Below, piece after piece: positions 1 to 64,000 of a DNA stretch of 64,000 nucleotides (within the stretch, counting starts at the first letter, position 1; each line of letters begins with the position of its first letter). The position numbers were made by a program, and so were the translations under genes. Origin of the DNA: Lentisphaerota bacterium (GTDB taxonomy: Bacteria > Verrucomicrobiota > Lentisphaeria > Victivallales > Victivallaceae). Under the pieces are notes generated by a model. That model had not been told where the DNA came from and ran no database searches. It saw nothing but the letters and a program-made list of their open reading frames with translations. The stretch spans positions 1-64,000 of the forward strand of contig SUWD01000010.1 in NCBI GenBank assembly GCA_015061685.1. Reading direction: 5' to 3'.

Positions 1-130
1 GGGCGAAGCCCGAGCGGCGAGGCCGCTCTCCCGCGGCCGCAGGGAGATTTTTTGGAGAAGAAAGAGATTGCCCGCAATGCACCACCGCAGGAAAGATTTT
101 TCACAAAAAATGAGACAATAACAATTTATT
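1..130. repeat. Left-edge intergenic region carrying the right end of repeat element C
   Basis: Bases 1-52 contain small GC hairpins (GGGCGAAGCCC; GAGCGGC-GAG-GCCGCTC). Bases 62-122 match 36773-36833 except for one base. This is the right-hand portion of element C, including its terminal motif TTTTTCACAAAAAATG. The element ends about 20 bp before the start of the cyclophilin gene, so it supplies that gene's 5' flank. The left end of this copy was not found and is probably outside the window or lost. Confidence 0.75.
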
Positions 131-145
131 ATGGAGAAAAGAGTT

Positions 146-637
146 ATGATTACAATCAAAACCAATAAAGGCGATATCAAACTGGAATTGGATGCCGCCG
201 CCGCACCGATCACTGTGGAGAATTTTCTCTCTTATGTCAAAGAGGGTTTTTACAAAAATACCATTTTTCACCGGGTCATTCCGGATTTCATGATCCAGGG
301 CGGCGGTTTTGATACCGACTTCCAGCAGAAACCTGCTCACGCCCCCATTAAAAACGAAGCTGCCAATCAGCTGCCCAACAAACGCGGTACGATCGCTATG
401 GCACGGACGATGGTGGTGGATTCTGCCACCTGCCAGTTTTTCATAAACCTCAAAGATAATGACTTCCTCAACTACCGGGCCCCCATGCCCCAGCTTTACG
501 GATATTGTGTTTTCGGCAAAGTTACCGAGGGTATGGATGTGGTCGATGCCATTGCTGAAGTGAAAACCGCTTCCCGCGGTATGCATCAGGATGTCCCCGA
601 AGAAAACGTGGTCATCCTCGACGTTATTGAAGAATAA
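146..637 (+). CDS. ppiB: Peptidyl-prolyl cis-trans isomerase, cyclophilin type
   Basis: Cyclophilin of 163 residues, the usual length of a cytoplasmic PpiB. It catalyses cis-trans isomerisation of Xaa-Pro peptide bonds during protein folding. The catalytic motif [14 protein letters not shown] (residues 41-54, with Arg43 and Gln51) and the later RGTIAMAR and QFFINL segments are all present. There is no signal peptide, so it should be cytoplasmic. An in-frame ATG lies at 131, but the ATG at 146 has GGAG about 9 nt upstream and gives the typical family N-terminus, so 146 is preferred. A hairpin terminator follows the stop codon. Confidence 0.93.
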
Positions 638-648
638 TTTCTTTCCCG

Positions 649-683
649 TTGCCGGAATACAGAGTTGTTCCGGCAATATTTTT
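649..683 (+). terminator. Rho-independent terminator after ppiB
   Basis: A 9-bp stem, TTGCCGGAA (649-657) pairing with TTCCGGCAA (668-676), is followed by TATTTTTA. It lies only a few bases upstream of the MATE gene, so that gene either has its own promoter or depends on read-through. Confidence 0.8.
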
Positions 684-691
684 ATTGTGAA

Positions 692-2059
692 ATGAAAAAC
701 TTTCTCTCCGATCTCTTTGGAGACCGTAAATTCAACGGCAAACTGCTCTCTTTGACTCTGCCCATAACCTTGCAGAATCTGATGCTCGCCATGGTTGCCG
801 CCGCCGATGCTTTCATGCTTGGCAAGCTCAATCAGGACGCTATGGCATCGGTTTCGCTTGCCACTCAAATACAGTTTGTCCAGAATATGCTCATCTGTGC
901 CATCGCTTCAGGTGTCGGTATCCTCGGAGCCCAGTACTGGGGCAAAAATGACCGGAAAGTATTGGGGGAGATCTTCGGTATCAGCATCCGGGAATCCATG
1001 CTGATATCGCTGATATTTTTTGCCGGCTGTTTCTGGTTTCCGGAGAAACTTATGCGGCTCTTTGCCAGTGATCCGCTGCTGATTTCTCTGGGTGCCCAAT
1101 ATTTGAAAGTTGCCAGCTGGTCATATCTGATCGCCGGTATTTCCCAGTGTTATCTGGCGATCATGCGTGTCAGTGAACACGCTTCCTGCTCGGCGGTCAT
1201 CAGTTCCGGAGCGGTGATTTTGAATATCATTTTCAATGCGGTCTTCATTTTCGGTCCCGGTCCCATCCCGGCAATGGGGGTAAGAGGGGCGGCTCTGGCA
1301 ACGGTCATTGCCAGAGTGATCGAATTATTCTGGTGTGTGGCAATATCCGGCAAAGAGAGCTATATCCAGCTGAAACTGCGAACTGTTTTTCATTACAACT
1401 GGGTTCTTATCCGGGATTTCTGGCGTTATACCTCTCCGGTATTGGGCAGTTTCATGCTCTGGGGAGTGGGCTTTACCAGTTACACCGCTTTGATGGGGCA
1501 CATGGGCAAAGATGCGGCGGCGGCGAATTCCATTGCAGCGGTGGTGCGGGATCTGCTCTGCTGTGTCTGCAACGGTATTGCCGGAGGCAGTGCCATACTT
1601 ATCGGCAATGAATTGGGAGCAGGCAATCTGGAACTGGGAAAAAAATACGGCAACCGGGTAACGATTTACTCTTTTATCGCGGGTTTTCTGACCATGCCGC
1701 TGATCTGGGCTCTCATCCCTCTGGTTTCCGGGGTCATAAAACTTACTCCGCAGGCCCACGAATATATGGTGGGGATGTTTCTTATCCTGTCGGTCTATAT
1801 GATCGGCCGCTGTGTCTGTACAGTGATGATCAACGGGGTATTTTATTCCGGCGGCGATGCGATTTTTGACATTATCAGTCTTTTGGTGTGCATGTGGGGT
1901 ATCGCTTTGCCCTGTGCCTTTGCCGGAGCATTTTATTTTCACTGGCCGGTACTGATCATTTACGGCTGTACCTGTCTGGATGAAGTCGGTAAAGTACCGT
2001 GGGTGATCTGCCGGCACCTGAAGTACAAATGGGTCAAAAACATCACCCGTCAGTGGTGA
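692..2059 (+). CDS. MATE family multidrug/toxin efflux transporter
   Basis: Integral membrane protein of 455 residues with about 12 hydrophobic segments arranged as two repeats, the MATE size and layout. The N-terminal part (LPITLQNLMLAMVAAADAFM, then GVGILGAQYWGK) fits the MatE domain, and a second half with GGSAILIGNELGAG repeats the motif. Members export cationic drugs or metabolites using Na+ or H+ gradients; the substrate here cannot be read. A TTG at 665 is in frame, but it lies inside the terminator hairpin, so the ATG at 692 is preferred. Its ribosome site is weak. It probably stands alone, since a terminator precedes it and repeats follow. Confidence 0.88.
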   Translation: MKNFLSDLFGDRKFNGKLLSLTLPITLQNLMLAMVAAADAFMLGKLNQDAMASVSLATQIQFVQNMLICAIASGVGILGAQYWGKNDRKVLGEIFGISIRESMLISLIFFAGCFWFPEKLMRLFASDPLLISLGAQYLKVASWSYLIAGISQCYLAIMRVSEHASCSAVISSGAVILNIIFNAVFIFGPGPIPAMGVRGAALATVIARVIELFWCVAISGKESYIQLKLRTVFHYNWVLIRDFWRYTSPVLGSFMLWGVGFTSYTALMGHMGKDAAAANSIAAVVRDLLCCVCNGIAGGSAILIGNELGAGNLELGKKYGNRVTIYSFIAGFLTMPLIWALIPLVSGVIKLTPQAHEYMVGMFLILSVYMIGRCVCTVMINGVFYSGGDAIFDIISLLVCMWGIALPCAFAGAFYFHWPVLIIYGCTCLDEVGKVPWVICRHLKYKWVKNITRQW

Positions 2060-2112
2060 TTTGACCCCATCCATGCGGCAGTCTGCAGCTCGCTGTGCTG
2101 ACTGCCGGCGGT

Positions 2113-2148
2113 ACGGACGTAAACGGACTTTTACGGACACTAACGGAC
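2113..2148. repeat. Array A, copy 1: four ACGGAC hexamers in 10-bp register
   Basis: ACGGAC occurs at 2113, 2123, 2133 and 2143, each separated by exactly 4 bp (GTAA, TTTT, ACTA). The same array occurs at 22020 and 39524. An exact 10-bp period places every hexamer on the same face of the helix. The 90 bp that follow share AGCTCCG and AGCGGCACCCC motifs with the copy at 22020. Confidence 0.85.
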
Positions 2149-2212
2149 AGCTCCGTGGATAGTTGGCAGTCTGCAAGGTTCTTGCTCCATAAGCGGCACC
2201 CCCGTCTTTTTT

Positions 2213-2228
2213 GTCGGACATGTCCGAC
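2213..2228. promoter_or_regulatory. 16-bp perfect palindrome in the intergenic repeat region
   Basis: GTCGGACATGTCCGAC is a perfect palindrome, followed immediately by another TTGTCCGACA half. It could be a protein-binding site or a cruciform/RNA hairpin. No regulator can be assigned. Confidence 0.4.
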
Positions 2229-2283
2229 TTGTCCGACAGTGCCGCCCCCAGCGGTCAGCTCTGTGTGGTCTGCAGTCTGCACC

Positions 2284-2470
2284 GGCTCTTGTTTTGCTGC
2301 CTCTCGCTCACTCGTCATGCAAACTTTATTTGCATGACATCGCTTACGGCAGGTGGTGTCGCCTTGCGGCGACTTAACCGCCTGCGGCGGATGTTTCGCC
2401 GCTTATGGCGGCGACAAGCGTTCCGCCGCTTGACCACGTCTCCGTACGACGGAGGGCGAGATTTTTTTAT
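2284..2470 (-). repeat. Repeat element B, copy 1
   Basis: A GC-rich element made of consecutive small hairpins: ATGCAAA/TTTGCAT, GTCGCC/GGCGAC, CCGCC/GGCGG, GCCGC/GCGGC, and a terminal hairpin CTCCGT-ACG-ACGGAG at 2440-2454 followed by a T-rich tract. Further copies are at 39585 and 58687. It ends 3 bp from the stop codon of the minus-strand gene at 2474, so it would form that gene's 3' untranslated region. Strand is given on that basis. Confidence 0.8.
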
Positions 2471-2473
2471 TTT

Positions 2474-5170
2474 TTATTTTTTTACCGGCATCCATGCTCC
2501 GGTATAGGCAGTGGTACTCTTTTTAAGCTGACGCTTTTTCTCATCCCAGTCGCTTTTCACCGTCCGGTTATTTTTCCGGGGCTTGACACTGTTGCGGCAA
2601 TGCTTTTTCATCAGTTTGCCGAAAGCTTTGCGGTAAGATTCAACAGAGAAAAGCATCAAATGGGCATTGTTGAGCATCAACTCCTGCAATTCACCATTTT
2701 TGCGGATGATATCAAAAATTTCATCCGTCCGTTTGGCAGGACACCAGTCGCAGGTACTTTCCCGCCAGCCCCAGGTACGGGTGAGAACTTTTTCACCATT
2801 CGGCAGGATCGTTTCATACTCTTCGCCCCGCCGGGTACAGCATTTTGCTCCATACATATCTTCGACAAGGTGCATGTAAGTCACCGCCGAAGCACTGGAA
2901 ATTGTCAGAACATATCCTCCGCAACGGGCAAGAACTCCCAAAGGAGAATCTTCCGGATCAATGGTCGGCACCAGATGGTGACCGGCAACAAATTCCTCCG
3001 CATCTTTGCCCCAGGCAGAATAGCTGTGGCAGGGGTCGAATGAACGGTGGACTCCCGGCATCTTGCGGAAAGTTTCCGTCAGAATCCCCGTGGCACTGGG
3101 AGTATTGGCAACATCAAAAACTTTTTCCCTGCCGCTGAAAACCTGAAAGGTGAATGCCGGCATGAGCAAAGTACCGTTTTCACCTACCGCCTTTTGCAGT
3201 TCGGCACAGAAATCCTCCACTTTGCCACTGATCGCTCCCAGAGAGGAGAATGTCGAGTGAGCAATAAGCTGCATACCGGGTTTGACACCGAGTTTTTTCA
3301 GAGCCTTGCCGAATTCTGCCGCTGTAAGCGTAACCGCCGGAGCGACTTCCGCATAGCCGTATTTGACGGAATAGCGGACATCAGCGATAATACCTTTGAT
3401 ATCCGCATCTGAAAAACGGGTGGGTTTTTCCACTTCCGCCATACGGATACACTCAAGGAGATTGCGTTTGCCGTCAAAAAGCGACCAGATGGTCAAATCC
3501 AGTTTTTTGACCGGGCGGCGGTCGGCAAGCGGCACTCTTGCCAGTGAAAACGGCCAGCCGTGCCCGCAATCGGAAACGATCATATTGAGAGCTTTGTACT
3601 CTGTTGCAGAGAATTCTCTCTGATAAAGTTTGTCAGCTGCGGCAACGGCGTCGGCTTTGACAGCATTGATCTTGCTGTGATCGACCTTCATCCCGCAGTA
3701 ATTTTTGAGTGAATCAAGTTGACCGGAGGCCCGGAGGAACTCTGCTTCGATATACATTTTCTGCTCAAACGGGGTCAAATCTTTGTTTTTGAGGATGGTT
3801 TTGACTTGAGCGGCAAAATTCTTTCCGATCTGAACCGGATATTTTTCCACGCCGTCATTGCAGAGAAGTCTTTCCATAACTTCGCAGATGACCGGCAGCT
3901 GTTCTTTCGCCTGCTGCCAATCCGGAGCAAAAAGATATCCGGTACTGTGGTGGGCAGGCTGGAAACCGTTATGCACCCAGAATGTGGGGATCCCTCCGTT
4001 GCCGAAATATTTGTTGTTGCAGAAAGTATCATCGGAAAGAGATGCCAATTCATGCACCCTGTTGGCTTCCGGCAGACGTTTGGCAAAGGTGTCATACATG
4101 ACCAGATCGCAGAATGAGGAGCGGAAAAACGGCGTCCGCCGCAGAAGAATACGTTCACACCCCAAAAATGCAATGCCGTCGGAATTAGCGGCAAGCACGA
4201 TATTGTGCGGACAATTTTTCAGGAAGTGGGCAAAGCCGAAAAGTTCCATGGAAAAGACCAGACGCAGAGTCTTTTTCAGCTTGACTTTGCGTTCAATAAG
4301 CTGTCTGCCCAATTCGCAGAGAAAACCGAATCCGGAACCGTCATCATTGTAAAACGGTTCGTAAAGGTGAGCAAAAAGAGCCAGTTCCTCTTTGCTTTCA
4401 CCGGGAACTGTCGCTGTGACGGTATGGATTTTGCCATCGTAAATACGGCAGTACAATTCACCGCAGACAGTTACTTTACCGGCGGCAAGTTTCCGTTTCA
4501 ATGACTGGGCAACCAGAGCGGAGATGGAGAATAAAGGCAGATGTTTTTCCCCTTTGATCATGTACCAGCCGCAGTAACCAAGTCCATTGCACCAGTTGAA
4601 ATCATAAGGCATGGTATCTTTGTGCCGCATATCGGCAACCACCAGACCGGCAATACCGGCTTCAGCAAAATCATGGTAAAGTCCAAACATCAAACCGCGT
4701 TTTTTCTTCTCCGGTTCCGGAGCATAAAGCACCCATTTGCCTTTGGCGGCAGCTAAATTATCCTCGTCAAGAGTGTCGAAGTCGATCAATTCTGCGGTGA
4801 TACCGCCATCGGGAGTAGGTTCACTCCACAAATTGGCATGCAGAGGATTGTCATTGGAATCTGCCAGTATTCTGCCGCAATCCGGCAGATCATCGCCCAC
4901 GACCTGCAAAACCGACCGGCGGTCATGATCCAGAGACCACGCCTGCGGCATCACACAGTCAAAAGCTTCACTCTTACCGTCAGCCTCATGAGCGTAATAC
5001 TGTACGTCGGAAAAACCGCATCTTTTCAGCTCCTCAAAGCAGAATCTGCTCGACCTCTCAAAATCGTCATAGGAGGAAGTTTTCTCAAAGTCGGTAACTT
5101 TTTTGGTCAGAAGCTGCACCCGGTAAAAATCAAAGTGTTCTTTGATCTCTTTCAACAAATCATTCTTCAT
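2474..5170 (-). CDS. M28-like aminopeptidase domain fused to an AAC(3)-type N-acetyltransferase domain
   Basis: Protein of 898 residues with two recognisable parts. The first ~450 residues resemble M28/DUF4910-type aminopeptidases: a metal-site-like HLYEPFYNDDGSGFGF, then SMELFGF, and a late HHSTGY that could supply a metal ligand. After a linker, residues ~600-865 match the aminoglycoside 3-N-acetyltransferase family (AHSTFSSLG, GTLLMPAFTF, TPSATGILTETFR, PLGVLARCGG). There is no signal peptide. A fusion of this kind suggests coupled deacylation/hydrolysis and acetylation of an amino compound, not necessarily drug resistance; the substrate is unknown. The gene stands alone, and its stop codon abuts repeat element B. 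The last ~35 residues are lysine-rich and low in complexity. Confidence 0.75.
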   Translation of the reverse strand: MKNDLLKEIKEHFDFYRVQLLTKKVTDFEKTSSYDDFERSSRFCFEELKRCGFSDVQYYAHEADGKSEAFDCVMPQAWSLDHDRRSVLQVVGDDLPDCGRILADSNDNPLHANLWSEPTPDGGITAELIDFDTLDEDNLAAAKGKWVLYAPEPEKKKRGLMFGLYHDFAEAGIAGLVVADMRHKDTMPYDFNWCNGLGYCGWYMIKGEKHLPLFSISALVAQSLKRKLAAGKVTVCGELYCRIYDGKIHTVTATVPGESKEELALFAHLYEPFYNDDGSGFGFLCELGRQLIERKVKLKKTLRLVFSMELFGFAHFLKNCPHNIVLAANSDGIAFLGCERILLRRTPFFRSSFCDLVMYDTFAKRLPEANRVHELASLSDDTFCNNKYFGNGGIPTFWVHNGFQPAHHSTGYLFAPDWQQAKEQLPVICEVMERLLCNDGVEKYPVQIGKNFAAQVKTILKNKDLTPFEQKMYIEAEFLRASGQLDSLKNYCGMKVDHSKINAVKADAVAAADKLYQREFSATEYKALNMIVSDCGHGWPFSLARVPLADRRPVKKLDLTIWSLFDGKRNLLECIRMAEVEKPTRFSDADIKGIIADVRYSVKYGYAEVAPAVTLTAAEFGKALKKLGVKPGMQLIAHSTFSSLGAISGKVEDFCAELQKAVGENGTLLMPAFTFQVFSGREKVFDVANTPSATGILTETFRKMPGVHRSFDPCHSYSAWGKDAEEFVAGHHLVPTIDPEDSPLGVLARCGGYVLTISSASAVTYMHLVEDMYGAKCCTRRGEEYETILPNGEKVLTRTWGWRESTCDWCPAKRTDEIFDIIRKNGELQELMLNNAHLMLFSVESYRKAFGKLMKKHCRNSVKPRKNNRTVKSDWDEKKRQLKKSTTAYTGAWMPVKK

Positions 5171-5289
5171 AGTACCTGTTTATCCTGATTTTGCTGATTT
5201 ATAGAAATATTGGAGATAATATACACCTATCCGACAAAAAAGCAACCCCGCAAAAACACAAAAAAGCAGGAGTTTATCTCAAGCAAAAC

Positions 5290-5318
5290 TTGACATCCGG
5301 CAAAAAGTGTTTTATATT
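5290..5318 (+). promoter_or_regulatory. Sigma70-type promoter for the zinc-ribbon/AlbA_2/DinG operon
   Basis: TTGACA (5290-5295), a 17-bp spacer, then TATATT (5313-5318), about 45 bp upstream of the start at 5363. It is one of several promoters in this window that use a TATATT -10 box. Confidence 0.8.
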
Positions 5319-5362
5319 TCCTCTGTGTATGATTATTGAACCTTTTCATGGGAGAAAATTTT

Positions 5363-6073
5363 ATGATCGATCCGAATCTTGAACCGTTGCTGATCCTGCA
5401 GGAAGCCGATATGCGGCGTAAAGGCATGGAAACCCGGCTGAAACTTCTGCCCAAAGAGATGGATGCCATCATCGCCCGGCGGGACAAACTCAATGCCGAT
5501 ACCGCCAAAGCCGCTGAAATCCTGAAAAAAGAGGAACTTGCCATCAAAAATTGCGAGGCGGAGATCGCCCGCCTTACCGCCGACAGTCAGAAACTCCAGC
5601 AGCAATCCGCTCTGGTAAAGAAAAACAACGAATATCAGGCAATGCTTATGCAGATCGCCGATAACAAACAGAAGATCGGCGAAATCGAAGAGATCCTGAT
5701 CGAAAAATTCGATAAAGTTGCTGAATTGAAGGAAAATGCCGAAAAAGTCCGTCGTGCCAACGCCCTGGAACTGCGGAACGCCCGGGCTGAATTTGAGGAG
5801 TTGCTCGCTTTTTCCAAAAATGTCAAAGCCGAGATCGAAAAGGCCGTCAAAGACCGCCCCGTCCTCGCCGCCAAAGTCGGTGAAGATATGCTTTCTGTCT
5901 ATGAGAGACTTCTCAAAGGCAAAGACAATACCCCTCCTCTGACCAAACTGGATAACGGCTGCTGCGGCAACTGCCACATGAGAGTTACCATGCAGACTGC
6001 CAATGAGTTATCCAAAGGTAAGATCGAACATTGCGACAACTGCCAGCATCTGCTTTATGCCGATCCGGAGTAA
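5363..6073 (+). CDS. Coiled-coil protein with C4-type zinc ribbon (DUF164-like)
   Basis: Protein of 236 residues. Residues ~20-180 form long charged coiled-coil helices rich in K/E/A. The C-terminus holds a zinc ribbon made from CCGNCHM and CDNCQH. This matches the zinc-ribbon/coiled-coil family often annotated as a putative nucleic-acid-binding or regulatory protein. Its biochemical role is not settled. ATG at 5348 is possible, but ATG at 5363 has GGGAG about 8 nt upstream. It is the first gene of an operon with the AlbA_2 and DinG genes (3 nt gap, then 1 nt overlap), which suggests a nucleic-acid transaction. Confidence 0.85.
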   Translation: MIDPNLEPLLILQEADMRRKGMETRLKLLPKEMDAIIARRDKLNADTAKAAEILKKEELAIKNCEAEIARLTADSQKLQQQSALVKKNNEYQAMLMQIADNKQKIGEIEEILIEKFDKVAELKENAEKVRRANALELRNARAEFEELLAFSKNVKAEIEKAVKDRPVLAAKVGEDMLSVYERLLKGKDNTPPLTKLDNGCCGNCHMRVTMQTANELSKGKIEHCDNCQHLLYADPE

Positions 6074-6076
6074 GAG

Positions 6077-7297
6077 ATGTGTGCAATGCGTTCCTATGAC
6101 CTTGCCGAATTGGTGACCCGCAAGGTCGAATCCGATGAATTGGATTACAAATCCGCCATGTCATGGCGTACCATGACCCGGCAGGAAAAGGGCAAGATCG
6201 TCCGTCATCTCACCGCCTTTGCCAATACCAGGGGCGGTTTTCTGGTTATCGGAGTAGGAGAAGATGCCGCCGGAGTACCGGCGGTATATACCGGACTTAC
6301 CGAAGAACAGCTCTCCGGTTTTGACCCCACTCCGGTCGGGGATTTCATCAATGCCCATATCGAACCGCCTCTGGATTACACCATCGAGCGTCCGGTGGTC
6401 GACGGGAAACAGTATGTGGTTTTCGTGGTGCGGCCTTTCAAGAATCTGCCGCATGTCTGTTCCCGCGGAGTTGAGGGGGAGCTGCAGGAGGGGATGTTTT
6501 ACATCCGCACTGCCGAAGCTTCCAGCCGTCCTGCCCGCCGTGCCCATGAGATGCAGGATCTGCTCCGCCGCTGTATGCGTAATGAAAGAGAGCAGCTGGG
6601 CAGGATTCTGCGTGGCATCCTCTATGAGAGCAATATCAAAGGCAGCGGAGCCGGTGAAAGCGGCATGGATGATCTGCTTGTTGATGCGGAGAATTATTTC
6701 CGCCGCCGCCGGGGAAACAATCGAACCGGGATACTGTTGAAATTCTCCCTTGTGCCGGAGGAGTTTCAGCCGGCAAGGACAGATGCCGCCGGACAATTGG
6801 AGATGATGCGGCACTGCATCCTGCCGTGTCCGGAACCGCAATTTCTTGGCGGCAAAGATCTTGAATCAGCCCAGGAAACTCCGGGCTCTTTGCGTTTTCT
6901 CTCCCGCGATCTGATGTGGCAGATATTTGACCGGGGCGGATTCGGATATTTCCGCTATACACCGGACAAGGATATTTCACTGGAGGAATTGGCGAAATTC
7001 TGTGCCGAAACGGTTTATTTCGCCGGAAAACTCGGTGAAGCACTCAACCGGAGCGAGGAGTTGTTCTCTCTGCGTCTTACCCTTGCCCCGGTCTCAACGG
7101 CGGTCATTGACGGCAAATATGTCAGCCGGGAAAAGGAGATTTCTGCGGAGATCCGCCGCAGTGTGGCAGATATAAACAGCGGCAGGGAAAATCACGCCGC
7201 CCGGCTGCTGCGGAGGCTGGGAGAACAATTCCAGGTACCGGACAAACAGCTTGATTCATTCAAGGAACCGATCAAAGCATTTCTGGAGCGGCGTTGA
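6077..7297 (+). CDS. AlbA_2 (Schlafen-like, divergent AAA-4) domain protein
   Basis: Protein of 406 residues. Residues ~15-135 fit the AlbA_2 fold: an E-x-DYKSAMSW segment, FANTRGGFLVIGV, and MFYIRTAEAS. This domain is found in putative DNA/RNA-binding regulators and in Schlafen-type nucleases. The remaining ~270 residues are not recognised. There is no signal peptide. The stop codon overlaps the ATG of the DinG-type helicase (TGATG), so the two proteins are probably made together. The start at 6077 follows TAAGAG closely; ATG at 6086 would be an alternative. Confidence 0.8.
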   Translation: MCAMRSYDLAELVTRKVESDELDYKSAMSWRTMTRQEKGKIVRHLTAFANTRGGFLVIGVGEDAAGVPAVYTGLTEEQLSGFDPTPVGDFINAHIEPPLDYTIERPVVDGKQYVVFVVRPFKNLPHVCSRGVEGELQEGMFYIRTAEASSRPARRAHEMQDLLRRCMRNEREQLGRILRGILYESNIKGSGAGESGMDDLLVDAENYFRRRRGNNRTGILLKFSLVPEEFQPARTDAAGQLEMMRHCILPCPEPQFLGGKDLESAQETPGSLRFLSRDLMWQIFDRGGFGYFRYTPDKDISLEELAKFCAETVYFAGKLGEALNRSEELFSLRLTLAPVSTAVIDGKYVSREKEISAEIRRSVADINSGRENHAARLLRRLGEQFQVPDKQLDSFKEPIKAFLERR

Positions 7298-9348
7298 TGG
7301 TCATAGATGTGAATGATGATTTCCCCGTTGACTTTGATGAGTTTTCAGTGGATTATGAGTTGTCCGGCAGTTGCACCATTGATCTGGAAAATTGCTGTCA
7401 GCAATTCTTTGCCCCCGGCGGCACTCTGGCACAGGCACAGGCGGTGAATGGACAAATTTGCGAGGAGCGTCCCCAACAGCTTGCCATGGCTCTTGCTATT
7501 GCCCGGGCATTGCAGGAAAACCGGAATGTCTGTATCGAAGCTCCCACCGGAGTCGGAAAAAGTTTCGCTTACCTTGTGCCGCTTATCTATCATGCGGTCA
7601 ACAGCCGCCGACCGGCACTTATTTCCACGGAAACGATCAATCTCCAGCACCAGCTGATCGAAAAAGACCTCCCCTTTCTGAAAGAATTGACCGGAGTTGA
7701 ATTCAATGTCGCTCTCGCCAAAGGCAGAAGCAACTACCTCTGCCGCCGCCGTCTGGCGATGCTTTCCGGTGAACAGCGGGATATGCTTCTGCCTGCCGCC
7801 CGGCTGGCTCTGGATGCCGAAAAGATCATCCGGGATCTGGAAAGCGGCAAAGATGACAGTTACGTTGACGGAGTAAGAGGCAGCAGCAGCATCTGGCACA
7901 TGGTCTGCTCCGAATCGGGAAATTGTGCCGGACCCAAGTGCGAATTTTACCGTAATTGCTACTATTTCAAGGCACGCCGCAAGTGGGATGAAGCAGATAT
8001 CGTGGTTGCCAATCACGCTCTTTTCCTCACTGATCTGGCGATCCGCAGAGAGAACGGCAATGGCAGTACCCTGCTTCCGGATTACGGGGCGGTGATGATC
8101 GATGAGGCACACACTCTGGAAAACAGTGCGGCGATCCATCTGGGACTGCATTTGTCCAGAGCGGCGATGACCGGGATGCTCAACCGCCTCTACCATCCGG
8201 AAAAAGCCAAAGGCTTGCTGATGCGTCCGGGCAGTGAGATGCTGGATATGCGGGCACTTGCCCAACGCGGCAGGGATGAAGTGTACGGCTTTTTTGCCCC
8301 CTATCTCAAAAAACTGGAAAAAGCGGAAAATTCCTCGGTGCGGCTCGATGAAAAAACTCCCGATGAAGTACCGGAAGTGCTGATAGAAATACTGCAGAAA
8401 CTTGCGGAAAAACTCAATAATTATGCCCGGGAGCAGGAAGATGAGAGTTTCCGGACGGAGTTGTTGAGTGCCGCAGATAAATCCTCTGTTTATGCGGAGA
8501 TGCTGTCGGTATTCACCTCGCGTCTGCAGGAGGATTCGGTCTATTTCGTTGAGGAGGAGCAGGATGCATCAATAAACTGCTGTGCCGCCCCTTTGAATGT
8601 GGCACAATTATTGCAGGAGCTGCTTTTTGACGGAGATATTCCGGTGATGCTGTGCAGTGCGACGATGACGGTTGCCGGTAAATTTGATTATTTTCTGGAA
8701 AGAAGCGGTTTTACCGGCGGCGAATTGCTCCGGCTGGACTCCCCCTTTTCTCCGGATCAGGCGAAATTGCTGGTTTCCGGCAAAATACCCGATCCCTCTT
8801 CGCCTCAATATCCGGAGGTGCTGGCGGAAAAGATCGCCGCCCTCGTAGAAGCTAATTGCGGCAATGCTTTCGTGCTTTTCACCAGTTATCAGAGTATGAA
8901 GTTCTGCCAGCAGCAGCTGCAGAGCCGTTTTGCCCTGCGTGGTCTGCCGCTTTTGGTGCAGGGAGACGGGATGACCAGATCGGAGATGTTGAGAAATTTC
9001 CAGATAACGGACAATGCGGTACTTTTCGGCACCGACAGTTTCTGGACGGGGGTCGATGTTCCCGGAGATAATCTGACACTGGTGATAATTGCCAAACTGC
9101 CGTTTGCTTCGATCGGTTCTCCCCTGACCTCTGCCCGCATGGAAAAGCTGGAAGCCGGAGGTAAAAGTTCCTTTGCCCACTACTCTCTGCCGGAAGCGGT
9201 TCTGAAATTCCGTCAGGGGGCAGGCAGACTTATCCGCACCCGGCATGATCACGGGATCGTGGCGGTGCTGGATTCGAGGATCGTCAGCAAGCGTTACGGC
9301 AGGGAATTTATCAATTCTTTGCCGTATAAAGTGGAATATCTTGACTGA
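7297..9348 (+). CDS. DinG/YoaA-type ATP-dependent DNA helicase (XPD-like, Fe-S)
   Basis: Superfamily 2 helicase of 683 residues. Walker A APTGVGKS is at residues 82-89 and the DEAH box (VMIDEAHTLE) at about 267. A four-cysteine Fe-S segment lies at about 200-220 (CSESGNCAGPKCEFYRNC). The C-terminal helicase motifs include CSATM, FGTDSFWTGVD and RQGAGRLIR. DinG-like enzymes unwind 5'-tailed duplexes, R-loops and D-loops in repair. ATG at 7297 overlaps the upstream stop by one base; a TTG at 7294 is less likely. It is the last gene of the 5363-9348 operon. Confidence 0.93.
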   Translation: MVIDVNDDFPVDFDEFSVDYELSGSCTIDLENCCQQFFAPGGTLAQAQAVNGQICEERPQQLAMALAIARALQENRNVCIEAPTGVGKSFAYLVPLIYHAVNSRRPALISTETINLQHQLIEKDLPFLKELTGVEFNVALAKGRSNYLCRRRLAMLSGEQRDMLLPAARLALDAEKIIRDLESGKDDSYVDGVRGSSSIWHMVCSESGNCAGPKCEFYRNCYYFKARRKWDEADIVVANHALFLTDLAIRRENGNGSTLLPDYGAVMIDEAHTLENSAAIHLGLHLSRAAMTGMLNRLYHPEKAKGLLMRPGSEMLDMRALAQRGRDEVYGFFAPYLKKLEKAENSSVRLDEKTPDEVPEVLIEILQKLAEKLNNYAREQEDESFRTELLSAADKSSVYAEMLSVFTSRLQEDSVYFVEEEQDASINCCAAPLNVAQLLQELLFDGDIPVMLCSATMTVAGKFDYFLERSGFTGGELLRLDSPFSPDQAKLLVSGKIPDPSSPQYPEVLAEKIAALVEANCGNAFVLFTSYQSMKFCQQQLQSRFALRGLPLLVQGDGMTRSEMLRNFQITDNAVLFGTDSFWTGVDVPGDNLTLVIIAKLPFASIGSPLTSARMEKLEAGGKSSFAHYSLPEAVLKFRQGAGRLIRTRHDHGIVAVLDSRIVSKRYGREFINSLPYKVEYLD

Positions 9349-9363
9349 TTGCATTTGCGGAAC

Positions 9364-9391
9364 TTGATTTTTCCGGAAAAATGATTATATT
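9364..9391 (+). promoter_or_regulatory. Candidate promoter for the Bat operon
   Basis: TTGATT (9364-9369), a 16-bp spacer, then TATATT (9386-9391), 27 bp upstream of the first Bat start codon. Confidence 0.6.
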
Positions 9392-9418
9392 CTTTAGCTT
9401 CAGAAAGGTAAGGAATAT

Positions 9419-11422
9419 ATGAAGTTCGTCAATCCATGGTTTTTAATGGCGGTCATCCCGGTATTGCTGATCGGGACCGGATGTTTTATCGCCGCCGCAA
9501 AACGCAGAAAACAGCTCCTTGAAAAACTTCTGGGCAAAGATGCCGGCAATCCCCGTGCCTCTACGCTCTCTCCGGGTAAAAGGCTGGTCAGATTTATTCT
9601 GCTGATGCTGGCGATCATCCTGATGATAATTGCCGCCGCCCGTCCTTATGTGAGGACGACACTTTTGCCCGGAAACAAAAGTACAAGAGATATTCTGGTA
9701 CTTTTTGACGTCTCCAAAAGTATGAGGGCAACTGATTTGCCCCCGTCCCGGCTGGATCAGGCCAAATTCCTGCTCAATGAGACACTCAATGCCTTTCCGG
9801 AGGACCGTTTCGGCTTGATCCCATTTGCCGGAAACGCTTTTTTAAGTTGTCCATTGACCTTTGACCGGCACACTCTGCAAATCGCTGTCAATGAATTGAA
9901 TACCGACAGTGTCCCTCTGGGCGGAACCAATCTGGAAAAAGCTCTTTCATGTGCTATGACCGCTTTTGAAAATGGTGGAAAAGATCACCGGGCGATACTG
10001 CTTTTCACCGATGGTGACGAATTGAGCGGAGATGCTTCAAAAGTGCTTTCCGAATTGAAAAAAGATAATATCCCATTATTCATTGCCGGATTCGGCTCTC
10101 CTGATGTCGCAGCTCCGGTGCCGGATGACAATGGCGGCATAATGCGTTCCCGGGACGGCGAACTTGCCGGGAGCAAGCTCAATGAAACTCTGCTCCGGCA
10201 GATCGCTTCAGAGACCGGCGGCACCTATATCCGCAGTACCGTCGGAGATACCGGAATAAATCAGGTCAGAGAATTCATCAACCGCCTGAATAAACAGCAG
10301 GAAGCTGTGGAGAGCGAAGTGCCGCAGGATCTTTTCCCCTATCTGACGGTTACTGCTTTCATCCTGCTCGCTCTTGCCGGACTGCTTGGCGAGTGTAAGA
10401 ATAAAAAAGCAATTCTCCTGCTCGTCCTGCTCACCATCGGAGCCGGGGTTTATGCCGATTCTGCCCAACTCTTTCAACAGGCTCTTGAATTGCAGGATTC
10501 CGGAGACCCCAAAGCCGCAGAATTATATGAAAATCTGATCTCCGCTCCGGAAACCCCGGCAGAATTGCGTCAGCGTGCCTTGCACAATCTGGCGGTACTT
10601 TTTCACAGCAACGCCCGGAAAGAAGCTGAAAACGGTCAGGAGCTGCTCAATCAGCAAAATCCCAACGGTGCATTGGAAAAACTTGCCGCCGCCAAAGAGA
10701 ATTTCGACAGAAGCCGGGAACTTTATTCCGGTACGCTGGATATTCCCGGTTTCAACGGGGCAGTGAATAATTATCAGCAGATGCTTCTGGAAAAGAAAGA
10801 CGTTGAAACTCTGGAAAAGAAGATCCGGGAACTGCTTGAACAGCAGAAACAAACTCAACAACAGACCCAACAGGCACAGAACGAAAATCAACAGCAGAAT
10901 CAGCAGGGACAACAAAATCAGCAAAATCAGCAGAATCAGCAGGGACAGCAGCAGAACCAGCAGAATCAGCAGGGACAGCAGGCGGATAATGCTGCTTCGG
11001 AGGCTGAAAAATTATCCGGTCAGGCAAAGGAACTGGGACAGGAAAAACTTGCAAATGATGCTGCTTCCGCGGCTGAAGATCTGAAAGAGGCTTCCAAATT
11101 GCAGAAGGAAGGAAAAAATCAGGAGGCACAGAAAAAATTGGATGATGCCGCAGAAAAACTGCAGGCAGGCAAAGAGGATGATTCTCAAAACGGCAAAGAA
11201 AAAGATGATGCCGATTCCGCCGGTAAGGGAGAAAAAACAGAGGAAGAAAATAACGGTACGCCGCAAAATATCCCTGAAAAAGAGAATAATGAGGAAAATA
11301 CGGCAAAAAAAGATGCCGCAAGACAACTGGAATTGCTGGATGATGAGACCGGGGATTTGCGTGATGCTTTGCGGGAATACAACAATCGCCGCCGGAGACG
11401 GCAGGTGCAAAAGGATTGGTAA
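9419..11422 (+). CDS. BatB-BatC fusion: von Willebrand A domain membrane protein with TPR and Q-rich tail
   Basis: Protein of 667 residues. Two N-terminal membrane helices (~7-27 and ~56-75) precede a VWA domain whose metal site DVSKS (Asp97, Ser99, Ser101) and LFTDGDE are intact. A third helix lies near 307-325. A second, signal-like hydrophobic stretch near 328-345 then leads into TPR-like repeats, a run of Gln/Asn repeats (~480-525), and a charged tail. BatB is normally the VWA membrane protein and BatC the periplasmic TPR protein; here they form one chain. Bat proteins are linked to envelope stress and aerotolerance in Bacteroides and Leptospira. AAGGA precedes the ATG. The next gene starts directly after the stop. 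Confidence 0.85.
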   Translation: MKFVNPWFLMAVIPVLLIGTGCFIAAAKRRKQLLEKLLGKDAGNPRASTLSPGKRLVRFILLMLAIILMIIAAARPYVRTTLLPGNKSTRDILVLFDVSKSMRATDLPPSRLDQAKFLLNETLNAFPEDRFGLIPFAGNAFLSCPLTFDRHTLQIAVNELNTDSVPLGGTNLEKALSCAMTAFENGGKDHRAILLFTDGDELSGDASKVLSELKKDNIPLFIAGFGSPDVAAPVPDDNGGIMRSRDGELAGSKLNETLLRQIASETGGTYIRSTVGDTGINQVREFINRLNKQQEAVESEVPQDLFPYLTVTAFILLALAGLLGECKNKKAILLLVLLTIGAGVYADSAQLFQQALELQDSGDPKAAELYENLISAPETPAELRQRALHNLAVLFHSNARKEAENGQELLNQQNPNGALEKLAAAKENFDRSRELYSGTLDIPGFNGAVNNYQQMLLEKKDVETLEKKIRELLEQQKQTQQQTQQAQNENQQQNQQGQQNQQNQQNQQGQQQNQQNQQGQQADNAASEAEKLSGQAKELGQEKLANDAASAAEDLKEASKLQKEGKNQEAQKKLDDAAEKLQAGKEDDSQNGKEKDDADSAGKGEKTEEENNGTPQNIPEKENNEENTAKKDAARQLELLDDETGDLRDALREYNNRRRRRQVQKDW

Positions 11423-13753
11423 ATGAAAAAACTTCTGACATCGCTCTTTATCTTTTATCTGCTGCCGCTTTTTGCGGTAAGTGCTTCGCTCTCAACAAAT
11501 CCATCCCGTCCGGTCGCCGGAGAGAGATTTGTGATTGTTCTGACGGTGGATTCCCCGGATGACTTCACCTTTTCCATCGCCGGAAAGGTGCCGGAAAATA
11601 TGCAGATAAACAGCAATTATTTTTCCAGCGGACAACAAAGGTACGATATCAACGGCAAAAGAACTTTCAAGGCTTTTTACTACTTTGCCGCTTCAGCAGA
11701 TAAACCGGGCAAATACACGATCCCGCCATTTGAATTGGATTCCGGCAAAGAAAAAATCCGTACCAAACCTTTGACAGTTGTCATCGGAGAGAAAAAGGCA
11801 GTTCCGGAGAGTGAAAAATTACATGCGGAATTTGAATTTTCCCCGGATCGCCCGGTCTATACCGGAGAAAATGTGGAACTTGTCATCGATCTGTCGATCC
11901 CGGAAAAAACAGCTCTTGCCACTGTACCGCAGATCAAACCGGAAAGTTTTCCCGGAGCAGTCTTTTATCCGCTTGGCAGACAGAATGAAAAATTTGTACA
12001 GCTCACCAATCCCCGGCGGCAGGGCAATATGATTTTCCTGCAATACGGTGCAAAATTTCAGGTGCAGAAAAGCGGCAGTTTCCGTCCGGCGTGTGAAGTG
12101 ATCCTCCCGGTGCAGAAAGATAATTCCGGTGGCTTCTTCTTTTTCGGCACCGTCCAGTATGAGCAATTCACCATCCGGGCGAAAAAAGAGCTGCAGATTC
12201 TGCCCCGTCCGGCTGCCCCGGCAGACACCATTGACACCGGGCTTACCGGCAGTTGGCAGATCACAGGAAAAATCAGTAAAAATTCCCTGCGGGCAGGAGA
12301 TATTTCAGAAATAATCCTGACTTTTAGAGGAGAAGAACCATCTTATCTTTTCCACGCTCCGCAATTATCTTTGAAAGATGTCCGTCTTTATCCCCCGGAA
12401 GTAAAAACATCGGATGACCGGCAGAATTTTACCGTGAAATACCCCTTTGTGGCAATGAAAGCAGGAGATTTTGAACCCTCTTTCAAACTGGCATTTTTTG
12501 ACCCGGCAGAGAAAAAATTCAAGGTGAAAGAATTGAATTTCAACTTTTCCGTAACCGTCAATCCTGATCTTGTCCATGCTCCACCGCCGCCGGAAACTTC
12601 CGGTCAGGAGCCTGTCAAAGCGGAATTGGCCCCCTTTTCTTTGCTCCCGGCTGATGGAAAAGTCTCCACTCCGCTGATAAAAAATGTACTTCTGCCGGTA
12701 ATTTTACTGCCGGTTGCCGCTTTCGTTCTCATGCTGACAACTTTTATGCCGCACCGGAAAAAAGACCGGAAAAGACAACAGCTTGAAAAAGAGCTTTCCA
12801 AATTGGCAAAAGATCTGCCGGTTTCCGGCAAAGAGGCTCTGCGTCAGGCAGGTGCCGCCGGGATCGCCGCCGCCATGGATCTCCCGGAGGGAAGCGGATT
12901 TACGGAAATAGCCCGGCATATCCCCGATCCGGAAGTAGCCGGATTTTTCCGGGAATTGGAGGAGAGCAGTTATGCCCCCGGAATTGCCGGTGTTGCCCCG
13001 TCGGATCCCCGGATTTTGGCAAAAACGGCAAAATTCATCAAAAAACTGCTCCTTTTGACAACGCTCTTTTTGATAACGGCAGTCAATGGTGCGGATTTTG
13101 ATTCGGCAAAAGCCGCTTTTCTCCGGGGCGATTATCAGGCGGCGGCAGTTGAATTGCGGCAGTTGAATCAGCTTAACGGCAATGATCCTGATCCGGCTCT
13201 CTGGTTCGATCAGGGGTGTGCCGAATACATGCTGGGCAATTATTCTGCGGCGTGGGTCTGTTTTTCCCGGGCATCGCTGCTTGCTCCAAGAGAAAAAGAG
13301 TATGCCAACGCCGTAAAACTTGCCGCCGATAAAATCAATATTGCAGAAAAAAATGTTTCCGTACTGGATTATTTCCGTCCGGATGATTATATTATGACAG
13401 CGGCGGTTTTTCTTGCCATTGCTTTAGTGTTTATAGCTTTACGCAAAAAAATGCCTTTGGTACCAGTTGTGGGAGCGGCAATATTTTCGCTGTTGCTCGC
13501 TTCTTTCCTGCTGTTTGCCGCCTTGCAAAGGGCAAAGGCGTATGACCCATCACGGGCAATGGTGATTGCCCCGGATGCGGCACTTTGTGCCGTACCAATG
13601 GCAAAGAGCGGCAAATCCGCCGCCCTGCCGGAAGGAACGATCCTCCAACTCAAAGAGGAGAACAACGGTTTCATCCGGGTGGAGAGCGATAATGTAAATG
13701 GCTGGGTCAGAAAAACTGACCTTTGGCAGATATTCCCGTGGGGAGTGTTTTGA
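11423..13753 (+). CDS. BatD-BatE fusion: periplasmic BatD-like domain with TPR and SH3-like C-terminus
   Basis: Protein of 776 residues. A signal peptide (~1-21) leads into a BatD-like periplasmic region beginning with a SLSTNPSRPVAGERF motif and running to ~430. A membrane helix (~435-452) and a cytoplasmic stretch follow. A second hydrophobic segment (~545-560) starts a BatE-like part with TPR repeats (~565-650), two membrane helices (~655-695) and a bacterial SH3-type ending (VESDNVNGWVRKTDLW). BatD and BatE are separate in most genomes, so this is a second fusion in the same operon. It starts at the first base after the BatBC stop. No MoxR ATPase or BatA is visible here. Confidence 0.82.
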   Translation: MKKLLTSLFIFYLLPLFAVSASLSTNPSRPVAGERFVIVLTVDSPDDFTFSIAGKVPENMQINSNYFSSGQQRYDINGKRTFKAFYYFAASADKPGKYTIPPFELDSGKEKIRTKPLTVVIGEKKAVPESEKLHAEFEFSPDRPVYTGENVELVIDLSIPEKTALATVPQIKPESFPGAVFYPLGRQNEKFVQLTNPRRQGNMIFLQYGAKFQVQKSGSFRPACEVILPVQKDNSGGFFFFGTVQYEQFTIRAKKELQILPRPAAPADTIDTGLTGSWQITGKISKNSLRAGDISEIILTFRGEEPSYLFHAPQLSLKDVRLYPPEVKTSDDRQNFTVKYPFVAMKAGDFEPSFKLAFFDPAEKKFKVKELNFNFSVTVNPDLVHAPPPPETSGQEPVKAELAPFSLLPADGKVSTPLIKNVLLPVILLPVAAFVLMLTTFMPHRKKDRKRQQLEKELSKLAKDLPVSGKEALRQAGAAGIAAAMDLPEGSGFTEIARHIPDPEVAGFFRELEESSYAPGIAGVAPSDPRILAKTAKFIKKLLLLTTLFLITAVNGADFDSAKAAFLRGDYQAAAVELRQLNQLNGNDPDPALWFDQGCAEYMLGNYSAAWVCFSRASLLAPREKEYANAVKLAADKINIAEKNVSVLDYFRPDDYIMTAAVFLAIALVFIALRKKMPLVPVVGAAIFSLLLASFLLFAALQRAKAYDPSRAMVIAPDAALCAVPMAKSGKSAALPEGTILQLKEENNGFIRVESDNVNGWVRKTDLWQIFPWGVF

Positions 13754-13765
13754 TAAAGTGCTTTA

Positions 13766-13787
13766 TCCGGTATCCGGTGATACCGGA
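13766..13787 (+). other. Intercistronic hairpin between BatDE and the thioredoxin-like gene
   Basis: TCCGGTATC (13766-13774) pairs with GATACCGGA (13779-13787) around a CGGT loop. There is no T-tract, so it is more likely an RNA-stability or processing element than a terminator. Confidence 0.5.
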
Positions 13788-13818
13788 AAATTACAGAAAA
13801 ATAGAAAGGGATAAAAAA

Positions 13819-14283
13819 ATGAAAAAATTTCTGCTCGTCATGTTTGCCGCCTTGTGCTGTGCGGTAACTTCTTTCGCCGCTGATGAATGTCCCAAAGGGT
13901 GGACTTTGGACATCGATGCCGCCTTGAAAAAAGCCAAAGCGGAGAATAAAAAAGTCTATCTGCTTTTCACCGGTTCCGATTGGTGCGGATATTGCATCCG
14001 GTTGAAAAATGATGTATTCAGCAAGAAAGATTTCAAGAAAATTGCCCAAAAGAGTCTGGTTCCGGTCTATTTTGACTTCCCCCATAAAAAGGAAATCTCT
14101 CCCGCACAGATGAAAATACAGCTTCAGTGGGCTAAAAAATTCGGTGTCCGCGGTTATCCGACCGCAGTTATCCTCGATGCCAACGGCAATAAGATCGGAG
14201 AAATCGGCGGCTACCGCCCTGCAAAAGCATATATCAATGAGTTGAAAAAATTTACCGGCAGTAAAAACGGAAAGAAAAAATGA
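13819..14283 (+). CDS. Exported thioredoxin-like protein
   Basis: Protein of 154 residues with a signal peptide (~1-21, ending SFAAD). The thioredoxin-fold redox motif WCGYC has Cys56 and Cys59, and the cis-Pro region is RGYPTAVIL. The TGSDWCGYC context resembles Thioredoxin_7/DUF255-type periplasmic proteins. It probably reduces or isomerises disulfides in the periplasm and is kept reduced by the DsbD-type protein encoded directly after it (ATGA overlap). ATG at 13819 has AAAGGG upstream; in-frame codons further upstream are inside BatDE. Its place behind the Bat genes suggests shared control under redox or envelope stress. Confidence 0.88.
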   Translation: MKKFLLVMFAALCCAVTSFAADECPKGWTLDIDAALKKAKAENKKVYLLFTGSDWCGYCIRLKNDVFSKKDFKKIAQKSLVPVYFDFPHKKEISPAQMKIQLQWAKKFGVRGYPTAVILDANGNKIGEIGGYRPAKAYINELKKFTGSKNGKKK

Positions 14284-15473
14284 TCAGATATTTGATCACC
14301 ATCGCAGTTTTGCTGATCTCATTCACCGCCGCCGCCGAAATGCGGGTCGTGTGCGATGAAAAAACCGGCATCTGTCAGATTGTTGAGGTTGCTGAACAGC
14401 CGGAAACAGAAAAATTTCAGGACGATACAGACGGTCAATGGAGCGTCGTCCGCCGTCAGCTCGGAGATCCGGGCAAAGAAAAACTGCTCGCCTTTCTCCG
14501 GGGCGATGAGACGGCAGCTCCTGCTGACCGGGCAACTTTCTGGGGAATGCTGCTTCTGGCCCTGCTCGGCGGTCTGGCATTGAATCTCACTCCGTGTGTA
14601 CTGCCGATGCTCCCCATAAATCTGGCGATCATCGGAGCCAATGGCGGATCTTCCGGTTTCCGCCGGGGGCTGCTTTACGGCATCGGTATGGCAGTTGTTT
14701 ACGGGATCCTCGGTATTCTGGCGGCATTTGCCGGATTGAGTTTCGGCACGCTGAACAGTTCTCCGCTTTTCAACTTTGCCATAGCGTTGCTATTTGTAAT
14801 AATGTCTCTGGCAATGGCAGGGGTATTCAACATCGATCTGGCGAAATACCGTTTCAATCCGGCGGGGATGAATTTCTCCCGTGATATGACTGCTCTATTC
14901 ATGGGCGGCATTTCAGCACTGCTTGCCGGAGCATGTGTCGCCCCGGTGGTAATAAGCGTACTGCTTTTCGCCGCCAAAGCCAACTGGTACGGGGCATTTG
15001 TACCGCTGGCACTGGGGATCGGCATGGGGTTGCCGTGGCCGCTTGCCGGAGCGGGGTTGTCCATTCTGCCCAAACCGGGAAAGTTCATGGTGGTCATGAA
15101 GTATATTTTTGCTCTGATCATCTTTGCGGCGGCGATATACTATACTGTTTTGGGCGTGAAACTGCTCCCCGCCGGGGATGCGGCAGCTCAAATCGACGGT
15201 TTTGCCGCCCTGGAAGCTGCCAAAGCTGAATCTTTGCGTACCGGCAAACCGGTTCTGGTCAAATTCACTGCATCGTGGTGCAAAAATTGTCATGCCATGG
15301 AAAAAACCACCCTGCGTGATCCGGAAGTGTCCGACTTCATAAAGGAAAACTTTATAATGACCACTTTTCCGGCAGAAAATCCGGAAGAACCCGGAATTGC
15401 CAAATTACTCAAAGAGTATGACATCCCGGGCTTTCCGGCATTGGTGATCCTGAAAAATGGCCCGGAAAGATAA
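14280..15473 (+). CDS. DsbD-type thiol:disulfide interchange protein
   Basis: Protein of 397 residues. A signal peptide (~1-19) is followed by a short periplasmic piece. The CcdA/DsbD membrane core (~85-295) carries its redox cysteines in LTPCVLPMLP and GACVAPVV. A C-terminal thioredoxin domain has TASWCKNC. The large N-terminal immunoglobulin-like DsbD-alpha domain is missing; the upstream thioredoxin-like protein may take the electrons instead. It should pass reductant from cytoplasmic thioredoxin to the periplasm. The start overlaps the previous stop by 4 nt. The C-terminus ends soon after the thioredoxin fold (NGPER). Confidence 0.88.
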   Translation: MIRYLITIAVLLISFTAAAEMRVVCDEKTGICQIVEVAEQPETEKFQDDTDGQWSVVRRQLGDPGKEKLLAFLRGDETAAPADRATFWGMLLLALLGGLALNLTPCVLPMLPINLAIIGANGGSSGFRRGLLYGIGMAVVYGILGILAAFAGLSFGTLNSSPLFNFAIALLFVIMSLAMAGVFNIDLAKYRFNPAGMNFSRDMTALFMGGISALLAGACVAPVVISVLLFAAKANWYGAFVPLALGIGMGLPWPLAGAGLSILPKPGKFMVVMKYIFALIIFAAAIYYTVLGVKLLPAGDAAAQIDGFAALEAAKAESLRTGKPVLVKFTASWCKNCHAMEKTTLRDPEVSDFIKENFIMTTFPAENPEEPGIAKLLKEYDIPGFPALVILKNGPER

Positions 15474-15537
15474 TTATTCGTCATTATTGATCAAATTGTG
15501 ATTGCAAAAGTATATAACCGGTGTTATATTTCTTACG

Positions 15538-15562
15538 TTGTGCAGTTATGCCGCATGCACAA
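15538..15562. promoter_or_regulatory. Inverted repeat TTGTGCA-N11-TGCACAA
   Basis: Perfect 7-bp arms at 15538-15544 and 15556-15562, about 50 bp upstream of the DUF805 gene. It is a plausible operator. No cognate regulator is visible in the window. Confidence 0.35.
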
Positions 15563-15611
15563 TGTAAAAATTATTGCGGCAGAAACTTATTATTATAAGG
15601 ACAGAAATAAT

Positions 15612-16127
15612 ATGTTCAATCAAATCATCCAATCTCTGACCGCAACGGTCAAAAAAGCTTTTGATTACAAAGGCCGTGCCTCCCGCTGTGAATTCTGGAC
15701 TTACGCCATTGCCGCCTGGGTGGTGAATCTGGCAATGCTGATCGTTATTGCGATTTTTTCAGCGATCGCAGAAGTACTCGGCATGATTCTGGCCGCTCCC
15801 TGTGTGGTGATCATGATCGCCATGCTCGTTGTCGGAATTTCGCTCTCTGTACGCCGTCTGCATGATGTGGGACTTTCCGGTTTCTGGCTGCTTTATCTTT
15901 CTCCCTACGGTCTGCCGGTGGTCTATGTCGCCTATCTGCTCGGTCTGGATTCCACCTGTGACAAGCTGATCGAGAAGAACAATAAGATCGGTTCCTGCTG
16001 GCTGGGCTGGATCCTCACGATCCTTGCCTGGGCCGTCGGAGCAAGTGCCGTACTTTTCCTGATCTTCCTCTATCCCGGAAAAGCCGAAGCCAATGAATTC
16101 GGCGAAAATCCCTGCTCTGCAAAATAA
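15612..16127 (+). CDS. DUF805 family membrane protein
   Basis: Protein of 171 residues with four hydrophobic helices. The family signature is an N-terminal FDYKGRASRCEFWTYAI and, later, VRRLHDVGLSGFWLL. DUF805 proteins are small inner-membrane proteins without a firm function. ATG at 15612 has AAGGA about 10 nt upstream. The gene is single, ending in a strong bidirectional terminator shared with the convergent symporter. Confidence 0.9.
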   Translation: MFNQIIQSLTATVKKAFDYKGRASRCEFWTYAIAAWVVNLAMLIVIAIFSAIAEVLGMILAAPCVVIMIAMLVVGISLSVRRLHDVGLSGFWLLYLSPYGLPVVYVAYLLGLDSTCDKLIEKNNKIGSCWLGWILTILAWAVGASAVLFLIFLYPGKAEANEFGENPCSAK

Positions 16128-16150
16128 TCCGTTTTTTTGAAAATCGAAAA

Positions 16151-16193
16151 AAGGACCGTTGCCCAACCCCCGCAAAGGTGGGCAACGGTCCTT
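16151..16193. terminator. Bidirectional rho-independent terminator
   Basis: A 15-bp perfect stem, AAGGACCGTTGCCCA (16151-16165) with TGGGCAACGGTCCTT (16179-16193). An A-tract lies on the left and a T-rich flank on the right. It sits between convergent genes ending at 16127 and 16209. Confidence 0.9.
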
Positions 16194-16208
16194 CTTGTTT
16201 CCTGAAGC

Positions 16209-17453
16209 TTATTCAGCAACGTCTTCAGCAGTAAGCTGTTTATCCACAATGGCACAGATGCAGGAATCCGACCAGACATTCACCGATGTTTCGATCATGT
16301 CGATCACTGCATAGATCGGCAGGATGACTCCCATGATACCGATCGGGCCGCCCACTCCGGACATCAGAGACAAGGTAAGGAAGTAGCACCCCATCGGCAC
16401 TCCGGCATTGCCAACCGCTGAAAAAACCGAAATCAGCACCCAGAGAGCAACCGTACCGAAAGTCAAAGGCACACCGCCATTCTGCAGCACAAAGAGCGAA
16501 GTTATCAGAATAAATGCCGCACAGCCATTCATATTGATTGTACAGCAGATCGGCAGGATGAAACGGGAAACCTCTTTTTTCGCTTTGAGGTTGTTCTCCG
16601 CCGAAGCGATCGTCACCGGCAGCGTCGCCGCTGAACTCTTGGTGAAAAGTGCCATCAGCACCGCCGGAAGCATACCCCGGAAAACTTTCAACGGATTGAC
16701 CCTGCTCAAGAGCATAAAAAGCGGCATGACCACGAAGAACTGCAACACATTGCCTCCCAGTACCACTGCCACATATTTACCCAGTGACTCTGCCGCCACT
16801 CCGGCTGAAATGTCTTTGGAAAGCTGGGCGGAAAATGCCACCACTCCCAGCGGCAATGCCCATACCAATGCCCGGATCAGAGTGAAAAGCACTTCCTGCA
16901 ATCCCAGGATCCCTTTGAGCAGGATCTGGACATTCTCCGATCCTTTCGCCGCAGAGATAGCCAATCCGCACGCAACTGCCACCAGAATAACACTCAAAAC
17001 ATTACCCGAAGAAAAGGGAGTGATCATATTGTCCGGCACAACCGACAGAATATGATTGTAAAAGGTCGTACCGCCCAATTCTCCGGCGGCGGTCTGTTGC
17101 CCCTGCTGAACCAATTCAGCAGGCAGATTGCCCGGCTGGATGATTTTATAGAGCAATACTCCGACCAGTGCCGCGACCAGCGTCGTGGCAAACGTATAAA
17201 TGATCGTCCGCAGAAAGATTTTGCCGGTACTTTTTTTCGCTCCCAGAGTCGCCAGAGTGGTCAGCACCGCCAGTGCAATGGTCGGTACTGCCACAAATTT
17301 GAAAAGCCGGGTATAGACACTGGCAATGAAGTTGAAAAAGTTATTCAGGTACGGAATACCCAATGTCCCCAAAAATCCGCCGATAATCAGTGCCGAGGTC
17401 CACAGAATGATCTGTTTGCCTTTGAATGCTCCGGCTGTCTGCTCTTTTCCCAT
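16209..17453 (-). CDS. Dicarboxylate/amino acid:cation symporter (DAACS family)
   Basis: Protein of 414 residues with about eight membrane segments and the two re-entrant loops of this family. Diagnostic motifs are LFTKSSAATLPVT, the Na+/substrate site INMNGCAA, SAVGNAGVPMG and NVWSDSC. Members import glutamate, aspartate, serine or C4-dicarboxylates with Na+ or H+; the exact substrate cannot be read. It lies 20 nt downstream of the rhamnosidase and may be co-transcribed with it, though no functional link is obvious. Confidence 0.92.
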   Translation of the reverse strand: MGKEQTAGAFKGKQIILWTSALIIGGFLGTLGIPYLNNFFNFIASVYTRLFKFVAVPTIALAVLTTLATLGAKKSTGKIFLRTIIYTFATTLVAALVGVLLYKIIQPGNLPAELVQQGQQTAAGELGGTTFYNHILSVVPDNMITPFSSGNVLSVILVAVACGLAISAAKGSENVQILLKGILGLQEVLFTLIRALVWALPLGVVAFSAQLSKDISAGVAAESLGKYVAVVLGGNVLQFFVVMPLFMLLSRVNPLKVFRGMLPAVLMALFTKSSAATLPVTIASAENNLKAKKEVSRFILPICCTINMNGCAAFILITSLFVLQNGGVPLTFGTVALWVLISVFSAVGNAGVPMGCYFLTLSLMSGVGGPIGIMGVILPIYAVIDMIETSVNVWSDSCICAIVDKQLTAEDVAE

Positions 17454-17473
17454 GATCTTAATTTCCTTTATAT

Positions 17474-19840
17474 TCAGAAAGTCAATTCGTGATTTCCGGC
17501 ACCGAATACCCCGGCAGGAGTTTCAGCGGTACAATTTTCCGGCACATGCAAAGATGCTTTGATCCTGCCGTTTTCGATCTGCCAGCTTGCTCTGATCGTA
17601 CCATAGGGTGTCGGCACTGTGCCTCTGGCAAAAGTTATTTCTCCGGGCTGCGGATCAAAGGCGAATTTGCTGAATCCCGGTGCCAGCGGAGAAACACCCA
17701 GAATACTGTTCTGCAAAAATACCACCGGCGAGGAACTGAAGCCGTGACAGAGACTTGCCGAACCGCCAAAACCGGATTTGCCGATCTTGTGAACACCGTT
17801 TTCCCAGAGGGTCGGAGTACCGCTGTCCAGCATTTCGCCCCAGTATTTGCGGATGTAACGCAGGGCGGCATTAGTGTCTTTAAGTGCGGCAAAACCGTGG
17901 ATGAGGAATATTCCGTAATAGAGTTCCGGAGCGAGCAGAGATTCATCGTCAATGCCCTTGCAAAGTGCCGGATCGACCCCGGCGAGCAGTGCCATGGCAT
18001 GGGTCAGGCGGCAGCTCGGCTCGACCTGCCAGTATGGAGTGACCCCCAACCGCACGAGCATCTCCTCTGAAGATCTGCTGTCTTCGGTGGAATTGAGGAA
18101 AAATCCGTCTTTTACGGAGTAGAATTTGGCGACGGTATTCTTAAGTATCCGGTCAAGTTCCTCTTTGCTTTCCAGAGCTTTTTCACCGATGGCTTCGGCA
18201 AGTTTCAACTGGGCTTTGGCGGCAATGATGTAGAGGAAATTCATCAGCGAAGTGGGTTTGCCGTTGAATTCCATACCGTTAAGCTCAAATGACCAGTCGA
18301 TGAAGTTCCAGTATTTGACCGGCGGCGTGATGATCCCGTCGGCATCTTTCCAGGATCGGAAACGGGCAAGCATATTCTGCAGCTGACCGAAGCACTCTTT
18401 CACCATCTCCGCATCTCCGGTGTGCATGTAGTAATCAAGCAGGATCAGCGGCAAAGTCAGATTGCCGGAGAGGATCACCCGGAAATCGGTTCTTCCCTCC
18501 GGGATGTCATCGGCAATGGAGGGGCAGTTGCTGGTGAAAAGTCCATCCGGGCGGTTCTGGGAGAAGATCATCCGGATCGCCCGTTTGTGGATCGCCGGAT
18601 CACCGAAAAGTTTCAGTGCCGTCTGATTTTCCACGACCATGTCGTTGCAGTAGAAAAGTCTTTCCCGCCACGGGCAGTCGGTGAATATATCCGTAGTACA
18701 GGCGGAAACCGTTTCTGCAGAGACTTGCCACAACCGGTTCATCTGGTAGTCACTGCAGAAAAACTGACCTTTCATGGTAAAGGGATAACGCACATCCACC
18801 GCCCGGATCTTGTGGATCGTCACCGGAGCGGACAAATTACGCAAGGTCAGCTGAATCATGCGGAAGCCTCTTTCCAACAGCAGATTGCCGATAGTCTGCC
18901 GGCCTGCACGCAGGATCATGCGATCACAGAATTGATAGGACGGATTGGTGTGGGTGTGGTCGGCACGCAGACGGTCGCCCTGATAAAGTTCTTCTTCATA
19001 GACGATGTCGGCAACAGCTCCGGCAGGAGCGTCAAGGGTGATCTCCACTCTGCCGCTGACCTCTTTGGCGAAGTCCACCACAAAGCTCACACCGCCATTA
19101 TTTTCCGGCATCGGCAGGGTAACGGAAATATCTCCGCCGTTGACCAGTTTGCTCAAAACCGCTTCGCCGCCGGCAGGAAGCGGCAGACGCTCCCCGGAGG
19201 TGTTGAGTCTGGCAAATTCCATACTGCTCAAATCAACTTCCGGCACCATGGCTGCCGCCGGGATATCCACCGGCAGCACCGGAGTTTCCAGTACCGGCGG
19301 AATATCACGTTTACGCAGCTCCTTGACCAGAAGTTTTTCGGCGGCAACTGCAATTGTTTCCGCTCTTTCCGGCAGAGAGAGATGATAGTCAAAATTCAAA
19401 TTACGGAATTCGGCAAAACCGCTCATAGAGGTGAAAGACGGGCCCCCGGCAGGGAATTCATCCATGCACAGATAAGTTTCCCAATCCAGACCGGTTTTCA
19501 GCACGTTTCCGGCGGCGATCCGCACAGCCGGAGCTGTCGGCTGGGTCGATTGGACGGGTTTATTCATATTGACCACGAGGGCATTTACCACGTTGACGCC
19601 TTTGCGGAGGAAGGAAGCGATCTCATATTCATCATAGAAAACGATGCTTCTCGTGCCGCGGGCAAAGCCTCTGCCGACGATCTGATTGTTGACCTCCAGG
19701 AAATAGTTGCTGTCGCTGGCGATCTGCAAGGTCAATGACAGCGGAATTTCGTCAAGAGAGAATTCCTTGCGGGCAAGGAAGTGACAGGGCTGGAATTTTT
19801 CCGCTCCGGCAGGAGCGATCCACAAAGCTTGTTTGATCAT
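17474..19840 (-). CDS. Alpha-L-rhamnosidase-like glycoside hydrolase (GH78)
   Basis: Protein of 788 residues. The N-terminal beta domains (residues ~1-330, with IASDSNYFLEVNN and RGFARGTRSIVFY) precede an (alpha/alpha)6 barrel carrying TDCPWRERLFYCND, which matches the GH78 TDCP-x-RE motif. A C-terminal beta domain ends the protein. No signal peptide is seen, so it probably acts on imported rhamnose-containing oligosaccharides in the cytoplasm. The DAACS symporter follows 20 nt downstream. The substrate assignment is by family only, since GH78-like proteins in PVC bacteria are diverse. Confidence 0.82.
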   Translation of the reverse strand: MIKQALWIAPAGAEKFQPCHFLARKEFSLDEIPLSLTLQIASDSNYFLEVNNQIVGRGFARGTRSIVFYDEYEIASFLRKGVNVVNALVVNMNKPVQSTQPTAPAVRIAAGNVLKTGLDWETYLCMDEFPAGGPSFTSMSGFAEFRNLNFDYHLSLPERAETIAVAAEKLLVKELRKRDIPPVLETPVLPVDIPAAAMVPEVDLSSMEFARLNTSGERLPLPAGGEAVLSKLVNGGDISVTLPMPENNGGVSFVVDFAKEVSGRVEITLDAPAGAVADIVYEEELYQGDRLRADHTHTNPSYQFCDRMILRAGRQTIGNLLLERGFRMIQLTLRNLSAPVTIHKIRAVDVRYPFTMKGQFFCSDYQMNRLWQVSAETVSACTTDIFTDCPWRERLFYCNDMVVENQTALKLFGDPAIHKRAIRMIFSQNRPDGLFTSNCPSIADDIPEGRTDFRVILSGNLTLPLILLDYYMHTGDAEMVKECFGQLQNMLARFRSWKDADGIITPPVKYWNFIDWSFELNGMEFNGKPTSLMNFLYIIAAKAQLKLAEAIGEKALESKEELDRILKNTVAKFYSVKDGFFLNSTEDSRSSEEMLVRLGVTPYWQVEPSCRLTHAMALLAGVDPALCKGIDDESLLAPELYYGIFLIHGFAALKDTNAALRYIRKYWGEMLDSGTPTLWENGVHKIGKSGFGGSASLCHGFSSSPVVFLQNSILGVSPLAPGFSKFAFDPQPGEITFARGTVPTPYGTIRASWQIENGRIKASLHVPENCTAETPAGVFGAGNHELTF

Positions 19841-19875
19841 TTTTTCACCATATTTTATTTTAACAAGGTTGTTTT

Positions 19876-20964
19876 TTATGCAAATTCAGCACGCAGAGAT
19901 TCGAAAGTGCCGTTTTCAAGCGACTGACGGATCCGGGATGCCAGATTGAGGTAATAGTGCAGATTGTGCAGCGTCAAAAGCCGCATACCCAGAATTTCCC
20001 CGACATTGAGCAGATGACGGATGTACGCCTTGGTAAAGTGTTTGCAGGCGTAACACTGGCAATTTTCCTCGATCGGAGTGAAATCATGGGCGAATTTGGC
20101 GGCTTTCAGAGAGATCGTCTGACCGGCTCCCACATAAGCTCCGCCGTGACGCCCCAGACGGGTAGGCAGTACACAGTCAAACATGTCGATACCCCGGGCA
20201 ACACTTTCCACGATCTGCCGGGGAGTTCCCACGCCCATCAAATAACGGGGGGCATTCTCCGGCAGACAGGGGACGGCAGCATCAACCGCCAGCATCATCT
20301 CCTCCTCGCTCTCGCCGACGGAAACTCCGCCCACGGCGTAACCGTCAAAGCCGATATCCACAATGCTTTTCGCTGAACGCTTACGCAATTCCTCAAAGGT
20401 CGATCCCTGGACGATCCCGAAACGCAATTGTCCCTCATTCAGGGGCTGTTCTCTGGACATTCTCTCCCAGCGGGCGGTGATTTCCAGCGATTTAAGAGCC
20501 TGCTCACAGGTTGCCGGATAGGGGGTACACTCGTCAAATGCCATGACGATATCCGAATCAAGCGTCCTCTGGATAAGCATTGACTCCACCGGACCGAGAA
20601 AGAAGCGGGAACCGTCAATGTGCGAAGCAAACTTCACCCCGTCCGGAGTGATCTTGCGTAAATTGGCAAGACTGAATACCTGAAATCCGCCGGAATCCGT
20701 CAGAATCGGCTTGTCATAGGCTATGAATTTGTGCAGACCGCCGGCAAGATTGATCGTCTCCAGCCCCGGACGCAGAAAGAGATGGTAGGTATTGCCGAGA
20801 ATTATCTGGGCTCCGAGATCATCCAATTCAGCAGGCGAAACCGCTTTGACACTGCCGCGGGTGCCAACCGGCATGAATATCGGCGTCTGAATATCACCCC
20901 TGCGGGTATGCAAAACACCACGGCGTGCCGCACCGCAGCTTTTCAATACTTCAAAACAACTCAT
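19876..20964 (-). CDS. tgt: tRNA-guanine(34) transglycosylase (queuosine)
   Basis: Protein of 362 residues, typical of bacterial Tgt. It exchanges guanine 34 for preQ1 in tRNAs for Asp, Asn, His and Tyr. Visible motifs are LTDSGGFQVFSL with the substrate-binding Asp, GYAVGGVSVGE, and the nucleophile region FDCVLPTRLGRHG. The zinc site CQCYACKHF precedes a C-terminal His (TLHNLHYYL). ATG at 20964 is 2 nt after the stop of the upstream DJ-1/PfpI gene, so the two are co-transcribed. Confidence 0.97.
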   Translation of the reverse strand: MSCFEVLKSCGAARRGVLHTRRGDIQTPIFMPVGTRGSVKAVSPAELDDLGAQIILGNTYHLFLRPGLETINLAGGLHKFIAYDKPILTDSGGFQVFSLANLRKITPDGVKFASHIDGSRFFLGPVESMLIQRTLDSDIVMAFDECTPYPATCEQALKSLEITARWERMSREQPLNEGQLRFGIVQGSTFEELRKRSAKSIVDIGFDGYAVGGVSVGESEEEMMLAVDAAVPCLPENAPRYLMGVGTPRQIVESVARGIDMFDCVLPTRLGRHGGAYVGAGQTISLKAAKFAHDFTPIEENCQCYACKHFTKAYIRHLLNVGEILGMRLLTLHNLHYYLNLASRIRQSLENGTFESLRAEFA

Positions 20965-20966
20965 AA

Positions 20967-21512
20967 TCAGTCTATAAACATCCCCTGATAAAGTTTTTCA
21001 CACTTTCCGGCAAGACCGAGCTTTTCAGCGATCGCCCGGGCAAAGGCAAATACCGCACCGGGACCTTTGCCGGTAACGATATTGCCGCTGATCTCCGCCG
21101 GATTTGCGGTGTATTTCAAACCGCCGAGTTTTGAATCAAACCCCGGATACATCGTGAAAACTTTTCCGGCGAGCAAACCGCGTTTGGCAAGCACAAAAGG
21201 TGCCGCACAAATCGCTGCTATCACGGCATTTTCCGCCGCAGCTTTACGCAGAATTTTGTCCACATCGGCATCGGCATCCAGATTTGCCGCACCGGGCATA
21301 CCTCCGGGCAGGATCACTGCCGCAAATTTTTCCTCAACCAGAGTTGACAATTCCGCATCCGGTACGATTTTCATATTGTGTGCCCCGGTAACCAAACCCG
21401 GTTTCAAAGAAGCGGTGATCACCTCCAAACCAAGTCTCCGGAGGATATCAACCGTACCAAGTGCCTCGATTTCTTCAAAGCCGTCAGCCAAAATAAGCAA
21501 AATTTTTTCCAT
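20967..21512 (-). CDS. DJ-1/PfpI family protein (YajL/ThiJ-like)
   Basis: Protein of 181 residues. The nucleophile elbow AAICAAPFVL carries the conserved Cys at about 100, with VILPGGMPGA upstream. The N-terminus ADGFEEIE supplies the conserved acidic residue next to the Cys. Members act as glyoxalases or protein/nucleotide deglycases and stress chaperones; the precise activity is not readable. A strong promoter (21532-21560) and an AAAGGAG ribosome site precede it. It heads a two-gene operon with tgt. Confidence 0.9.
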   Translation of the reverse strand: MEKILLILADGFEEIEALGTVDILRRLGLEVITASLKPGLVTGAHNMKIVPDAELSTLVEEKFAAVILPGGMPGAANLDADADVDKILRKAAAENAVIAAICAAPFVLAKRGLLAGKVFTMYPGFDSKLGGLKYTANPAEISGNIVTGKGPGAVFAFARAIAEKLGLAGKCEKLYQGMFID

Positions 21513-21531
21513 ATCTTTTCTCCTTTTTCAT

Positions 21532-21560
21532 AATATATCAGCCAAACCCACCGGGTTCAA
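21532..21560 (-). promoter_or_regulatory. Promoter for the DJ-1/tgt operon
   Basis: Reading the minus strand: TTGAAC (21560-21555), a 17-bp spacer, then TATATT (21537-21532), about 20 bp before the start codon. Confidence 0.7.
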
Positions 21561-21592
21561 GCGAAATTTTACAAACTTTTTTGATTCAGCGG

Positions 21593-21621
21593 TTGAAAAA
21601 AGAAAAAAAGCAGTATATATT
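21593..21621 (+). promoter_or_regulatory. Promoter for tRNA-Gln
   Basis: TTGAAA (21593-21598), 17 bp, then TATATT (21616-21621), ending 13 bp before the mature tRNA 5' end. Confidence 0.7.
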
Positions 21622-21634
21622 ATGTACACAACGC

Positions 21635-21708
21635 AGACCTGTGGTGTAACGGTAGCACAAGTGATTCTGGTTCACTTTGTTGAGGTTCGAATCCTTACAG
21701 GTCTGCCA
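21635..21708 (+). tRNA. tRNA-Gln (anticodon CTG)
   Basis: A 74-nt cloverleaf. The 7-bp acceptor stem pairs AGACCTG with CAGGTCT. The anticodon stem AGTGA/TCACT encloses loop TTCTGGT with anticodon CTG. The T-loop has GGTTCGAATCC, with an encoded CCA after discriminator G. The 3' 22 nt and 10 bp of downstream flank recur exactly at 21891-21922. Confidence 0.95.
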
Positions 21709-21718
21709 TTTTTTTGCC
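21687..21718 (+). repeat. 32-bp direct repeat, copy 1 (tRNA-Gln 3' end)
   Basis: Identical over 32 bp to 21891-21922. A second block (21725-21748) recurs at 21936-21959 with three mismatches. The layout resembles paired attachment sites at a tRNA 3' end or a short tandem duplication. Confidence 0.85.
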
Positions 21719-21747
21719 CATATTCGTGAGTAAGCCCTGCAAAAAGC

Positions 21748-21795
21748 AAGGAACTGCGTTAAAAAACAAGTTTTTTCTGCAGTTCCTTTTTATTT
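21748..21795 (+). terminator. Rho-independent terminator downstream of tRNA-Gln
   Basis: AAGGAACTGC (21748-21757) pairs with GCAGTTCCTT (21779-21788). An inner AAAAAAC/GTTTTTT stem extends it, and TTTTATTTTT follows. Confidence 0.85.
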
Positions 21796-21890
21796 TTGCT
21801 TTGTTCATTTTTGCCGCTGCAAAAATGGGATTGCTCACTTTTCGGAGGTTACCTTCGCTGTCGCTCAGGCTCGTCGGACTTCGCCCTCCG

Positions 21891-21922
21891 TCGAATCCTT
21901 ACAGGTCTGCCATTTTTTTGCC
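21891..21922 (+). repeat. 32-bp direct repeat, copy 2 (partial tRNA-Gln 3' end)
   Basis: Second copy of the tRNA-Gln 3' segment (from the T-loop TCGAATCC to CCA plus a T-run), without the rest of the tRNA. The 204 bp between the starts of the two copies hold a terminator and no gene. The rest of the gap to 22019 shows no further recognisable feature. Confidence 0.85.
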
Positions 21923-22019
21923 TTTTTTCAAAAATCGTGAGTAAGCCCGGTAAAAAGCACTCTGTGTGGATTTTGCTCAATGCGGAGTCAGCGGCCAGCT
22001 ACGCTCGACAAAGGGCGGT

Positions 22020-22065
22020 ACGGACGCAAACGGACTTTTACAGACATGTACAGACACTAACGGAC
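22020..22065. repeat. Array A, copy 2: five AC(G/A)GAC hexamers in 10-bp register
   Basis: ACGGAC at 22020 and 22030, ACAGAC at 22040 and 22050, ACGGAC at 22060, always spaced by 4 bp. The associated tail, ending in AGCGGCACCCC and a T-run, runs into the stop codon of the minus-strand GH13 gene at 22106-22108. Confidence 0.85.
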
Positions 22066-22105
22066 AGCTCCGGGGATAGCCGGCATGAGCGGCACCCCAC
22101 GTTTT

Positions 22106-23761
22106 TTATCCGTTGATCTTCCAGATGCCGAAGTGAGTTCCGCCATTGCCGGAAAAAGTCAATTTGCCATCACTTATTTCTGCGGCAATACCGGTTTCCA
22201 GAAGTGCGGAAAGTTTTTCCATTCCCTGCGGCAAAGCTATACTGCACTGCCAATCACGCCGGGCAGGCTGGATGACGGTCAATATTCTTTCATCCCCCTT
22301 GCTTCTGATGTAGATCAGCGGATAATCCGCCAGAAGCAATTCAAATTCTCCGTCTGCCTGCAGTGCTTTATGATCAGAACGCAGTTTCAAAAGCTCTTTA
22401 ACTTTGTGCCACAATGAGCCGGGGCGTTTCTGCTGTTCTGCAACATTTGGGGCATCCGGTGCGGAATCAACCGGCAGATAGAGTTTCTCTTTTGCCGCAG
22501 TGGAGAATCCGGCATTTCTGCTCTCATCCCACTGCATCGGAGTTCTCGCCTGTGTCCGGGTATAGCCGCCCTCTTTGGAAACCAGACCGGGGATATTCCG
22601 CATACCGATCTCGTCACCGTAATAGATGAATGGCACTCCGGGCATGGTCAGAATAAAAGCAAATATGCACGCCAGATCTCTCTCATCCCGGAAATCACTG
22701 ATCCTGGTCATATCATGATCGCCGGTGGGAATGGAGATGAATCCGTCATTTTTAGTGCGTTCATAGTGGTCAAGATAAGTCCGGAAAAAGAATTCAGCAT
22801 CTCCGAGACCGGCGGCATCGAAGTAGCTGTTGGTATTTTTCACCGTATAATCATTGCCGTCTTTCTCGTAAAAGGCACTTTTGTCGATCCCCCGCCAGAG
22901 GTCACGTTTGGGTTCATTGCGGAAAAGCGTGGTGTAACCGGGAGTGCCGCAATGGAGCAGGAAATCACAATGAAATCCGGCTTTCAATGCCTGCGGAGCG
23001 TATGCCCATTCGGAAATCAGCACCGCTTCAGGGTATTCGGCGTCGATCATCTCCCGGAATTCTCTCCATATCGCCATCGTCTGGATTTTACCGGGGTCCT
23101 TTTTGACCAGCGACGGAGCCAGATCACAGCGGAATCCTGCCGCTCCCAGATCCAAGTAGAACCGGATGATATTTTTGATCTCCTCCCGCACTTTAAGCAC
23201 ATCCGGATGATCCACCGGCAGCTGCCAGGAGAATGCCGGATCGGGATTGGCAAAGCCGTAATTAAGTGCCGGCTGTACGGTGAAATAGTTATTCATGAAG
23301 CTGCCGTCACGCTCCGCCATCCCGGAAACCATCGACAATCCGCCGGTGGATTCCAGCCAGCTGTTGTTCCAGATATAGTAGTTTGAATAGGCATTTTTTT
23401 CTGCCTTGGCAGACTCTTTGAACCACTGATGTTCAGTAGAGGTGTGACCGGCGACCAGATCCAGACAGATTTTGATATTTCTTTTTTCCGCCTCCCGGAA
23501 AAGCCGGACAAGATCATCGTTGCTGCCGTATCTGGGGGCGACCTGACGGTAATCGGAAATATCATAACCGCCATCGGCAAAGGTTGAAGCAAAACAGGGA
23601 TTGAGCCAGAGGGCATTCACTCCCAGATCGGTAAGGTAATCCAGTTTGGCGATGATCCCGGGCAGATCGCCGATGCCGTCGCCGTTGCTGTCAAAAAAAC
23701 TGGATGGATAAATTTCGTAAAAAACGGCACTTTTGAGCCATTCGGGGCAAATTTTTTTCAT
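22106..23761 (-). CDS. GH13 alpha-amylase-family enzyme (oligo-1,6-glucosidase-like)
   Basis: Protein of 551 residues, the length of GH13 exo-glucosidases and trehalose/sucrose-active relatives. Conserved regions are FYEIYPSSFFDSNGDGIGDL, DLVAGH (~101-106), GFRCDLAP with nucleophile Asp213, LISEWAYA with acid/base Glu251, and TGDHD with Asp350, so the catalytic triad is complete. No signal peptide is seen, so it is probably cytoplasmic. It starts 7 nt after the esterase-like gene and is the last gene of the nine-gene operon that begins at 35453. The specific alpha-glucoside cannot be named from sequence. Confidence 0.9.
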   Translation of the reverse strand: MKKICPEWLKSAVFYEIYPSSFFDSNGDGIGDLPGIIAKLDYLTDLGVNALWLNPCFASTFADGGYDISDYRQVAPRYGSNDDLVRLFREAEKRNIKICLDLVAGHTSTEHQWFKESAKAEKNAYSNYYIWNNSWLESTGGLSMVSGMAERDGSFMNNYFTVQPALNYGFANPDPAFSWQLPVDHPDVLKVREEIKNIIRFYLDLGAAGFRCDLAPSLVKKDPGKIQTMAIWREFREMIDAEYPEAVLISEWAYAPQALKAGFHCDFLLHCGTPGYTTLFRNEPKRDLWRGIDKSAFYEKDGNDYTVKNTNSYFDAAGLGDAEFFFRTYLDHYERTKNDGFISIPTGDHDMTRISDFRDERDLACIFAFILTMPGVPFIYYGDEIGMRNIPGLVSKEGGYTRTQARTPMQWDESRNAGFSTAAKEKLYLPVDSAPDAPNVAEQQKRPGSLWHKVKELLKLRSDHKALQADGEFELLLADYPLIYIRSKGDERILTVIQPARRDWQCSIALPQGMEKLSALLETGIAAEISDGKLTFSGNGGTHFGIWKING

Positions 23762-23768
23762 TTTTCTC

Positions 23769-25748
23769 CTAACGGGTGATACTCATTTCAAAAGGTACTG
23801 CAGGCAAACCTGCTTCATTGAATAAATTGGCAAGGGGATAATCGGTGTAAGCGAAACGCACTTTGACCGGTCGGGGCACTTTGGAAGAATACACCACGAC
23901 CTTATCCCCGGCAATTTCCGCACGATCCGCCCAGAACCACTTGCCGTCCGCACCGCAGAGGGCAAAACTTTCCAAGCTGCTCCGGGGGGAACGGCGGACA
24001 AGTTTTGCTGAAGAACCATTGATGCTCTTATGGATCACTTTATCCGGCAGCGTGCGGCTCAACAGTTTACCGTTGACGAAAGATATTTCCACTTTATCTC
24101 CTTTGGCGACGGCTTTGACAGCTTCCGGGTAAGCCGGGATATCTTCTTTGCCGTAAATGATTTTCATTGCCAGATCGGCGAGTCTTTCGCCGGGGATGAG
24201 TTTGTTTCGGGGGTGGATATCCAGAGCTTCTCCGGCGTCGGTCAAAACGACCATGCCGGTATTTTCCAAATTGAGAGCCGCTTTCTGGGCATCCCGCAAT
24301 TTGGGCCAGGTGCCGGTATTGCCGGGATCGGAAACCGGCAGCCGGTAGGAGGCAAGCTGACAGAAAAGGAAAGGCATTGCCGGATCGGCGAATTTCTCTC
24401 TCCAGTCAGAAATCATTGCCGGGAAAATTTTGGCATATTCAGCCGGACGTCCGGCATTTGCTTCGCCCTGATACCAGATCACTCCGCTGAAACGGTAAGG
24501 GATCAGGGGATAAATCATGGCATTGTACAATCTTGACCACTTGGTTACCGGAGACGGCATACCGCCGGGGTGTACGGGACGCTCTTTAAGTGCCTGTCCT
24601 GCGGGTTTGCCGAAATCCTTTTCCCGGTATATTTCCCATCCTTTATCGTTGATGACGTAACTGCCGTAGCGGTGCGGCTGGGGGAAATACATGAAGTCAA
24701 CATTGCTGAAATACCGCAGAAGCACCTCATGCTCACCGGCAGGGATCTTGCCGCCGGGTACGGTGGTGACCAGGAAATCATTACGCCATGCCATTTCCGG
24801 GGAGACTTCAGCGACTTTTATTTTGCCGATGAAAATCTGGGCAGGGGAGTAGAAGCGGTTAAGCCGCAGCTGGAAACCTTTTTCCGCCTCCTGCGGAGAA
24901 ATACTGATCCGGTTACGCATCCACAAAACGCCGTTGCCGGTCGTGCCGCCGTGACTGGTATGCGGTCTCCATTCCGCCTCGCTGCCGGGGAATTTTACCG
25001 GGATATCATCTCTGCCGTATTTGCTCTGCCAAGCGGAGATATCTTCCAGAAATTTCCGGAAAACCTGCGGATAATTCTGTTCTTTTTTCAGCAGTTCATT
25101 GCCGACTTTGACGGTTACGGGGAAAGGCTTCAAACTCTCTTCGCTCATCCAGCATTCAATGGGAGTACCGCCCCATGTGGAGTTGACGATACCCACCGGC
25201 GTATTGAGTCCGGCATTGAGTTTCCGGGCGAAAAAGTAACCGATCGCAGAAAATTTGGGCAGGGTCGTGCTGTCGGCGGTCACCCATTGACCGCTCATGG
25301 TTCTGACGGGGGTCAAACTGTAGCGGTTGCCGACTTTGAAGTGTCTGATTTTACGGTTGGCAGGCAGTTTCTGTGCCTCAGCAAGTCCGATGGCTCCGCT
25401 GAAAGTAAATTCCATATTACTCTGTCCGGAAGCAAGAAAAACTTCACCGACCAGCACATCTTTTATCACCCGGTCATTGACGTGCAATTCAAAAGGTCCT
25501 TCCGGGAAATCCGCAAGGTCAAGTTTGACCAGAAAATTCCCCTGACTGTCTGCAACAGTTGAAACTTCCTGCCCGTTGAATTTCACCGTGACCTTTTCTC
25601 CGGGAGCGGCAGTACCGAAAACCGGAACACCGTTACGTTTCGCCAGTACTGCGTGATCGGAAAATATTGCCGGCAGTTTCACCGCACCGGCAAGCGAAAG
25701 GGCCGTCAGCATCAACGGGGTGTAAAGGAGTGCTTTCAGGCGGTTCAT
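23769..25748 (-). CDS. Exported sialate O-acetylesterase-like protein (SASA/SGNH)
   Basis: Protein of 659 residues with an N-terminal signal segment (~1-22). The SGNH hydrolase signature is VFLASGQSNMEF with the nucleophile Ser; NSTWGGTPIECWM and VIWYQGEAN follow. This is the order seen in sialate O-acetylesterases and related acetyl-xylan/acetyl-sugar esterases. It probably removes O-acetyl groups from host or plant glycans outside the cytoplasm so that the operon's glycosidases can act. It is 5 nt downstream of the Gfo/Idh/MocA gene. Confidence 0.88.
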   Translation of the reverse strand: MNRLKALLYTPLMLTALSLAGAVKLPAIFSDHAVLAKRNGVPVFGTAAPGEKVTVKFNGQEVSTVADSQGNFLVKLDLADFPEGPFELHVNDRVIKDVLVGEVFLASGQSNMEFTFSGAIGLAEAQKLPANRKIRHFKVGNRYSLTPVRTMSGQWVTADSTTLPKFSAIGYFFARKLNAGLNTPVGIVNSTWGGTPIECWMSEESLKPFPVTVKVGNELLKKEQNYPQVFRKFLEDISAWQSKYGRDDIPVKFPGSEAEWRPHTSHGGTTGNGVLWMRNRISISPQEAEKGFQLRLNRFYSPAQIFIGKIKVAEVSPEMAWRNDFLVTTVPGGKIPAGEHEVLLRYFSNVDFMYFPQPHRYGSYVINDKGWEIYREKDFGKPAGQALKERPVHPGGMPSPVTKWSRLYNAMIYPLIPYRFSGVIWYQGEANAGRPAEYAKIFPAMISDWREKFADPAMPFLFCQLASYRLPVSDPGNTGTWPKLRDAQKAALNLENTGMVVLTDAGEALDIHPRNKLIPGERLADLAMKIIYGKEDIPAYPEAVKAVAKGDKVEISFVNGKLLSRTLPDKVIHKSINGSSAKLVRRSPRSSLESFALCGADGKWFWADRAEIAGDKVVVYSSKVPRPVKVRFAYTDYPLANLFNEAGLPAVPFEMSITR

Positions 25749-25753
25749 ACGGC

Positions 25754-26926
25754 TTATTCTCCTTCAAAATACCGGATCAATTCCGGGGATAATTCCGGAA
25801 TATCCATAGGCATATTGCCGTTACGCATGGATTGGTGTCCCATATAGCCGGTGGCCACGGCATAGCGGGCCGCTACCGGAGAAACTGACGGTTTTTTACC
25901 CAGCTGGACATAGTCGAAAAAGGCTTTGATGATCTCCGGATCCGAGCCGCCGTGTGCCCCGGGTTTTTCCCGCAGTTTATAGACGATATCCGGGCGGGTG
26001 CGGCGGGTGCGGCTGGTAAATACGTGGATTTCGCAATCGCCGAAATCCCCGATATTTTCCACCCGGCCCTTATCACCGATGAAGGTGTAATTTCTTTCGC
26101 TGTCGGGGGTGTACATACAGTGTTCATAACTGGCCTGCACGCCGTTGGCAAGCTGCATGAGGATCATATTGTGATCTTCCACATCGATTTCCGTGGCCAG
26201 CCCTTTCAATTCTCTTGGCGGCCAGGATTGGGCGGTAAAGGAGATCTGCCGGTCAGGAGCTTCTCCCGGAGCGAGCCTTCCGGTATTGTTGATATAGACC
26301 GAAGATCTTCCCATTCCCACGACCCGGGTGGTGTAAGATCCGGCGAGCCAGTGGATAATATCGATATCGTGACTGCCTTTCTGGAGAAGCAGACCGGTAC
26401 AGGTTTCCTGCTTGCTGCACCAGTGGCGGAAGTAACAGCTGCCGTAGCTGACAAAGTGCCGCACCCAGACGCTCTGGATATTGCCGATGATGCCTGAATC
26501 GATAACCTCTTTCATTTTGAGGATACTTTCCGCATAACGCATATTGTGGCCGAGGAAAAGTTTTCCTTTGGTGCGGTAGGCGGTTTCCAGAATATGGTCA
26601 CACCCTTCGATGGTCAATGCCATGGGCTTTTCCAGATAGACGGCTTTTCCGGCTTCCAGAGCGGCGCATGCCAACTCTTCATGATACTGATCTCTGACCA
26701 TGATAAAGACGACATCCAGTTCTTTATCGGCGATGAGGTCAGTGGCGGAAGAGTAGAGTTTGAGCTTGCTGTATTCCGGGCGTTCCTGACAGAGTTTTTC
26801 CAGCATTGCCGGATTATGGTCGCAAACGGCGACCAATTCGCCACGGTCTTTGGGATAGTTGTTAAAGACCAAATTAGCCCGGAGTTTCAAATCAGCACCG
26901 ATAATACCGAAACGTACTTTTTCCAT
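25754..26926 (-). CDS. Gfo/Idh/MocA family NAD(P)-dependent oxidoreductase
   Basis: Protein of 390 residues. The N-terminal Rossmann fold starts RFGIIGADLKLRANL, which departs somewhat from GxGxxG. The family signature EKPMAL (Glu-Lys-Pro) is clear in AVYLEKPMALTIEG. The C-terminal alpha/beta domain has KGSHDIDIIHWLAG. Members oxidise or reduce sugars or inositols, or use NAD in glycoside cleavage (GH109). There is no signal peptide. It lies between the giant DUF6067-like gene (36 nt) and the esterase gene (5 nt). Confidence 0.9.
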   Translation of the reverse strand: MEKVRFGIIGADLKLRANLVFNNYPKDRGELVAVCDHNPAMLEKLCQERPEYSKLKLYSSATDLIADKELDVVFIMVRDQYHEELACAALEAGKAVYLEKPMALTIEGCDHILETAYRTKGKLFLGHNMRYAESILKMKEVIDSGIIGNIQSVWVRHFVSYGSCYFRHWCSKQETCTGLLLQKGSHDIDIIHWLAGSYTTRVVGMGRSSVYINNTGRLAPGEAPDRQISFTAQSWPPRELKGLATEIDVEDHNMILMQLANGVQASYEHCMYTPDSERNYTFIGDKGRVENIGDFGDCEIHVFTSRTRRTRPDIVYKLREKPGAHGGSDPEIIKAFFDYVQLGKKPSVSPVAARYAVATGYMGHQSMRNGNMPMDIPELSPELIRYFEGE

Positions 26927-26962
26927 TATTGTAAATCCTTCTTTTTCATTATTGAAAGTCCT

Positions 26963-29900
26963 TTATTTTACTCCGATGATAAGGAAATGATTGGCAGGGA
27001 TGGAGAGATTTTTCAGCTCTCCGGCATCAAGTTTTTTTCCGCTCCACAAGTCGGTATAATCACCTTTTTCAAGCGTCAATCCGGCAGGCAGAGCCTTGCG
27101 GGTGAAGTTGCCCACGGCGATCAATTCCCGGTACGGGGAGGGATTTTTCCAGCTGTAAAGACTGACCCGCACTCCGGAAGTGGAGGATCTGTAGGGGCAA
27201 TTTTCCCAATATCCGGTGAAAACAGCATCGGGCAGCTTGACCTTTTCCCGGATCTCCCACCATTTGGCGATGGTGTTGTCATTTACCCAGTCATTCCAGA
27301 CGTTGGTATCGTGGAGGATGATGGGGGTAAGGACCCGGAGAGTCCATTCGGGATTTTCGAGGAAATCTTTCTGCCGGTGCTTCAAGTGGGCATGACCGAG
27401 AGCGGAACGGCGGCTCTGGAGCAGGAAGAATAATTCCGTACCGTAAACCTGCGGATTGTAGAGAGTCTGCCATCTTTCCGCCGGGATCTCGCAGTAGAAG
27501 TAGTCCGGATTTCCGGCGAAAGGTCCATACAACTCTTCGCCCGGAGCGAAACCGTGGAGGAAGTTGTGAGTTACGGGAGTGTATTTACCTGCGGAAACGT
27601 GGAGCAGGATCTCCTTGTCGTATTTCTGTGCCAGTTTCCATGTCCGCAGGAAAAAGCTCCGCAAGGGCAATTCAGTAGAGGTGTGGAAGGATTGACCGAA
27701 TGCGTCGATCCCGCCGTGACCGTGGAGGGTATTGCGGCAGGTTTTGGCATTGGCGATATCGAAATACAATCCGCAAATGGGCATTTCCTGAAAGAGTTTT
27801 TCCATGCGGTAAGCGAAAACATTGCTTACTGCCGTATTGCCGCAGTTGGGCATATTGGTGCAGACGACATTGTTTTTTGTCCACTTGTGGCTGCTGGTCG
27901 AGGGCAGCTGGGCGGTTTCCGTGGCGAGGTAATCATATTCCGGATCGTTGCTGGAAAGGTGGATGGGCATGGTATAGAGCGGACGCCTCAATCCCGGATC
28001 GGCTTTGAGCAGATTTTCTTTCATTGCCTTGGGATCACGGGGGATAAGGCTGCTCAAACTGGTAAGGTCTTCCCATGAAAGGTAATTGTGGATGGTGGTT
28101 CCTCCCATGCCCCGCTGGTTGATACCTTTGGGCATCCGCCACGAACCCCAGTTGATAAAGCGGCGTTTTTCCGGCATGGGCCGGGTGGGAGTGGCAAGGA
28201 GCGTCCAGGTATAATCGGCTCTCTTTTTAAGGATGACCGGTTCAGTGATGATCTGTGCCCGGAAGTCCACAAAACCCTTTTGGCGTTTGAATGTCAGATG
28301 CGGAGCATTTTTCCGGAGGCCGGGATACCAGTTGGCAAGAGAGTTGAAACCGAAATAAAATCCGTCAGGCACTCCCGAAAGCCAGACAAAAGGACAATCC
28401 TGATCGGAGAATTTCAACTCGACCTGATCGTTTTTCCAGTCAAAAATACCGGCAGTATAGCTGTAAGAACGCACCAGTTTGGCGAAATTGTCATCAACTT
28501 GGCAATCCATGACAAAAGAGTTGATTTTCAGCTCTTTCCCGGCAGGTTCCATCGTGAGATCCACTTGGAGCAGACCGTCAAATGCCAGAATCGCTTTCCA
28601 GATGAATTTCGCTCCTCCGGCAGAACCTCTGCCGCTGAAATGCACCTCATCTTCCAGAATTGAATCGACTTTGAAACTGCTCCAGTGGACAACTTCACCA
28701 TTGAGTTTGAGTAAAGGAGCGGAACGGAAAACTTTTTTGTCTCCGGCGAGGATATTCACCGTGAAAGGCGACTGGTCAAAGCTGTAAGTGCGGTTCCAGA
28801 CGGAGAAGTTTTTCCCCTCCACCTTGACCGGGATCCACGGAGCAGGTACTTTATGATCTATTCCGGCATTGGAATTGATCGCCGTCATATCGGGGATGAT
28901 GAAACTTTTTTCCACCGGAAGTGCGACATTTTCGACGGTGGTTTTGACGGTGTAAGTGCCGGAAGTCCAGTTTTTATTCCACGGGAAAGAGACGGTTTTC
29001 CGGGGATCGGCAGAGGAAAAGGCGGTTTCAGCGACGACTTTTCCTGCCGGAGAGAGCAGTTGGCATTTGCCGCGATTGAGCTGATTGCCGGTATTGGTGA
29101 ATTCCAATTCGACATTGAGTTTGCCGTGATTGGGCAGACATTTGATATTTGCCTCAAAAGGATTGCTGACAAAGAAGGTGTTTTCAAAGAAGAAAGTTTC
29201 TTCTTTATCCGACACTTTGACGGTGTAAGTGCCGGTATCCAGTTTACGGGAAAGAGTCCCGGCGGTACGGAATTCATCAAATCCGGTATTCAATCCATTC
29301 TCTCCGGTGAGCGTCACTTTGACCGGCAGAGTGCCGTCAATGCCGAAATCCAATGCTCCGGAAACAAGAGTTCCGGTGGAAACGATCTTCACCGCCCGGT
29401 CACTTTCGCTTATCAGCAGTTTTCCGTGTGCCTTGAAGCCTTTACCGCTCCAGACAAAAGAAGCCGCCTGCCCCTGATGGACGGTGATGCCGAAGTTTCC
29501 TTCCCAGATTTCGGAAGTTTTCATCCCCAGATCGGCAAAAGGTACAATCAATTCGGCACTCCAGCCGTTTTTTACCGGGATGATCTTTGCCGTTGCGGCA
29601 GAATTCCATGATTTTGCCGCATTGCGTGAGTCGTAAACAGCTCCGTTGGGATTGACAATAAATTGATAAACGGTATTGCCGGAGGGGTTTTTCAAATGCA
29701 GTTCAAAACTGTCATCTTCCCAGATATTGGCATCCCGGAGCGTATGATTGGCACGGGTCGGAGCATCCGGAGAGGTGAATCGGACGATCAGTTTGCCGTC
29801 ATAATGGCGGATCGCGGCATAAGCATTGCCCGAAAGAGACGCTTCCCGGACGGTCATGGAATCTCCGGCTGAATTGAGCATCGGCACCTGCGAAACAATA

Positions 29901-30757
29901 TTTTCATTGCCGGAAACAGGTACATTGAGTTTCTGCACAACATCACCTTTGGGCGGCGGAGGCATGATTTTCTGATACTCTTTGAGAATTTCAGCGGCAC
30001 TCAAAACCCGGTTGCGGATCTCGATATTGTCGTAGGCGGTGCGTTCTTCGGGGTTGACTTTGATAACGGCACCGGCACGGATCACGCCGAAAGTAACTTT
30101 TTCCGGCAATCTGGTATTTTCCGGGAATTTTGTATGCGGATAAACATTACCTACTTTGAGGTTGTCATTGACGGTCAGCGTACGGGATTTGGGCTGCTGG
30201 AGAATACCGTCAACATAGAGTTTCATACCGGTATTGTCCCAGGTGACGTCGATCCTGTGCCACGAACCTTTTGACCACTTTACCGGGTCGATATGGGCGG
30301 TGGCGTAAAATGCTTTTGCCGATCCGGGGAATTTGCTGTTGAGATAGAGGATGATTCTTTCGTCGCTGGTTTTCTCCCTCATGACCATCATATTGAAGTC
30401 ATTGGCGTACAACTGGATGAAACGGTGCTGTGATTTGGTCGGCACGCTCCAGTTGACCGGGGAGAGCCAGAAAGACAACGTGCCGGCGGATGGGTTGAAG
30501 TTTTTCCGGATATCCCATTGGATCTCCTCGGTTTTATCCATGGCGACGGCATTGCCTTTGCCCTTGACACCGGGGAACATCCGGAGATTGAGTTCAAATT
30601 TATTTTCATTTTTGGCTCTGCCGTTTCCGGCGGCATAATCGGCATTTACGGTATATCCGTCAAAAGTTGCCTGAAACAGCAGTGAGGGGTCACGTTTTTC
30701 TGCGGCATTTGCCAACAGCAAAGAGAGCAGGGCAAGAGAGGAAAGGAATTTTTTCAT
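26963..30757 (-). CDS. Giant secreted LamG/CBM9-like/DUF6067-like glycoside hydrolase candidate
   Basis: Protein of 1264 residues with a signal peptide (~1-19). Residues ~25-265 form a LamG/concanavalin-A-like lectin domain. Residues ~290-460 resemble a CBM9/DOMON-type sugar-binding domain (FTSPDAPTRANHTLRDANIW). Beta-sandwich regions follow to ~800. The last ~450 residues look like the DUF6067/GH123-like catalytic region (INWGSWRMPKGINQRGMGGT, CGLYFDIANAKTCRN), where the Asp in LYFDIAN could be catalytic. It probably binds and cleaves a complex polysaccharide outside the cell. Its start overlaps the stop of the LamG-only gene upstream (ATGA). The catalytic family is a tentative call. Confidence 0.65.
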   Translation of the reverse strand: MKKFLSSLALLSLLLANAAEKRDPSLLFQATFDGYTVNADYAAGNGRAKNENKFELNLRMFPGVKGKGNAVAMDKTEEIQWDIRKNFNPSAGTLSFWLSPVNWSVPTKSQHRFIQLYANDFNMMVMREKTSDERIILYLNSKFPGSAKAFYATAHIDPVKWSKGSWHRIDVTWDNTGMKLYVDGILQQPKSRTLTVNDNLKVGNVYPHTKFPENTRLPEKVTFGVIRAGAVIKVNPEERTAYDNIEIRNRVLSAAEILKEYQKIMPPPPKGDVVQKLNVPVSGNENIVSQVPMLNSAGDSMTVREASLSGNAYAAIRHYDGKLIVRFTSPDAPTRANHTLRDANIWEDDSFELHLKNPSGNTVYQFIVNPNGAVYDSRNAAKSWNSAATAKIIPVKNGWSAELIVPFADLGMKTSEIWEGNFGITVHQGQAASFVWSGKGFKAHGKLLISESDRAVKIVSTGTLVSGALDFGIDGTLPVKVTLTGENGLNTGFDEFRTAGTLSRKLDTGTYTVKVSDKEETFFFENTFFVSNPFEANIKCLPNHGKLNVELEFTNTGNQLNRGKCQLLSPAGKVVAETAFSSADPRKTVSFPWNKNWTSGTYTVKTTVENVALPVEKSFIIPDMTAINSNAGIDHKVPAPWIPVKVEGKNFSVWNRTYSFDQSPFTVNILAGDKKVFRSAPLLKLNGEVVHWSSFKVDSILEDEVHFSGRGSAGGAKFIWKAILAFDGLLQVDLTMEPAGKELKINSFVMDCQVDDNFAKLVRSYSYTAGIFDWKNDQVELKFSDQDCPFVWLSGVPDGFYFGFNSLANWYPGLRKNAPHLTFKRQKGFVDFRAQIITEPVILKKRADYTWTLLATPTRPMPEKRRFINWGSWRMPKGINQRGMGGTTIHNYLSWEDLTSLSSLIPRDPKAMKENLLKADPGLRRPLYTMPIHLSSNDPEYDYLATETAQLPSTSSHKWTKNNVVCTNMPNCGNTAVSNVFAYRMEKLFQEMPICGLYFDIANAKTCRNTLHGHGGIDAFGQSFHTSTELPLRSFFLRTWKLAQKYDKEILLHVSAGKYTPVTHNFLHGFAPGEELYGPFAGNPDYFYCEIPAERWQTLYNPQVYGTELFFLLQSRRSALGHAHLKHRQKDFLENPEWTLRVLTPIILHDTNVWNDWVNDNTIAKWWEIREKVKLPDAVFTGYWENCPYRSSTSGVRVSLYSWKNPSPYRELIAVGNFTRKALPAGLTLEKGDYTDLWSGKKLDAGELKNLSIPANHFLIIGVK

Positions 30758-31521
30758 TGATTGGTATCTTTCAGATAATTTTCCCGGACTTCTTCGGGAG
30801 TTAAGGGATAATTATAAATTTTCAGCTCATCAAAGGCGGTCTTTTCTGCCGGATTGGATTTATCCGGGACATTTACGGCAATACCGCCGTAAAGGGTTTT
30901 TGCGGGGAAATTGGTTCCTTCCGGGAATTTGGTGGTGCTGTAAACCGCACCTCTGCCATTGGCGGCGGGGGAGAAATTCTGCAGAGTGCCGTCAATGAAA
31001 ATACGCATGAAACTCTCATCCCAGACCAGATCTACTTTGTGCCATGCTCCGGGAGTCCAGTCTGCGATTTTTGCCGTAGCGAAAAAAGTTTTGTTTTTAC
31101 CGGGGAATCCGGCGGCGGTAATGCGGAAAATAATTCTCTCGTCGCTGTTGTTGTCCCGCATCAGCCGCAGATCGAAATCCCGCATATTAGCCTGAAAAAA
31201 GAGATGACGGGATTTGGCTGCGACCTGCCAATTCACCGGATTTATCCACAATGAAACCGTACCCTGTTTCTGATTGAAGTTTTTATTGACATACCACTGG
31301 GCAGCCATGCTCTTATCCAGAACAATGGCACTGCCTCTGCCGTTGGCACCGGCAATTTTTTTACCGGCAAAGCCGATCGTTGAATTGTTGCGGGCAACTT
31401 TCGTACCGGCGGCAATATCCGGATTGATGCTGTCATTATCAAAACTGACATGAAAGATCATCTCTCCGGCATTGACAATGATCCCGGCACTCATCAGAAC
31501 GGCAAAGAGCAGTTGTTTCAT
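30754..31521 (-). CDS. Secreted LamG-domain protein
   Basis: Protein of 255 residues with a signal peptide (~1-18, ending NAGE), consisting of a single LamG/concanavalin-A-like domain. It is clearly paralogous to the N-terminus of the next gene: both have an F-x-VSFDN/ATFDG start, the patterns SLWINPVNW and SFWLSPVNW, SDERIIF and SDERIIL, then WHKVDLVWD and WHRIDVTWD. It probably binds the same glycan without cleaving it. The final codons overlap the start of the 1264-residue protein, which suggests coupled translation and a possible partnership. Confidence 0.8.
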   Translation of the reverse strand: MKQLLFAVLMSAGIIVNAGEMIFHVSFDNDSINPDIAAGTKVARNNSTIGFAGKKIAGANGRGSAIVLDKSMAAQWYVNKNFNQKQGTVSLWINPVNWQVAAKSRHLFFQANMRDFDLRLMRDNNSDERIIFRITAAGFPGKNKTFFATAKIADWTPGAWHKVDLVWDESFMRIFIDGTLQNFSPAANGRGAVYSTTKFPEGTNFPAKTLYGGIAVNVPDKSNPAEKTAFDELKIYNYPLTPEEVRENYLKDTNQ

Positions 31522-31543
31522 CGTGGATATTCCTGTAAGTCAA

Positions 31544-32362
31544 TTATTTATCAGGGTACATATATTTTTCAAGATCTTTGAGGATGAATGTCGGCTTATT
31601 CAGCTCTGTGACATGTCCGTCAACCCAGAGGACAGTGGAAGAGCCACCCTCATATTTTGCCGCATTGACCCAGCCGCCGCTGTAAAGCGGGTTGTTGTGG
31701 GAAGCTACCAGATAGAGCGGTACTCCGGTCGAGCCGGAATTTACCGCCCGGATGTGGGGTTTGCCGTAGGGCGAATCATTATTGTCCCGTGTTTCGGAAA
31801 TCAGCACTTTACTGGAAGGATTTTTGATTTTTCCGTCTTTGCAGGGTGTGACATATCCGCCATCCGGACCGCCGCCGATAGCACCGTTGTATCCGTAAGC
31901 GATATAGGCAAACGCAGTTTGTGAACCGAGAGATACCACGTCATTGCCGCCGAAAGAACTGGCATGTTTCATCATGGGATAAGTTACCGGACAAACATAG
32001 CTCTCACCGGCAGCGAGGTAGTTGTTATTGTGCAAAGTCCACCCCCAGGTACCGTTTTGAGAGAAGTTCCCAGCCGGAGCCGAAGTGTAAAAGGTGTTGC
32101 TGCTGGGCATATAATTGCCGTCATTATCCCCGGTGTACATAGCAAAAGCATTGGAAAACTGTTTGTTGTTGTTGATGCAGCTGGCGATCCTGCCGCGGGT
32201 ACGGGCGTTATTCAACGCCGGCAGCAGTATTGCCGCCAAAATGGCAATGATCGCGATGACTACGAGAAGCTCAATAAGAGTAAAGCATACATGCTTTACT
32301 CCAGCCGGCTGGAGGCTCAAAGCCTCACGGGAAACAAAACGGAACATCTTTTTCATACCCAT
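31544..32362 (-). CDS. DUF1559-type prepilin/pseudopilin with H-X9-DG-like ending
   Basis: Protein of 272 residues. The type IV prepilin/type II pseudopilin cleavage-methylation motif [20 protein letters not shown] begins at about residue 26. A globular DUF1559-like domain follows, closing with [10 protein letters not shown], as in the H-X9-DG family of planctomycetes and Lentisphaerota. A short, amphipathic leader precedes the cleavage site. A full AAAGGAG site supports ATG at 32362. Such pseudopilins are numerous in these bacteria and often sit inside sugar operons. They may form a surface or secretion fibre, but their job is unknown. Confidence 0.9.
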
Positions 32363-32383
32363 TTTCTCCTTTTTGTTTGGGGT

Positions 32384-33742
32384 TTATTGAAAAAATCTGT
32401 CATCTATCTCATCTTTCAAAGCTTCAAAAAGTTCATCAGTCATCGCCTGTATCTCATCAAGCGAACACACTGCCGCAGTCAGCGGATCGAGTGCAACTGC
32501 ATGGAAAATATCCCTTTTACTGGCGTTGACCGCACCTTTTGCCGCCATGATGTGCATCCCGGTCAGAGGGCGATTCAATCCGGCAAGCTGTTCCGGATAA
32601 TTTTCAATGCGGGTCGGTTGGATGCCGCCGCCGGAAACCAGACACGGCACTTCCACGCAGCACTCCGGCGGAAGTGAGGGGATCAGTCCGTGATTCATCA
32701 CATTCAAATTTGCCTCAAAGGGGCGGTTGTTTACGATAGCGGAGATGATCTGTATGGCGTATTCAGCACTGGGTTCAGTGTCGATGGCGATTTCACCATT
32801 GAGCATTTTGACGATCTTTTCATCGTTGACCTTTTGCATCTGTTTACCCAGATGGTAAGCCGCTCCGCTTACTCCGCAAAACATCGGAGCATATTCAATA
32901 CCGTCACCGTCGCAGAAACTTACACCTTTTTCGACATTGCAGAATTTTTCGATCAGCTCTTTGCGTTTGCGGAAGTAGGGAATATATTCGCTGCCGTGTC
33001 CACTTGATTCAGTGGGGAAGTAGCCGAAGTGCCGCATGATCTCAAAGCGTACTTTGTCTTTGTTGTAAATTTCCGGATCTTCCATCGCCTTGAAAAGAGC
33101 AGGATAGATATCTTTGCCCTGATATTCAGCTTTGAGGAAAAACGCCTGATGATTGATCCCGGCGGTCAGTGTCCGTAAATCTTTGAAAGGCACCCCGACT
33201 TTGTCGGCAATGCTCCGCAAAGTACCCTGTACGCTGTGGCACAAACCGATCACGTTCACGGTTTTTGCCCGCATGGAAGCTGCGATCGTATTTATCGGCA
33301 TCGGATTGACATAGTTGAGCAAGTATGCTCCGGGGCAGTATTTCTCCATGGCATCGACGATGGGCAGCAAAGCCTTGATTACCCGCAACCCCCGGAATAT
33401 ACCTCCGGGACCGGCGGTATCGGCAACCACCTGATCAACGCCGTATTTTGCCGGGATTTCATACTCAAGTTTCTGACAATCCAGCGTGCCGCAGCGGAAA
33501 ACCGTAATGACATAATCGGCATTTCTGACCGCTTCGACCAGATCGGTGGTCATGGTAAAATTGGGTTTCACACCCAGTTTTTCAGCGGTCATTTGAGCGT
33601 ACTTGAAAGAATTGGACAATCTTTCTTCTGAAATATCCATCATGCACACATCCGCTTCACGCAAAGACGGATCGAGCATGATATCTTTCAAGAATTTCTG
33701 GGCGAAGATCACTCCGCCTGCTCCGATAAGGGTGATTTTCAT
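32384..33742 (-). CDS. GH4 family glycosidase (alpha-galactosidase/6-phospho-glycosidase-like)
   Basis: Protein of 452 residues, typical of GH4. An N-terminal NAD-binding fold (MKITLIGAGGV) is followed by the conserved LNYVNPMPI, the metal-binding Cys in GLCHSVQG, and GINHQAFF. GH4 enzymes use NAD and Mn2+ and a redox-elimination mechanism on alpha- or beta-glycosides, with or without 6-phosphate; MelA is the closest named model. It is cytoplasmic. Its start overlaps the stop of the amidohydrolase gene by 4 nt. Confidence 0.92.
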   Translation of the reverse strand: MKITLIGAGGVIFAQKFLKDIMLDPSLREADVCMMDISEERLSNSFKYAQMTAEKLGVKPNFTMTTDLVEAVRNADYVITVFRCGTLDCQKLEYEIPAKYGVDQVVADTAGPGGIFRGLRVIKALLPIVDAMEKYCPGAYLLNYVNPMPINTIAASMRAKTVNVIGLCHSVQGTLRSIADKVGVPFKDLRTLTAGINHQAFFLKAEYQGKDIYPALFKAMEDPEIYNKDKVRFEIMRHFGYFPTESSGHGSEYIPYFRKRKELIEKFCNVEKGVSFCDGDGIEYAPMFCGVSGAAYHLGKQMQKVNDEKIVKMLNGEIAIDTEPSAEYAIQIISAIVNNRPFEANLNVMNHGLIPSLPPECCVEVPCLVSGGGIQPTRIENYPEQLAGLNRPLTGMHIMAAKGAVNASKRDIFHAVALDPLTAAVCSLDEIQAMTDELFEALKDEIDDRFFQ

Positions 33743-34593
33743 TTTTTATTATTCTCCCAAACACCTTTTTTATTACGGAAATCGTAAGCATTGGTATAGA
33801 AAAACTTCTCCGCTTCCTCCGGTTTTCCCCAGCGGCAGTAAACCGAAAGAGACACTTCAAAAAAGAGAGTCCAGAAGTTTTTCAGTTTCAACGCCCTTTC
33901 ATTCTCCTGTTCCAGACCGTAAAACTGGTCGGTGGCAAAGAAAAATTTGTCGTTGAACATCCTGTCTGTACCGTCATGGGAGAGCCGATCAAGATTTTTG
34001 ATGAATTCCATCAGTTGTTCCGGATGACGGTAACCGGAAATGTCATGGACGATGTTTTTGTAATAATAGATATTCTGCACTGTTTCGTCGAACCACGGAT
34101 AACCCAGATGACCGCCGATTATCCGCAGTAACGGAAATGCTTCGGCAATGCCCCCCAGATACCCCGGACGCATCCCGTCCGGGCCGAATCCTCCGGCTGA
34201 CCGCTCCTTCCAGCTCCCGGCGGAAACTGCCATGCCGGTATGGAAAAGTATCGGCATATCCAATTCTTCAGCTCTGGCATAAAAGGGATAGTAACGCTGA
34301 TCGTTCCAGTTGGTCTGCGGCTTATAAGGCTTCAAGCCGCAGAATCCGGCATCTTTCAGCCGGTCGATCTCCTCCACACCTTTGGAGAAATCCAGATGCC
34401 CGTAAGCATAAACCACCTGCGGATGATCCTTGACCGCCTGCAGAACTTCCTCCTGCGTGGCAAGTTCGATGCCGCCCAGCGTATAGCCGGAAAGATCCAT
34501 CAGCCAGATCTCCTCAAATTCACCGGAATCGGCAATTTCATGGAATCCTTTGTGATTGTGGACCAAATGGGCGTGTGAATCAATACATTTCAT
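33739..34593 (-). CDS. Amidohydrolase-family TIM-barrel protein
   Basis: Protein of 284 residues. It has the metal-binding start MKCIDSHAHL, then PILFHTG, IIGGHLGYP and FATDQF, the His and Asp ligands of the amidohydrolase_2 group. Relatives are decarboxylases, lactonases or deacetylases. In this operon, behind a NagB-like isomerase, it might act on an amino-sugar or sugar-acid intermediate; that is inference. It lies 5 nt from the NagB-like gene and overlaps the GH4 gene. Confidence 0.85.
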   Translation of the reverse strand: MKCIDSHAHLVHNHKGFHEIADSGEFEEIWLMDLSGYTLGGIELATQEEVLQAVKDHPQVVYAYGHLDFSKGVEEIDRLKDAGFCGLKPYKPQTNWNDQRYYPFYARAEELDMPILFHTGMAVSAGSWKERSAGGFGPDGMRPGYLGGIAEAFPLLRIIGGHLGYPWFDETVQNIYYYKNIVHDISGYRHPEQLMEFIKNLDRLSHDGTDRMFNDKFFFATDQFYGLEQENERALKLKNFWTLFFEVSLSVYCRWGKPEEAEKFFYTNAYDFRNKKGVWENNKK

Positions 34594-34598
34594 AATAT

Positions 34599-35453
34599 TC
34601 AGATATTGAATTTGGGTGCTTTGGCTGTGGCAATATCACTGGCGATCGTGCAATTCGGATGACGGCGGCAGTAGGTTACAGGGTAATCATCACCCTCTTT
34701 TCCGGCAGCGGCGATCCGGATAATGGTATTTGCCCAGAGAAATTCAGTGGATTCATTGCGGGTCATCAGGAGCATCCGGCGGGCACCGAGGCACTGTTTC
34801 ATGCCGAGAGTGACGGCACGTTTCGGGAAGTTCTCCAGATTACCGCCGACGCCGCGGTGTCTGGTGGCATCGATCGTGCGGGTGAATTCGTTGATCTCCA
34901 GGATCCGGGGGTTGCTATCCGCCACACCGGGAGCAGGCTCGTTGAATGCCACATGTCCGTGGATGCCGATACCGCCGAAACAAACTTCGATACCGCCGGA
35001 TTTTTCGATCATCTCCGGCAGGTCAGCCAGAATTTCCGGACGGGGGAAAATAACCTGATCCGCCGGCATGAGCAGATCCGGACGCACCCGGTCAAAGAAA
35101 AGTTTGCCGACCTGTCCGCGGAAACTCAAAGGATGAGTGGCAGGGATCAATTCATCTTTTTCATCGTCAACGTATTCGTCCATAAAGAAGAAACGGACAT
35201 TTTTCAGAGAGAGGTTTTCAAAATTGATCTTCTCCGCCATGATCCGGTAAGGCTGGGTGGGGCCGACCGGCATGATGAAATTCAGAATTTTGTCTCCGGC
35301 AGCGGCTTTGCGGAATTCATTTACCATCTCTTCGGCGAGGTATTCATAGAGTTCATCGAGGGTTTCGGTAAGTTTCAACTGCCCCTTGGACTCTTTGACA
35401 AGATCTTCAATGGAGAGTGAGAGCAGATGACGGACTTCTTCTTTACGGTTCAT
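34599..35453 (-). CDS. Glucosamine-6-phosphate deaminase/isomerase-like protein (NagB family)
   Basis: Protein of 284 residues. NagB-like motifs are RFFFMDEYVDD (the Asp-Glu pair), then FGGIGIHGHVAFNEP with the ring-opening His. Family enzymes convert glucosamine-6-phosphate to fructose-6-phosphate and ammonia, or hydrolyse 6-phosphogluconolactone. It is somewhat longer than E. coli NagB (266), with an N-terminal extension, so the substrate may differ. It is the first gene of the nine-gene operon 35453-22106, and an AAAAAGG site precedes the ATG. Confidence 0.82.
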   Translation of the reverse strand: MNRKEEVRHLLSLSIEDLVKESKGQLKLTETLDELYEYLAEEMVNEFRKAAAGDKILNFIMPVGPTQPYRIMAEKINFENLSLKNVRFFFMDEYVDDEKDELIPATHPLSFRGQVGKLFFDRVRPDLLMPADQVIFPRPEILADLPEMIEKSGGIEVCFGGIGIHGHVAFNEPAPGVADSNPRILEINEFTRTIDATRHRGVGGNLENFPKRAVTLGMKQCLGARRMLLMTRNESTEFLWANTIIRIAAAGKEGDDYPVTYCRRHPNCTIASDIATAKAPKFNI

Positions 35454-35492
35454 TTTTTTTAACCTTTTTTACTTTTTTGGGGGAGAAAAACC

Positions 35493-35520
35493 TTGCTTTG
35501 TTCTTAATTTAGTGTATATT
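35493..35520 (+). promoter_or_regulatory. Candidate promoter for the AraC-type gene
   Basis: TTGCTT (35493-35498), 16 bp, then TATATT (35515-35520), about 50 bp upstream of the ATG. Confidence 0.5.
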
Positions 35521-35570
35521 TTATCAATGTAAATAACAATTTTGATAAAACAGTAGCAAGTTTGATAAAA
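35519..35570. promoter_or_regulatory. Direct-repeat operator between the AraC gene and the nine-gene operon
   Basis: CAA(T/G)TTTGATAAAA occurs twice in direct orientation (35537-35550 and 35557-35570), start-to-start 20 bp. An inverted TTTTATCAA is at 35519-35527. The repeat pair lies just upstream of a minus-strand -35 candidate (TTGTTA, 35539-35534; possible -10 TACACT 17 bp further). That is the usual placement of an AraC-family activator site. The same repeats lie in the AraC gene's own leader. Confidence 0.6.
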
Positions 35571-35571
35571 A

Positions 35572-36393
35572 ATGCGTAAGGTAGTAGCACGTCCGAATCC
35601 GACTGTCGTACCGGCTTTTCCCATGCCGGTGCATATCCGTTCAGCAGGGTACAATGAAGCACCGTACGGCTGGGAGGAGTATGAGGATCCCCGTCCTCTG
35701 GTGCAGATATTCTGGTGCATACAGGGGACTGCTGAATTTATTCTGCCGGATGGTTCATGGGAGATACGCCCCGGAGAAGTATTCATCCATCTGCCGATGG
35801 AAGTGCATCATCACCGTTCAACCGATCCCCGGGCATCATGGAGATATTACTGGTTTACTTTCGATGGTGATTATGCGGAAAAATTCATGCTCTCTTACGG
35901 CTATCCCCGGAAGAATATTTCCGGTGTGGAGTGTCCGACGGAATTGTTTTCCGAATTGGAGATCCTCGTACAGAAACAGACCAATTACGCCCGGAGACAC
36001 GCACTGGCGATCGCCGCCGAGATCCTCGCCAGAATAGGCGGTATGGATGACAGCACCCCGGTCGAATCTCTGATCCGCCGCTTCATGGCTCTGGTCAGAG
36101 AAAATATGCGTGATCCGTCAGTTACAGTCAATGATCTGGCAAAGAAACTGGGAGTACACCGGATGACGTTGAATAAGCACTTCAAAGAGGAGATGGAGAT
36201 GACTCCGGGGAAATATCTGGACAGCATCCGTCTGCAGCATGCAATGCGGCTCTTGCGGGATACGCCGCTTTCTTTGAAGGAGGTGTCGGAGAGATCCGGG
36301 ATAATCAATCAGAGTTACTTCTGCCGTCTGATCCGGGAAGCAACCGGGGTTTCTCCCGGAGAATACCGGGAAAAATTCCACTCACACCAGTAG
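35572..36393 (+). CDS. AraC-family transcriptional regulator
   Basis: Protein of 273 residues. The N-terminal cupin-like sensor domain (~25-120) contains EVHHHRST. The C-terminal ~100 residues hold the two helix-turn-helix motifs (VNDLAKKLGVHRMTLNKHF; LKEVSERSGIINQSYFCRL) and the family ending GVSPGEYREKF. It is divergent from the nine-gene carbohydrate operon and probably activates it in response to a sugar. The ATG directly follows a TTTGATAAAA repeat and has no clear ribosome site, so translation initiation may itself be affected by operator binding. ATG at 35623 is a possible later start. Confidence 0.88.
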   Translation: MRKVVARPNPTVVPAFPMPVHIRSAGYNEAPYGWEEYEDPRPLVQIFWCIQGTAEFILPDGSWEIRPGEVFIHLPMEVHHHRSTDPRASWRYYWFTFDGDYAEKFMLSYGYPRKNISGVECPTELFSELEILVQKQTNYARRHALAIAAEILARIGGMDDSTPVESLIRRFMALVRENMRDPSVTVNDLAKKLGVHRMTLNKHFKEEMEMTPGKYLDSIRLQHAMRLLRDTPLSLKEVSERSGIINQSYFCRLIREATGVSPGEYREKFHSHQ

Positions 36394-36463
36394 GCAGAGA
36401 AAAGCCCCGGCGGCTCTGATCCATCCGGCGGATGCAGTGCGAGGCAAGGTCGCAGATTTATCA

Positions 36464-36538
36464 AGAGATTGCCCGCAATGCACCACCGCCTCGTCGCGGC
36501 GAAGCCGGAAGTAAAGATTTTTCACAAAAAATGTGACA
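36464..36538. repeat. Element C, partial copy (right end only)
   Basis: AAGAGATTGCCCGCAATGCA followed by a divergent insert and the terminal TTTTTCACAAAAAATGTGAC. It stands directly left of a complete copy. The preceding bases (36394-36463) share the motif GCGGCTCTGATCCAT with 58668-58682 and hold no gene. Confidence 0.7.
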
Positions 36539-36552
36539 AAATCAAATTTTTT

Positions 36553-36829
36553 GATAATGTCCCGAATTTTGTGAAACCCGTAACAGAAGCTTATAAACAA
36601 ACATTTTTGTTAGCGTATAAAACATATCACATAAGTTGTGATTTGTCAAACCGGCAAGCACGGGTTCGATCTAACCGGTGGATGCAGTGTGAGGCAAGGT
36701 CGCAGACAAATCAAGGCGGATGAGCAGGAGTGTACTGACGTACATGACTGCGAAAACGTCCGCTGATTTGCCAAGAGATTGCCCGCAATGCACCACCGCA
36801 GGAAAGATTTTTCACAAAAAATGTGACAA
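36553..36829. repeat. Element C, copy a (MITE-like, about 275 bp)
   Basis: The left end, TAATGTCCCGAATTTTGTGA, and the right end, whose reverse complement reads ATTGTCACATTTTTTGTGA, form imperfect terminal inverted repeats. Inside are an ATCACA/TGTGAT hairpin and a long imperfect hairpin around GTACTGACGTAC (about 36710-36770). The element ends about 10 bp from the stop codon of the minus-strand lipoprotein gene. There is no coding capacity. Confidence 0.7.
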
Positions 36830-36839
36830 TAATAATTTT

Positions 36840-38885
36840 TTATTTTATCTTGAGCGAAATCAGCTCGTAACATGCCACCGGGATATCCGTAATCGCAACC
36901 CCGTTTTCATACCGGAAACTGACCTTTTCCCAGTTCCCCTCCGGAGTAAGTTTGCAGATACTCTCCGGCTCAACTGCACAACGGATGGCAAGATTTTCCA
37001 CCGGGTCAAAGTTGAGATTGACCAGAACCATAATGGTTTCACCGGCAGGATTTTTCCGGGTGAGAGCGGCGAAATTCTGCTCATGCTCCACGCTGAAATC
37101 CACCGGTCTGCCGTTGATTTTCTCCAATACATGGAGCATCCACAATTTTCTCTCCAGAGTGTAGGTATAGTTGGTGAAAATTCCCGTACAGAAACCGGTC
37201 GTGCAGACAGTGCCGCCCAATTTGTTGCGGTAAAGCACTGTTGCCGGAGCAACTTTTTCCAATTCTTTTGATCCCGACGACGGAGCATAGGCGTACCATG
37301 TCAGAATTTCAGCATCTTTTGCCGGATCGGTGAAAAGAGGAGTTGCTCCGGTTTTGGTAGAACGGAGCAATTTTTCCGGGGTATAATATTCCCGGTTGGC
37401 GAGGAATTCCTTATCCTCTGCCGTAACTCCGAGATATTCCGCAAAACCTCTTTTGGTAATGGCTTTCGCCGCCTGACCGTCGATCAGAACTTTGCCGGAA
37501 AGCAGCTGTTTGAGTTCCGCATCGGAGAAACGGGAGATCATCTTTTCACCGGCAAGCAGATAGATACCGTCTCTATCCAGCTCAAAGGAGCAGTAAAAGG
37601 GAATTCCATATACTGCACACATTACTTCCGCCCAGTTGCTCTCCTCCACAAATTTTTCATTCGGAGCAGTAATGTGCCAGTTGGGGAAGTTCTTGTGTCC
37701 CGGCACGATCAGACCGGTAAAAGAGGCATTGTTTGCTTCTCTGGTAAGGGTCTGGTAATAATTGCGGTTTTTGGCAAGAATATCAGTATAGCACCGGTTG
37801 ACCGGCAATCCGTAGGTATGAGCGTTGACATACCAGATTTTAGCTCCCTGCATCCCGGCCATGATGCTGGTGCAGAGTTTGGCGTGCATACTGGTTGCCG
37901 AGCGGCTGTACGGAGTCTGGGGGAAAGTGTCAGCTTCATCCAGCACCACCGGCACATCGGCATGTGCGGCACGCAGAGCCAGAGAACGCACCAGGACGAT
38001 CGGGAAAATTTTTGCTCCGACTTCCATGTAATTGGCGTTGCACACCCGCATGACAGCCGGATGATTTTTCCCGGCGAAAGCTTTGGCAACCTGATTGTTG
38101 AATCTTCTCCCTCCGGAGAACATACAGCTGCCTGCCGGGATCGCCGGATTTACTGAATCGATCGTCTTCCGGATAAGAGCTGCAACTCCATTGACCATCT
38201 CTATCTGCAGCTGGAGGAAAGTTTCAAAAACTTCATCTCCGGGCTTGGAATCTTTCACCGCCTGCCGCAACTCACCGGAGGTGAAATTCTTTCCGGTACG
38301 CTCATTGAAAAGAGCCACATGCCGGTGACAGAAGCACTCTGCTTCCGGGGAATAGGATCTTATATCGTCGTCTCCGAGCATGAAAACCGGATCTTCCTTT
38401 GCCAATTCGGTAACGAAATAGACAATATACTGCTGAAAATCCGGGTCAAGCGGGCAGAAGCGGGCGGCTTTACCATTGATATCGACCGCCCGGGTCCAGG
38501 CTTCTTCATTTTTGTCAGTTCTGGGCCAGTGCCCCAGCACACTCTGGAGGAGGACGCCGAGTTTCACTCCGGAACCGGCTAATTCCGCTTTCAGTTTGCG
38601 GTAACTGGCGATCATAGTGTCAGCCTTTTTCCGGGCGGGGAATCCCTCCGGGTGCAAAGTCATACTGTAAAGCACGATTTCATTGCCGGTACGCTGGTGA
38701 TATTCTATCATATCTCTGGCGGCGGCAGCTTCTTCGCCGATCGACATGGGCAAAATATTGTAAAAGGTGAATTGTGTTTTATCCATAATCATCTCTTTCT
38801 CTTTTTGGTTTTCTACGGTACTGACACACGCAGTAAGAGCCAGCATCATACCGGCAAAAAGCATATTTACAGCATGTTTTTTCAT
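36840..38885 (-). CDS. Glycosidase-like lipoprotein of unknown family
   Basis: Protein of 681 residues with a lipoprotein signal peptide (lipobox LTAC, Cys20). The body has a TIM-barrel-like pattern: MSIGEEAAAARDMIEYHQ, FMLGDDDIRSY, VVLDEADTFP with a possible catalytic acid, and AKIWYVNAHTYG. A beta-rich C-terminal domain follows (~560-681, ETIMVLVNLN). This layout is that of GH42/GH-A-like surface glycosidases, but no family signature was recognised. It probably sits on the outer or inner membrane and acts on an extracellular glycan. It follows the cupin gene by 6 nt, under the promoter at 39456-39484. Its stop codon abuts element C. Confidence 0.6.
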   Translation of the reverse strand: MKKHAVNMLFAGMMLALTACVSTVENQKEKEMIMDKTQFTFYNILPMSIGEEAAAARDMIEYHQRTGNEIVLYSMTLHPEGFPARKKADTMIASYRKLKAELAGSGVKLGVLLQSVLGHWPRTDKNEEAWTRAVDINGKAARFCPLDPDFQQYIVYFVTELAKEDPVFMLGDDDIRSYSPEAECFCHRHVALFNERTGKNFTSGELRQAVKDSKPGDEVFETFLQLQIEMVNGVAALIRKTIDSVNPAIPAGSCMFSGGRRFNNQVAKAFAGKNHPAVMRVCNANYMEVGAKIFPIVLVRSLALRAAHADVPVVLDEADTFPQTPYSRSATSMHAKLCTSIMAGMQGAKIWYVNAHTYGLPVNRCYTDILAKNRNYYQTLTREANNASFTGLIVPGHKNFPNWHITAPNEKFVEESNWAEVMCAVYGIPFYCSFELDRDGIYLLAGEKMISRFSDAELKQLLSGKVLIDGQAAKAITKRGFAEYLGVTAEDKEFLANREYYTPEKLLRSTKTGATPLFTDPAKDAEILTWYAYAPSSGSKELEKVAPATVLYRNKLGGTVCTTGFCTGIFTNYTYTLERKLWMLHVLEKINGRPVDFSVEHEQNFAALTRKNPAGETIMVLVNLNFDPVENLAIRCAVEPESICKLTPEGNWEKVSFRYENGVAITDIPVACYELISLKIK

Positions 38886-38891
38886 GATATT

Positions 38892-39395
38892 TCAGAACTC
38901 CAGAGCGACTTGTTTATCTGCCGGGAGAGTCATGCAGCAATTATCATTGAGATAAGCTCTTTCGGGCAGGACGATCATAACGTTGAGCGGCTTGTTTTCC
39001 GTGGCGTAAGCTCCGTGATGCCAGACTCCGGGACGGATGGCGATCATCGTGCCTTTGGGAACCAGAAATGCTTCCACGGTATCAGCCGGAAATTCATCAC
39101 TTGCCGTTGCCGGAGCGAGCCAGACGATGGCATCCTGATCCAGCGGCATGGCGACTTCGCCGGTGAAATTGTGGAATTCAGCATCGGTAACGATCAACGG
39201 ACGCGGCTGGATGCGGCAGGTGGAAAAGGAGGGAACTGCTCCGCCGAAGTCTTCCTGAAGCATATCACGGAAAAATGCCAATGGTGCATCTTTCGGGCCG
39301 GTGGCTTCCTGATCCATGGGGTCGATCAAAGCGGCATAAGTACCGTATTTATGAAAGTTTTCCCGGGTGAGTTTCTGGATTTTGACGGTTTTCAT
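38892..39395 (-). CDS. Ureidoglycolate-lyase-like cupin protein
   Basis: Protein of 167 residues. The C-terminal part (VEAFLVPKGTMIAIRPGVWHHGAYA, cut here by a proline turn) follows the AllA/ureidoglycolate hydrolase pattern with a WHH metal or substrate site. An N-terminal FHKYGTYAALI fits the same fold. AllA proper acts in allantoin breakdown; here the partner is a glycosidase-like lipoprotein, so the substrate may be a sugar acid. ATG at 39395 has AGGG about 7 nt upstream; ATG at 39401 is too close to it. It heads a two-gene operon. Confidence 0.55.
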   Translation of the reverse strand: MKTVKIQKLTRENFHKYGTYAALIDPMDQEATGPKDAPLAFFRDMLQEDFGGAVPSFSTCRIQPRPLIVTDAEFHNFTGEVAMPLDQDAIVWLAPATASDEFPADTVEAFLVPKGTMIAIRPGVWHHGAYATENKPLNVMIVLPERAYLNDNCCMTLPADKQVALEF

Positions 39396-39455
39396 TTTCA
39401 TACCCTTTCTTTGCTTGAGGTTTGAATTGTGACAATATTTTGTGCACTTTGTTAT

Positions 39456-39484
39456 ATTATACTCATCAAAACCGTTTTTTGCAA
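39456..39484 (-). promoter_or_regulatory. Promoter for the cupin/lipoprotein operon
   Basis: On the minus strand: TTGCAA (39484-39479), 17 bp, then TATAAT (39461-39456). Confidence 0.7.
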
Positions 39485-39523
39485 GAGTAAAAATGTCATA
39501 CTTCAGGGTAATTTTGTAACATT

Positions 39524-39559
39524 ACGGACTTTTACGGACATGTACAGACACTAACGGAC
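39524..39559. repeat. Array A, copy 3: four AC(G/A)GAC hexamers in 10-bp register
   Basis: ACGGAC at 39524 and 39534, ACAGAC at 39544, ACGGAC at 39554, each 4 bp apart. It leads into element B within 30 bp, through the same GTCTGCAAGG joint seen in the other copies. Confidence 0.85.
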
Positions 39560-39584
39560 AGTTCCGGGGACAGTCAGCGGTCTG

Positions 39585-39827
39585 CAAGGCTCTTGTTTAT
39601 GCTGCCTCACGCTCACCCGTCATGCAAATTTTTGCATGACATCGCTTACGGCAGGTGGTGTCGCCTGTCGCATATCCACGCTATTTACCGATCAAACTGC
39701 GACCAACGGCTTGCCACGGCGTATTGCAAAGAAGCCGGGAGCAGTGCGATAACCTCGCAACCCGCCGAGCGGGCGTTCCGCCGCTTGATCACGTCTCCGT
39801 ACGACGGAGGGCGAAATTTATTTATTT
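39585..39827 (-). repeat. Repeat element B, copy 2
   Basis: It shares both ends with the other B copies (CTCTTG...ATGCAAA-TT-TTTGCAT...GGTGGTGTCGCC; ...GTTCCGCCGCTTG...CTCCGT-ACG-ACGGAG at 39795-39809). About 95 bp in the middle (39672-39766) are unrelated to the other copies. The T-rich end runs into the stop codon of the terminase gene. Confidence 0.75.
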
Positions 39828-41087
39828 TTATGCCAAAATAAAGCGGGTACTGCCGCACTCTTTCCCGGTCAATTCGGTCAATGCCCACACCAGAGCATCC
39901 ATTCTGTCCGGCGAAGACGTTCCCGGCGAACCGGGTTTGAATGAACACATCTGCCCCTCCAATTCCGGAAATACCCCGGCATGATGAACGATCTTTTTTT
40001 CGTAGAATGCCGCCACCGGTTCCGCCCGGGCAAATTTGTCTTTGAATGCCCTTACCGCTTTTACTTTCACCGTATCATCCTCCCTCGCAAAAAGAGTCGT
40101 AAGCAATTCGCCGCCGTTATTCACCTCCACCACCAAAGTGTCGGCATTGAATCGGCGGTAAAGTTTTATCGCCTCTCTCACCCAGAGCAAAGGGGTTGAC
40201 TGCATACTGCTGTCTGCCAGAATATAGCATTGCCCATTGCGGTCGATCCCGGCGGCAACGATTCCGGTGAAGTCATTATTTTTGCCGGAAGTCACTGCCG
40301 GATCGACGCCGATGACCACTCTTTCCAATTCCGGCACTTCCCGGCACCGCAGCGGATCGATCATGGCGTAATTCCACAATGCTCCCTCATTTTCATCGAG
40401 CCACTGACCGGAAAGAAAACGTTTCCTCTGTCTCTCCGGGAGATTGGCGAGGGTATTTTCGATATAATCCGGAGGGAGATTTTCCCGGTTGCCCTCCGGA
40501 TTCATCTGCATTGCCGCATAATTCTCCGGGCATGGGAATTTCTCTCTGGTCACCGGGTCACACTTTTCGATGAATACCCGGTAACACCAGTGGCTTTTCC
40601 CCGGCGGATTGCAGTCATAATACGCCCGGTTGACCAGAAGCGGAACCTTCTGGGCAAGCCGGGTAAGTGCCGTCTGCACGCTGGAATAGTCCAATTCGGA
40701 ACACTCATTGAAGTAGATCGTGGCAAACTCCTTGCCCAGGATCTTATCTGCTCTCTCTCCGTCATCAAGACCTACCAGCCATATTTCCGAGGAGTTGCTG
40801 AAGTGAAAGCAGTTTTCCGCCTTGTTGAAGTGCCAGTGCAATTTTTTCCCGAAACGGCTCCGCAGAACTTTGGGCATGGTATCCATGCCGATCGAAGTTC
40901 TCGCACTGGCACAGTAACGGCGGATGACCGCATGGCGGCTGCCAGGTGTCCTCACCGCTCTCGCCGCCAAAGCACAGCACAAAACGAAACTTTTCCCGGA
41001 ACGGGAACCGCCGAAAAGCATCGTATGCTGTGCCGGAGATGAGAGCAGTGTCAGAGCTTCTTTCTGTATCGGGGTGTATTTGAACAT
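39828..41087 (-). CDS. Phage terminase large subunit
   Basis: Protein of 419 residues. Walker A GGSRSGKS is at residues 26-33 and a Walker B-type YFNECSE near 125-131. The C-terminal RNase H-like nuclease has IGVDPAVTS, VVEVNNGG and a final DRMDALVW, so both ATPase and nuclease residues are present. This motor packages DNA into proheads. A GAGGTG ribosome site lies upstream. Unusually it is the last gene of the cassette instead of lying next to the small subunit and portal. It is intact by eye, with no frameshift. Confidence 0.93.
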   Translation of the reverse strand: MFKYTPIQKEALTLLSSPAQHTMLFGGSRSGKSFVLCCALAARAVRTPGSRHAVIRRYCASARTSIGMDTMPKVLRSRFGKKLHWHFNKAENCFHFSNSSEIWLVGLDDGERADKILGKEFATIYFNECSELDYSSVQTALTRLAQKVPLLVNRAYYDCNPPGKSHWCYRVFIEKCDPVTREKFPCPENYAAMQMNPEGNRENLPPDYIENTLANLPERQRKRFLSGQWLDENEGALWNYAMIDPLRCREVPELERVVIGVDPAVTSGKNNDFTGIVAAGIDRNGQCYILADSSMQSTPLLWVREAIKLYRRFNADTLVVEVNNGGELLTTLFAREDDTVKVKAVRAFKDKFARAEPVAAFYEKKIVHHAGVFPELEGQMCSFKPGSPGTSSPDRMDALVWALTELTGKECGSTRFILA

Positions 41088-41108
41088 CTTTCACCTCGGC
41101 AGGAATTT

Positions 41109-41615
41109 TCAATCAACGCTGACTGCGGCGGCACGGCGGCGTAAAAAACTTTTTCTTCCGGCACTCAATTTGCTCATGACCCCCTGAAACAGTGAGGACA
41201 ATTCCGGATGCAGAGCGATCACAGAAAGTATTTTGCGGTGCATCGCCTGTCTTGAACAATTTCGCAATTCGCTCAATTTTTTTATATCGCACCTCCCATC
41301 CCCGGTCGAATCCGTGATGATCCGGGAGATCAAACCGGCAGTATAATCGTCCAATTCCAGCAGGTAACGGAAAAATCTGGCGAGCATACTTATGAAAATA
41401 TCTTTGTTCTTTTTCCGGCATTCTCCGGGGATATGTTCATAATCAGCAACTTCAGAAATGCGGAAGCTGTTTTTTTCAAAACTGCAGAGCTTACTGCGGC
41501 TGACCACCTCCCTTGCCGTGGCGGCATAATAGCGGCAGGAATCAAAAAATTCACACTTGGCACACGGATTATCCCCTTTGGGAAAGCGTCCGAAACAAAT
41601 TGGATTTTTATTCAT
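41109..41615 (-). CDS. Cys-rich, possibly helix-turn-helix protein of the phage cassette
   Basis: Protein of 168 residues; family not recognised. The N-terminus carries a Cys cluster (CFGRF...CAKCEFFDSCRYY, then LCSFE and ECRKK) that could bind zinc or Fe-S. The C-terminal third (IKKLSELRNCSRQAMHRKIL) looks like a helix-turn-helix followed by a basic tail. Directly upstream of the large terminase (21 nt), it could be the DNA-recognition subunit of packaging or a late regulator; both are inference. An AAGGAG site supports the start. Confidence 0.6.
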   Translation of the reverse strand: MNKNPICFGRFPKGDNPCAKCEFFDSCRYYAATAREVVSRSKLCSFEKNSFRISEVADYEHIPGECRKKNKDIFISMLARFFRYLLELDDYTAGLISRIITDSTGDGRCDIKKLSELRNCSRQAMHRKILSVIALHPELSSLFQGVMSKLSAGRKSFLRRRAAAVSVD

Positions 41616-41639
41616 GATTAACTCCTTAACTTTTTTGCT

Positions 41640-42053
41640 TCAGCCCCGAAACAGAGAAATACTGCCGATCGGCTGTTGAGTTGTACTTTCTGCGGAAACA
41701 GAATCCCCCTTTTTATCCGTCAATGGTGCGATCAATGCCGCCGCCCGCTGACCCAGCGGTGAATCCTGTCCGTTGAAACGGCAGGTATTCCCTGCTGATG
41801 TGAGGGTATTTATCCGGGTATAAGCTCCGGTCAGGTATTCCGGATTGAGCAGCAGAAAGATCGTCTGTTCTGCAATTGCCGCCCGGAAAAGTTCCTTTTC
41901 GATTGCCTTTTCCGGTTCATATCCTCCGAGAGCGGCAAGCACATCTCTTTCAGCGACGGCGGCACAACCGGAGCGTTCACTGTCACCGGCACTGAAATAC
42001 TCTTTTTTCAGTGGGTGATCGTTGAAAAATTGATCGATTTCCGTTAATTGCAT
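41640..42053 (-). CDS. Small phage-cassette protein, possible head-completion/connector
   Basis: Protein of 137 residues, unrecognised. It is mainly helical in the first 90 residues (QFFNDHPLKKEYF, then EKELFRAAIAEQTIFLLLNP), with a loose polar tail. Its position directly after the capsid gene is where head-tail connector or head-completion proteins usually lie. An AAGGAG lies 12 nt upstream of the ATG. The name rests on position only. Confidence 0.5.
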   Translation of the reverse strand: MQLTEIDQFFNDHPLKKEYFSAGDSERSGCAAVAERDVLAALGGYEPEKAIEKELFRAAIAEQTIFLLLNPEYLTGAYTRINTLTSAGNTCRFNGQDSPLGQRAAALIAPLTDKKGDSVSAESTTQQPIGSISLFRG

Positions 42054-42099
42054 ATAATTTCAGTCTCCTTGATTACAGAATTTTCAGCGGGCCGGAGGG

Positions 42100-42130
42100 A
42101 AGTTCCCCCCTCATTCAAAGGGGGGAACTT
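42100..42130 (-). other. Perfect 11-bp hairpin between the capsid and connector genes
   Basis: AAGTTCCCCCC (42100-42110) pairs with GGGGGGAACTT (42120-42130) around a 9-nt loop. No T-run follows on the coding strand, so it looks like an mRNA processing/stability or attenuation element that lowers expression after the capsid gene. Confidence 0.6.
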
Positions 42131-42141
42131 GCAAAAGCTGA

Positions 42142-43299
42142 TCAGGCATTGCGGAGAGCTGAAATCGCTTCAGCACTGCCCAGCAGATTTTTGATCCGGC
42201 AGCAACGCTGACGGACATTGCGGAATTCAAAGGTCAATTCACCGATGGCCACCCGGCGGATACCGTCAAAACCATTGGGAGTGGCATCCATATCAGTGAT
42301 TCCCCTGCCGGCAAGATTGGCAATGGCAAAACAGCCGGTGTCCAGCACCCAGGCATCATTGTCCGGCATGTCCGGATCTGCCATGATCGTCATGCCTCTG
42401 CCGTTGATCTCATTGACGATCACCGCCACATAAGCTCCGCGGCGGTCATCGGAACGCAAAATCTGGATGCGGTCACGGTACTCATTGGAGATCACTCTCG
42501 CCTGTCCCGGTGAACAGAGGATCTGCATCGGATCACCACCCTCTCCGAGGATCGCCTGGGCAGCATCATTGATCAGGAAGCTGTCCAGAGTGCTTTTGCC
42601 CGCATCGATCACCGGAACTCCGGACTGCGTGCCGAAAAAGTACAATCCGCCTGCTTCGCCGCGGGTATTAAGCGTTGCTTCCACCCGGCGGCCGAAAAGT
42701 GCCACCCGGTTGAGGTCACGGGCAAGATCGGCAAGAGCGAATGCCGTCTGACGGTTGAGCTGATTGTCGGCATTGCCGTAAAGATTTACCGCCAGAGCCG
42801 TACCGGAAAGGACGATCTCCTTGCGGAAAATCTGGGTCGCATTCCACTGGGCAGAGGCAAGATGATAGTTTTCTTCGCCGTCCCCGTTGGAAGTTCCTTC
42901 ATTCATCGGAGTGGAGACAATGATGAATGTTCCACCGTTTTCCGGAAGATCACCGGCACCGGAATACTCCGAACCATTGGCGGCAACCAATTCCAGTGCG
43001 GCAGAATTTGCCGTTACCGTATTGACCCGGAAAAGTGCCGGATTATCCTTGAGAGCAACCAAAGTACCGCTTTTCAGCTTGGCGGCATCTCCGGAAGTCA
43101 GAGTCAATACTCCATTATCAGCGGCACTGGCAGTAATGCCCCTGCCGGTGAGCTGGTCTTCCAGATACTCATGCTTGGCTGAAGCGGCATCAGAAGCCAT
43201 CCGGAAGTTGGAAATGAAACGCGGTTCATCTTTGATAACAGTGGACATCACATCAGAAAGATCACGTTTGCGGTTGGCGAAAGAGTAGTTGTAAAGCAT
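42142..43299 (-). CDS. Phage major capsid protein (DUF5309/SU10-like)
   Basis: Protein of 385 residues. The pattern ASAQWNATQIFRKEIVLSGTA, YGNADNQLNRQTAFALADLA, and later LCSPGQARVISNEYRDRI and IADPDMPD is that of DUF5309/SU10-type HK97-fold capsid proteins. Residues ~50-130 form an inserted beta-rich domain. There is no prohead protease in the cassette. An AAAGGA site precedes the ATG, and a 160-bp leader with a hairpin lies upstream. It would assemble the icosahedral shell around the scaffold encoded just before it. Confidence 0.82.
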   Translation of the reverse strand: MLYNYSFANRKRDLSDVMSTVIKDEPRFISNFRMASDAASAKHEYLEDQLTGRGITASAADNGVLTLTSGDAAKLKSGTLVALKDNPALFRVNTVTANSAALELVAANGSEYSGAGDLPENGGTFIIVSTPMNEGTSNGDGEENYHLASAQWNATQIFRKEIVLSGTALAVNLYGNADNQLNRQTAFALADLARDLNRVALFGRRVEATLNTRGEAGGLYFFGTQSGVPVIDAGKSTLDSFLINDAAQAILGEGGDPMQILCSPGQARVISNEYRDRIQILRSDDRRGAYVAVIVNEINGRGMTIMADPDMPDNDAWVLDTGCFAIANLAGRGITDMDATPNGFDGIRRVAIGELTFEFRNVRQRCCRIKNLLGSAEAISALRNA

Positions 43300-43331
43300 A
43301 ATTTTTTTCCTTTATTTTATTATATTTTCCC

Positions 43332-43359
43332 TTACTTCTTTTTACGGAAAAAGAAGTAA
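43332..43359 (-). other. Hairpin in the capsid gene leader
   Basis: TTACTTCTTTTT (43332-43343) pairs with AAAAAGAAGTAA (43348-43359) around ACGG, in the 160-bp gap between the scaffold-like and capsid genes. The rest of the gap has a GC-rich patch (CGCCCTTCGCTTCG) and T-runs. No other feature is seen. Confidence 0.5.
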
Positions 43360-43459
43360 GACAAGAAAAACGGGAAGTCGCGCCCTTCGCTTCGCTGGGG
43401 CTTGATCGTTTTTTTTACGGCTCCATTTTTTTATGGAATTTTGTCATATCTTTTATCGG

Positions 43460-43885
43460 TCAGACCGCCTCCGGAGCATGGTCGATGGACAATGCTATCC
43501 GGTTGATCCGGTCTCCGTGAATATCTTCTGCCGCCGATCCCGCCGCAGAAGCCGGTTGGAGAGCTGTTCCGGCACTGCTGCCGGGAGTGATCCTCGCTTT
43601 GAAACAGCCCGGAGAAACTGCAGCAAGCTGACCTGCGAATTCCCGTAAAGCCTCCGGATCATTCAGGTCGATATTCTTCCTTGCCGCACAGAAACGGAGG
43701 TATTCCGGATCGGTACAGCCCGTTTCAATGCTGATTTTTTCCAGAATATTCCGGCTTTTCAGCTCCTCATACTGCTGCTGCAAACCGGCATAGGCTTTTT
43801 CCAATTCAGCCAGTTTCTCCTCCGGGGAAAGGTTTTCTGTCACGCTTTCCTGTCCGGGAACGATATTTTCGGCTTCTTCACTCAT
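43460..43885 (-). CDS. Scaffold-like phage protein
   Basis: Protein of 141 residues, acidic with a predicted coiled coil at ~20-50 (PEEKLAELEKAYAGLQQQYE) and a low-complexity Ala/Gly/Ser region near 100-120. Small, charged, coiled-coil proteins placed between portal and capsid genes are usually scaffolds that guide prohead assembly. There is no protease motif. It overlaps the portal stop by 4 nt (ATGA). Confidence 0.65.
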   Translation of the reverse strand: MSEEAENIVPGQESVTENLSPEEKLAELEKAYAGLQQQYEELKSRNILEKISIETGCTDPEYLRFCAARKNIDLNDPEALREFAGQLAAVSPGCFKARITPGSSAGTALQPASAAGSAAEDIHGDRINRIALSIDHAPEAV

Positions 43886-45270
43886 AATTCACTCTCCTGA
43901 TTGATTTCGTTGATGATCTTCTCTTTTTCCCTGATCCCGACATACCCGATGTTGTCCAGAAGTTCCACCGCTGTCCTGCCGACTGCCTTGCGGTAGGATT
44001 TACCGGCAGATATCTCCGACAACTGGAGCAATCCGGCAATGCCTCCGGCAAGATCGTTGACCGCAAAACGGCGGTTGTAACGCACATCCGGCACCGCCAG
44101 GTCAAGATCGTAACGCCGCATAAGTTTCCACGCATCCAATTCCGCCTGTTCCAGCAGATCGGCTCTGGCAGCAAGAAATTGACTGACATTCTGGAAATCC
44201 CACGCTTTTGATTCGGAACTCTGTCCCTCACGGCTGTTGCCCTGTACCGCCAGACCGACGACATCGTACAACTCCTGTTTCAAGTAGCGGTTCTCCTCCC
44301 GGATCGTATCCGTGGCAATGCCGGAAGGACTGATGAAACGGCTGATCCCCTTTTCTTCGACCGATTCAACAATGGCGGCACTGCGGGCGACGATGGCGGA
44401 GAAATTCTCATCTTTGCTCTCATCGGCAGAAATTTTTCTGGCACTGCGGGCAAATGAATCTGCAACCACCAGCATACCGAACATCTGTTTGACCGTATTC
44501 ATCTGGGCTTCGGATTCGTTGTTCATGATCGCCTCGCTGATCCGGACGACATCCTCGAACCAGTGATTCGCCGCCAGACCGAATCCGTCAGGTTCGACCA
44601 CCGGTATCAACGGCACCGTCCCGGTCGGATTCACCCCGGAAGCGATCTCTTTTGCCCCGGAAGATGCCGCTTCAAAAAGCCGCCAGCTGTTGCGGTCATA
44701 AAGTCTTCTGCGGCGGTGTCTTACCGGTGGAGCAAACGGATCACTGCTGTCGATCTCCTCCTCGGCGACCAATGCCCAGAGCAGTTTGCCGTCAGCTCCG
44801 GTTGACCAATCGACCACCTGCAATGGCGAAAGGGTCCTGGCATAAGGACGCAGACATCTCTCTTTTGCCTCCTGCCGGGAGGGATTGCCGTCGAAAAGCG
44901 GCATTTCCACCTGGAGCCACGCTCTGCCGTAAACGTTGAGCAGCGTGGACAACTGCCGCATGACATCATTGGTACGCAAACCGGTGCGGCTCCAATCCTC
45001 GACCAATTCCGGATCGGCATTGCGGCGGATCGGGTCAATGCTCAAGGCGTACTGGGTGATTCTTCTGGCGATCGCCCGGGGGTAGTTGAAGTAATACGCC
45101 CGGCTGCGGCGTTCGGAGAATTCCAGATTGATCTCCGAAACGTGCCGGATCAACGCCTGTTCGATATACTCCCGGCCTCCGGAATAGGCTTCGCCGGAGC
45201 GTTTCCAGCGTTTTTCATTAGCGGTGTATTCGGCGTTACGCCGCTGAAAGATGTAGTTGTTATTGTTCAC
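43882..45270 (-). CDS. Phage portal protein
   Basis: Protein of 462 residues, the size of SPP1/SU10-like portals. It has an N-terminal RRSRAYYFNYPRAIARRITQY segment and the portal-like RAWLQVEMP and VVEPDGFG pieces, then AIMNNESEAQMNTVKQMFGM and a long C-terminal helical region. It should form the dodecameric DNA entry ring. The start codon is GTG with AAAGGA about 9 nt upstream. It lies between the TerS-like gene (24 nt) and the scaffold-like gene (overlap). Confidence 0.78.
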   Translation of the reverse strand: MNNNNYIFQRRNAEYTANEKRWKRSGEAYSGGREYIEQALIRHVSEINLEFSERRSRAYYFNYPRAIARRITQYALSIDPIRRNADPELVEDWSRTGLRTNDVMRQLSTLLNVYGRAWLQVEMPLFDGNPSRQEAKERCLRPYARTLSPLQVVDWSTGADGKLLWALVAEEEIDSSDPFAPPVRHRRRRLYDRNSWRLFEAASSGAKEIASGVNPTGTVPLIPVVEPDGFGLAANHWFEDVVRISEAIMNNESEAQMNTVKQMFGMLVVADSFARSARKISADESKDENFSAIVARSAAIVESVEEKGISRFISPSGIATDTIREENRYLKQELYDVVGLAVQGNSREGQSSESKAWDFQNVSQFLAARADLLEQAELDAWKLMRRYDLDLAVPDVRYNRRFAVNDLAGGIAGLLQLSEISAGKSYRKAVGRTAVELLDNIGYVGIREKEKIINEINQESEL

Positions 45271-45294
45271 GGTTTTTTTCCTTTGTTTGCAGTT

Positions 45295-45546
45295 TCACAA
45301 GGCGGTTTCCTCATCGCTCAAACTTTTCTCTGCGGCATCCTCTTTTTCCGGGGAACGGCTCTTTTTCCATCTCTCCGGGCAGCGGTTTTCCAGCCAGTAC
45401 ATTGCCGCTCTGACATCCGGCGGGACCGCTTTACCCGAAGCATCCTCGTAACCGGTGGCTCTTTTGAGCAGAGCTTCCTCGACCAGTTTCAGTAATTCAT
45501 CATCGTTGTTTTCCTGTGGTGTGAGATTGTTGTTGTTTCCATCCAT
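45295..45546 (-). CDS. Small terminase-like protein (short form)
   Basis: Protein of 83 residues. The core LVEEALLKRATGYE, then PPDVRAAMYWLENRCPERWK, follows the pattern of small-terminase C-terminal regions (AxGYE, FWLKNRxPxxW). The usual N-terminal helix-turn-helix is absent, so it is either a minimal oligomerisation piece or works with the Cys-rich protein at 41109. ATG at 45546 has AGGAAAGG upstream; ATG at 45603 would add 19 residues. It is the first gene of the leftward cassette. Confidence 0.6.
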   Translation of the reverse strand: MDGNNNNLTPQENNDDELLKLVEEALLKRATGYEDASGKAVPPDVRAAMYWLENRCPERWKKSRSPEKEDAAEKSLSDEETAL

Positions 45547-45742
45547 GATCGCCTTTCCTGAAAATTGCACCCCTGCATAATAGCCTGCTATTGTCAACAT
45601 CATTTTTGCATATTTCCTGCAAAATCCGGAGTAATCCGGCAGCGGAATAGATCCTCCCCGATGTTGAAATCAGGGGATCTTTGATTGATTTACCCTCATT
45701 GTCCATGTTTATTTTCCCAGATTTAATTTTTTCTGTTTTTTA

Positions 45743-45758
45743 ATTGCACGCTTGCAAT
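45743..45758. promoter_or_regulatory. Operator O1 (TTGCA-N4-TGCAA)
   Basis: ATTGCA-CGCT-TGCAAT, a perfect 6-bp-arm palindrome. It is the leftmost of three similar sites in the 430-bp divergent control region of the cassette, nearest the leftward structural genes. Confidence 0.75.
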
Positions 45759-45811
45759 CCAAGCGGCAAAAAAATTGTGAGGTGTTCAGGAAAGCTCACA
45801 AAACCCAATAT

Positions 45812-45829
45812 AATTGCACGAATGCAATT
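45812..45829. promoter_or_regulatory. Operator O2 (TTGCA-N4-TGCAA)
   Basis: AATTGCA-CGAA-TGCAATT, a perfect 7-bp-arm palindrome, 70 bp (centre to centre) from O1. Confidence 0.75.
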
Positions 45830-45863
45830 TTTCAAGAGCAAAAAAGAGAAATTTTTCAAAAAA

Positions 45864-45879
45864 ATTGCTTGCATGCAAG
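45864..45879. promoter_or_regulatory. Operator O3 (TTGCT-N4-TGCAA)
   Basis: ATTGCT-TGCA-TGCAAG, an imperfect version of O1 and O2, 51 bp from O2. It overlaps the likely promoter of the repressor gene (TATATT at 45891-45896). Confidence 0.65.
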
Positions 45880-45978
45880 AGTTTCAGGTGTATATTAACT
45901 TTTCGGAAAGTGTTTTATCAGCATTGCAGAAAGAGTTACGCTGTTTTTCTGCCAAAGGAGAATGAAAGGAAGCAGTCT

Positions 45979-46884
45979 ATGAGGATCGATGACCGGGTTT
46001 TACGGGCATTGCGTCTGGCGGTCGATGAGGCCGGTGACGCCAAAGAATTTGCCGCCCGCTGTGGAGTAAGTGCATCAAATATCTCCCGCTATTTGAGCGG
46101 CAAGGTGCGTTCCATCACCGATGAGTGCTGGGAAAAACTGCTTCCGGAGCTGAAACTGGATTCTCCCCCGAAAGCCGCCGGGACGATCACCAACACTCCG
46201 GAGTTGAGGAGATTCATCCTTGACCGCATGGAAAAAAACGGCGTCACTTCTCCGGATGCCTTGCGCCGGATGATTGGATACGATTCATCCCGTTCACTCC
46301 AGCGGCTCTTTGCCGGGGAGCTGAATTGGTTCCCGGATATGCTTGCAGCGGTTCTGGATGCCCTTGATTGCGATGCCGCCGATGCTCCGCTTGCTCCGGG
46401 GGAAGCGGCTTTACTGCCGCCGGGAGGTATTTTCCGGGATGGAGCGATGCTGGTACGGCCCTTGCCGGTAGTGGAGTGGGCGAATGCCGCCAGCCATCTG
46501 GAATCTCTGGAATCCGATACCGTGGTCATGCAGCAGTGGGATCCGGAAAATACTCCGACCGTGCCGGTGCCGGCAAATTCCCGGCGTGATACCCATGCTT
46601 TCCGGGTGCATGGGATATCCATGGAGCCGAGAATTCTTGATGATGACATCGTGCTGGTCGAGCCTGCGGAGAATTTCGATGCCATTCCGGACAACAAGAT
46701 CGTGGTCGTCCGTTTCACTGACCGGAGTGAAAATGCGGAAAAGGTGGTCTGCAAAAGATTCCGCCGCCAGAACAATCAACAGCTGCTTCTGACCAGCGAC
46801 AATCCGGAGGGAAAGATCATTCCCTTTTCGCCGGATGAGGTCGCCTGGGTCGGAATCGTGGTGAAAAAGATCAGCGAAATGTGA
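45979..46884 (+). CDS. S24/LexA-type phage repressor with two HTH-like segments
   Basis: Protein of 301 residues. A DNA-binding helix-turn-helix lies at ~21-43 (FAARCGVSASNISRYLSG), and a second HTH-like segment at ~90-114. The C-terminal S24 peptidase domain has catalytic Ser214 in HGISMEP and Lys259 in VVCKRF. This is the layout of CI/LexA-type repressors that self-cleave after RecA activation, so DNA damage should lift repression. ATG at 45979 has AAAGGA upstream; earlier in-frame codons run through the operators. It is divergent from the structural cassette and should bind the three TTGCA-N4-TGCAA sites. Confidence 0.88.
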   Translation: MRIDDRVLRALRLAVDEAGDAKEFAARCGVSASNISRYLSGKVRSITDECWEKLLPELKLDSPPKAAGTITNTPELRRFILDRMEKNGVTSPDALRRMIGYDSSRSLQRLFAGELNWFPDMLAAVLDALDCDAADAPLAPGEAALLPPGGIFRDGAMLVRPLPVVEWANAASHLESLESDTVVMQQWDPENTPTVPVPANSRRDTHAFRVHGISMEPRILDDDIVLVEPAENFDAIPDNKIVVVRFTDRSENAEKVVCKRFRRQNNQQLLLTSDNPEGKIIPFSPDEVAWVGIVVKKISEM

Positions 46885-46912
46885 TAAAAGAGGGCTATTT
46901 CAGCACTCTTTA

Positions 46913-46941
46913 TTGACAAAAGTGCTTTTCTGTGCTATATT
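46913..46941 (+). promoter_or_regulatory. Promoter for the sodium:solute symporter gene
   Basis: TTGACA (46913-46918), 17 bp, then TATATT (46936-46941), about 50 bp before the ATG. It marks the right limit of the phage-like region. Confidence 0.8.
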
Positions 46942-46993
46942 TAACGGTTGTTTTTCTGTCAAATAACCAAAATAAAAACGGGGAATAATCCAA

Positions 46994-48478
46994 ATGGAAG
47001 CAATCAAAACTTTTTTTGCCGGAGTGGAGACCGGCACACTCACGGCCTTTATCGGCTATCTGATCCTGATGATCATTGTGGGAGCGTTTTTCTGCAAAAA
47101 GAGCAATACTCTGGATGACTATCTGCTCGGCGGCAGAGGCATGGGCAGCTGGGTGACGGCACTTTCCGCCCAGGCAAGCGACATGTCCGGCTGGCTGCTT
47201 ATGGGGCTGCCCGGAGCGATTTATCTGGGCGGCATGGGCGATGCGTGGGTCGCTATCGGTCTGGCTCTGGGAACATTTTTCAACTGGATCCTGGTCGCTC
47301 CCCGGCTCCGGATCTACACCGGCAATCTGGAATCTCTTACTCTCTCCAGCTTTTTCGCCTCCCGCTTCAAAGATCCCAGCGGTATGCTCCGGATCGTTTC
47401 GGCATTGATCATCCTGCTGTTTTTCACGATCTATGCGGCATCCGGCATGGTGGCAGCGGGAAAACTTTTCAACTCCATGCTCAAAATCGATTACAAAGTT
47501 GCCGTACTGCTCGGGGCTGCAGTGGTGGTAGCCTACACGCTGCTGGGCGGTTATCTGGCGGTCTGCTGGACTGACCTTATTCAGGGTACTTTGATGTTCA
47601 TTGCGATCATTGCAGTACCGTTTGTTGCTCTCAAAGCCGGCGGCGGCATGGGCAATGTGGTCGAAGCATGTTCCGGCAAAGGTCTGCATCTTTTCCCCGG
47701 TGAAGGAAGCACACTCACCTGGATGGCGATCATTTCCTGTGCGGTGTGGGGTTTGGGTTACTTCGGTCAGCCGCACATTTTGAGCCGTTTCATGAGCATC
47801 AAGTCGGTGAAACTTCTGCCGCGTACCACGACGATCGCTATGGTCTGGGTGGTCATTTCCCTGCTGGGAGCTGTGGCAGTGGCACTGACGGCGATGCCGA
47901 TCTACACCGGTCTGCCCAAAGCTGAAGCGGAAAATATTTTCATTTACCTCATTCAGGACTTCTTCAATCCGTGGATCGGCGGTATTCTGCTGGCGGCGAT
48001 CATGGCGGCGATCATGTCCACGATCGACAGTCAGCTGCTGGTGACCACCAGTGCTTTAACTGAAGACTTCTACCGCCGGGTGGTACGCCGCAATGCTACG
48101 ATCACTGAATCGGTTTGGGTCAGCCGCGGTTTTGTGCTTCTGATCACGATCATTGCCACATTGATCGCACTTTTCCCCAGCGATACGATCTTCAACATCG
48201 TCAAGTTTGCCTGGGGCGGCTTCGGAGCGGCATTCGGTCCGGTGGTCATCATGGCACTCTACTCCGGAAAGACCACCTGGCAGTCGGCACTTGCCGGTAT
48301 GCTGACCGGTACGGCGGTGATGCTGGTGTGGTACTTCCTCGGCTGGAACAAGTACATGTACGAAATTCTGCCCGGATTCATCGCCAACTTTGCGGTAATC
48401 ATGATCATCAATGCTTTCCTGCCGCAAAAGGATGAGGAGATCCTGCAGAAGTTTGAGGATGTGCGTCAGAGCAAATAA
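46994..48478 (+). CDS. putP: Sodium/proline-type symporter (SSS family)
   Basis: Protein of 494 residues with about 13 membrane helices, the PutP length and fold. Diagnostic stretches are DDYLLGGRGMGSW, SAQASDMSGWLLMGLPGA (the Na+ site), LGGYLAVCWTDLIQGTLM and MSTIDSQLLVTTSALTEDFY. It imports proline or a related solute with Na+. The gene symbol rests on overall likeness to PutP; other SSS substrates cannot be excluded. It has its own promoter and terminator. Confidence 0.92.
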   Translation: MEAIKTFFAGVETGTLTAFIGYLILMIIVGAFFCKKSNTLDDYLLGGRGMGSWVTALSAQASDMSGWLLMGLPGAIYLGGMGDAWVAIGLALGTFFNWILVAPRLRIYTGNLESLTLSSFFASRFKDPSGMLRIVSALIILLFFTIYAASGMVAAGKLFNSMLKIDYKVAVLLGAAVVVAYTLLGGYLAVCWTDLIQGTLMFIAIIAVPFVALKAGGGMGNVVEACSGKGLHLFPGEGSTLTWMAIISCAVWGLGYFGQPHILSRFMSIKSVKLLPRTTTIAMVWVVISLLGAVAVALTAMPIYTGLPKAEAENIFIYLIQDFFNPWIGGILLAAIMAAIMSTIDSQLLVTTSALTEDFYRRVVRRNATITESVWVSRGFVLLITIIATLIALFPSDTIFNIVKFAWGGFGAAFGPVVIMALYSGKTTWQSALAGMLTGTAVMLVWYFLGWNKYMYEILPGFIANFAVIMIINAFLPQKDEEILQKFEDVRQSK

Positions 48479-48497
48479 GTTTCCGCACTGAAACTGC

Positions 48498-48531
48498 AAT
48501 GCTCCGGAGTATTTACCGGAGCATTTTTTTG
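48498..48531 (+). terminator. Rho-independent terminator of the symporter gene
   Basis: ATGCTCCGG (48499-48507) pairs with CCGGAGCAT (48516-48524), followed by seven T. Confidence 0.92.
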
Positions 48532-48577
48532 TACCCATTCCCTGAAAACCGACAGCTTCCCACCCTCTCCCATCCTC

Positions 48578-48740
48578 AATGAGAGAGTAAGAGAGAGTAT
48601 AAAGAGAGAGTATATTGGTTATGGTTATGGTTATGGTTATGGTTATGGTTATGGTTATGGGTTGGATTTGTTGAAACTGTTTCAACAAAATCAACAAATG
48701 TTGAATTTGCTGACAAATGTTGGATTTGTTGACAAATGGG
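48578..48740. repeat. Low-complexity region with seven GGTTAT hexamers
   Basis: Three AGAGAGAGTA-type runs (48578-48612) are followed by seven perfect GGTTAT units (48617-48658). After these come GTTGAAAC-like palindromes and repeated TTGTTGACAAATG-type motifs to 48738. It is non-coding. A microsatellite such as this is prone to length change by slippage. Confidence 0.9.
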
Positions 48741-48927
48741 TAATGTCCCCAATTTTGTGAAACCCAAGCAGGAATTTGTAAACAAACTTTTCTGTTAACG
48801 TATAAAACATATCACATAAGTTGTGATTTGTCACCCCGGCAAACACGGGTTCGATCTAACCGGCTCGTCGCGGCGTAGAGCAACGAAGACGGAAGGAAAG
48901 ATTTTTCACAAAAAATGAGACAAAAAC
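48741..48927. repeat. Element C, copy b (MITE-like, about 187 bp)
   Basis: The left end TAATGTCCCCAATTTTGTGA and right end TTTTTCACAAAAAATGAGAC form imperfect inverted repeats. The internal ATCACA/TGTGAT hairpin is kept. It lacks the long internal hairpin of copy a, making it the shortest complete copy. It ends about 15 bp from the stop codon of the lipoprotein gene. Confidence 0.7.
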
Positions 48928-48941
48928 ATTTTGTTGAGAAA

Positions 48942-49352
48942 TTACGGCATTGCCAGCTTGACCGATTCACCCCAGACGGAAACGCCTTTGTGTTCAAGAG
49001 AGACACTTAAATCGTTACCGGAAAGAGCAGATTTGAATACCCAGTCGGTATCGGCGTAAGTCATGGTATTGCCGGTGATTTTGCCGCTTTCATGGAGGAT
49101 CTTGAATGCCATATTGGCTGAAGCGTGATCGGTTCCCAGTTTGACTTTGGTCCCCGGACACTTTTCCAGCAGAGCCATGGTCAGAGCGGAAATCAGATAG
49201 TCGATCGCTTCAGATGGTTTGCGTAATGAAGCGGTATTGTTTTGCGGAGTATTATTCAAAATGTTTCCCTCCGGCGGATCGCCGCTGGGCAGAAATAGTG
49301 AACAGCCGCCGAGAATTACCGGCAAAAGAGCGAAAATAACAAATTTTTTCAT
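48942..49352 (-). CDS. Small lipoprotein of unknown function
   Basis: Protein of 136 residues with a lipoprotein signal (lipobox LGGC, Cys17), a short Pro/Asn-rich linker and a compact domain (~45-136) with SEAIDYLISALTMALLEKCP. No family was recognised. It is the last gene of the gyrB-recA-TPR-ExbB-ExbD-TonB run, overlapping the zinc-ribbon gene by 4 nt. It may be an outer-membrane partner of that system; that is inference. Confidence 0.7.
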   Translation of the reverse strand: MKKFVIFALLPVILGGCSLFLPSGDPPEGNILNNTPQNNTASLRKPSEAIDYLISALTMALLEKCPGTKVKLGTDHASANMAFKILHESGKITGNTMTYADTDWVFKSALSGNDLSVSLEHKGVSVWGESVKLAMP

Positions 49353-49618
49353 TTGGTTCTCCCGTTTTTCACTACCGGTTCATTGCCGTCACGCCGGGGG
49401 ATGCAAACTGTATTGCACCGGGGGCAGCGGCACAATGATACCGGATGTTTCGGAATAAAAGAAAGGTGACAAGTGTTGCAGTGAAAGAGTTTGCGGTTGC
49501 TCAACTGCCACTCGTTTTTCCGCTGGCGGCGGTTTTCCCGGAACCAGAGCAGAGCTATGTAGAGCATTGTCAGCATCAAAAGAAATGAGAAAAATTCTGC
49601 GAAACCGATACCTATCAT
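49349..49618 (-). CDS. Single-helix membrane protein with zinc ribbon
   Basis: Protein of 89 residues. One N-terminal membrane helix (~4-26) is followed by a basic stretch and a zinc-ribbon-like pair (CNTC at about 47-50, CRCPRCN at about 63-69). The function is unknown. GGAGG lies 6 nt upstream of the ATG. It overlaps both neighbours by ATGA, so it is part of the envelope operon. Confidence 0.7.
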   Translation of the reverse strand: MIGIGFAEFFSFLLMLTMLYIALLWFRENRRQRKNEWQLSNRKLFHCNTCHLSFIPKHPVSLCRCPRCNTVCIPRRDGNEPVVKNGRTK

Positions 49619-50331
49619 TTGCCGCCTCCCGGATTCTGCCAGTAAATCGTGTAACTTCCCGCCGGCAAGGCAGCCGCTTTGAGAATATTCGCCGCTTTGC
49701 GGTCAAGAACAGCATCTCCGCTGGATGAAATTATCCGGCTGACCATCAGCAAATTATCTCCGGCAAGATTTATTGTCAGAGCTTTTTTCCCTGCTCCCGG
49801 CAGAGTTTCAAGCTGCTTAAGCGGAATTTCTCTGCCTCTCTGATCGACCAGCACCGGCACTGAATGGCGGATCACTTCGGCAGGTTCCGGCAGGATACCG
49901 GCATATTTCACCGATGGCGGCAGAATCGTTTCCGGCAGGATCTGCGGAGCGATAAGTACCGGATACTGCGGGATATCTGCTGCAAAATCCACCTTGCTGC
50001 TGATTTTAAATTCTTCGCTGACTCCCGGACAGGATTGCGGATGATGACTGCGGCGGCAAGTCAGACAAAAGGGGAATCCTCCATCATTTATCCGGTAGGA
50101 AAGTGCCGGATCATGCAGGTCAAGCACCTGCAGGAAGTCAACCCGCTCTTCTCCGATAAGTGAAATTGCCGCATTCTGTCTCGTATCATGCACCGGACGG
50201 TAGTCGTACCGGAAAAGCCACAATACAGCCGCACAGACCAATGCCGTAGCAATTACAGCATAGATCACACTGCTTGAATTTCTGCCTTTTTCAAAGGACC
50301 ATTTGCGGCGGCGGACAGGATTATTCAACAA
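49615..50331 (-). CDS. TonB-like energy-transducing protein
   Basis: Protein of 238 residues. A membrane helix (~22-40) anchors a long periplasmic segment. The last ~60 residues resemble a TonB C-terminal fold: LDRKAANILKAAALPAGSYT ending in IYWQNP. Directly downstream of exbB and exbD, it is expected to carry proton-motive energy to the outer membrane. A CxxC (FPFCLTCRR) in the middle is unusual for TonB. It starts with TTG (GGAG 11 nt upstream) and overlaps exbD by 11 nt. Confidence 0.65.
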   Translation of the reverse strand: MLNNPVRRRKWSFEKGRNSSSVIYAVIATALVCAAVLWLFRYDYRPVHDTRQNAAISLIGEERVDFLQVLDLHDPALSYRINDGGFPFCLTCRRSHHPQSCPGVSEEFKISSKVDFAADIPQYPVLIAPQILPETILPPSVKYAGILPEPAEVIRHSVPVLVDQRGREIPLKQLETLPGAGKKALTINLAGDNLLMVSRIISSSGDAVLDRKAANILKAAALPAGSYTIYWQNPGGGK

Positions 50332-50797
50332 AGCGGGTCTCCGTTTTTTCCTTGAGCGGCTGAACTGCGATAAAGCTCTCCATTTGAGCTGATTCAGCGA
50401 TATTCATTATCTCGTACAGCACTCCGGTCGGCACATCTTTATCTGCCCGGATGACCAGAACCTTTTCCCGGCGGTTGTCGGTCAGCAATTCCCGGCGGAG
50501 CTGGTCTCCGTCGATCTGGCGGTCACGGAAGTAGATCCGGCACGCTTTGCCCGGTACTTCCGGCGGTGCAATGGTGACGATCGCTTTGCCCAATCCCACT
50601 GCCTGCGGCACAATCCCGGCGTGAGGGAGATTCACCCGTACACCGGAGATCCTCACCAGCGACGAGGAAAGAAGCAGAAAGAAAAGCAGCAGGAAAAACA
50701 GATCGGTCAGCACAATGTATTGACCGATACGCCACAACGGCCGCAACCGGCTCTTGTAACGTCTGCTGCCAAGCTTGATGGAATTATGATTCATCAA
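50321..50797 (-). CDS. exbD: ExbD/TolR family protein
   Basis: Protein of 158 residues. One membrane helix (~28-48) contains the conserved proton-path Asp in IVLTDLFFLLLFFLLL. The periplasmic ExbD/TolR domain follows (RISGVRVNLPHAG, then VLVIRADKDVPTGVLYEIM). It forms the proton-driven stator with the ExbB-like protein. The ATG overlaps the exbB stop by 4 nt. Confidence 0.9.
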   Translation of the reverse strand: MMNHNSIKLGSRRYKSRLRPLWRIGQYIVLTDLFFLLLFFLLLSSSLVRISGVRVNLPHAGIVPQAVGLGKAIVTIAPPEVPGKACRIYFRDRQIDGDQLRRELLTDNRREKVLVIRADKDVPTGVLYEIMNIAESAQMESFIAVQPLKEKTETRFVE

Positions 50798-51426
50798 CCC
50801 CGCTCCTCCTCGTCATGCTCCTGGCGTTCAAAGAAGCCTGCCAGTTCCAGAGCGGCTTTCTCCATATCCAGCGTAAGAGCATCCACCCGAACAGTCAGAT
50901 AGGTGTATCCCAGATGGCAGGGGATCGCCACGGTCAGACCGGCGGCGGTGCTGATAAGAGCTTTGGCAAGCGGCACACCGATATCACCGGCAGAGAAGTA
51001 TTCACTTGCCTGGATAGCTTCAAAAGCTTCCAGCATACCCAGCACCGTTCCCAGAAGTCCCAGGAGCATCATCACATAACTCAACGTACCGAAAAGGGCG
51101 ATGTACCTTTCGATTTTGGGCAATTCATCCATGGCGGCGGCGTCAATGGCACTGCGGATGTCACTGTCTCCCCGCTGGTGAGCGAGAATACCGGCACTCA
51201 AAAGCCGTGCCACCGGGCCGGGGGTATTGTCACACAGAGTCAGAGCTTCGACCACACCGTTGCGGCGCAGCACGTTGAAAAGTCCCCGCATCAGCTCCCG
51301 GACGCTGATTTCGTCCCGGTGAAACTGAAAAACTTTGATCAGAAAAAGGAAAAGTGCCAGCACTGCACACACCAAAATCACCCACATTACCGGGCCGCCG
51401 TCATTCATCAGTTTGAAAAAGAACAT
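50794..51426 (-). CDS. exbB: ExbB/TolQ/MotA family proton channel
   Basis: Protein of 210 residues with three membrane helices. The conserved cytoplasmic and channel parts include IERYIALFGTLSYVMMLLGLLGTVLG and GVPLAKALISTAAGLTVAIP. It partners with ExbD. GGAG lies about 9 nt upstream of the ATG. It is 14 nt after the TPR gene. Confidence 0.92.
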   Translation of the reverse strand: MFFFKLMNDGGPVMWVILVCAVLALFLFLIKVFQFHRDEISVRELMRGLFNVLRRNGVVEALTLCDNTPGPVARLLSAGILAHQRGDSDIRSAIDAAAMDELPKIERYIALFGTLSYVMMLLGLLGTVLGMLEAFEAIQASEYFSAGDIGVPLAKALISTAAGLTVAIPCHLGYTYLTVRVDALTLDMEKAALELAGFFERQEHDEEERG

Positions 51427-51440
51427 TCTGTTTTTCTCCG

Positions 51441-54020
51441 TTATTTTTTCAGTTGCTTGCGGAAATTATCCCGCATCTGGTCAATGAATTCATCGCCCAG
51501 CATCAAATATTCACAATTATCTATCAGCCGCATACCTCTCTGCAATGCCCCTGCCGCACCGGAAGATGCCAGCAGATGCAGTGCTGAACTGCAGCTTTTC
51601 ACACACCAGGAGTTTTCCGGGAAAATTCCCTGTTTGCTCATGACCACGGCGGTATAGATCGCCTTTTCATAAAAACTTATTGCCGCAGAAATATTGCCGT
51701 TATGCTCCATGACCACGGCGGTTTTGTAAAATGCTTCCAGCCGCACCTGCGGAAATTTGCTCTCTCCGGAGAGTTTCTCCAGTATCGCCGAAGCTTCCTG
51801 CAGAGATTGCTGCTCAAGCGGCACTTTGCCGGAAAGAATACAGTCAACTTTCCGCAGCAGAGCGATATCTCCGGCAAGAGTACCGGGGACTTTGTCTGAC
51901 GCGGAAACAAAAACTTTGCCCGCTTGAGCATATTTGCCGGAACGGAAAAGAATTTCTCCGGTACGCATCAAACTCTCGGCGGCAAGCTGGGGCGAGGGGT
52001 TGTTGTGCAGAAGATCCAGCAGAGAAAGAGCTTCCTGCTCCCTGCCCTGTTTATCCGTGAAATATGCCCGCAAAAGCAAAGCTTCACCGGCGTAAGAAGT
52101 ATTGGGGAAATTCCGTTCCACAGTACGCAGATCCCGGAGGATGTTTTCCAAATCTCCGGAATTCGCACCGTCATTTGCCTGACGGAGAACCAGTACTGCA
52201 AATGCCTTGCTTGAGGAATATTTTTCCCGGAGCAAAGTGGATGCCTGTTTGACTTTTTCCGCATCGGCAGCCGGATCAAAAAGATCGATTGCCATATAGA
52301 GAGCTTCCGGAGCTTTTTCATATTCCGGATATTTGACCGCACAATTGAAAAATTCATTGGCGGCAACGGAGAAATCATTGCTGCGGAATGCCATCAGAGC
52401 CGCTTTGAATACCGCCGGAGGAGCTAAATGCGGATCATCGACTTTTGCGGCATCAAGGAAAAATTTTCTGGCTTCGGCAAAACGGTTTTGTGCCTCCTCC
52501 TGCATACCGAGTTCCCGGTTGGAAACCGCTTTATAAATCGGGTCGGCAGCTTTTTGCAGAGTTTTAGCGATGCGGTTGATCCCGTCGCGGTTGCCGGTAC
52601 GGATGTAAAATTCAAGCAGCAGGAAGTTGATCTTGTCCTGCACCTCACGCTGTTTGGAGAAATCTGCCGCTTCCAGAGCGGAGAGCAGCTCTTTTTCCGC
52701 TTCGGCATTTTTGCCGTGCCGTTCCAGATAAGCTGAATAACGGCACTGCCAGTTGAGCCGCTCTGTGAAGTCGGATTCCATGATCAAGATCCGGTTGAAT
52801 TTCTCCAGAGCCGCCTCATCCGGCAGAGTTTCGGCACAGATAACGGCATTTGCGGCGGCCTCAAGGCGTTTGGCTCCGGAAGCTGTTTCGGTGATGCAGG
52901 CGTATAATTCCAGAGCGGCTTTGCCCTCTTTGCGGTTGTAAAGTCCGGAAGCAGCGGAAAAAAGAATGTCGAATTTTTTCTCTGACTTGGGGAATTCCCC
53001 GGCAAAAAGTTTGGCGGCACCGACCGCTTTTGCCGCATCATAAACCGTATATACTCCGACCAGCTGCTGCCGCAGAACTTCCCTTGTTTGCGGATCAGTT
53101 GTAAAGAGCAGCGCCCGCTCCAGAAGCATGGCGGCAAAGCTGTGGTCTTTGTCCCGGATGGCGATTTTTGCCGCTTGTGAGAGCAATTCCAGCATCCGGG
53201 GATGGGGGCGGGGAGAGATCTTTTCCTGAAATGAGGAGAAATTCTTTTTCAGATTGCCGATCGTACCGGAATATGCTTCAGCCAGATAGGAGAGCAATTC
53301 AAATTCAGCACTTTTGCGGACTGCCGGAGAATCATTGAGCAGAGCCGATGCTTCGGAAGTACGCCGGAGCCGGATAAGGGTGTAAACCGCTTCGGAAAGG
53401 GCAAATTCCCGCCACGGCGAATCGGGACGGGCGGCAAGTTTGCCCAAAAGGAACTGGGCGTCACCGCTTCTGCCGGAAAAAAGGGCTTCCACGGCGGCGG
53501 AAGTTTCTGCCGGGGACCAGACATCCGGAGCTTTGCCGGAAATTATCAGAAAGAGGGTATAAGCTTCTTCCAGACGGTTGGTTTTGATACAGAGATTTGC
53601 CAGACTGAAAAGCCGGGCATCCTCCTGTGCCGGATTACCGGTCTGCAATTCTTTGAGAAATTTTTCCGCTTCGGCATATTTCCCCTCTGCCGCCAGGAGA
53701 TCACCCTCCAGAGTACCGGCACTGCGCAAGGGGTTGCGTTTGCGGAACTCCTCATAAATCTCTCTTGCCCGCTCCTTTTCACCGAGATGCAGTGAAGCTG
53801 TTGCCAGATTGAGGGCACTTGCCGCCCACGCATCGGCATTTTTTTCTTCATCCGCCAGTTTCATGGCACTGGTGTAGCAGGAGACCGCATTGCGGTAATC
53901 CCCGGCATAAAATGCCACATCACCGAGGCGGCGTTGAGCCTCCTCATCGGCAGTAAGAAGCGGAGCGGAAATCAGCAACGCCCCCAGAATGATCCGCTGT
54001 AATCCTTTCACCGGCAACAT
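51441..54020 (-). CDS. Large exported TPR protein
   Basis: Protein of 859 residues with a signal peptide (~1-24) and TPR-type helix pairs along nearly its whole length (AQRRLGDVAFYAGDYRNAV; EEALYMAIDLFDPAAD-like repeats). It is probably a periplasmic scaffold for the ExbB-ExbD-TonB complex encoded next. In function it may parallel CpoB/YbgF beside Tol-Pal, although it is several times longer. AGAGG touches the ATG at 54020, so translation may begin at the GTG at 54011 instead. It lies 12 nt after recA. Confidence 0.8.
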   Translation of the reverse strand: MLPVKGLQRIILGALLISAPLLTADEEAQRRLGDVAFYAGDYRNAVSCYTSAMKLADEEKNADAWAASALNLATASLHLGEKERAREIYEEFRKRNPLRSAGTLEGDLLAAEGKYAEAEKFLKELQTGNPAQEDARLFSLANLCIKTNRLEEAYTLFLIISGKAPDVWSPAETSAAVEALFSGRSGDAQFLLGKLAARPDSPWREFALSEAVYTLIRLRRTSEASALLNDSPAVRKSAEFELLSYLAEAYSGTIGNLKKNFSSFQEKISPRPHPRMLELLSQAAKIAIRDKDHSFAAMLLERALLFTTDPQTREVLRQQLVGVYTVYDAAKAVGAAKLFAGEFPKSEKKFDILFSAASGLYNRKEGKAALELYACITETASGAKRLEAAANAVICAETLPDEAALEKFNRILIMESDFTERLNWQCRYSAYLERHGKNAEAEKELLSALEAADFSKQREVQDKINFLLLEFYIRTGNRDGINRIAKTLQKAADPIYKAVSNRELGMQEEAQNRFAEARKFFLDAAKVDDPHLAPPAVFKAALMAFRSNDFSVAANEFFNCAVKYPEYEKAPEALYMAIDLFDPAADAEKVKQASTLLREKYSSSKAFAVLVLRQANDGANSGDLENILRDLRTVERNFPNTSYAGEALLLRAYFTDKQGREQEALSLLDLLHNNPSPQLAAESLMRTGEILFRSGKYAQAGKVFVSASDKVPGTLAGDIALLRKVDCILSGKVPLEQQSLQEASAILEKLSGESKFPQVRLEAFYKTAVVMEHNGNISAAISFYEKAIYTAVVMSKQGIFPENSWCVKSCSSALHLLASSGAAGALQRGMRLIDNCEYLMLGDEFIDQMRDNFRKQLKK

Positions 54021-54032
54021 CCTCTGAAAATA

Positions 54033-55097
54033 TTATTCCGCACTTTCTTCTTCGGCGGCATCACCTTTTTTAGGGGCATTTGCCGCTTTATCTGCTGCGA
54101 TTTTCTCTTTGATACGCTCGTTTATTTTGTTCTGCAATTCCGGATTTTCGGAGAGAACGACTTTGGTCTGGTCTCTGCCCTGACCGAGCTGTTCACCCTC
54201 AAAGCTGAACCATGAACCGCGTTTTTCGATGATCCCCATATCGGTAGCCACGTCAAGGATAGAACCGGTACGGCTGATACCCTCATTGTACATGATATCG
54301 AATTCAGCGACTTTGAAAGGGGGTGCCATTTTATTTTTGATGACTTTGACTCTCGCCCGGTTGCCGATGACGGTATCTCCGACCTTGATGGCGGTGGATT
54401 TACGGATGTCCATACGCACGGAAGCGTAGAATTTCAAAGCATTTCCGCCGGGAGTGGTTTCGGGATTTCCGTACATTACGCCGATCTTTTCCCGGATCTG
54501 GTTGGTGAAAATAACGCAGGTTTTGCTTTTGCTTGCCGCACCGGTGATCTTGCGTAATGCCTGCGACATAAGTCTCGCCTGCAAACCGACGTGCGAATCG
54601 CCCATCTGACCCTCGATCTCCGCCCGGGGAACCAGAGCGGCAACGGAGTCAACGACCAGCACATCCAGAGAATTGCTGCGGATGAGGGCGTCAGCAATAT
54701 TCAGGGCATCTTCGCCGCAGTCGGGCTGGGAGACGACCAGTTTATCGACATCCACGCCGATTTTGGCGGCGTAAGCCGGATCAAGGGCGTGTTCGACATC
54801 GATGATAGCGGCATTGCCGCCATTAGCTTGAGCATTGGCGATAACGTGGAGACACAAGGTGGTTTTACCGCTTGATTCCGGGCCGTAAACTTCCACGATC
54901 CTGCCCTGCGGCAGACCGTACACACCCAGAGCGATATCCAGAGCCATACTGCCGGTGCTGATGACCGGTACATCGGCAACTGCGGCACTGGAACCCAGAC
55001 GCATGATGGTGCCTTTACCGAATTCTTTTTCGATCTGACTGATCGCCAGAAGCAGACTTTTCTCTTTATCAACGGCGGGAATTTCTTTGTCAGCCAT
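54033..55097 (-). CDS. recA: Recombinase A
   Basis: Protein of 354 residues, normal RecA length. Visible landmarks are Walker [11 protein letters not shown], Walker [15 protein letters not shown], and the loops [10 protein letters not shown] near the C-terminus and [14 protein letters not shown]. It catalyses strand exchange and activates LexA/S24-type repressor self-cleavage, which links it to the phage-type repressor at 45979. The C-terminal tail is rich in Lys, Ala and acidic residues. An AAAGGA site precedes the start. It lies 24 nt downstream of gyrB. Confidence 0.98.
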
Positions 55098-55121
55098 AGT
55101 ATTTCAATTCCTTTCCTGCAA

Positions 55122-57719
<2,598 letters not shown>

Positions 57720-57761
57720 TCAACTTTTGCCGATTTGTCCACCAATATACTGTTTTGTCCA

Positions 57762-57790
57762 TTGTCAAAAGAGGTTTTTTGAAGTATATT
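57762..57790 (+). promoter_or_regulatory. Promoter for the isomerase/epimerase gene
   Basis: TTGTCA (57762-57767), 17 bp, then TATATT (57785-57790), 47 bp before the GTG start. Confidence 0.7.
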
Positions 57791-57837
57791 TTTCGGGTGA
57801 AAAAGCTGAAAAACCATTGCAAAAACGAGGTGAAACT

Positions 57838-58632
57838 GTGAATATCTGCATGATGTCCCTGATGATGGATGAATACCCGGTCAAAAGAATCGTCGATACC
57901 GCCGTTTCCTGCGGTATGAAAGCGATCGACTGGATCGGTCTCCACGGCAAAAGTGCCGCTGAATTGAAAAAACTTTGCGTTGATGCCGGATTGCCGGTTG
58001 CCGCCCACACCATGCTCAAATGGGGATTCATCCAGGGCAGACCGGATTATCTGGATGAATTCAAATCTTCACTGGAAGATGCCTGTATCCTGGGGGCAAA
58101 AGTGCTTATGCTTCCGCCGTTTGCCCGGCAGAATCAAAGTTCGCTTGCCGATGACCGCAAACGCTATGCCGGATACTTCGCCGAAGCGTATGAATTATCC
58201 GCCAAAGCCGGGGTCACTCTCACACTGGAAAGTACCGGATTCGGCAACAGTCCGATAACGACTGCCGATGAATGTCTGGAGATACTGCATCAGGTGCCGG
58301 GATTGAAAATCACTTTCGATCACGGCAATACCGCAACGGCGGATGATCCGTTGGCGGCATTTGCCAAGCTCCGGGAATATGTGGTGCATTTTCACCTCAA
58401 AGATTGGCACATTTATGATGAACCTGCTCCCGGAGGCGACCTTAAACGCTGCGGTAAATATTTTGCTGATGCGGCGATCGGGACGGGGGATCTGGATATC
58501 CGGAGCTTCTGGGATACGGTCACGGAGAAGGAGCGTGAATTACCGGTGAATTTGGAGACGAAGGATTATTCGGGAAAAACTGCTCCGGAAGATTTCTTTG
58601 CTGCTCTCTGCAGTGAACTGCAAAGCTGGTGA
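57838..58632 (+). CDS. Sugar phosphate isomerase/epimerase (AP endonuclease 2-like TIM barrel)
   Basis: Protein of 264 residues, the size of the xylose-isomerase-like TIM-barrel family. Metal-site regions include VTLTLESTG (Glu), KITFDHGNT (Asp and His), VVHFHLKDWH and VNLETKDYSG. Family members epimerise or isomerise sugars or inositol derivatives. The start is GTG with GAGGTG about 7 nt upstream. It is monocistronic, followed by repeat element B. Confidence 0.85.
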   Translation: MNICMMSLMMDEYPVKRIVDTAVSCGMKAIDWIGLHGKSAAELKKLCVDAGLPVAAHTMLKWGFIQGRPDYLDEFKSSLEDACILGAKVLMLPPFARQNQSSLADDRKRYAGYFAEAYELSAKAGVTLTLESTGFGNSPITTADECLEILHQVPGLKITFDHGNTATADDPLAAFAKLREYVVHFHLKDWHIYDEPAPGGDLKRCGKYFADAAIGTGDLDIRSFWDTVTEKERELPVNLETKDYSGKTAPEDFFAALCSELQSW

Positions 58633-58686
58633 ATTTTCCCCCCACCCGGCGATCAGCGGTGAGCGGCTCTGATCCATGCTGAAAAG

Positions 58687-58886
58687 CAGTCTGCAAGGCT
58701 CTTGTTTTTGCTGCCTCTCGCTCACTCGTCATGCAAACAAGTTGCATGACATCGCTTTCGGCAGGTGGTGTCGCCTTGCGGCGACCTGACCGCCTGCGGC
58801 GGATGTTTCGCCGCTTATGGCGGCGACAAGCGTTCCGCCGCTTGACCACGTCCGGGTACGACCCGGTGCGAAATTTTTTTTGTTTT
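58687..58886 (-). repeat. Repeat element B, copy 3
   Basis: Same hairpin series as copy 1. The terminal hairpin at 58852-58866 is CCGGGT-ACG-ACCCGG instead of CTCCGT-ACG-ACGGAG, so three base pairs differ and each keeps pairing. The loop of the ATGCAA/TTGCAT hairpin also differs. It ends against the stop codon of the HNH gene. Upstream, 58633-58686 holds only the motif GCGGCTCTGATCCAT shared with 36409-36423. Confidence 0.8.
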
Positions 58887-59186
58887 TTATTCTTCTTCGG
58901 ATTCAAGTTGCCGGAGGATCATTTCTGCCGGGGTGAGATATTTTTTCTCCTGATTGCAGCTGCGGCAGCATACGACCATATTTCCCCGGGTGCTTCTGCC
59001 GCCTCTGGCAAGAGGTACGATGTGGTCGAGTGTCAATTCGGAAGCCGGGAATTTCTCATGGCAGTAATAACAAATACCCTTGCGGAAAAGTTCCTGAAAA
59101 TAAGCAGTTTTACGCAATTCCCTCGCCTTGGCTCTCTCCCTTTTGACGTGGGCATCGTCTTTGTTGATCTCTATCCAGTCATCCAT
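58887..59186 (-). CDS. HNH endonuclease domain protein
   Basis: Protein of 99 residues. The HNH core runs from CYYCHEKFP (zinc Cys39 and Cys42), through LTLDHIVPLARGG (Asp54-His55) and TRGNMV (Asn69), to CCRSCNQEK (Cys74 and Cys77). A charged N-terminal helix precedes it. It should cut DNA in a metal-dependent way; free-standing HNH proteins of this size are common and their targets are mostly unknown. ATG at 59186 has GGGAG about 9 nt upstream and overlaps the end of the receiver gene by 8 nt. Confidence 0.85.
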   Translation of the reverse strand: MDDWIEINKDDAHVKRERAKARELRKTAYFQELFRKGICYYCHEKFPASELTLDHIVPLARGGRSTRGNMVVCCRSCNQEKKYLTPAEMILRQLESEEE

Positions 59187-59592
59187 TGACTGCAACTCCC
59201 GGTGCATCGAGGACTTTGCGGATCTCCGCAAGCACGACCGGCAGGCGGTGCGGCTTGGGGAGAAATCCGCACGCCCCCTGCTCAAGAAGATCGGCTACCT
59301 CCTCCTCGGACACAAAACCGCTGGAAAGGAGAATTTTGGCATTGGGGTCGATCGCTTTCAGCCGGAGAAAGGTTTGGTGACCGCCGGATTTGGGCATGAT
59401 CATATCCAGCAGTACCAGATCGATCTCGTTGGGATTGGCTTCATATATTTCGACGGCATCCAAGCCGTTTTCGGCGAGCAGGACAGAATATCCCAATTCG
59501 CTCAAAGCGTCGATCAGGAAGTCCCAGATCGACTCGTGATCATCGACGATCAAAATAGTTTCATTGCCTCTCGGCAGAGTATTTTCCGGCAT
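59179..59592 (-). CDS. Stand-alone response-regulator receiver domain
   Basis: CheY-like protein of 137 residues with a complete phosphorylation site: Asp17-Asp18 in ILIVDDHES, phosphoacceptor Asp63 in LLDMIMP, Ser90 and Lys113 in LPKP. It has no output domain. The DMIMPKSGG context resembles receivers of hybrid kinases. A GAGG ribosome site precedes the ATG. It overlaps the HNH gene by 8 nt, so the two are translated together. No histidine kinase is in the window. Confidence 0.9.
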   Translation of the reverse strand: MPENTLPRGNETILIVDDHESIWDFLIDALSELGYSVLLAENGLDAVEIYEANPNEIDLVLLDMIMPKSGGHQTFLRLKAIDPNAKILLSSGFVSEEEVADLLEQGACGFLPKPHRLPVVLAEIRKVLDAPGVAVNG

Positions 59593-59694
59593 AAAAGAAC
59601 CTCGCTAGCCTGTCTGCCGCATATTATACGCATAAAAAGCAGAAAACGCAAGTCATAATAGAACAAAAATGCAAAAAAAACGTGTTTTTTTATG

Positions 59695-59944
59695 GATAAT
59701 GTCCCGAATTTTGTGAAACCCGTAACAGGAGCTTATAAACAAACATTTTTGTTAACGTGTAAAACATATCAGATAAGTTGTGATTTGTCAAACCGGCAAA
59801 CACGGATTCGATCCAACCGGCTTCAACCCGGCAAGCACGGATTCGATCCAACCGGCTTCAACCCGGCAAACACGGGTTTGATCCAACCGGCTTGTCGCGG
59901 CGTAGTGCAACGGAGACTGAAGGAAAGATTTTTTACAAAAATTT
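59695..59944. repeat. Element C, copy c
   Basis: The left end TAATGTCCCGAATTTTGTGA and a degraded right end GGAAAGATTTTTTACAAAAA enclose the conserved ATCAGA/TGTGAT region and, uniquely, three tandem 35-bp units. It runs into the stop codon of the AddB-AddA gene. Confidence 0.7.
59792..59892. repeat. Three tandem 35-bp units inside element C, copy c
   Basis: Units begin CCGGCAAACACGG at 59792, 59827 and 59862, each containing a (G/A)TTCGATCCAACCGG-like stretch. Copies a and b of the element carry this unit once. No spacers separate the units, so it is not a CRISPR array. Confidence 0.85.
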
Positions 59945-62900
59945 TTATGAAAAAAGATCGATTATCTGCTTTGATCGCAAGGCACAAATTCTGCAGGAGA
60001 TTTTTTCTTCCGGCAGATCCAGCAGACTGGAAAGCGATTCCCGGTAACTTGCCAGCTGCGGAGCGTAGATGAGGAAATCTTCTCTGTTATCCATCCGGTC
60101 ACTTTTGAAGTCAATTATCTGTGCGGCGGAAATTTCGCCATTCTCCCGGAATATCACCACCCGGTCAAAGGCACCGGGGACGATTTTATTGCCCGCTTTT
60201 TTCCGGATGAAACGCTTTTCTCTCCACACTTCGCACTCTTTGCCCGGATGCTTGAAAAGTTCCCTTACCGGAGAATCTTTTTCTATTGCGGCACAGAAAA
60301 TCTTTGCCGCTTCGTTTCCGGTATTGCAAGCCGCACAGAATTCTTCCGGATCGAAATCACTCTCAATAAAGTCGATCTTTTCAAACATCTGATGCAGTTC
60401 CGTCCCCAGATCAGCACCGCTGACCGGGGCGAAACGGATCGCCGGGATGACGGTAAATGCCCCCTTTTCCGTACCTGAAGCGGTCTCAATGATTTCGTTT
60501 TCACTCCGGACAACCGGGAGATGGATCACCTTATCCGGGGTGTTTTCCGGAGAGATCAATTCGGGTTTGACCATGCTGTACCAGTGCCACTCTCCGTGGG
60601 AGAAAAGGAGTTTTTTCTTCACATACCGCAAATCTCCATCGTTGAGCAGGTCGTAAAGCTCCTGATCGGAATTTTGTACGCCGTAAGGGATCAGCCGGGA
60701 ACTCATCACCCGGTCAAGGGCATAAGTTTTGGAACTTTTAGGCGGCGGATCCGTGAGCATATACAACGCATATTTTGCTCTGGTCATGGCAACATAAAGA
60801 TTGCATGCTCTTTCAAAAGCCCGGTCTTTGGCGGCATTTTCCTGATATTCATCAAGTACGGCGACATTGGCACAGATATCCTTTGCCGGGGTATAGCTTA
60901 TCCACTCCGGCATAAGTATTTGTGTATAATCCTGACCTGTCTGATAATGTACTTTTGCCGCTTTGGGAAGTACGGAATTCGCCCCCCGGTTGACGACAGC
61001 AAGGTCGGGGAGAAAAACGATATCAAATTGGAGGCCTTTGGATTTGTGGGTGGTCATCACCTGTATCGTACCGTCAAGACAGCTGTCTGCTTCACCGAGC
61101 GAAGAGATCCGCCGGAGAAATTCATCGTATGAACCTTTGAAATTGGCAGCGATCCGGCAGAGCAGCTGCAATCTCTCCTGCTCTTTGGAGGAACAATCTT
61201 TGCCGAATGCATCGGAAAATCTCTTTGCCAATCCCTCTATCCCGTGGAAATATATCTCCTGCCGCAGTGCTGATGCCGGAGGCATATCCGGGGAAAGACC
61301 CAGCTTGTCAACGATCATTTCCAAAGAGAATTTCTGTGCTTTTTCTCCGCTTCTGCCAAAGGCAAGCATATCAAAAAAGTTTTCTGACTGCGGATCCCCC
61401 GGGTGCAGAGCAAAGATCAGAAGCTGGCGGAAAACGTTGAATGCCATAGTGTCAGCCGGGGTTATGATCCCCTCGCAGGTGACCGGCATCCCGGTTGCCT
61501 GCCGCAAATAGGCGGCGAAATCTTTAACATTGTCATTGGTATTGACCAGCACGCCGACGGAGAGTTTGCGTTTGAAAGGCATTATGTGCCGGAGTATTCC
61601 GGCGATAACGGCACTTTTGGCGGCGATTTTATTCTGTCCGGGATCGACTTCGATCAAGGCGGTGTGTCCGGGGCGGCCGGTGAAATTGGAGATGTGCGGT
61701 TCAAAGTGCATCTTTTCAAGGATATACCGGAAAATATCAAATTCTCCGTCGTAGCCGGAAAATACCGCATTTACCGCATCAAGTACCGCCTGCGAGGTGC
61801 GGTAGGAGCGGACAAGAGTGCTGCATACCGGATAATTGCGGGCATTCTCCACCGGGCGTAAGGAGTTGGCGACGCAGTTGAAAAGTTCCGGATTGCCGAA
61901 ACGCCACTGGTAGATCGACTGCTTGATGTCCCCCACGCAGAAGAAACTGCGGAAACGCTCTTTGGTAAATCCGGTAAACAACTCTTTGAGCAGCGGTTCA
62001 AATGCCCGGTACTGGATGTCGCTGGTGTCCTGAAATTCATCGAACATGTAGTGGTCGATCCGGCTGTCCATGCGGAATTCCAGTGAGTGATCCGGCGAAC
62101 CGAGAGTAACTTCTCTGGTCTCCTTGTCCATGGAGCAGAGCAGAAACGGCAGATCGGCAAAGGAGATATTGCCCGCTTTGCGTACGAAGTCATTGTAAAT
62201 GCGGTCGTAATTGGCGATCAACCGGAAAACGGCATGGTTTTTGCGGACACTGCCGCTTAAAGCAGCACCCCGGACATGCCGGAATGCAGTATGCAGAGCT
62301 TGGGAAAGCTTGCTGTCCAATTCCGCATCGTTGGAATATATCAGTTTTCCCGGTGCTTTGCCGTCGAGCCACCGATTGGAATTTTTGCTGTTGAGCATTT
62401 TGAGCAGATCAATAACATCTTTTTCCACGGCACCTTTGATGACGCCTTTGGCAGATTTTTCCAGCAGACCGGCAAGGGCGGTGAGTCTTCTTATCAAAAC
62501 GTGATCGGCAAGATTTTCCGTCTCATTGCGGAGCAATTCTGCGGTTTGAAGCACGGTATTTTCCCCGGGCATGGTAATCGAGCTGATCTCCTCCGGCGGA
62601 TCCCAGTTGAAATAGACATTGCCCTGCTCATCTCTGGCGGCATTGAGCTGATAAAAGGGGTAGATTTCGCCGATGAGCTTGTAAAGAGCGTTGTGTATGC
62701 TGTCATTATTCTGCGGATTTGCCTCTTTGAGCAGTTCCCGCAGATCGGCAAGTTCATTGCTGTCGGCGGCGTAATGGATCCAGTTGTGCAAAGTCTGCCT
62801 TAAAAAGCGGTCATCATCCTGATCGATGATATTGATCTGCCCCCAGATGCCCAATTCCGGGGCGAAAGAATTGAGCAGTTTCATAAAGAAGCTGTCAATG

Positions 62901-64000
62901 GTGCTGATCTGCAAACTTTTCTCATTGGGTGCAAGTAGTTTGCGGAGCAAGGCGATGAATCTTTCCGGATCGACCCTGCGGCATGAATTCTGCGGTTTAT
63001 CCGCTTCGCAGATCAATTCGATAAAACGGTCGATAAGTTTGTCAAAGATCTCTCCGGCGGCTTTCTTGGTAAAGGTGATCGCCAGGATCGAATCCGGTTC
63101 GACCCCGAATTCAAGCAGCTGGATAAATCGGGATGCCAGCGTATGGGTCTTGCCGGTTCCCGCCGAAGCGGTGATGATATTGAAATCCTTGAATCCGTTG
63201 AAAGCTTTGCAATCCACACAATCCCCGTTGAGACAGGGGCAACTCTTTTTCCGGGTGCAGAAGCAGCAGCGGGTCTCTCCGGCACCGCTATCCTCCGGCA
63301 GGGCGGGGAATTTTTTTCTTTCCGTGATTTTCACCGGGGTGAATGGGAATTTTTCTGCCATTATGCCGGAATTTACTTTTTCTTCATCCTCTTTTCCGAC
63401 ATCCCAGTTGAGATCCGGCAAAGCACTTTTGGCATCGGGCATCAGGATCGGCAGAGTTATTTTCTGCGGATCAAGTTTGATCGTACCTTTGGCGGTGCTG
63501 ATAATCTCTCCGACAGTCCGGTAAAGGGCTTCTTCGGCGAGAGGAAGGATCTTCTCAAAATTCTCCCACTCCCACACGCTCAGAATGCTGTCAGTAACAT
63601 CAACAGGCAAAGCCAGATAGGCACACTCCAGACGGTATTGCTCCATATCCGGACAAAGTTCACGGAAAGCCGGGTCGTGCTGCAGTAAAATCGCATAAGC
63701 CGGCAGCTGGAGACGTTTGAATTTCACCTCTTTGGTTTTTCTGTCAACCTCGCAGTGACTTTTTTCGGCACTGTCCACTGAACCGGTTTTGATATCGGTT
63801 ATCCGCAGGATCTTGCGGATCGGGTCGATGTCGATGCGGTCGATTTTCCCGTGGAATGAGGCTCCGGCAAAGGGGACGAAGTTGTTTTCACCGCCCAATT
63901 TATATTCGGTTGCCAGCAATTCAAACCCCTCCTGCTGCATATCAAAGAGATATTTTGCTCCGTAGGAGAGGCGTTGTTTCATATTTTCGGCGTAAAGGTT
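59945..64000 (-). CDS. AddB-AddA fused helicase-nuclease (N-terminus beyond the window)
   Basis: At least 1351 residues; the frame is still open at the right edge. The first visible ~120 residues are a PD-(D/E)XK nuclease like the AddB C-terminus (HGKIDRIDID, ITDIKTGS), followed by a Cys cluster (CCFCTRKKSC, then CVDC) recalling the AddB Fe-S site. An AddA/UvrD helicase then begins: Walker A ASAGTGKTHT, ITFTKKAAGEIF, Walker B MFDEFQDTSD, GDIKQSIYQWR, TTHKSKGLQFD, VAMTRAKYAL. It ends in a second nuclease (WREKRF, AFDRVVIF, IIDFKSD). Such enzymes process double-strand breaks for RecA. AddB and AddA are normally separate subunits. Confidence 0.85.
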   Translation of the reverse strand, partial: NLYAENMKQRLSYGAKYLFDMQQEGFELLATEYKLGGENNFVPFAGASFHGKIDRIDIDPIRKILRITDIKTGSVDSAEKSHCEVDRKTKEVKFKRLQLPAYAILLQHDPAFRELCPDMEQYRLECAYLALPVDVTDSILSVWEWENFEKILPLAEEALYRTVGEIISTAKGTIKLDPQKITLPILMPDAKSALPDLNWDVGKEDEEKVNSGIMAEKFPFTPVKITERKKFPALPEDSGAGETRCCFCTRKKSCPCLNGDCVDCKAFNGFKDFNIITASAGTGKTHTLASRFIQLLEFGVEPDSILAITFTKKAAGEIFDKLIDRFIELICEADKPQNSCRRVDPERFIALLRKLLAPNEKSLQISTIDSFFMKLLNSFAPELGIWGQINIIDQDDDRFLRQTLHNWIHYAADSNELADLRELLKEANPQNNDSIHNALYKLIGEIYPFYQLNAARDEQGNVYFNWDPPEEISSITMPGENTVLQTAELLRNETENLADHVLIRRLTALAGLLEKSAKGVIKGAVEKDVIDLLKMLNSKNSNRWLDGKAPGKLIYSNDAELDSKLSQALHTAFRHVRGAALSGSVRKNHAVFRLIANYDRIYNDFVRKAGNISFADLPFLLCSMDKETREVTLGSPDHSLEFRMDSRIDHYMFDEFQDTSDIQYRAFEPLLKELFTGFTKERFRSFFCVGDIKQSIYQWRFGNPELFNCVANSLRPVENARNYPVCSTLVRSYRTSQAVLDAVNAVFSGYDGEFDIFRYILEKMHFEPHISNFTGRPGHTALIEVDPGQNKIAAKSAVIAGILRHIMPFKRKLSVGVLVNTNDNVKDFAAYLRQATGMPVTCEGIITPADTMAFNVFRQLLIFALHPGDPQSENFFDMLAFGRSGEKAQKFSLEMIVDKLGLSPDMPPASALRQEIYFHGIEGLAKRFSDAFGKDCSSKEQERLQLLCRIAANFKGSYDEFLRRISSLGEADSCLDGTIQVMTTHKSKGLQFDIVFLPDLAVVNRGANSVLPKAAKVHYQTGQDYTQILMPEWISYTPAKDICANVAVLDEYQENAAKDRAFERACNLYVAMTRAKYALYMLTDPPPKSSKTYALDRVMSSRLIPYGVQNSDQELYDLLNDGDLRYVKKKLLFSHGEWHWYSMVKPELISPENTPDKVIHLPVVRSENEIIETASGTEKGAFTVIPAIRFAPVSGADLGTELHQMFEKIDFIESDFDPEEFCAACNTGNEAAKIFCAAIEKDSPVRELFKHPGKECEVWREKRFIRKKAGNKIVPGAFDRVVIFRENGEISAAQIIDFKSDRMDNREDFLIYAPQLASYRESLSSLLDLPEEKISCRICALRSKQIIDLFS

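Follow-up and report, generated by a model that had tools for sequence, protein, structure and literature searches.

A candidate gene-transfer-agent-like head-and-packaging cassette in a family of Lentisphaerota

A cassette of phage-type genes in a gut bacterium of the Lentisphaerota is probably the head-and-packaging locus of a host-domesticated, siphophage-derived particle system that resembles a gene transfer agent (GTA). It lies in the window, a stretch of 64,000 nucleotides (contig SUWD01000010.1 of assembly GCA_015061685.1), and was compared across 78 genomes of the family, the Victivallaceae-type Lentisphaerota, most of which are incomplete MAGs. The host and nearly all of its relatives probably make virus-like particles with host DNA inside, because intact, inherited head and packaging genes are matched by tail genes elsewhere in the chromosome. 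The original prediction left three options: a domesticated particle or gene-transfer-like system, a capsid-forming satellite and a very reduced prophage. Copy number, vertical inheritance, selection, dispersed loci and joint loss strongly support the first of these and disfavour the other two.

The cassette, its proteins and its control region

Seven leftward open reading frames and a divergent S24 gene were found where they had been predicted, and Pfam and PHROG matches bear out the families proposed for TerL, portal, capsid, TerS and S24. Two start sites needed revision. The start of S24 moves to 45979 (301 amino acids, in a frame open from 45814) because the S24 proteins of relatives are about 300 amino acids long; that of the small terminase, TerS, is probably 45546, in a frame that may begin at 45603. 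The features are as follows.

39828..41087, minus strand: TerL, large terminase, last gene of the operon (PF03237/PF17289; phrog_979; motifs read directly)
41109..41615, minus strand: Cys-rich/HTH-like protein, 168 aa (cluster common to prophage loci L049, L107 and L113)
41640..42053, minus strand: connector-like protein, candidate head-tail adaptor (alignment; predicted structure; weak fold matches)
42142..43299, minus strand: major capsid protein (MCP), SU10/DUF5309 type (PF17236; phrog_1328)
43331..43415, no strand: hairpin-forming copy of a dispersed genome repeat, between the scaffold and capsid genes
43460..43885, minus strand: scaffold-like protein (phrog_233; conserved place between portal and MCP)
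43882..45270, minus strand: portal protein (phrog_145)
45295..45546, minus strand: short TerS, 83 aa, without N-terminal HTH domain (phrog_309; alignment)
45743..45758, no strand: predicted operator copy 1, ATTGCACGCTTGCAAT (exact palindrome match)
45813..45828, no strand: predicted operator copy 2, ATTGCACGAATGCAAT (exact palindrome match)
45864..45879, no strand: third, degenerate operator-like palindrome, ATTGCTTGCATGCAAG (conserved across species)
45979..46884, plus strand: S24/CI-LexA-type repressor, divergent from the operon (PF00717, HTH_31; phrog_4)

TerL joins an ATPase domain to an RNaseH-like nuclease domain (Terminase_6N, 6e-18; Terminase_6C, 8e-19; phrog_979, 9e-64) and, as predicted, its key motifs are intact: Walker A GGSRSGKS and nuclease DPA...DRMDA. 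The portal matches phrog_145 (E 2.4e-43) and the capsid protein, which is 57-87% identical across the family, matches SU10_MCP (E 2.5e-46). The scaffold is called mainly from its position and conserved synteny, since its profile match is weak (E about 0.08). No family match was obtained for the connector-like protein; its model (pLDDT 81) has weak fold matches to YqbG and to phage neck proteins, none below E 0.1, and nearly all aligned copies end in a C-terminal RG. Homologues of the Cys-rich/HTH-like protein also lie near the terminase genes of related prophages, and its dN/dS is 0.14-0.18. Searches of phage databases gave identities of only about 25-30%, and the portal and tail-tip profiles had no sequence match in the PDB.

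TerS matches phrog_309 (8e-12) over profile positions 197-268 of 319 only. In the alignment, the N-terminal HTH domain that is present in the TerS of prophage relatives is absent from the clade of the window (G000, G001, G004, G008, G010, G016, G020, G025 and G028); other relatives keep it. The same loss has been reported for the TerS (gp1) of RcGTA (PMC6854486) and likewise for FpGTA (PMC12946183).

S24 (PF00717, 4e-16) is separated from TerS by a gap that contains two exact ATTGCA-N4-TGCAAT sites, a sequence found nowhere else in the genome of the window and not present in L049, L107, L113 and L268, loci of related prophages and phages. The repeat within the operon is not phage-specific and has about 20 further copies elsewhere in the genome. 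Chromosomal-type genes abut both ends, as predicted (ureidoglycolate-lyase-like and sodium:solute symporter); the expected lack of an integrase held in the flanking sequence that was examined, and no pair of direct repeats was found to enclose the cassette. The contiguous head, tail, lysis, replication and integration genes of a functional temperate phage are not present at the cassette. Conserved boundaries, which had been proposed as a check, were not observed: the chromosomal flanks differ between species, so the position of the cassette is not fixed. The proposed search for the tail-less block in relatives succeeded, for about 28 species of the genus carry it, in a gene order that is constant in the roughly 15 loci inspected, and this is therefore far beyond chance.

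The absence of further phage-like genes is confined to the locus: the genome carries a tail-tube homologue (G000:C22:323288-323701) and a tail-tip homologue (G000:C24:17265-18089) on other contigs. The predicted fold of the tube (pLDDT 89) matches tail tubes that include that of RcGTA (6tba). The tip protein is found in the genome of the window and in 31 of 34 genomes of the genus; several species have additional tail-tip genes after it, arranged as in phages. The operator was considered as a switch shared with the tube gene and rejected: control by S24 in common is not supported because the tube gene has neither an exact nor a two-mismatch copy. This genome yielded no identifiable tape measure, neck protein, lysis gene or receptor-binding protein, so the gene set may lack components or yield heads alone. 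The neck-protein profile matched prophages and a few outgroup genomes only, and a tape-measure scan of IMG/VR gave no match.

Distribution, inheritance and selection

TerL, capsid and portal genes occur together in 64 of the 78 genomes, 13 have none and one is mixed. The multiple copies per genome that had been suggested as a check are not the rule: most carriers have one TerL, one MCP and one portal gene with intact frames, a broken capsid gene in G006 being an exception. The three genes form part of the cassette in the genus of the window, and in other genera their homologues lie apart from one another, dispersed among chromosomal genes. In the near-complete genome of zth2 (CP071032), a cultured relative, TerL lies at 1.604 Mb, MCP at 1.774 Mb (1774406-1775548), the portal (1785950-1787323) with a head-tail connector at 1.786 Mb, and the tubes at 1776131-1777035; the corresponding positions in near-complete G051 are 2.242 (TerL), 0.569 (MCP) and 1.858 Mb (portal). 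In G043 and G051 the separate loci lie on single large contigs. Although unlinked in most genera, the three genes have been lost jointly in seven independent lineages.

The gene trees follow that of the host. Splits in common with an RpoB tree, built from tblastn segments, number 18 of 33 for TerL, 16 of 27 for MCP and 16 of 27 for portal; tip-shuffled controls have a mean of 0.17-0.28 and a maximum of 2-3. A Mantel test agreed (0 of 5000), and supported conflicts are few. Selection on capsid and terminase, another of the proposed checks, is evident, and the portal gene shows it too: dN/dS of about 0.03-0.26, a range covering those comparisons that gave an estimate (the others were probably saturated), is well below 1 and signifies purifying selection. 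For the portal, a tree with one domesticated clade and no prophages inside it is rejected (p 1.4e-4), which suggests that the cassette and the scattered arrangement represent not one exaptation but two related ones. The bias of RcGTA proteins towards 'cheap' amino acids is absent or slight here: by a simple measure and with few prophages for comparison, carbons per residue are 4.96 in TerL, against 4.96 in prophages, and 4.65 in MCP, against 4.72.

Related phages, known systems and alternative explanations

Contiguous siphophages and prophages of Victivallaceae encode homologues of the cassette's head genes, arranged in the same order, and of the tail-tube, connector and tip genes. They differ from the cassette in having neck, tape measure and tail genes beside those of the head, in lacking the operator and, in the prophages examined, in a TerS that keeps its HTH. 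They are represented by a prophage in G037 (contig C10, loci L049/L185) and by IMG/VR contig UViG_2786546706_000002 (L268); single-protein scans of IMG/VR gave no match and an alignment query did. In the G037 prophage the order is TerS-portal-MCP-connector-CysHTH-TerL followed by tail genes. This accounts for the terminal position of the terminase, which is as first described and had been thought unusual. It had been foreseen that relatives with tails could expose the locus as a deleted prophage. Such relatives exist, but the cassette is kept in its tail-less form throughout the genus, shows no decay of its genes and is not a fresh deletion. A reduced or decaying remnant, for which the siphophage descent, the shared head order and the broken capsid gene of G006 might speak, is accordingly a reading with very little left to it, and is already largely refuted by intact frames in nearly all carriers, low dN/dS, conserved operators, and joint losses where decay would be piecemeal.

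Capsid-forming PICIs also combine head and packaging genes with an absence of tail genes. They are mobile and have an integrase and att sites; the cassette shows neither and is inherited vertically. A satellite that borrows the tails of a helper siphophage in this manner could find suitable tailed relatives in the same family, but this reading is very unlikely in view of near-universal presence, mostly one copy per genome, host-congruent trees, scattered homologues in other genera and tail-tube and tail-tip genes of the genome's own. Those same relatives, L268 and the G037 prophage, infect the family and would be targets if the repressor or head homologues blocked siphophages of the same lineage. 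We regard an interference or immunity locus of this kind as highly improbable, since the phage loci lack the operator and a whole selected packaging set exceeds what interference needs. A domesticated particle with a role other than transfer deserves more weight, although we consider it unlikely. PBSX-like killing, or heads whose packaging or destruction of DNA serves the host in another way, would use the same genes and control without delivering DNA. Vertical inheritance and selection fit it equally well, delivery parts are only partly identified, and the same alternative was raised for FpGTA (PMC12946183). Against it, the retained tube and tip genes and the GTA-type TerS exceed the needs of an empty head, and TerL, portal and capsid would be superfluous in a pure tailocin.

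The GTA-like reading can be set against the definition of GTA viriforms (PMC9662315), of whose six features three are seen in the genes. The proteins derive from caudoviricetes by similarity; head, tube and tip genes are fully endogenised among chromosomal genes at several loci, as is often the case; and inheritance is mostly vertical with co-diversification, with the reservation that the portal tree has two domesticated clades. The other three concern particles or transfer: packaging of mostly random host DNA, failure to package the GTA genome whole on account of limited head size, and delivery to other cells (PMC9662315). The lost DNA-binding domain of TerS bears on the first of these indirectly. 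Packaging of the whole gene set is unlikely here because the genes are dispersed over the chromosome. RcGTA (Rhodogtaviriformidae) is likewise siphophage-derived, vertical and spread over several chromosomal loci, with a short TerS that lacks the N-terminal HTH (PMC6854486, PMC9662315) and a tube whose fold is matched by the one predicted here. It belongs to another phylum, and the present candidate system differs in its SU10-type capsid, its S24 repressor with dedicated operators, tail genes away from head genes and no marked amino acid bias. FpGTA of Faecalibacterium, also from a gut anaerobe, has a head operon (TerS without obvious DNA-binding domain, TerL, portal, scaffold, capsid) apart from a second tail and lysis operon; it is podovirus-like, from Firmicutes, with known lysis genes, and its particles and packaged host DNA were shown experimentally (PMC12946183). 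BhGTA/VSH-1 of Brachyspira has a single terL outside its main structural cluster and co-diversifies with its host (PMC9662315); its phylum is unrelated and it retains a 16 kb cluster of validated genes, unlike the genera here that scatter nearly every head gene.

A model for the operon and its family

We propose that the S24 repressor would bind the palindromic operators and hold the operon off until its inactivation, probably by self-cleavage, allows expression. Portal, scaffold and capsid protein would, from their families, build the head, and TerL, enabled by a TerS that in this clade has lost its sequence-recognition domain, would package host DNA non-specifically, as the RcGTA precedent suggests. 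The connector-like protein and the tube and tip proteins from separate loci would complete the particle, which may then leave the cell and deliver host DNA to kin. The genus of the window keeps as one operon the head genes whose homologues other genera scatter.

A wider version, which we offer tentatively, is that the family runs an ancient GTA that functions although its head, tube and tip genes are scattered singly, and that in one genus it was re-founded as a head operon under S24 control. Such a GTA would explain the particles of zth2, which carries the scattered set. That strain is reportedly induced by the polysaccharides laminarin or starch to make hexagonal and icosahedral particles that are released without lysis, and the phage genomes published for them are said not to be in its chromosome; the particles may be products of the scattered genes.

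We found no report in the literature of such a system in this phylum, and the first GTA of the human gut microbiome was described only in 2026 (PMC12946183). Known GTAs are few, and this candidate adds another phylum and conservation across a whole family. Its near gene-by-gene scattering would indicate how much dismantling a domesticated phage tolerates while selection keeps its genes together, and the particles of zth2 also gain a concrete, testable reading.

The head-gene cassette and its predicted control

The leftward block of seven genes and the divergent S24 repressor described in the original prediction are real, and all of the genes are present in the window:

45979-46884, divergent from the operon, S24 repressor gene
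45295-45546/45603, leftward, TerS-like gene
43882-45270, leftward, portal gene
43460-43885, leftward, scaffold-like gene
42142-43299, leftward, SU10-type capsid gene (MCP)
41640-42053, leftward, connector-like gene
41109-41615, leftward, Cys/HTH gene
39828-41087, leftward, TerL gene

The TerL motifs, judged by eye, are intact. As had been claimed, the neighbours of the cassette are ordinary chromosomal genes, and a search for direct repeats bracketing it found none. An approximately 80-bp repeat with some 20 further copies in the genome lies between the scaffold and capsid genes (43331-43415). A family of intergenic repeats (36393-36845, 48741-48937, 59687-59820 and 62-132) is common to other contigs and to relatives, with one copy inside the S24-TerS gap of genome G020 (L043); a short tandem repeat with ITITIT and HNHNHN frames is found near the end of a symporter gene (48600-48700).

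In the S24-TerS gap the palindrome ATTGCA-N4-TGCAAT is present twice in exact form and once in degenerate form, with conservation across species. Exact sites occur in 23 of the 34 genomes of the genus (a control pattern gave 0) and are confined to the cassette with the exception of two sites in G029. The motif was not found in the related prophages examined, nor at the tail-tube locus, and this distribution suggests that S24 most likely regulates only itself and the head operon through these predicted operators. The G029 sites (C34:261-276 and 9329-9344), the sole exact copies off the cassette, are 9 kb apart and could mark another S24-controlled element.

TerS in the window's clade consists of the C-terminal part only, without the N-terminal DNA-binding (HTH) domain that is retained in the prophages examined. 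The TerS of RcGTA, a known gene transfer agent (GTA), has been reported to lack the same domain, and the authors propose that sequence specificity is thereby abolished (PMC6854486); that of FpGTA has been described likewise (PMC12946183).

Operon, scattered loci and tail genes

There are two ARRANGEMENTS in the family: a one-locus cassette in the window's genus versus separated homologues in other genera. The order S24/TerS-portal-scaffold-MCP-connector-CysHTH-TerL is repeated across species of the genus, with chromosomal flanks that vary between species; an S24 match is absent in G006 and G026. The other genera have three separate loci, each between chromosomal genes: one for TerL by itself, one for scaffold-MCP-connector, and one that pairs portal with a candidate head-tail connector of about 100 amino acids. 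In strain zth2, whose genome is one contig, the positions of TerL, MCP and portal are 1.604, 1.774 and 1.786 Mb; in G051 they are 2.242, 0.569 and 1.858 Mb. Sister families f4, f7 and f11 have a more distant TerL (L059-L066; 34-40% identity), mostly single-copy and alone amid chromosomal genes, with neighbours conserved in two species, so that the scattering could predate the family.

In related prophages, as in one IMG/VR contig, this head set runs on into genes for connector, neck, tube, tape measure and tip, and profiles built from these tail genes detected solitary homologues in the genus. The predicted absence of tail genes thus holds at the locus and fails genome-wide, because the window's genome has single tube (G000:C22:323288-323701, E 1.6e-13) and tip-protein (G000:C24:17265-18089, E 4.9e-35) homologues on other contigs. 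The top matches to the predicted tube structure (pLDDT 89) were all tail-tube or Hcp structures, the RcGTA tube among them. The tube gene keeps one chromosomal neighbour in several species, and in several species further tip genes follow the tip gene in phage order. The connector profile found the protein of about 100 amino acids in many genomes and no match in the window's own; the neck profile matched prophages and outgroup genomes only, and neither tape measure nor lysis genes were found for the window's genome.

Distribution, inheritance and origin

Against 84,980 species genomes the capsid profile matched only records named Lentisphaerae, Lentisphaeria, Lentisphaerota, Victivallaceae, Victivallales or Victivallis, or untitled 'uncultured bacterium', mostly from animal gut but also from aquatic and deep-sea sources. 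TerL, capsid and portal were counted in 149 related genomes, 78 of them in the window's family, mostly incomplete MAGs in which absence calls depend on profile sensitivity. All three are present in 64 of the 78, mostly as single copies with open frames, two of the three in one, and none in 13; extra copies are largely in prophages (G021, G037, G039, G054, G061). The RpoB tree requires seven independent losses, identical for the three genes; that in G005, which retains a 37-residue TerL fragment, is based on a genome 83% complete. A capsid fragment (L264) occurs in Victivallis vadensis DSM 14823, the Victivallis type strain and best-known cultured gut relative. The capsid gene of G006, a small 1.9-Mb genome, is broken (L052, C25:32883-33889; residues about 60-105 absent and a frame change), a break that could reflect either genuine decay or misassembly. 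Genus members G023 and G030 have no TerL, MCP or portal match, yet both have the tip gene plus a homologue of either the connector or the tube, reflecting either assembly gaps or tail parts that outlived the head.

In FastTree phylogenies of TerL, MCP and RpoB, and in that of portal, splits held in common with RpoB numbered 18/33 for TerL and 16/27 for both MCP and portal, against means of 0.17-0.28 (maximum 2-3) with shuffled tips (Mantel 0 of 5000). Only 2-4 supported splits conflicted with RpoB, none between MCP and TerL, and one between MCP and portal. The proposed selection check gave dN/dS of about 0.03-0.26 across all genes, where computable. The portal tree rejects (p 1.4e-4) a single domesticated clade excluding prophages. 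In it, copies from the genus cassette group as a clade adjoining siphophages of the type of L268 (the IMG/VR contig) and the G037 prophage, and the scattered copies mostly form another. The system is therefore likely, on this tree, to have arisen by two exaptations, or by one exaptation and a replacement.

Relationship to gene transfer agents

The cultured strain zth2 (G043, CP071032) carries the scattered set (L055, L095, L096, L187, L188). It also has two tandem tube paralogues adjoining the capsid gene and two tube-like proteins of about 300 amino acids. On polysaccharide, zth2 has been reported to release hexagonal and icosahedral particles and to up-regulate phage-associated genes 4- to 200-fold, with the assembled phage genomes lying outside the chromosome (PMC11361711). 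The polyhedral particles offer a lead as a candidate product of the scattered set.

Text searches of the open-access journal literature gave no report of such a system in Lentisphaerae or PVC bacteria. The cheap-amino-acid signature of RcGTA was not seen in the Victivallaceae system. A published definition of GTAs (PMC9662315) asks for descent from a virus, endogenised loci that are dispersed, and co-diversification with the host, and all three are found in it. The definition also names random packaging, a packaging limit and delivery, which are properties of particles and not of sequence, and the Victivallaceae system is therefore best described as GTA-like and not as a GTA.
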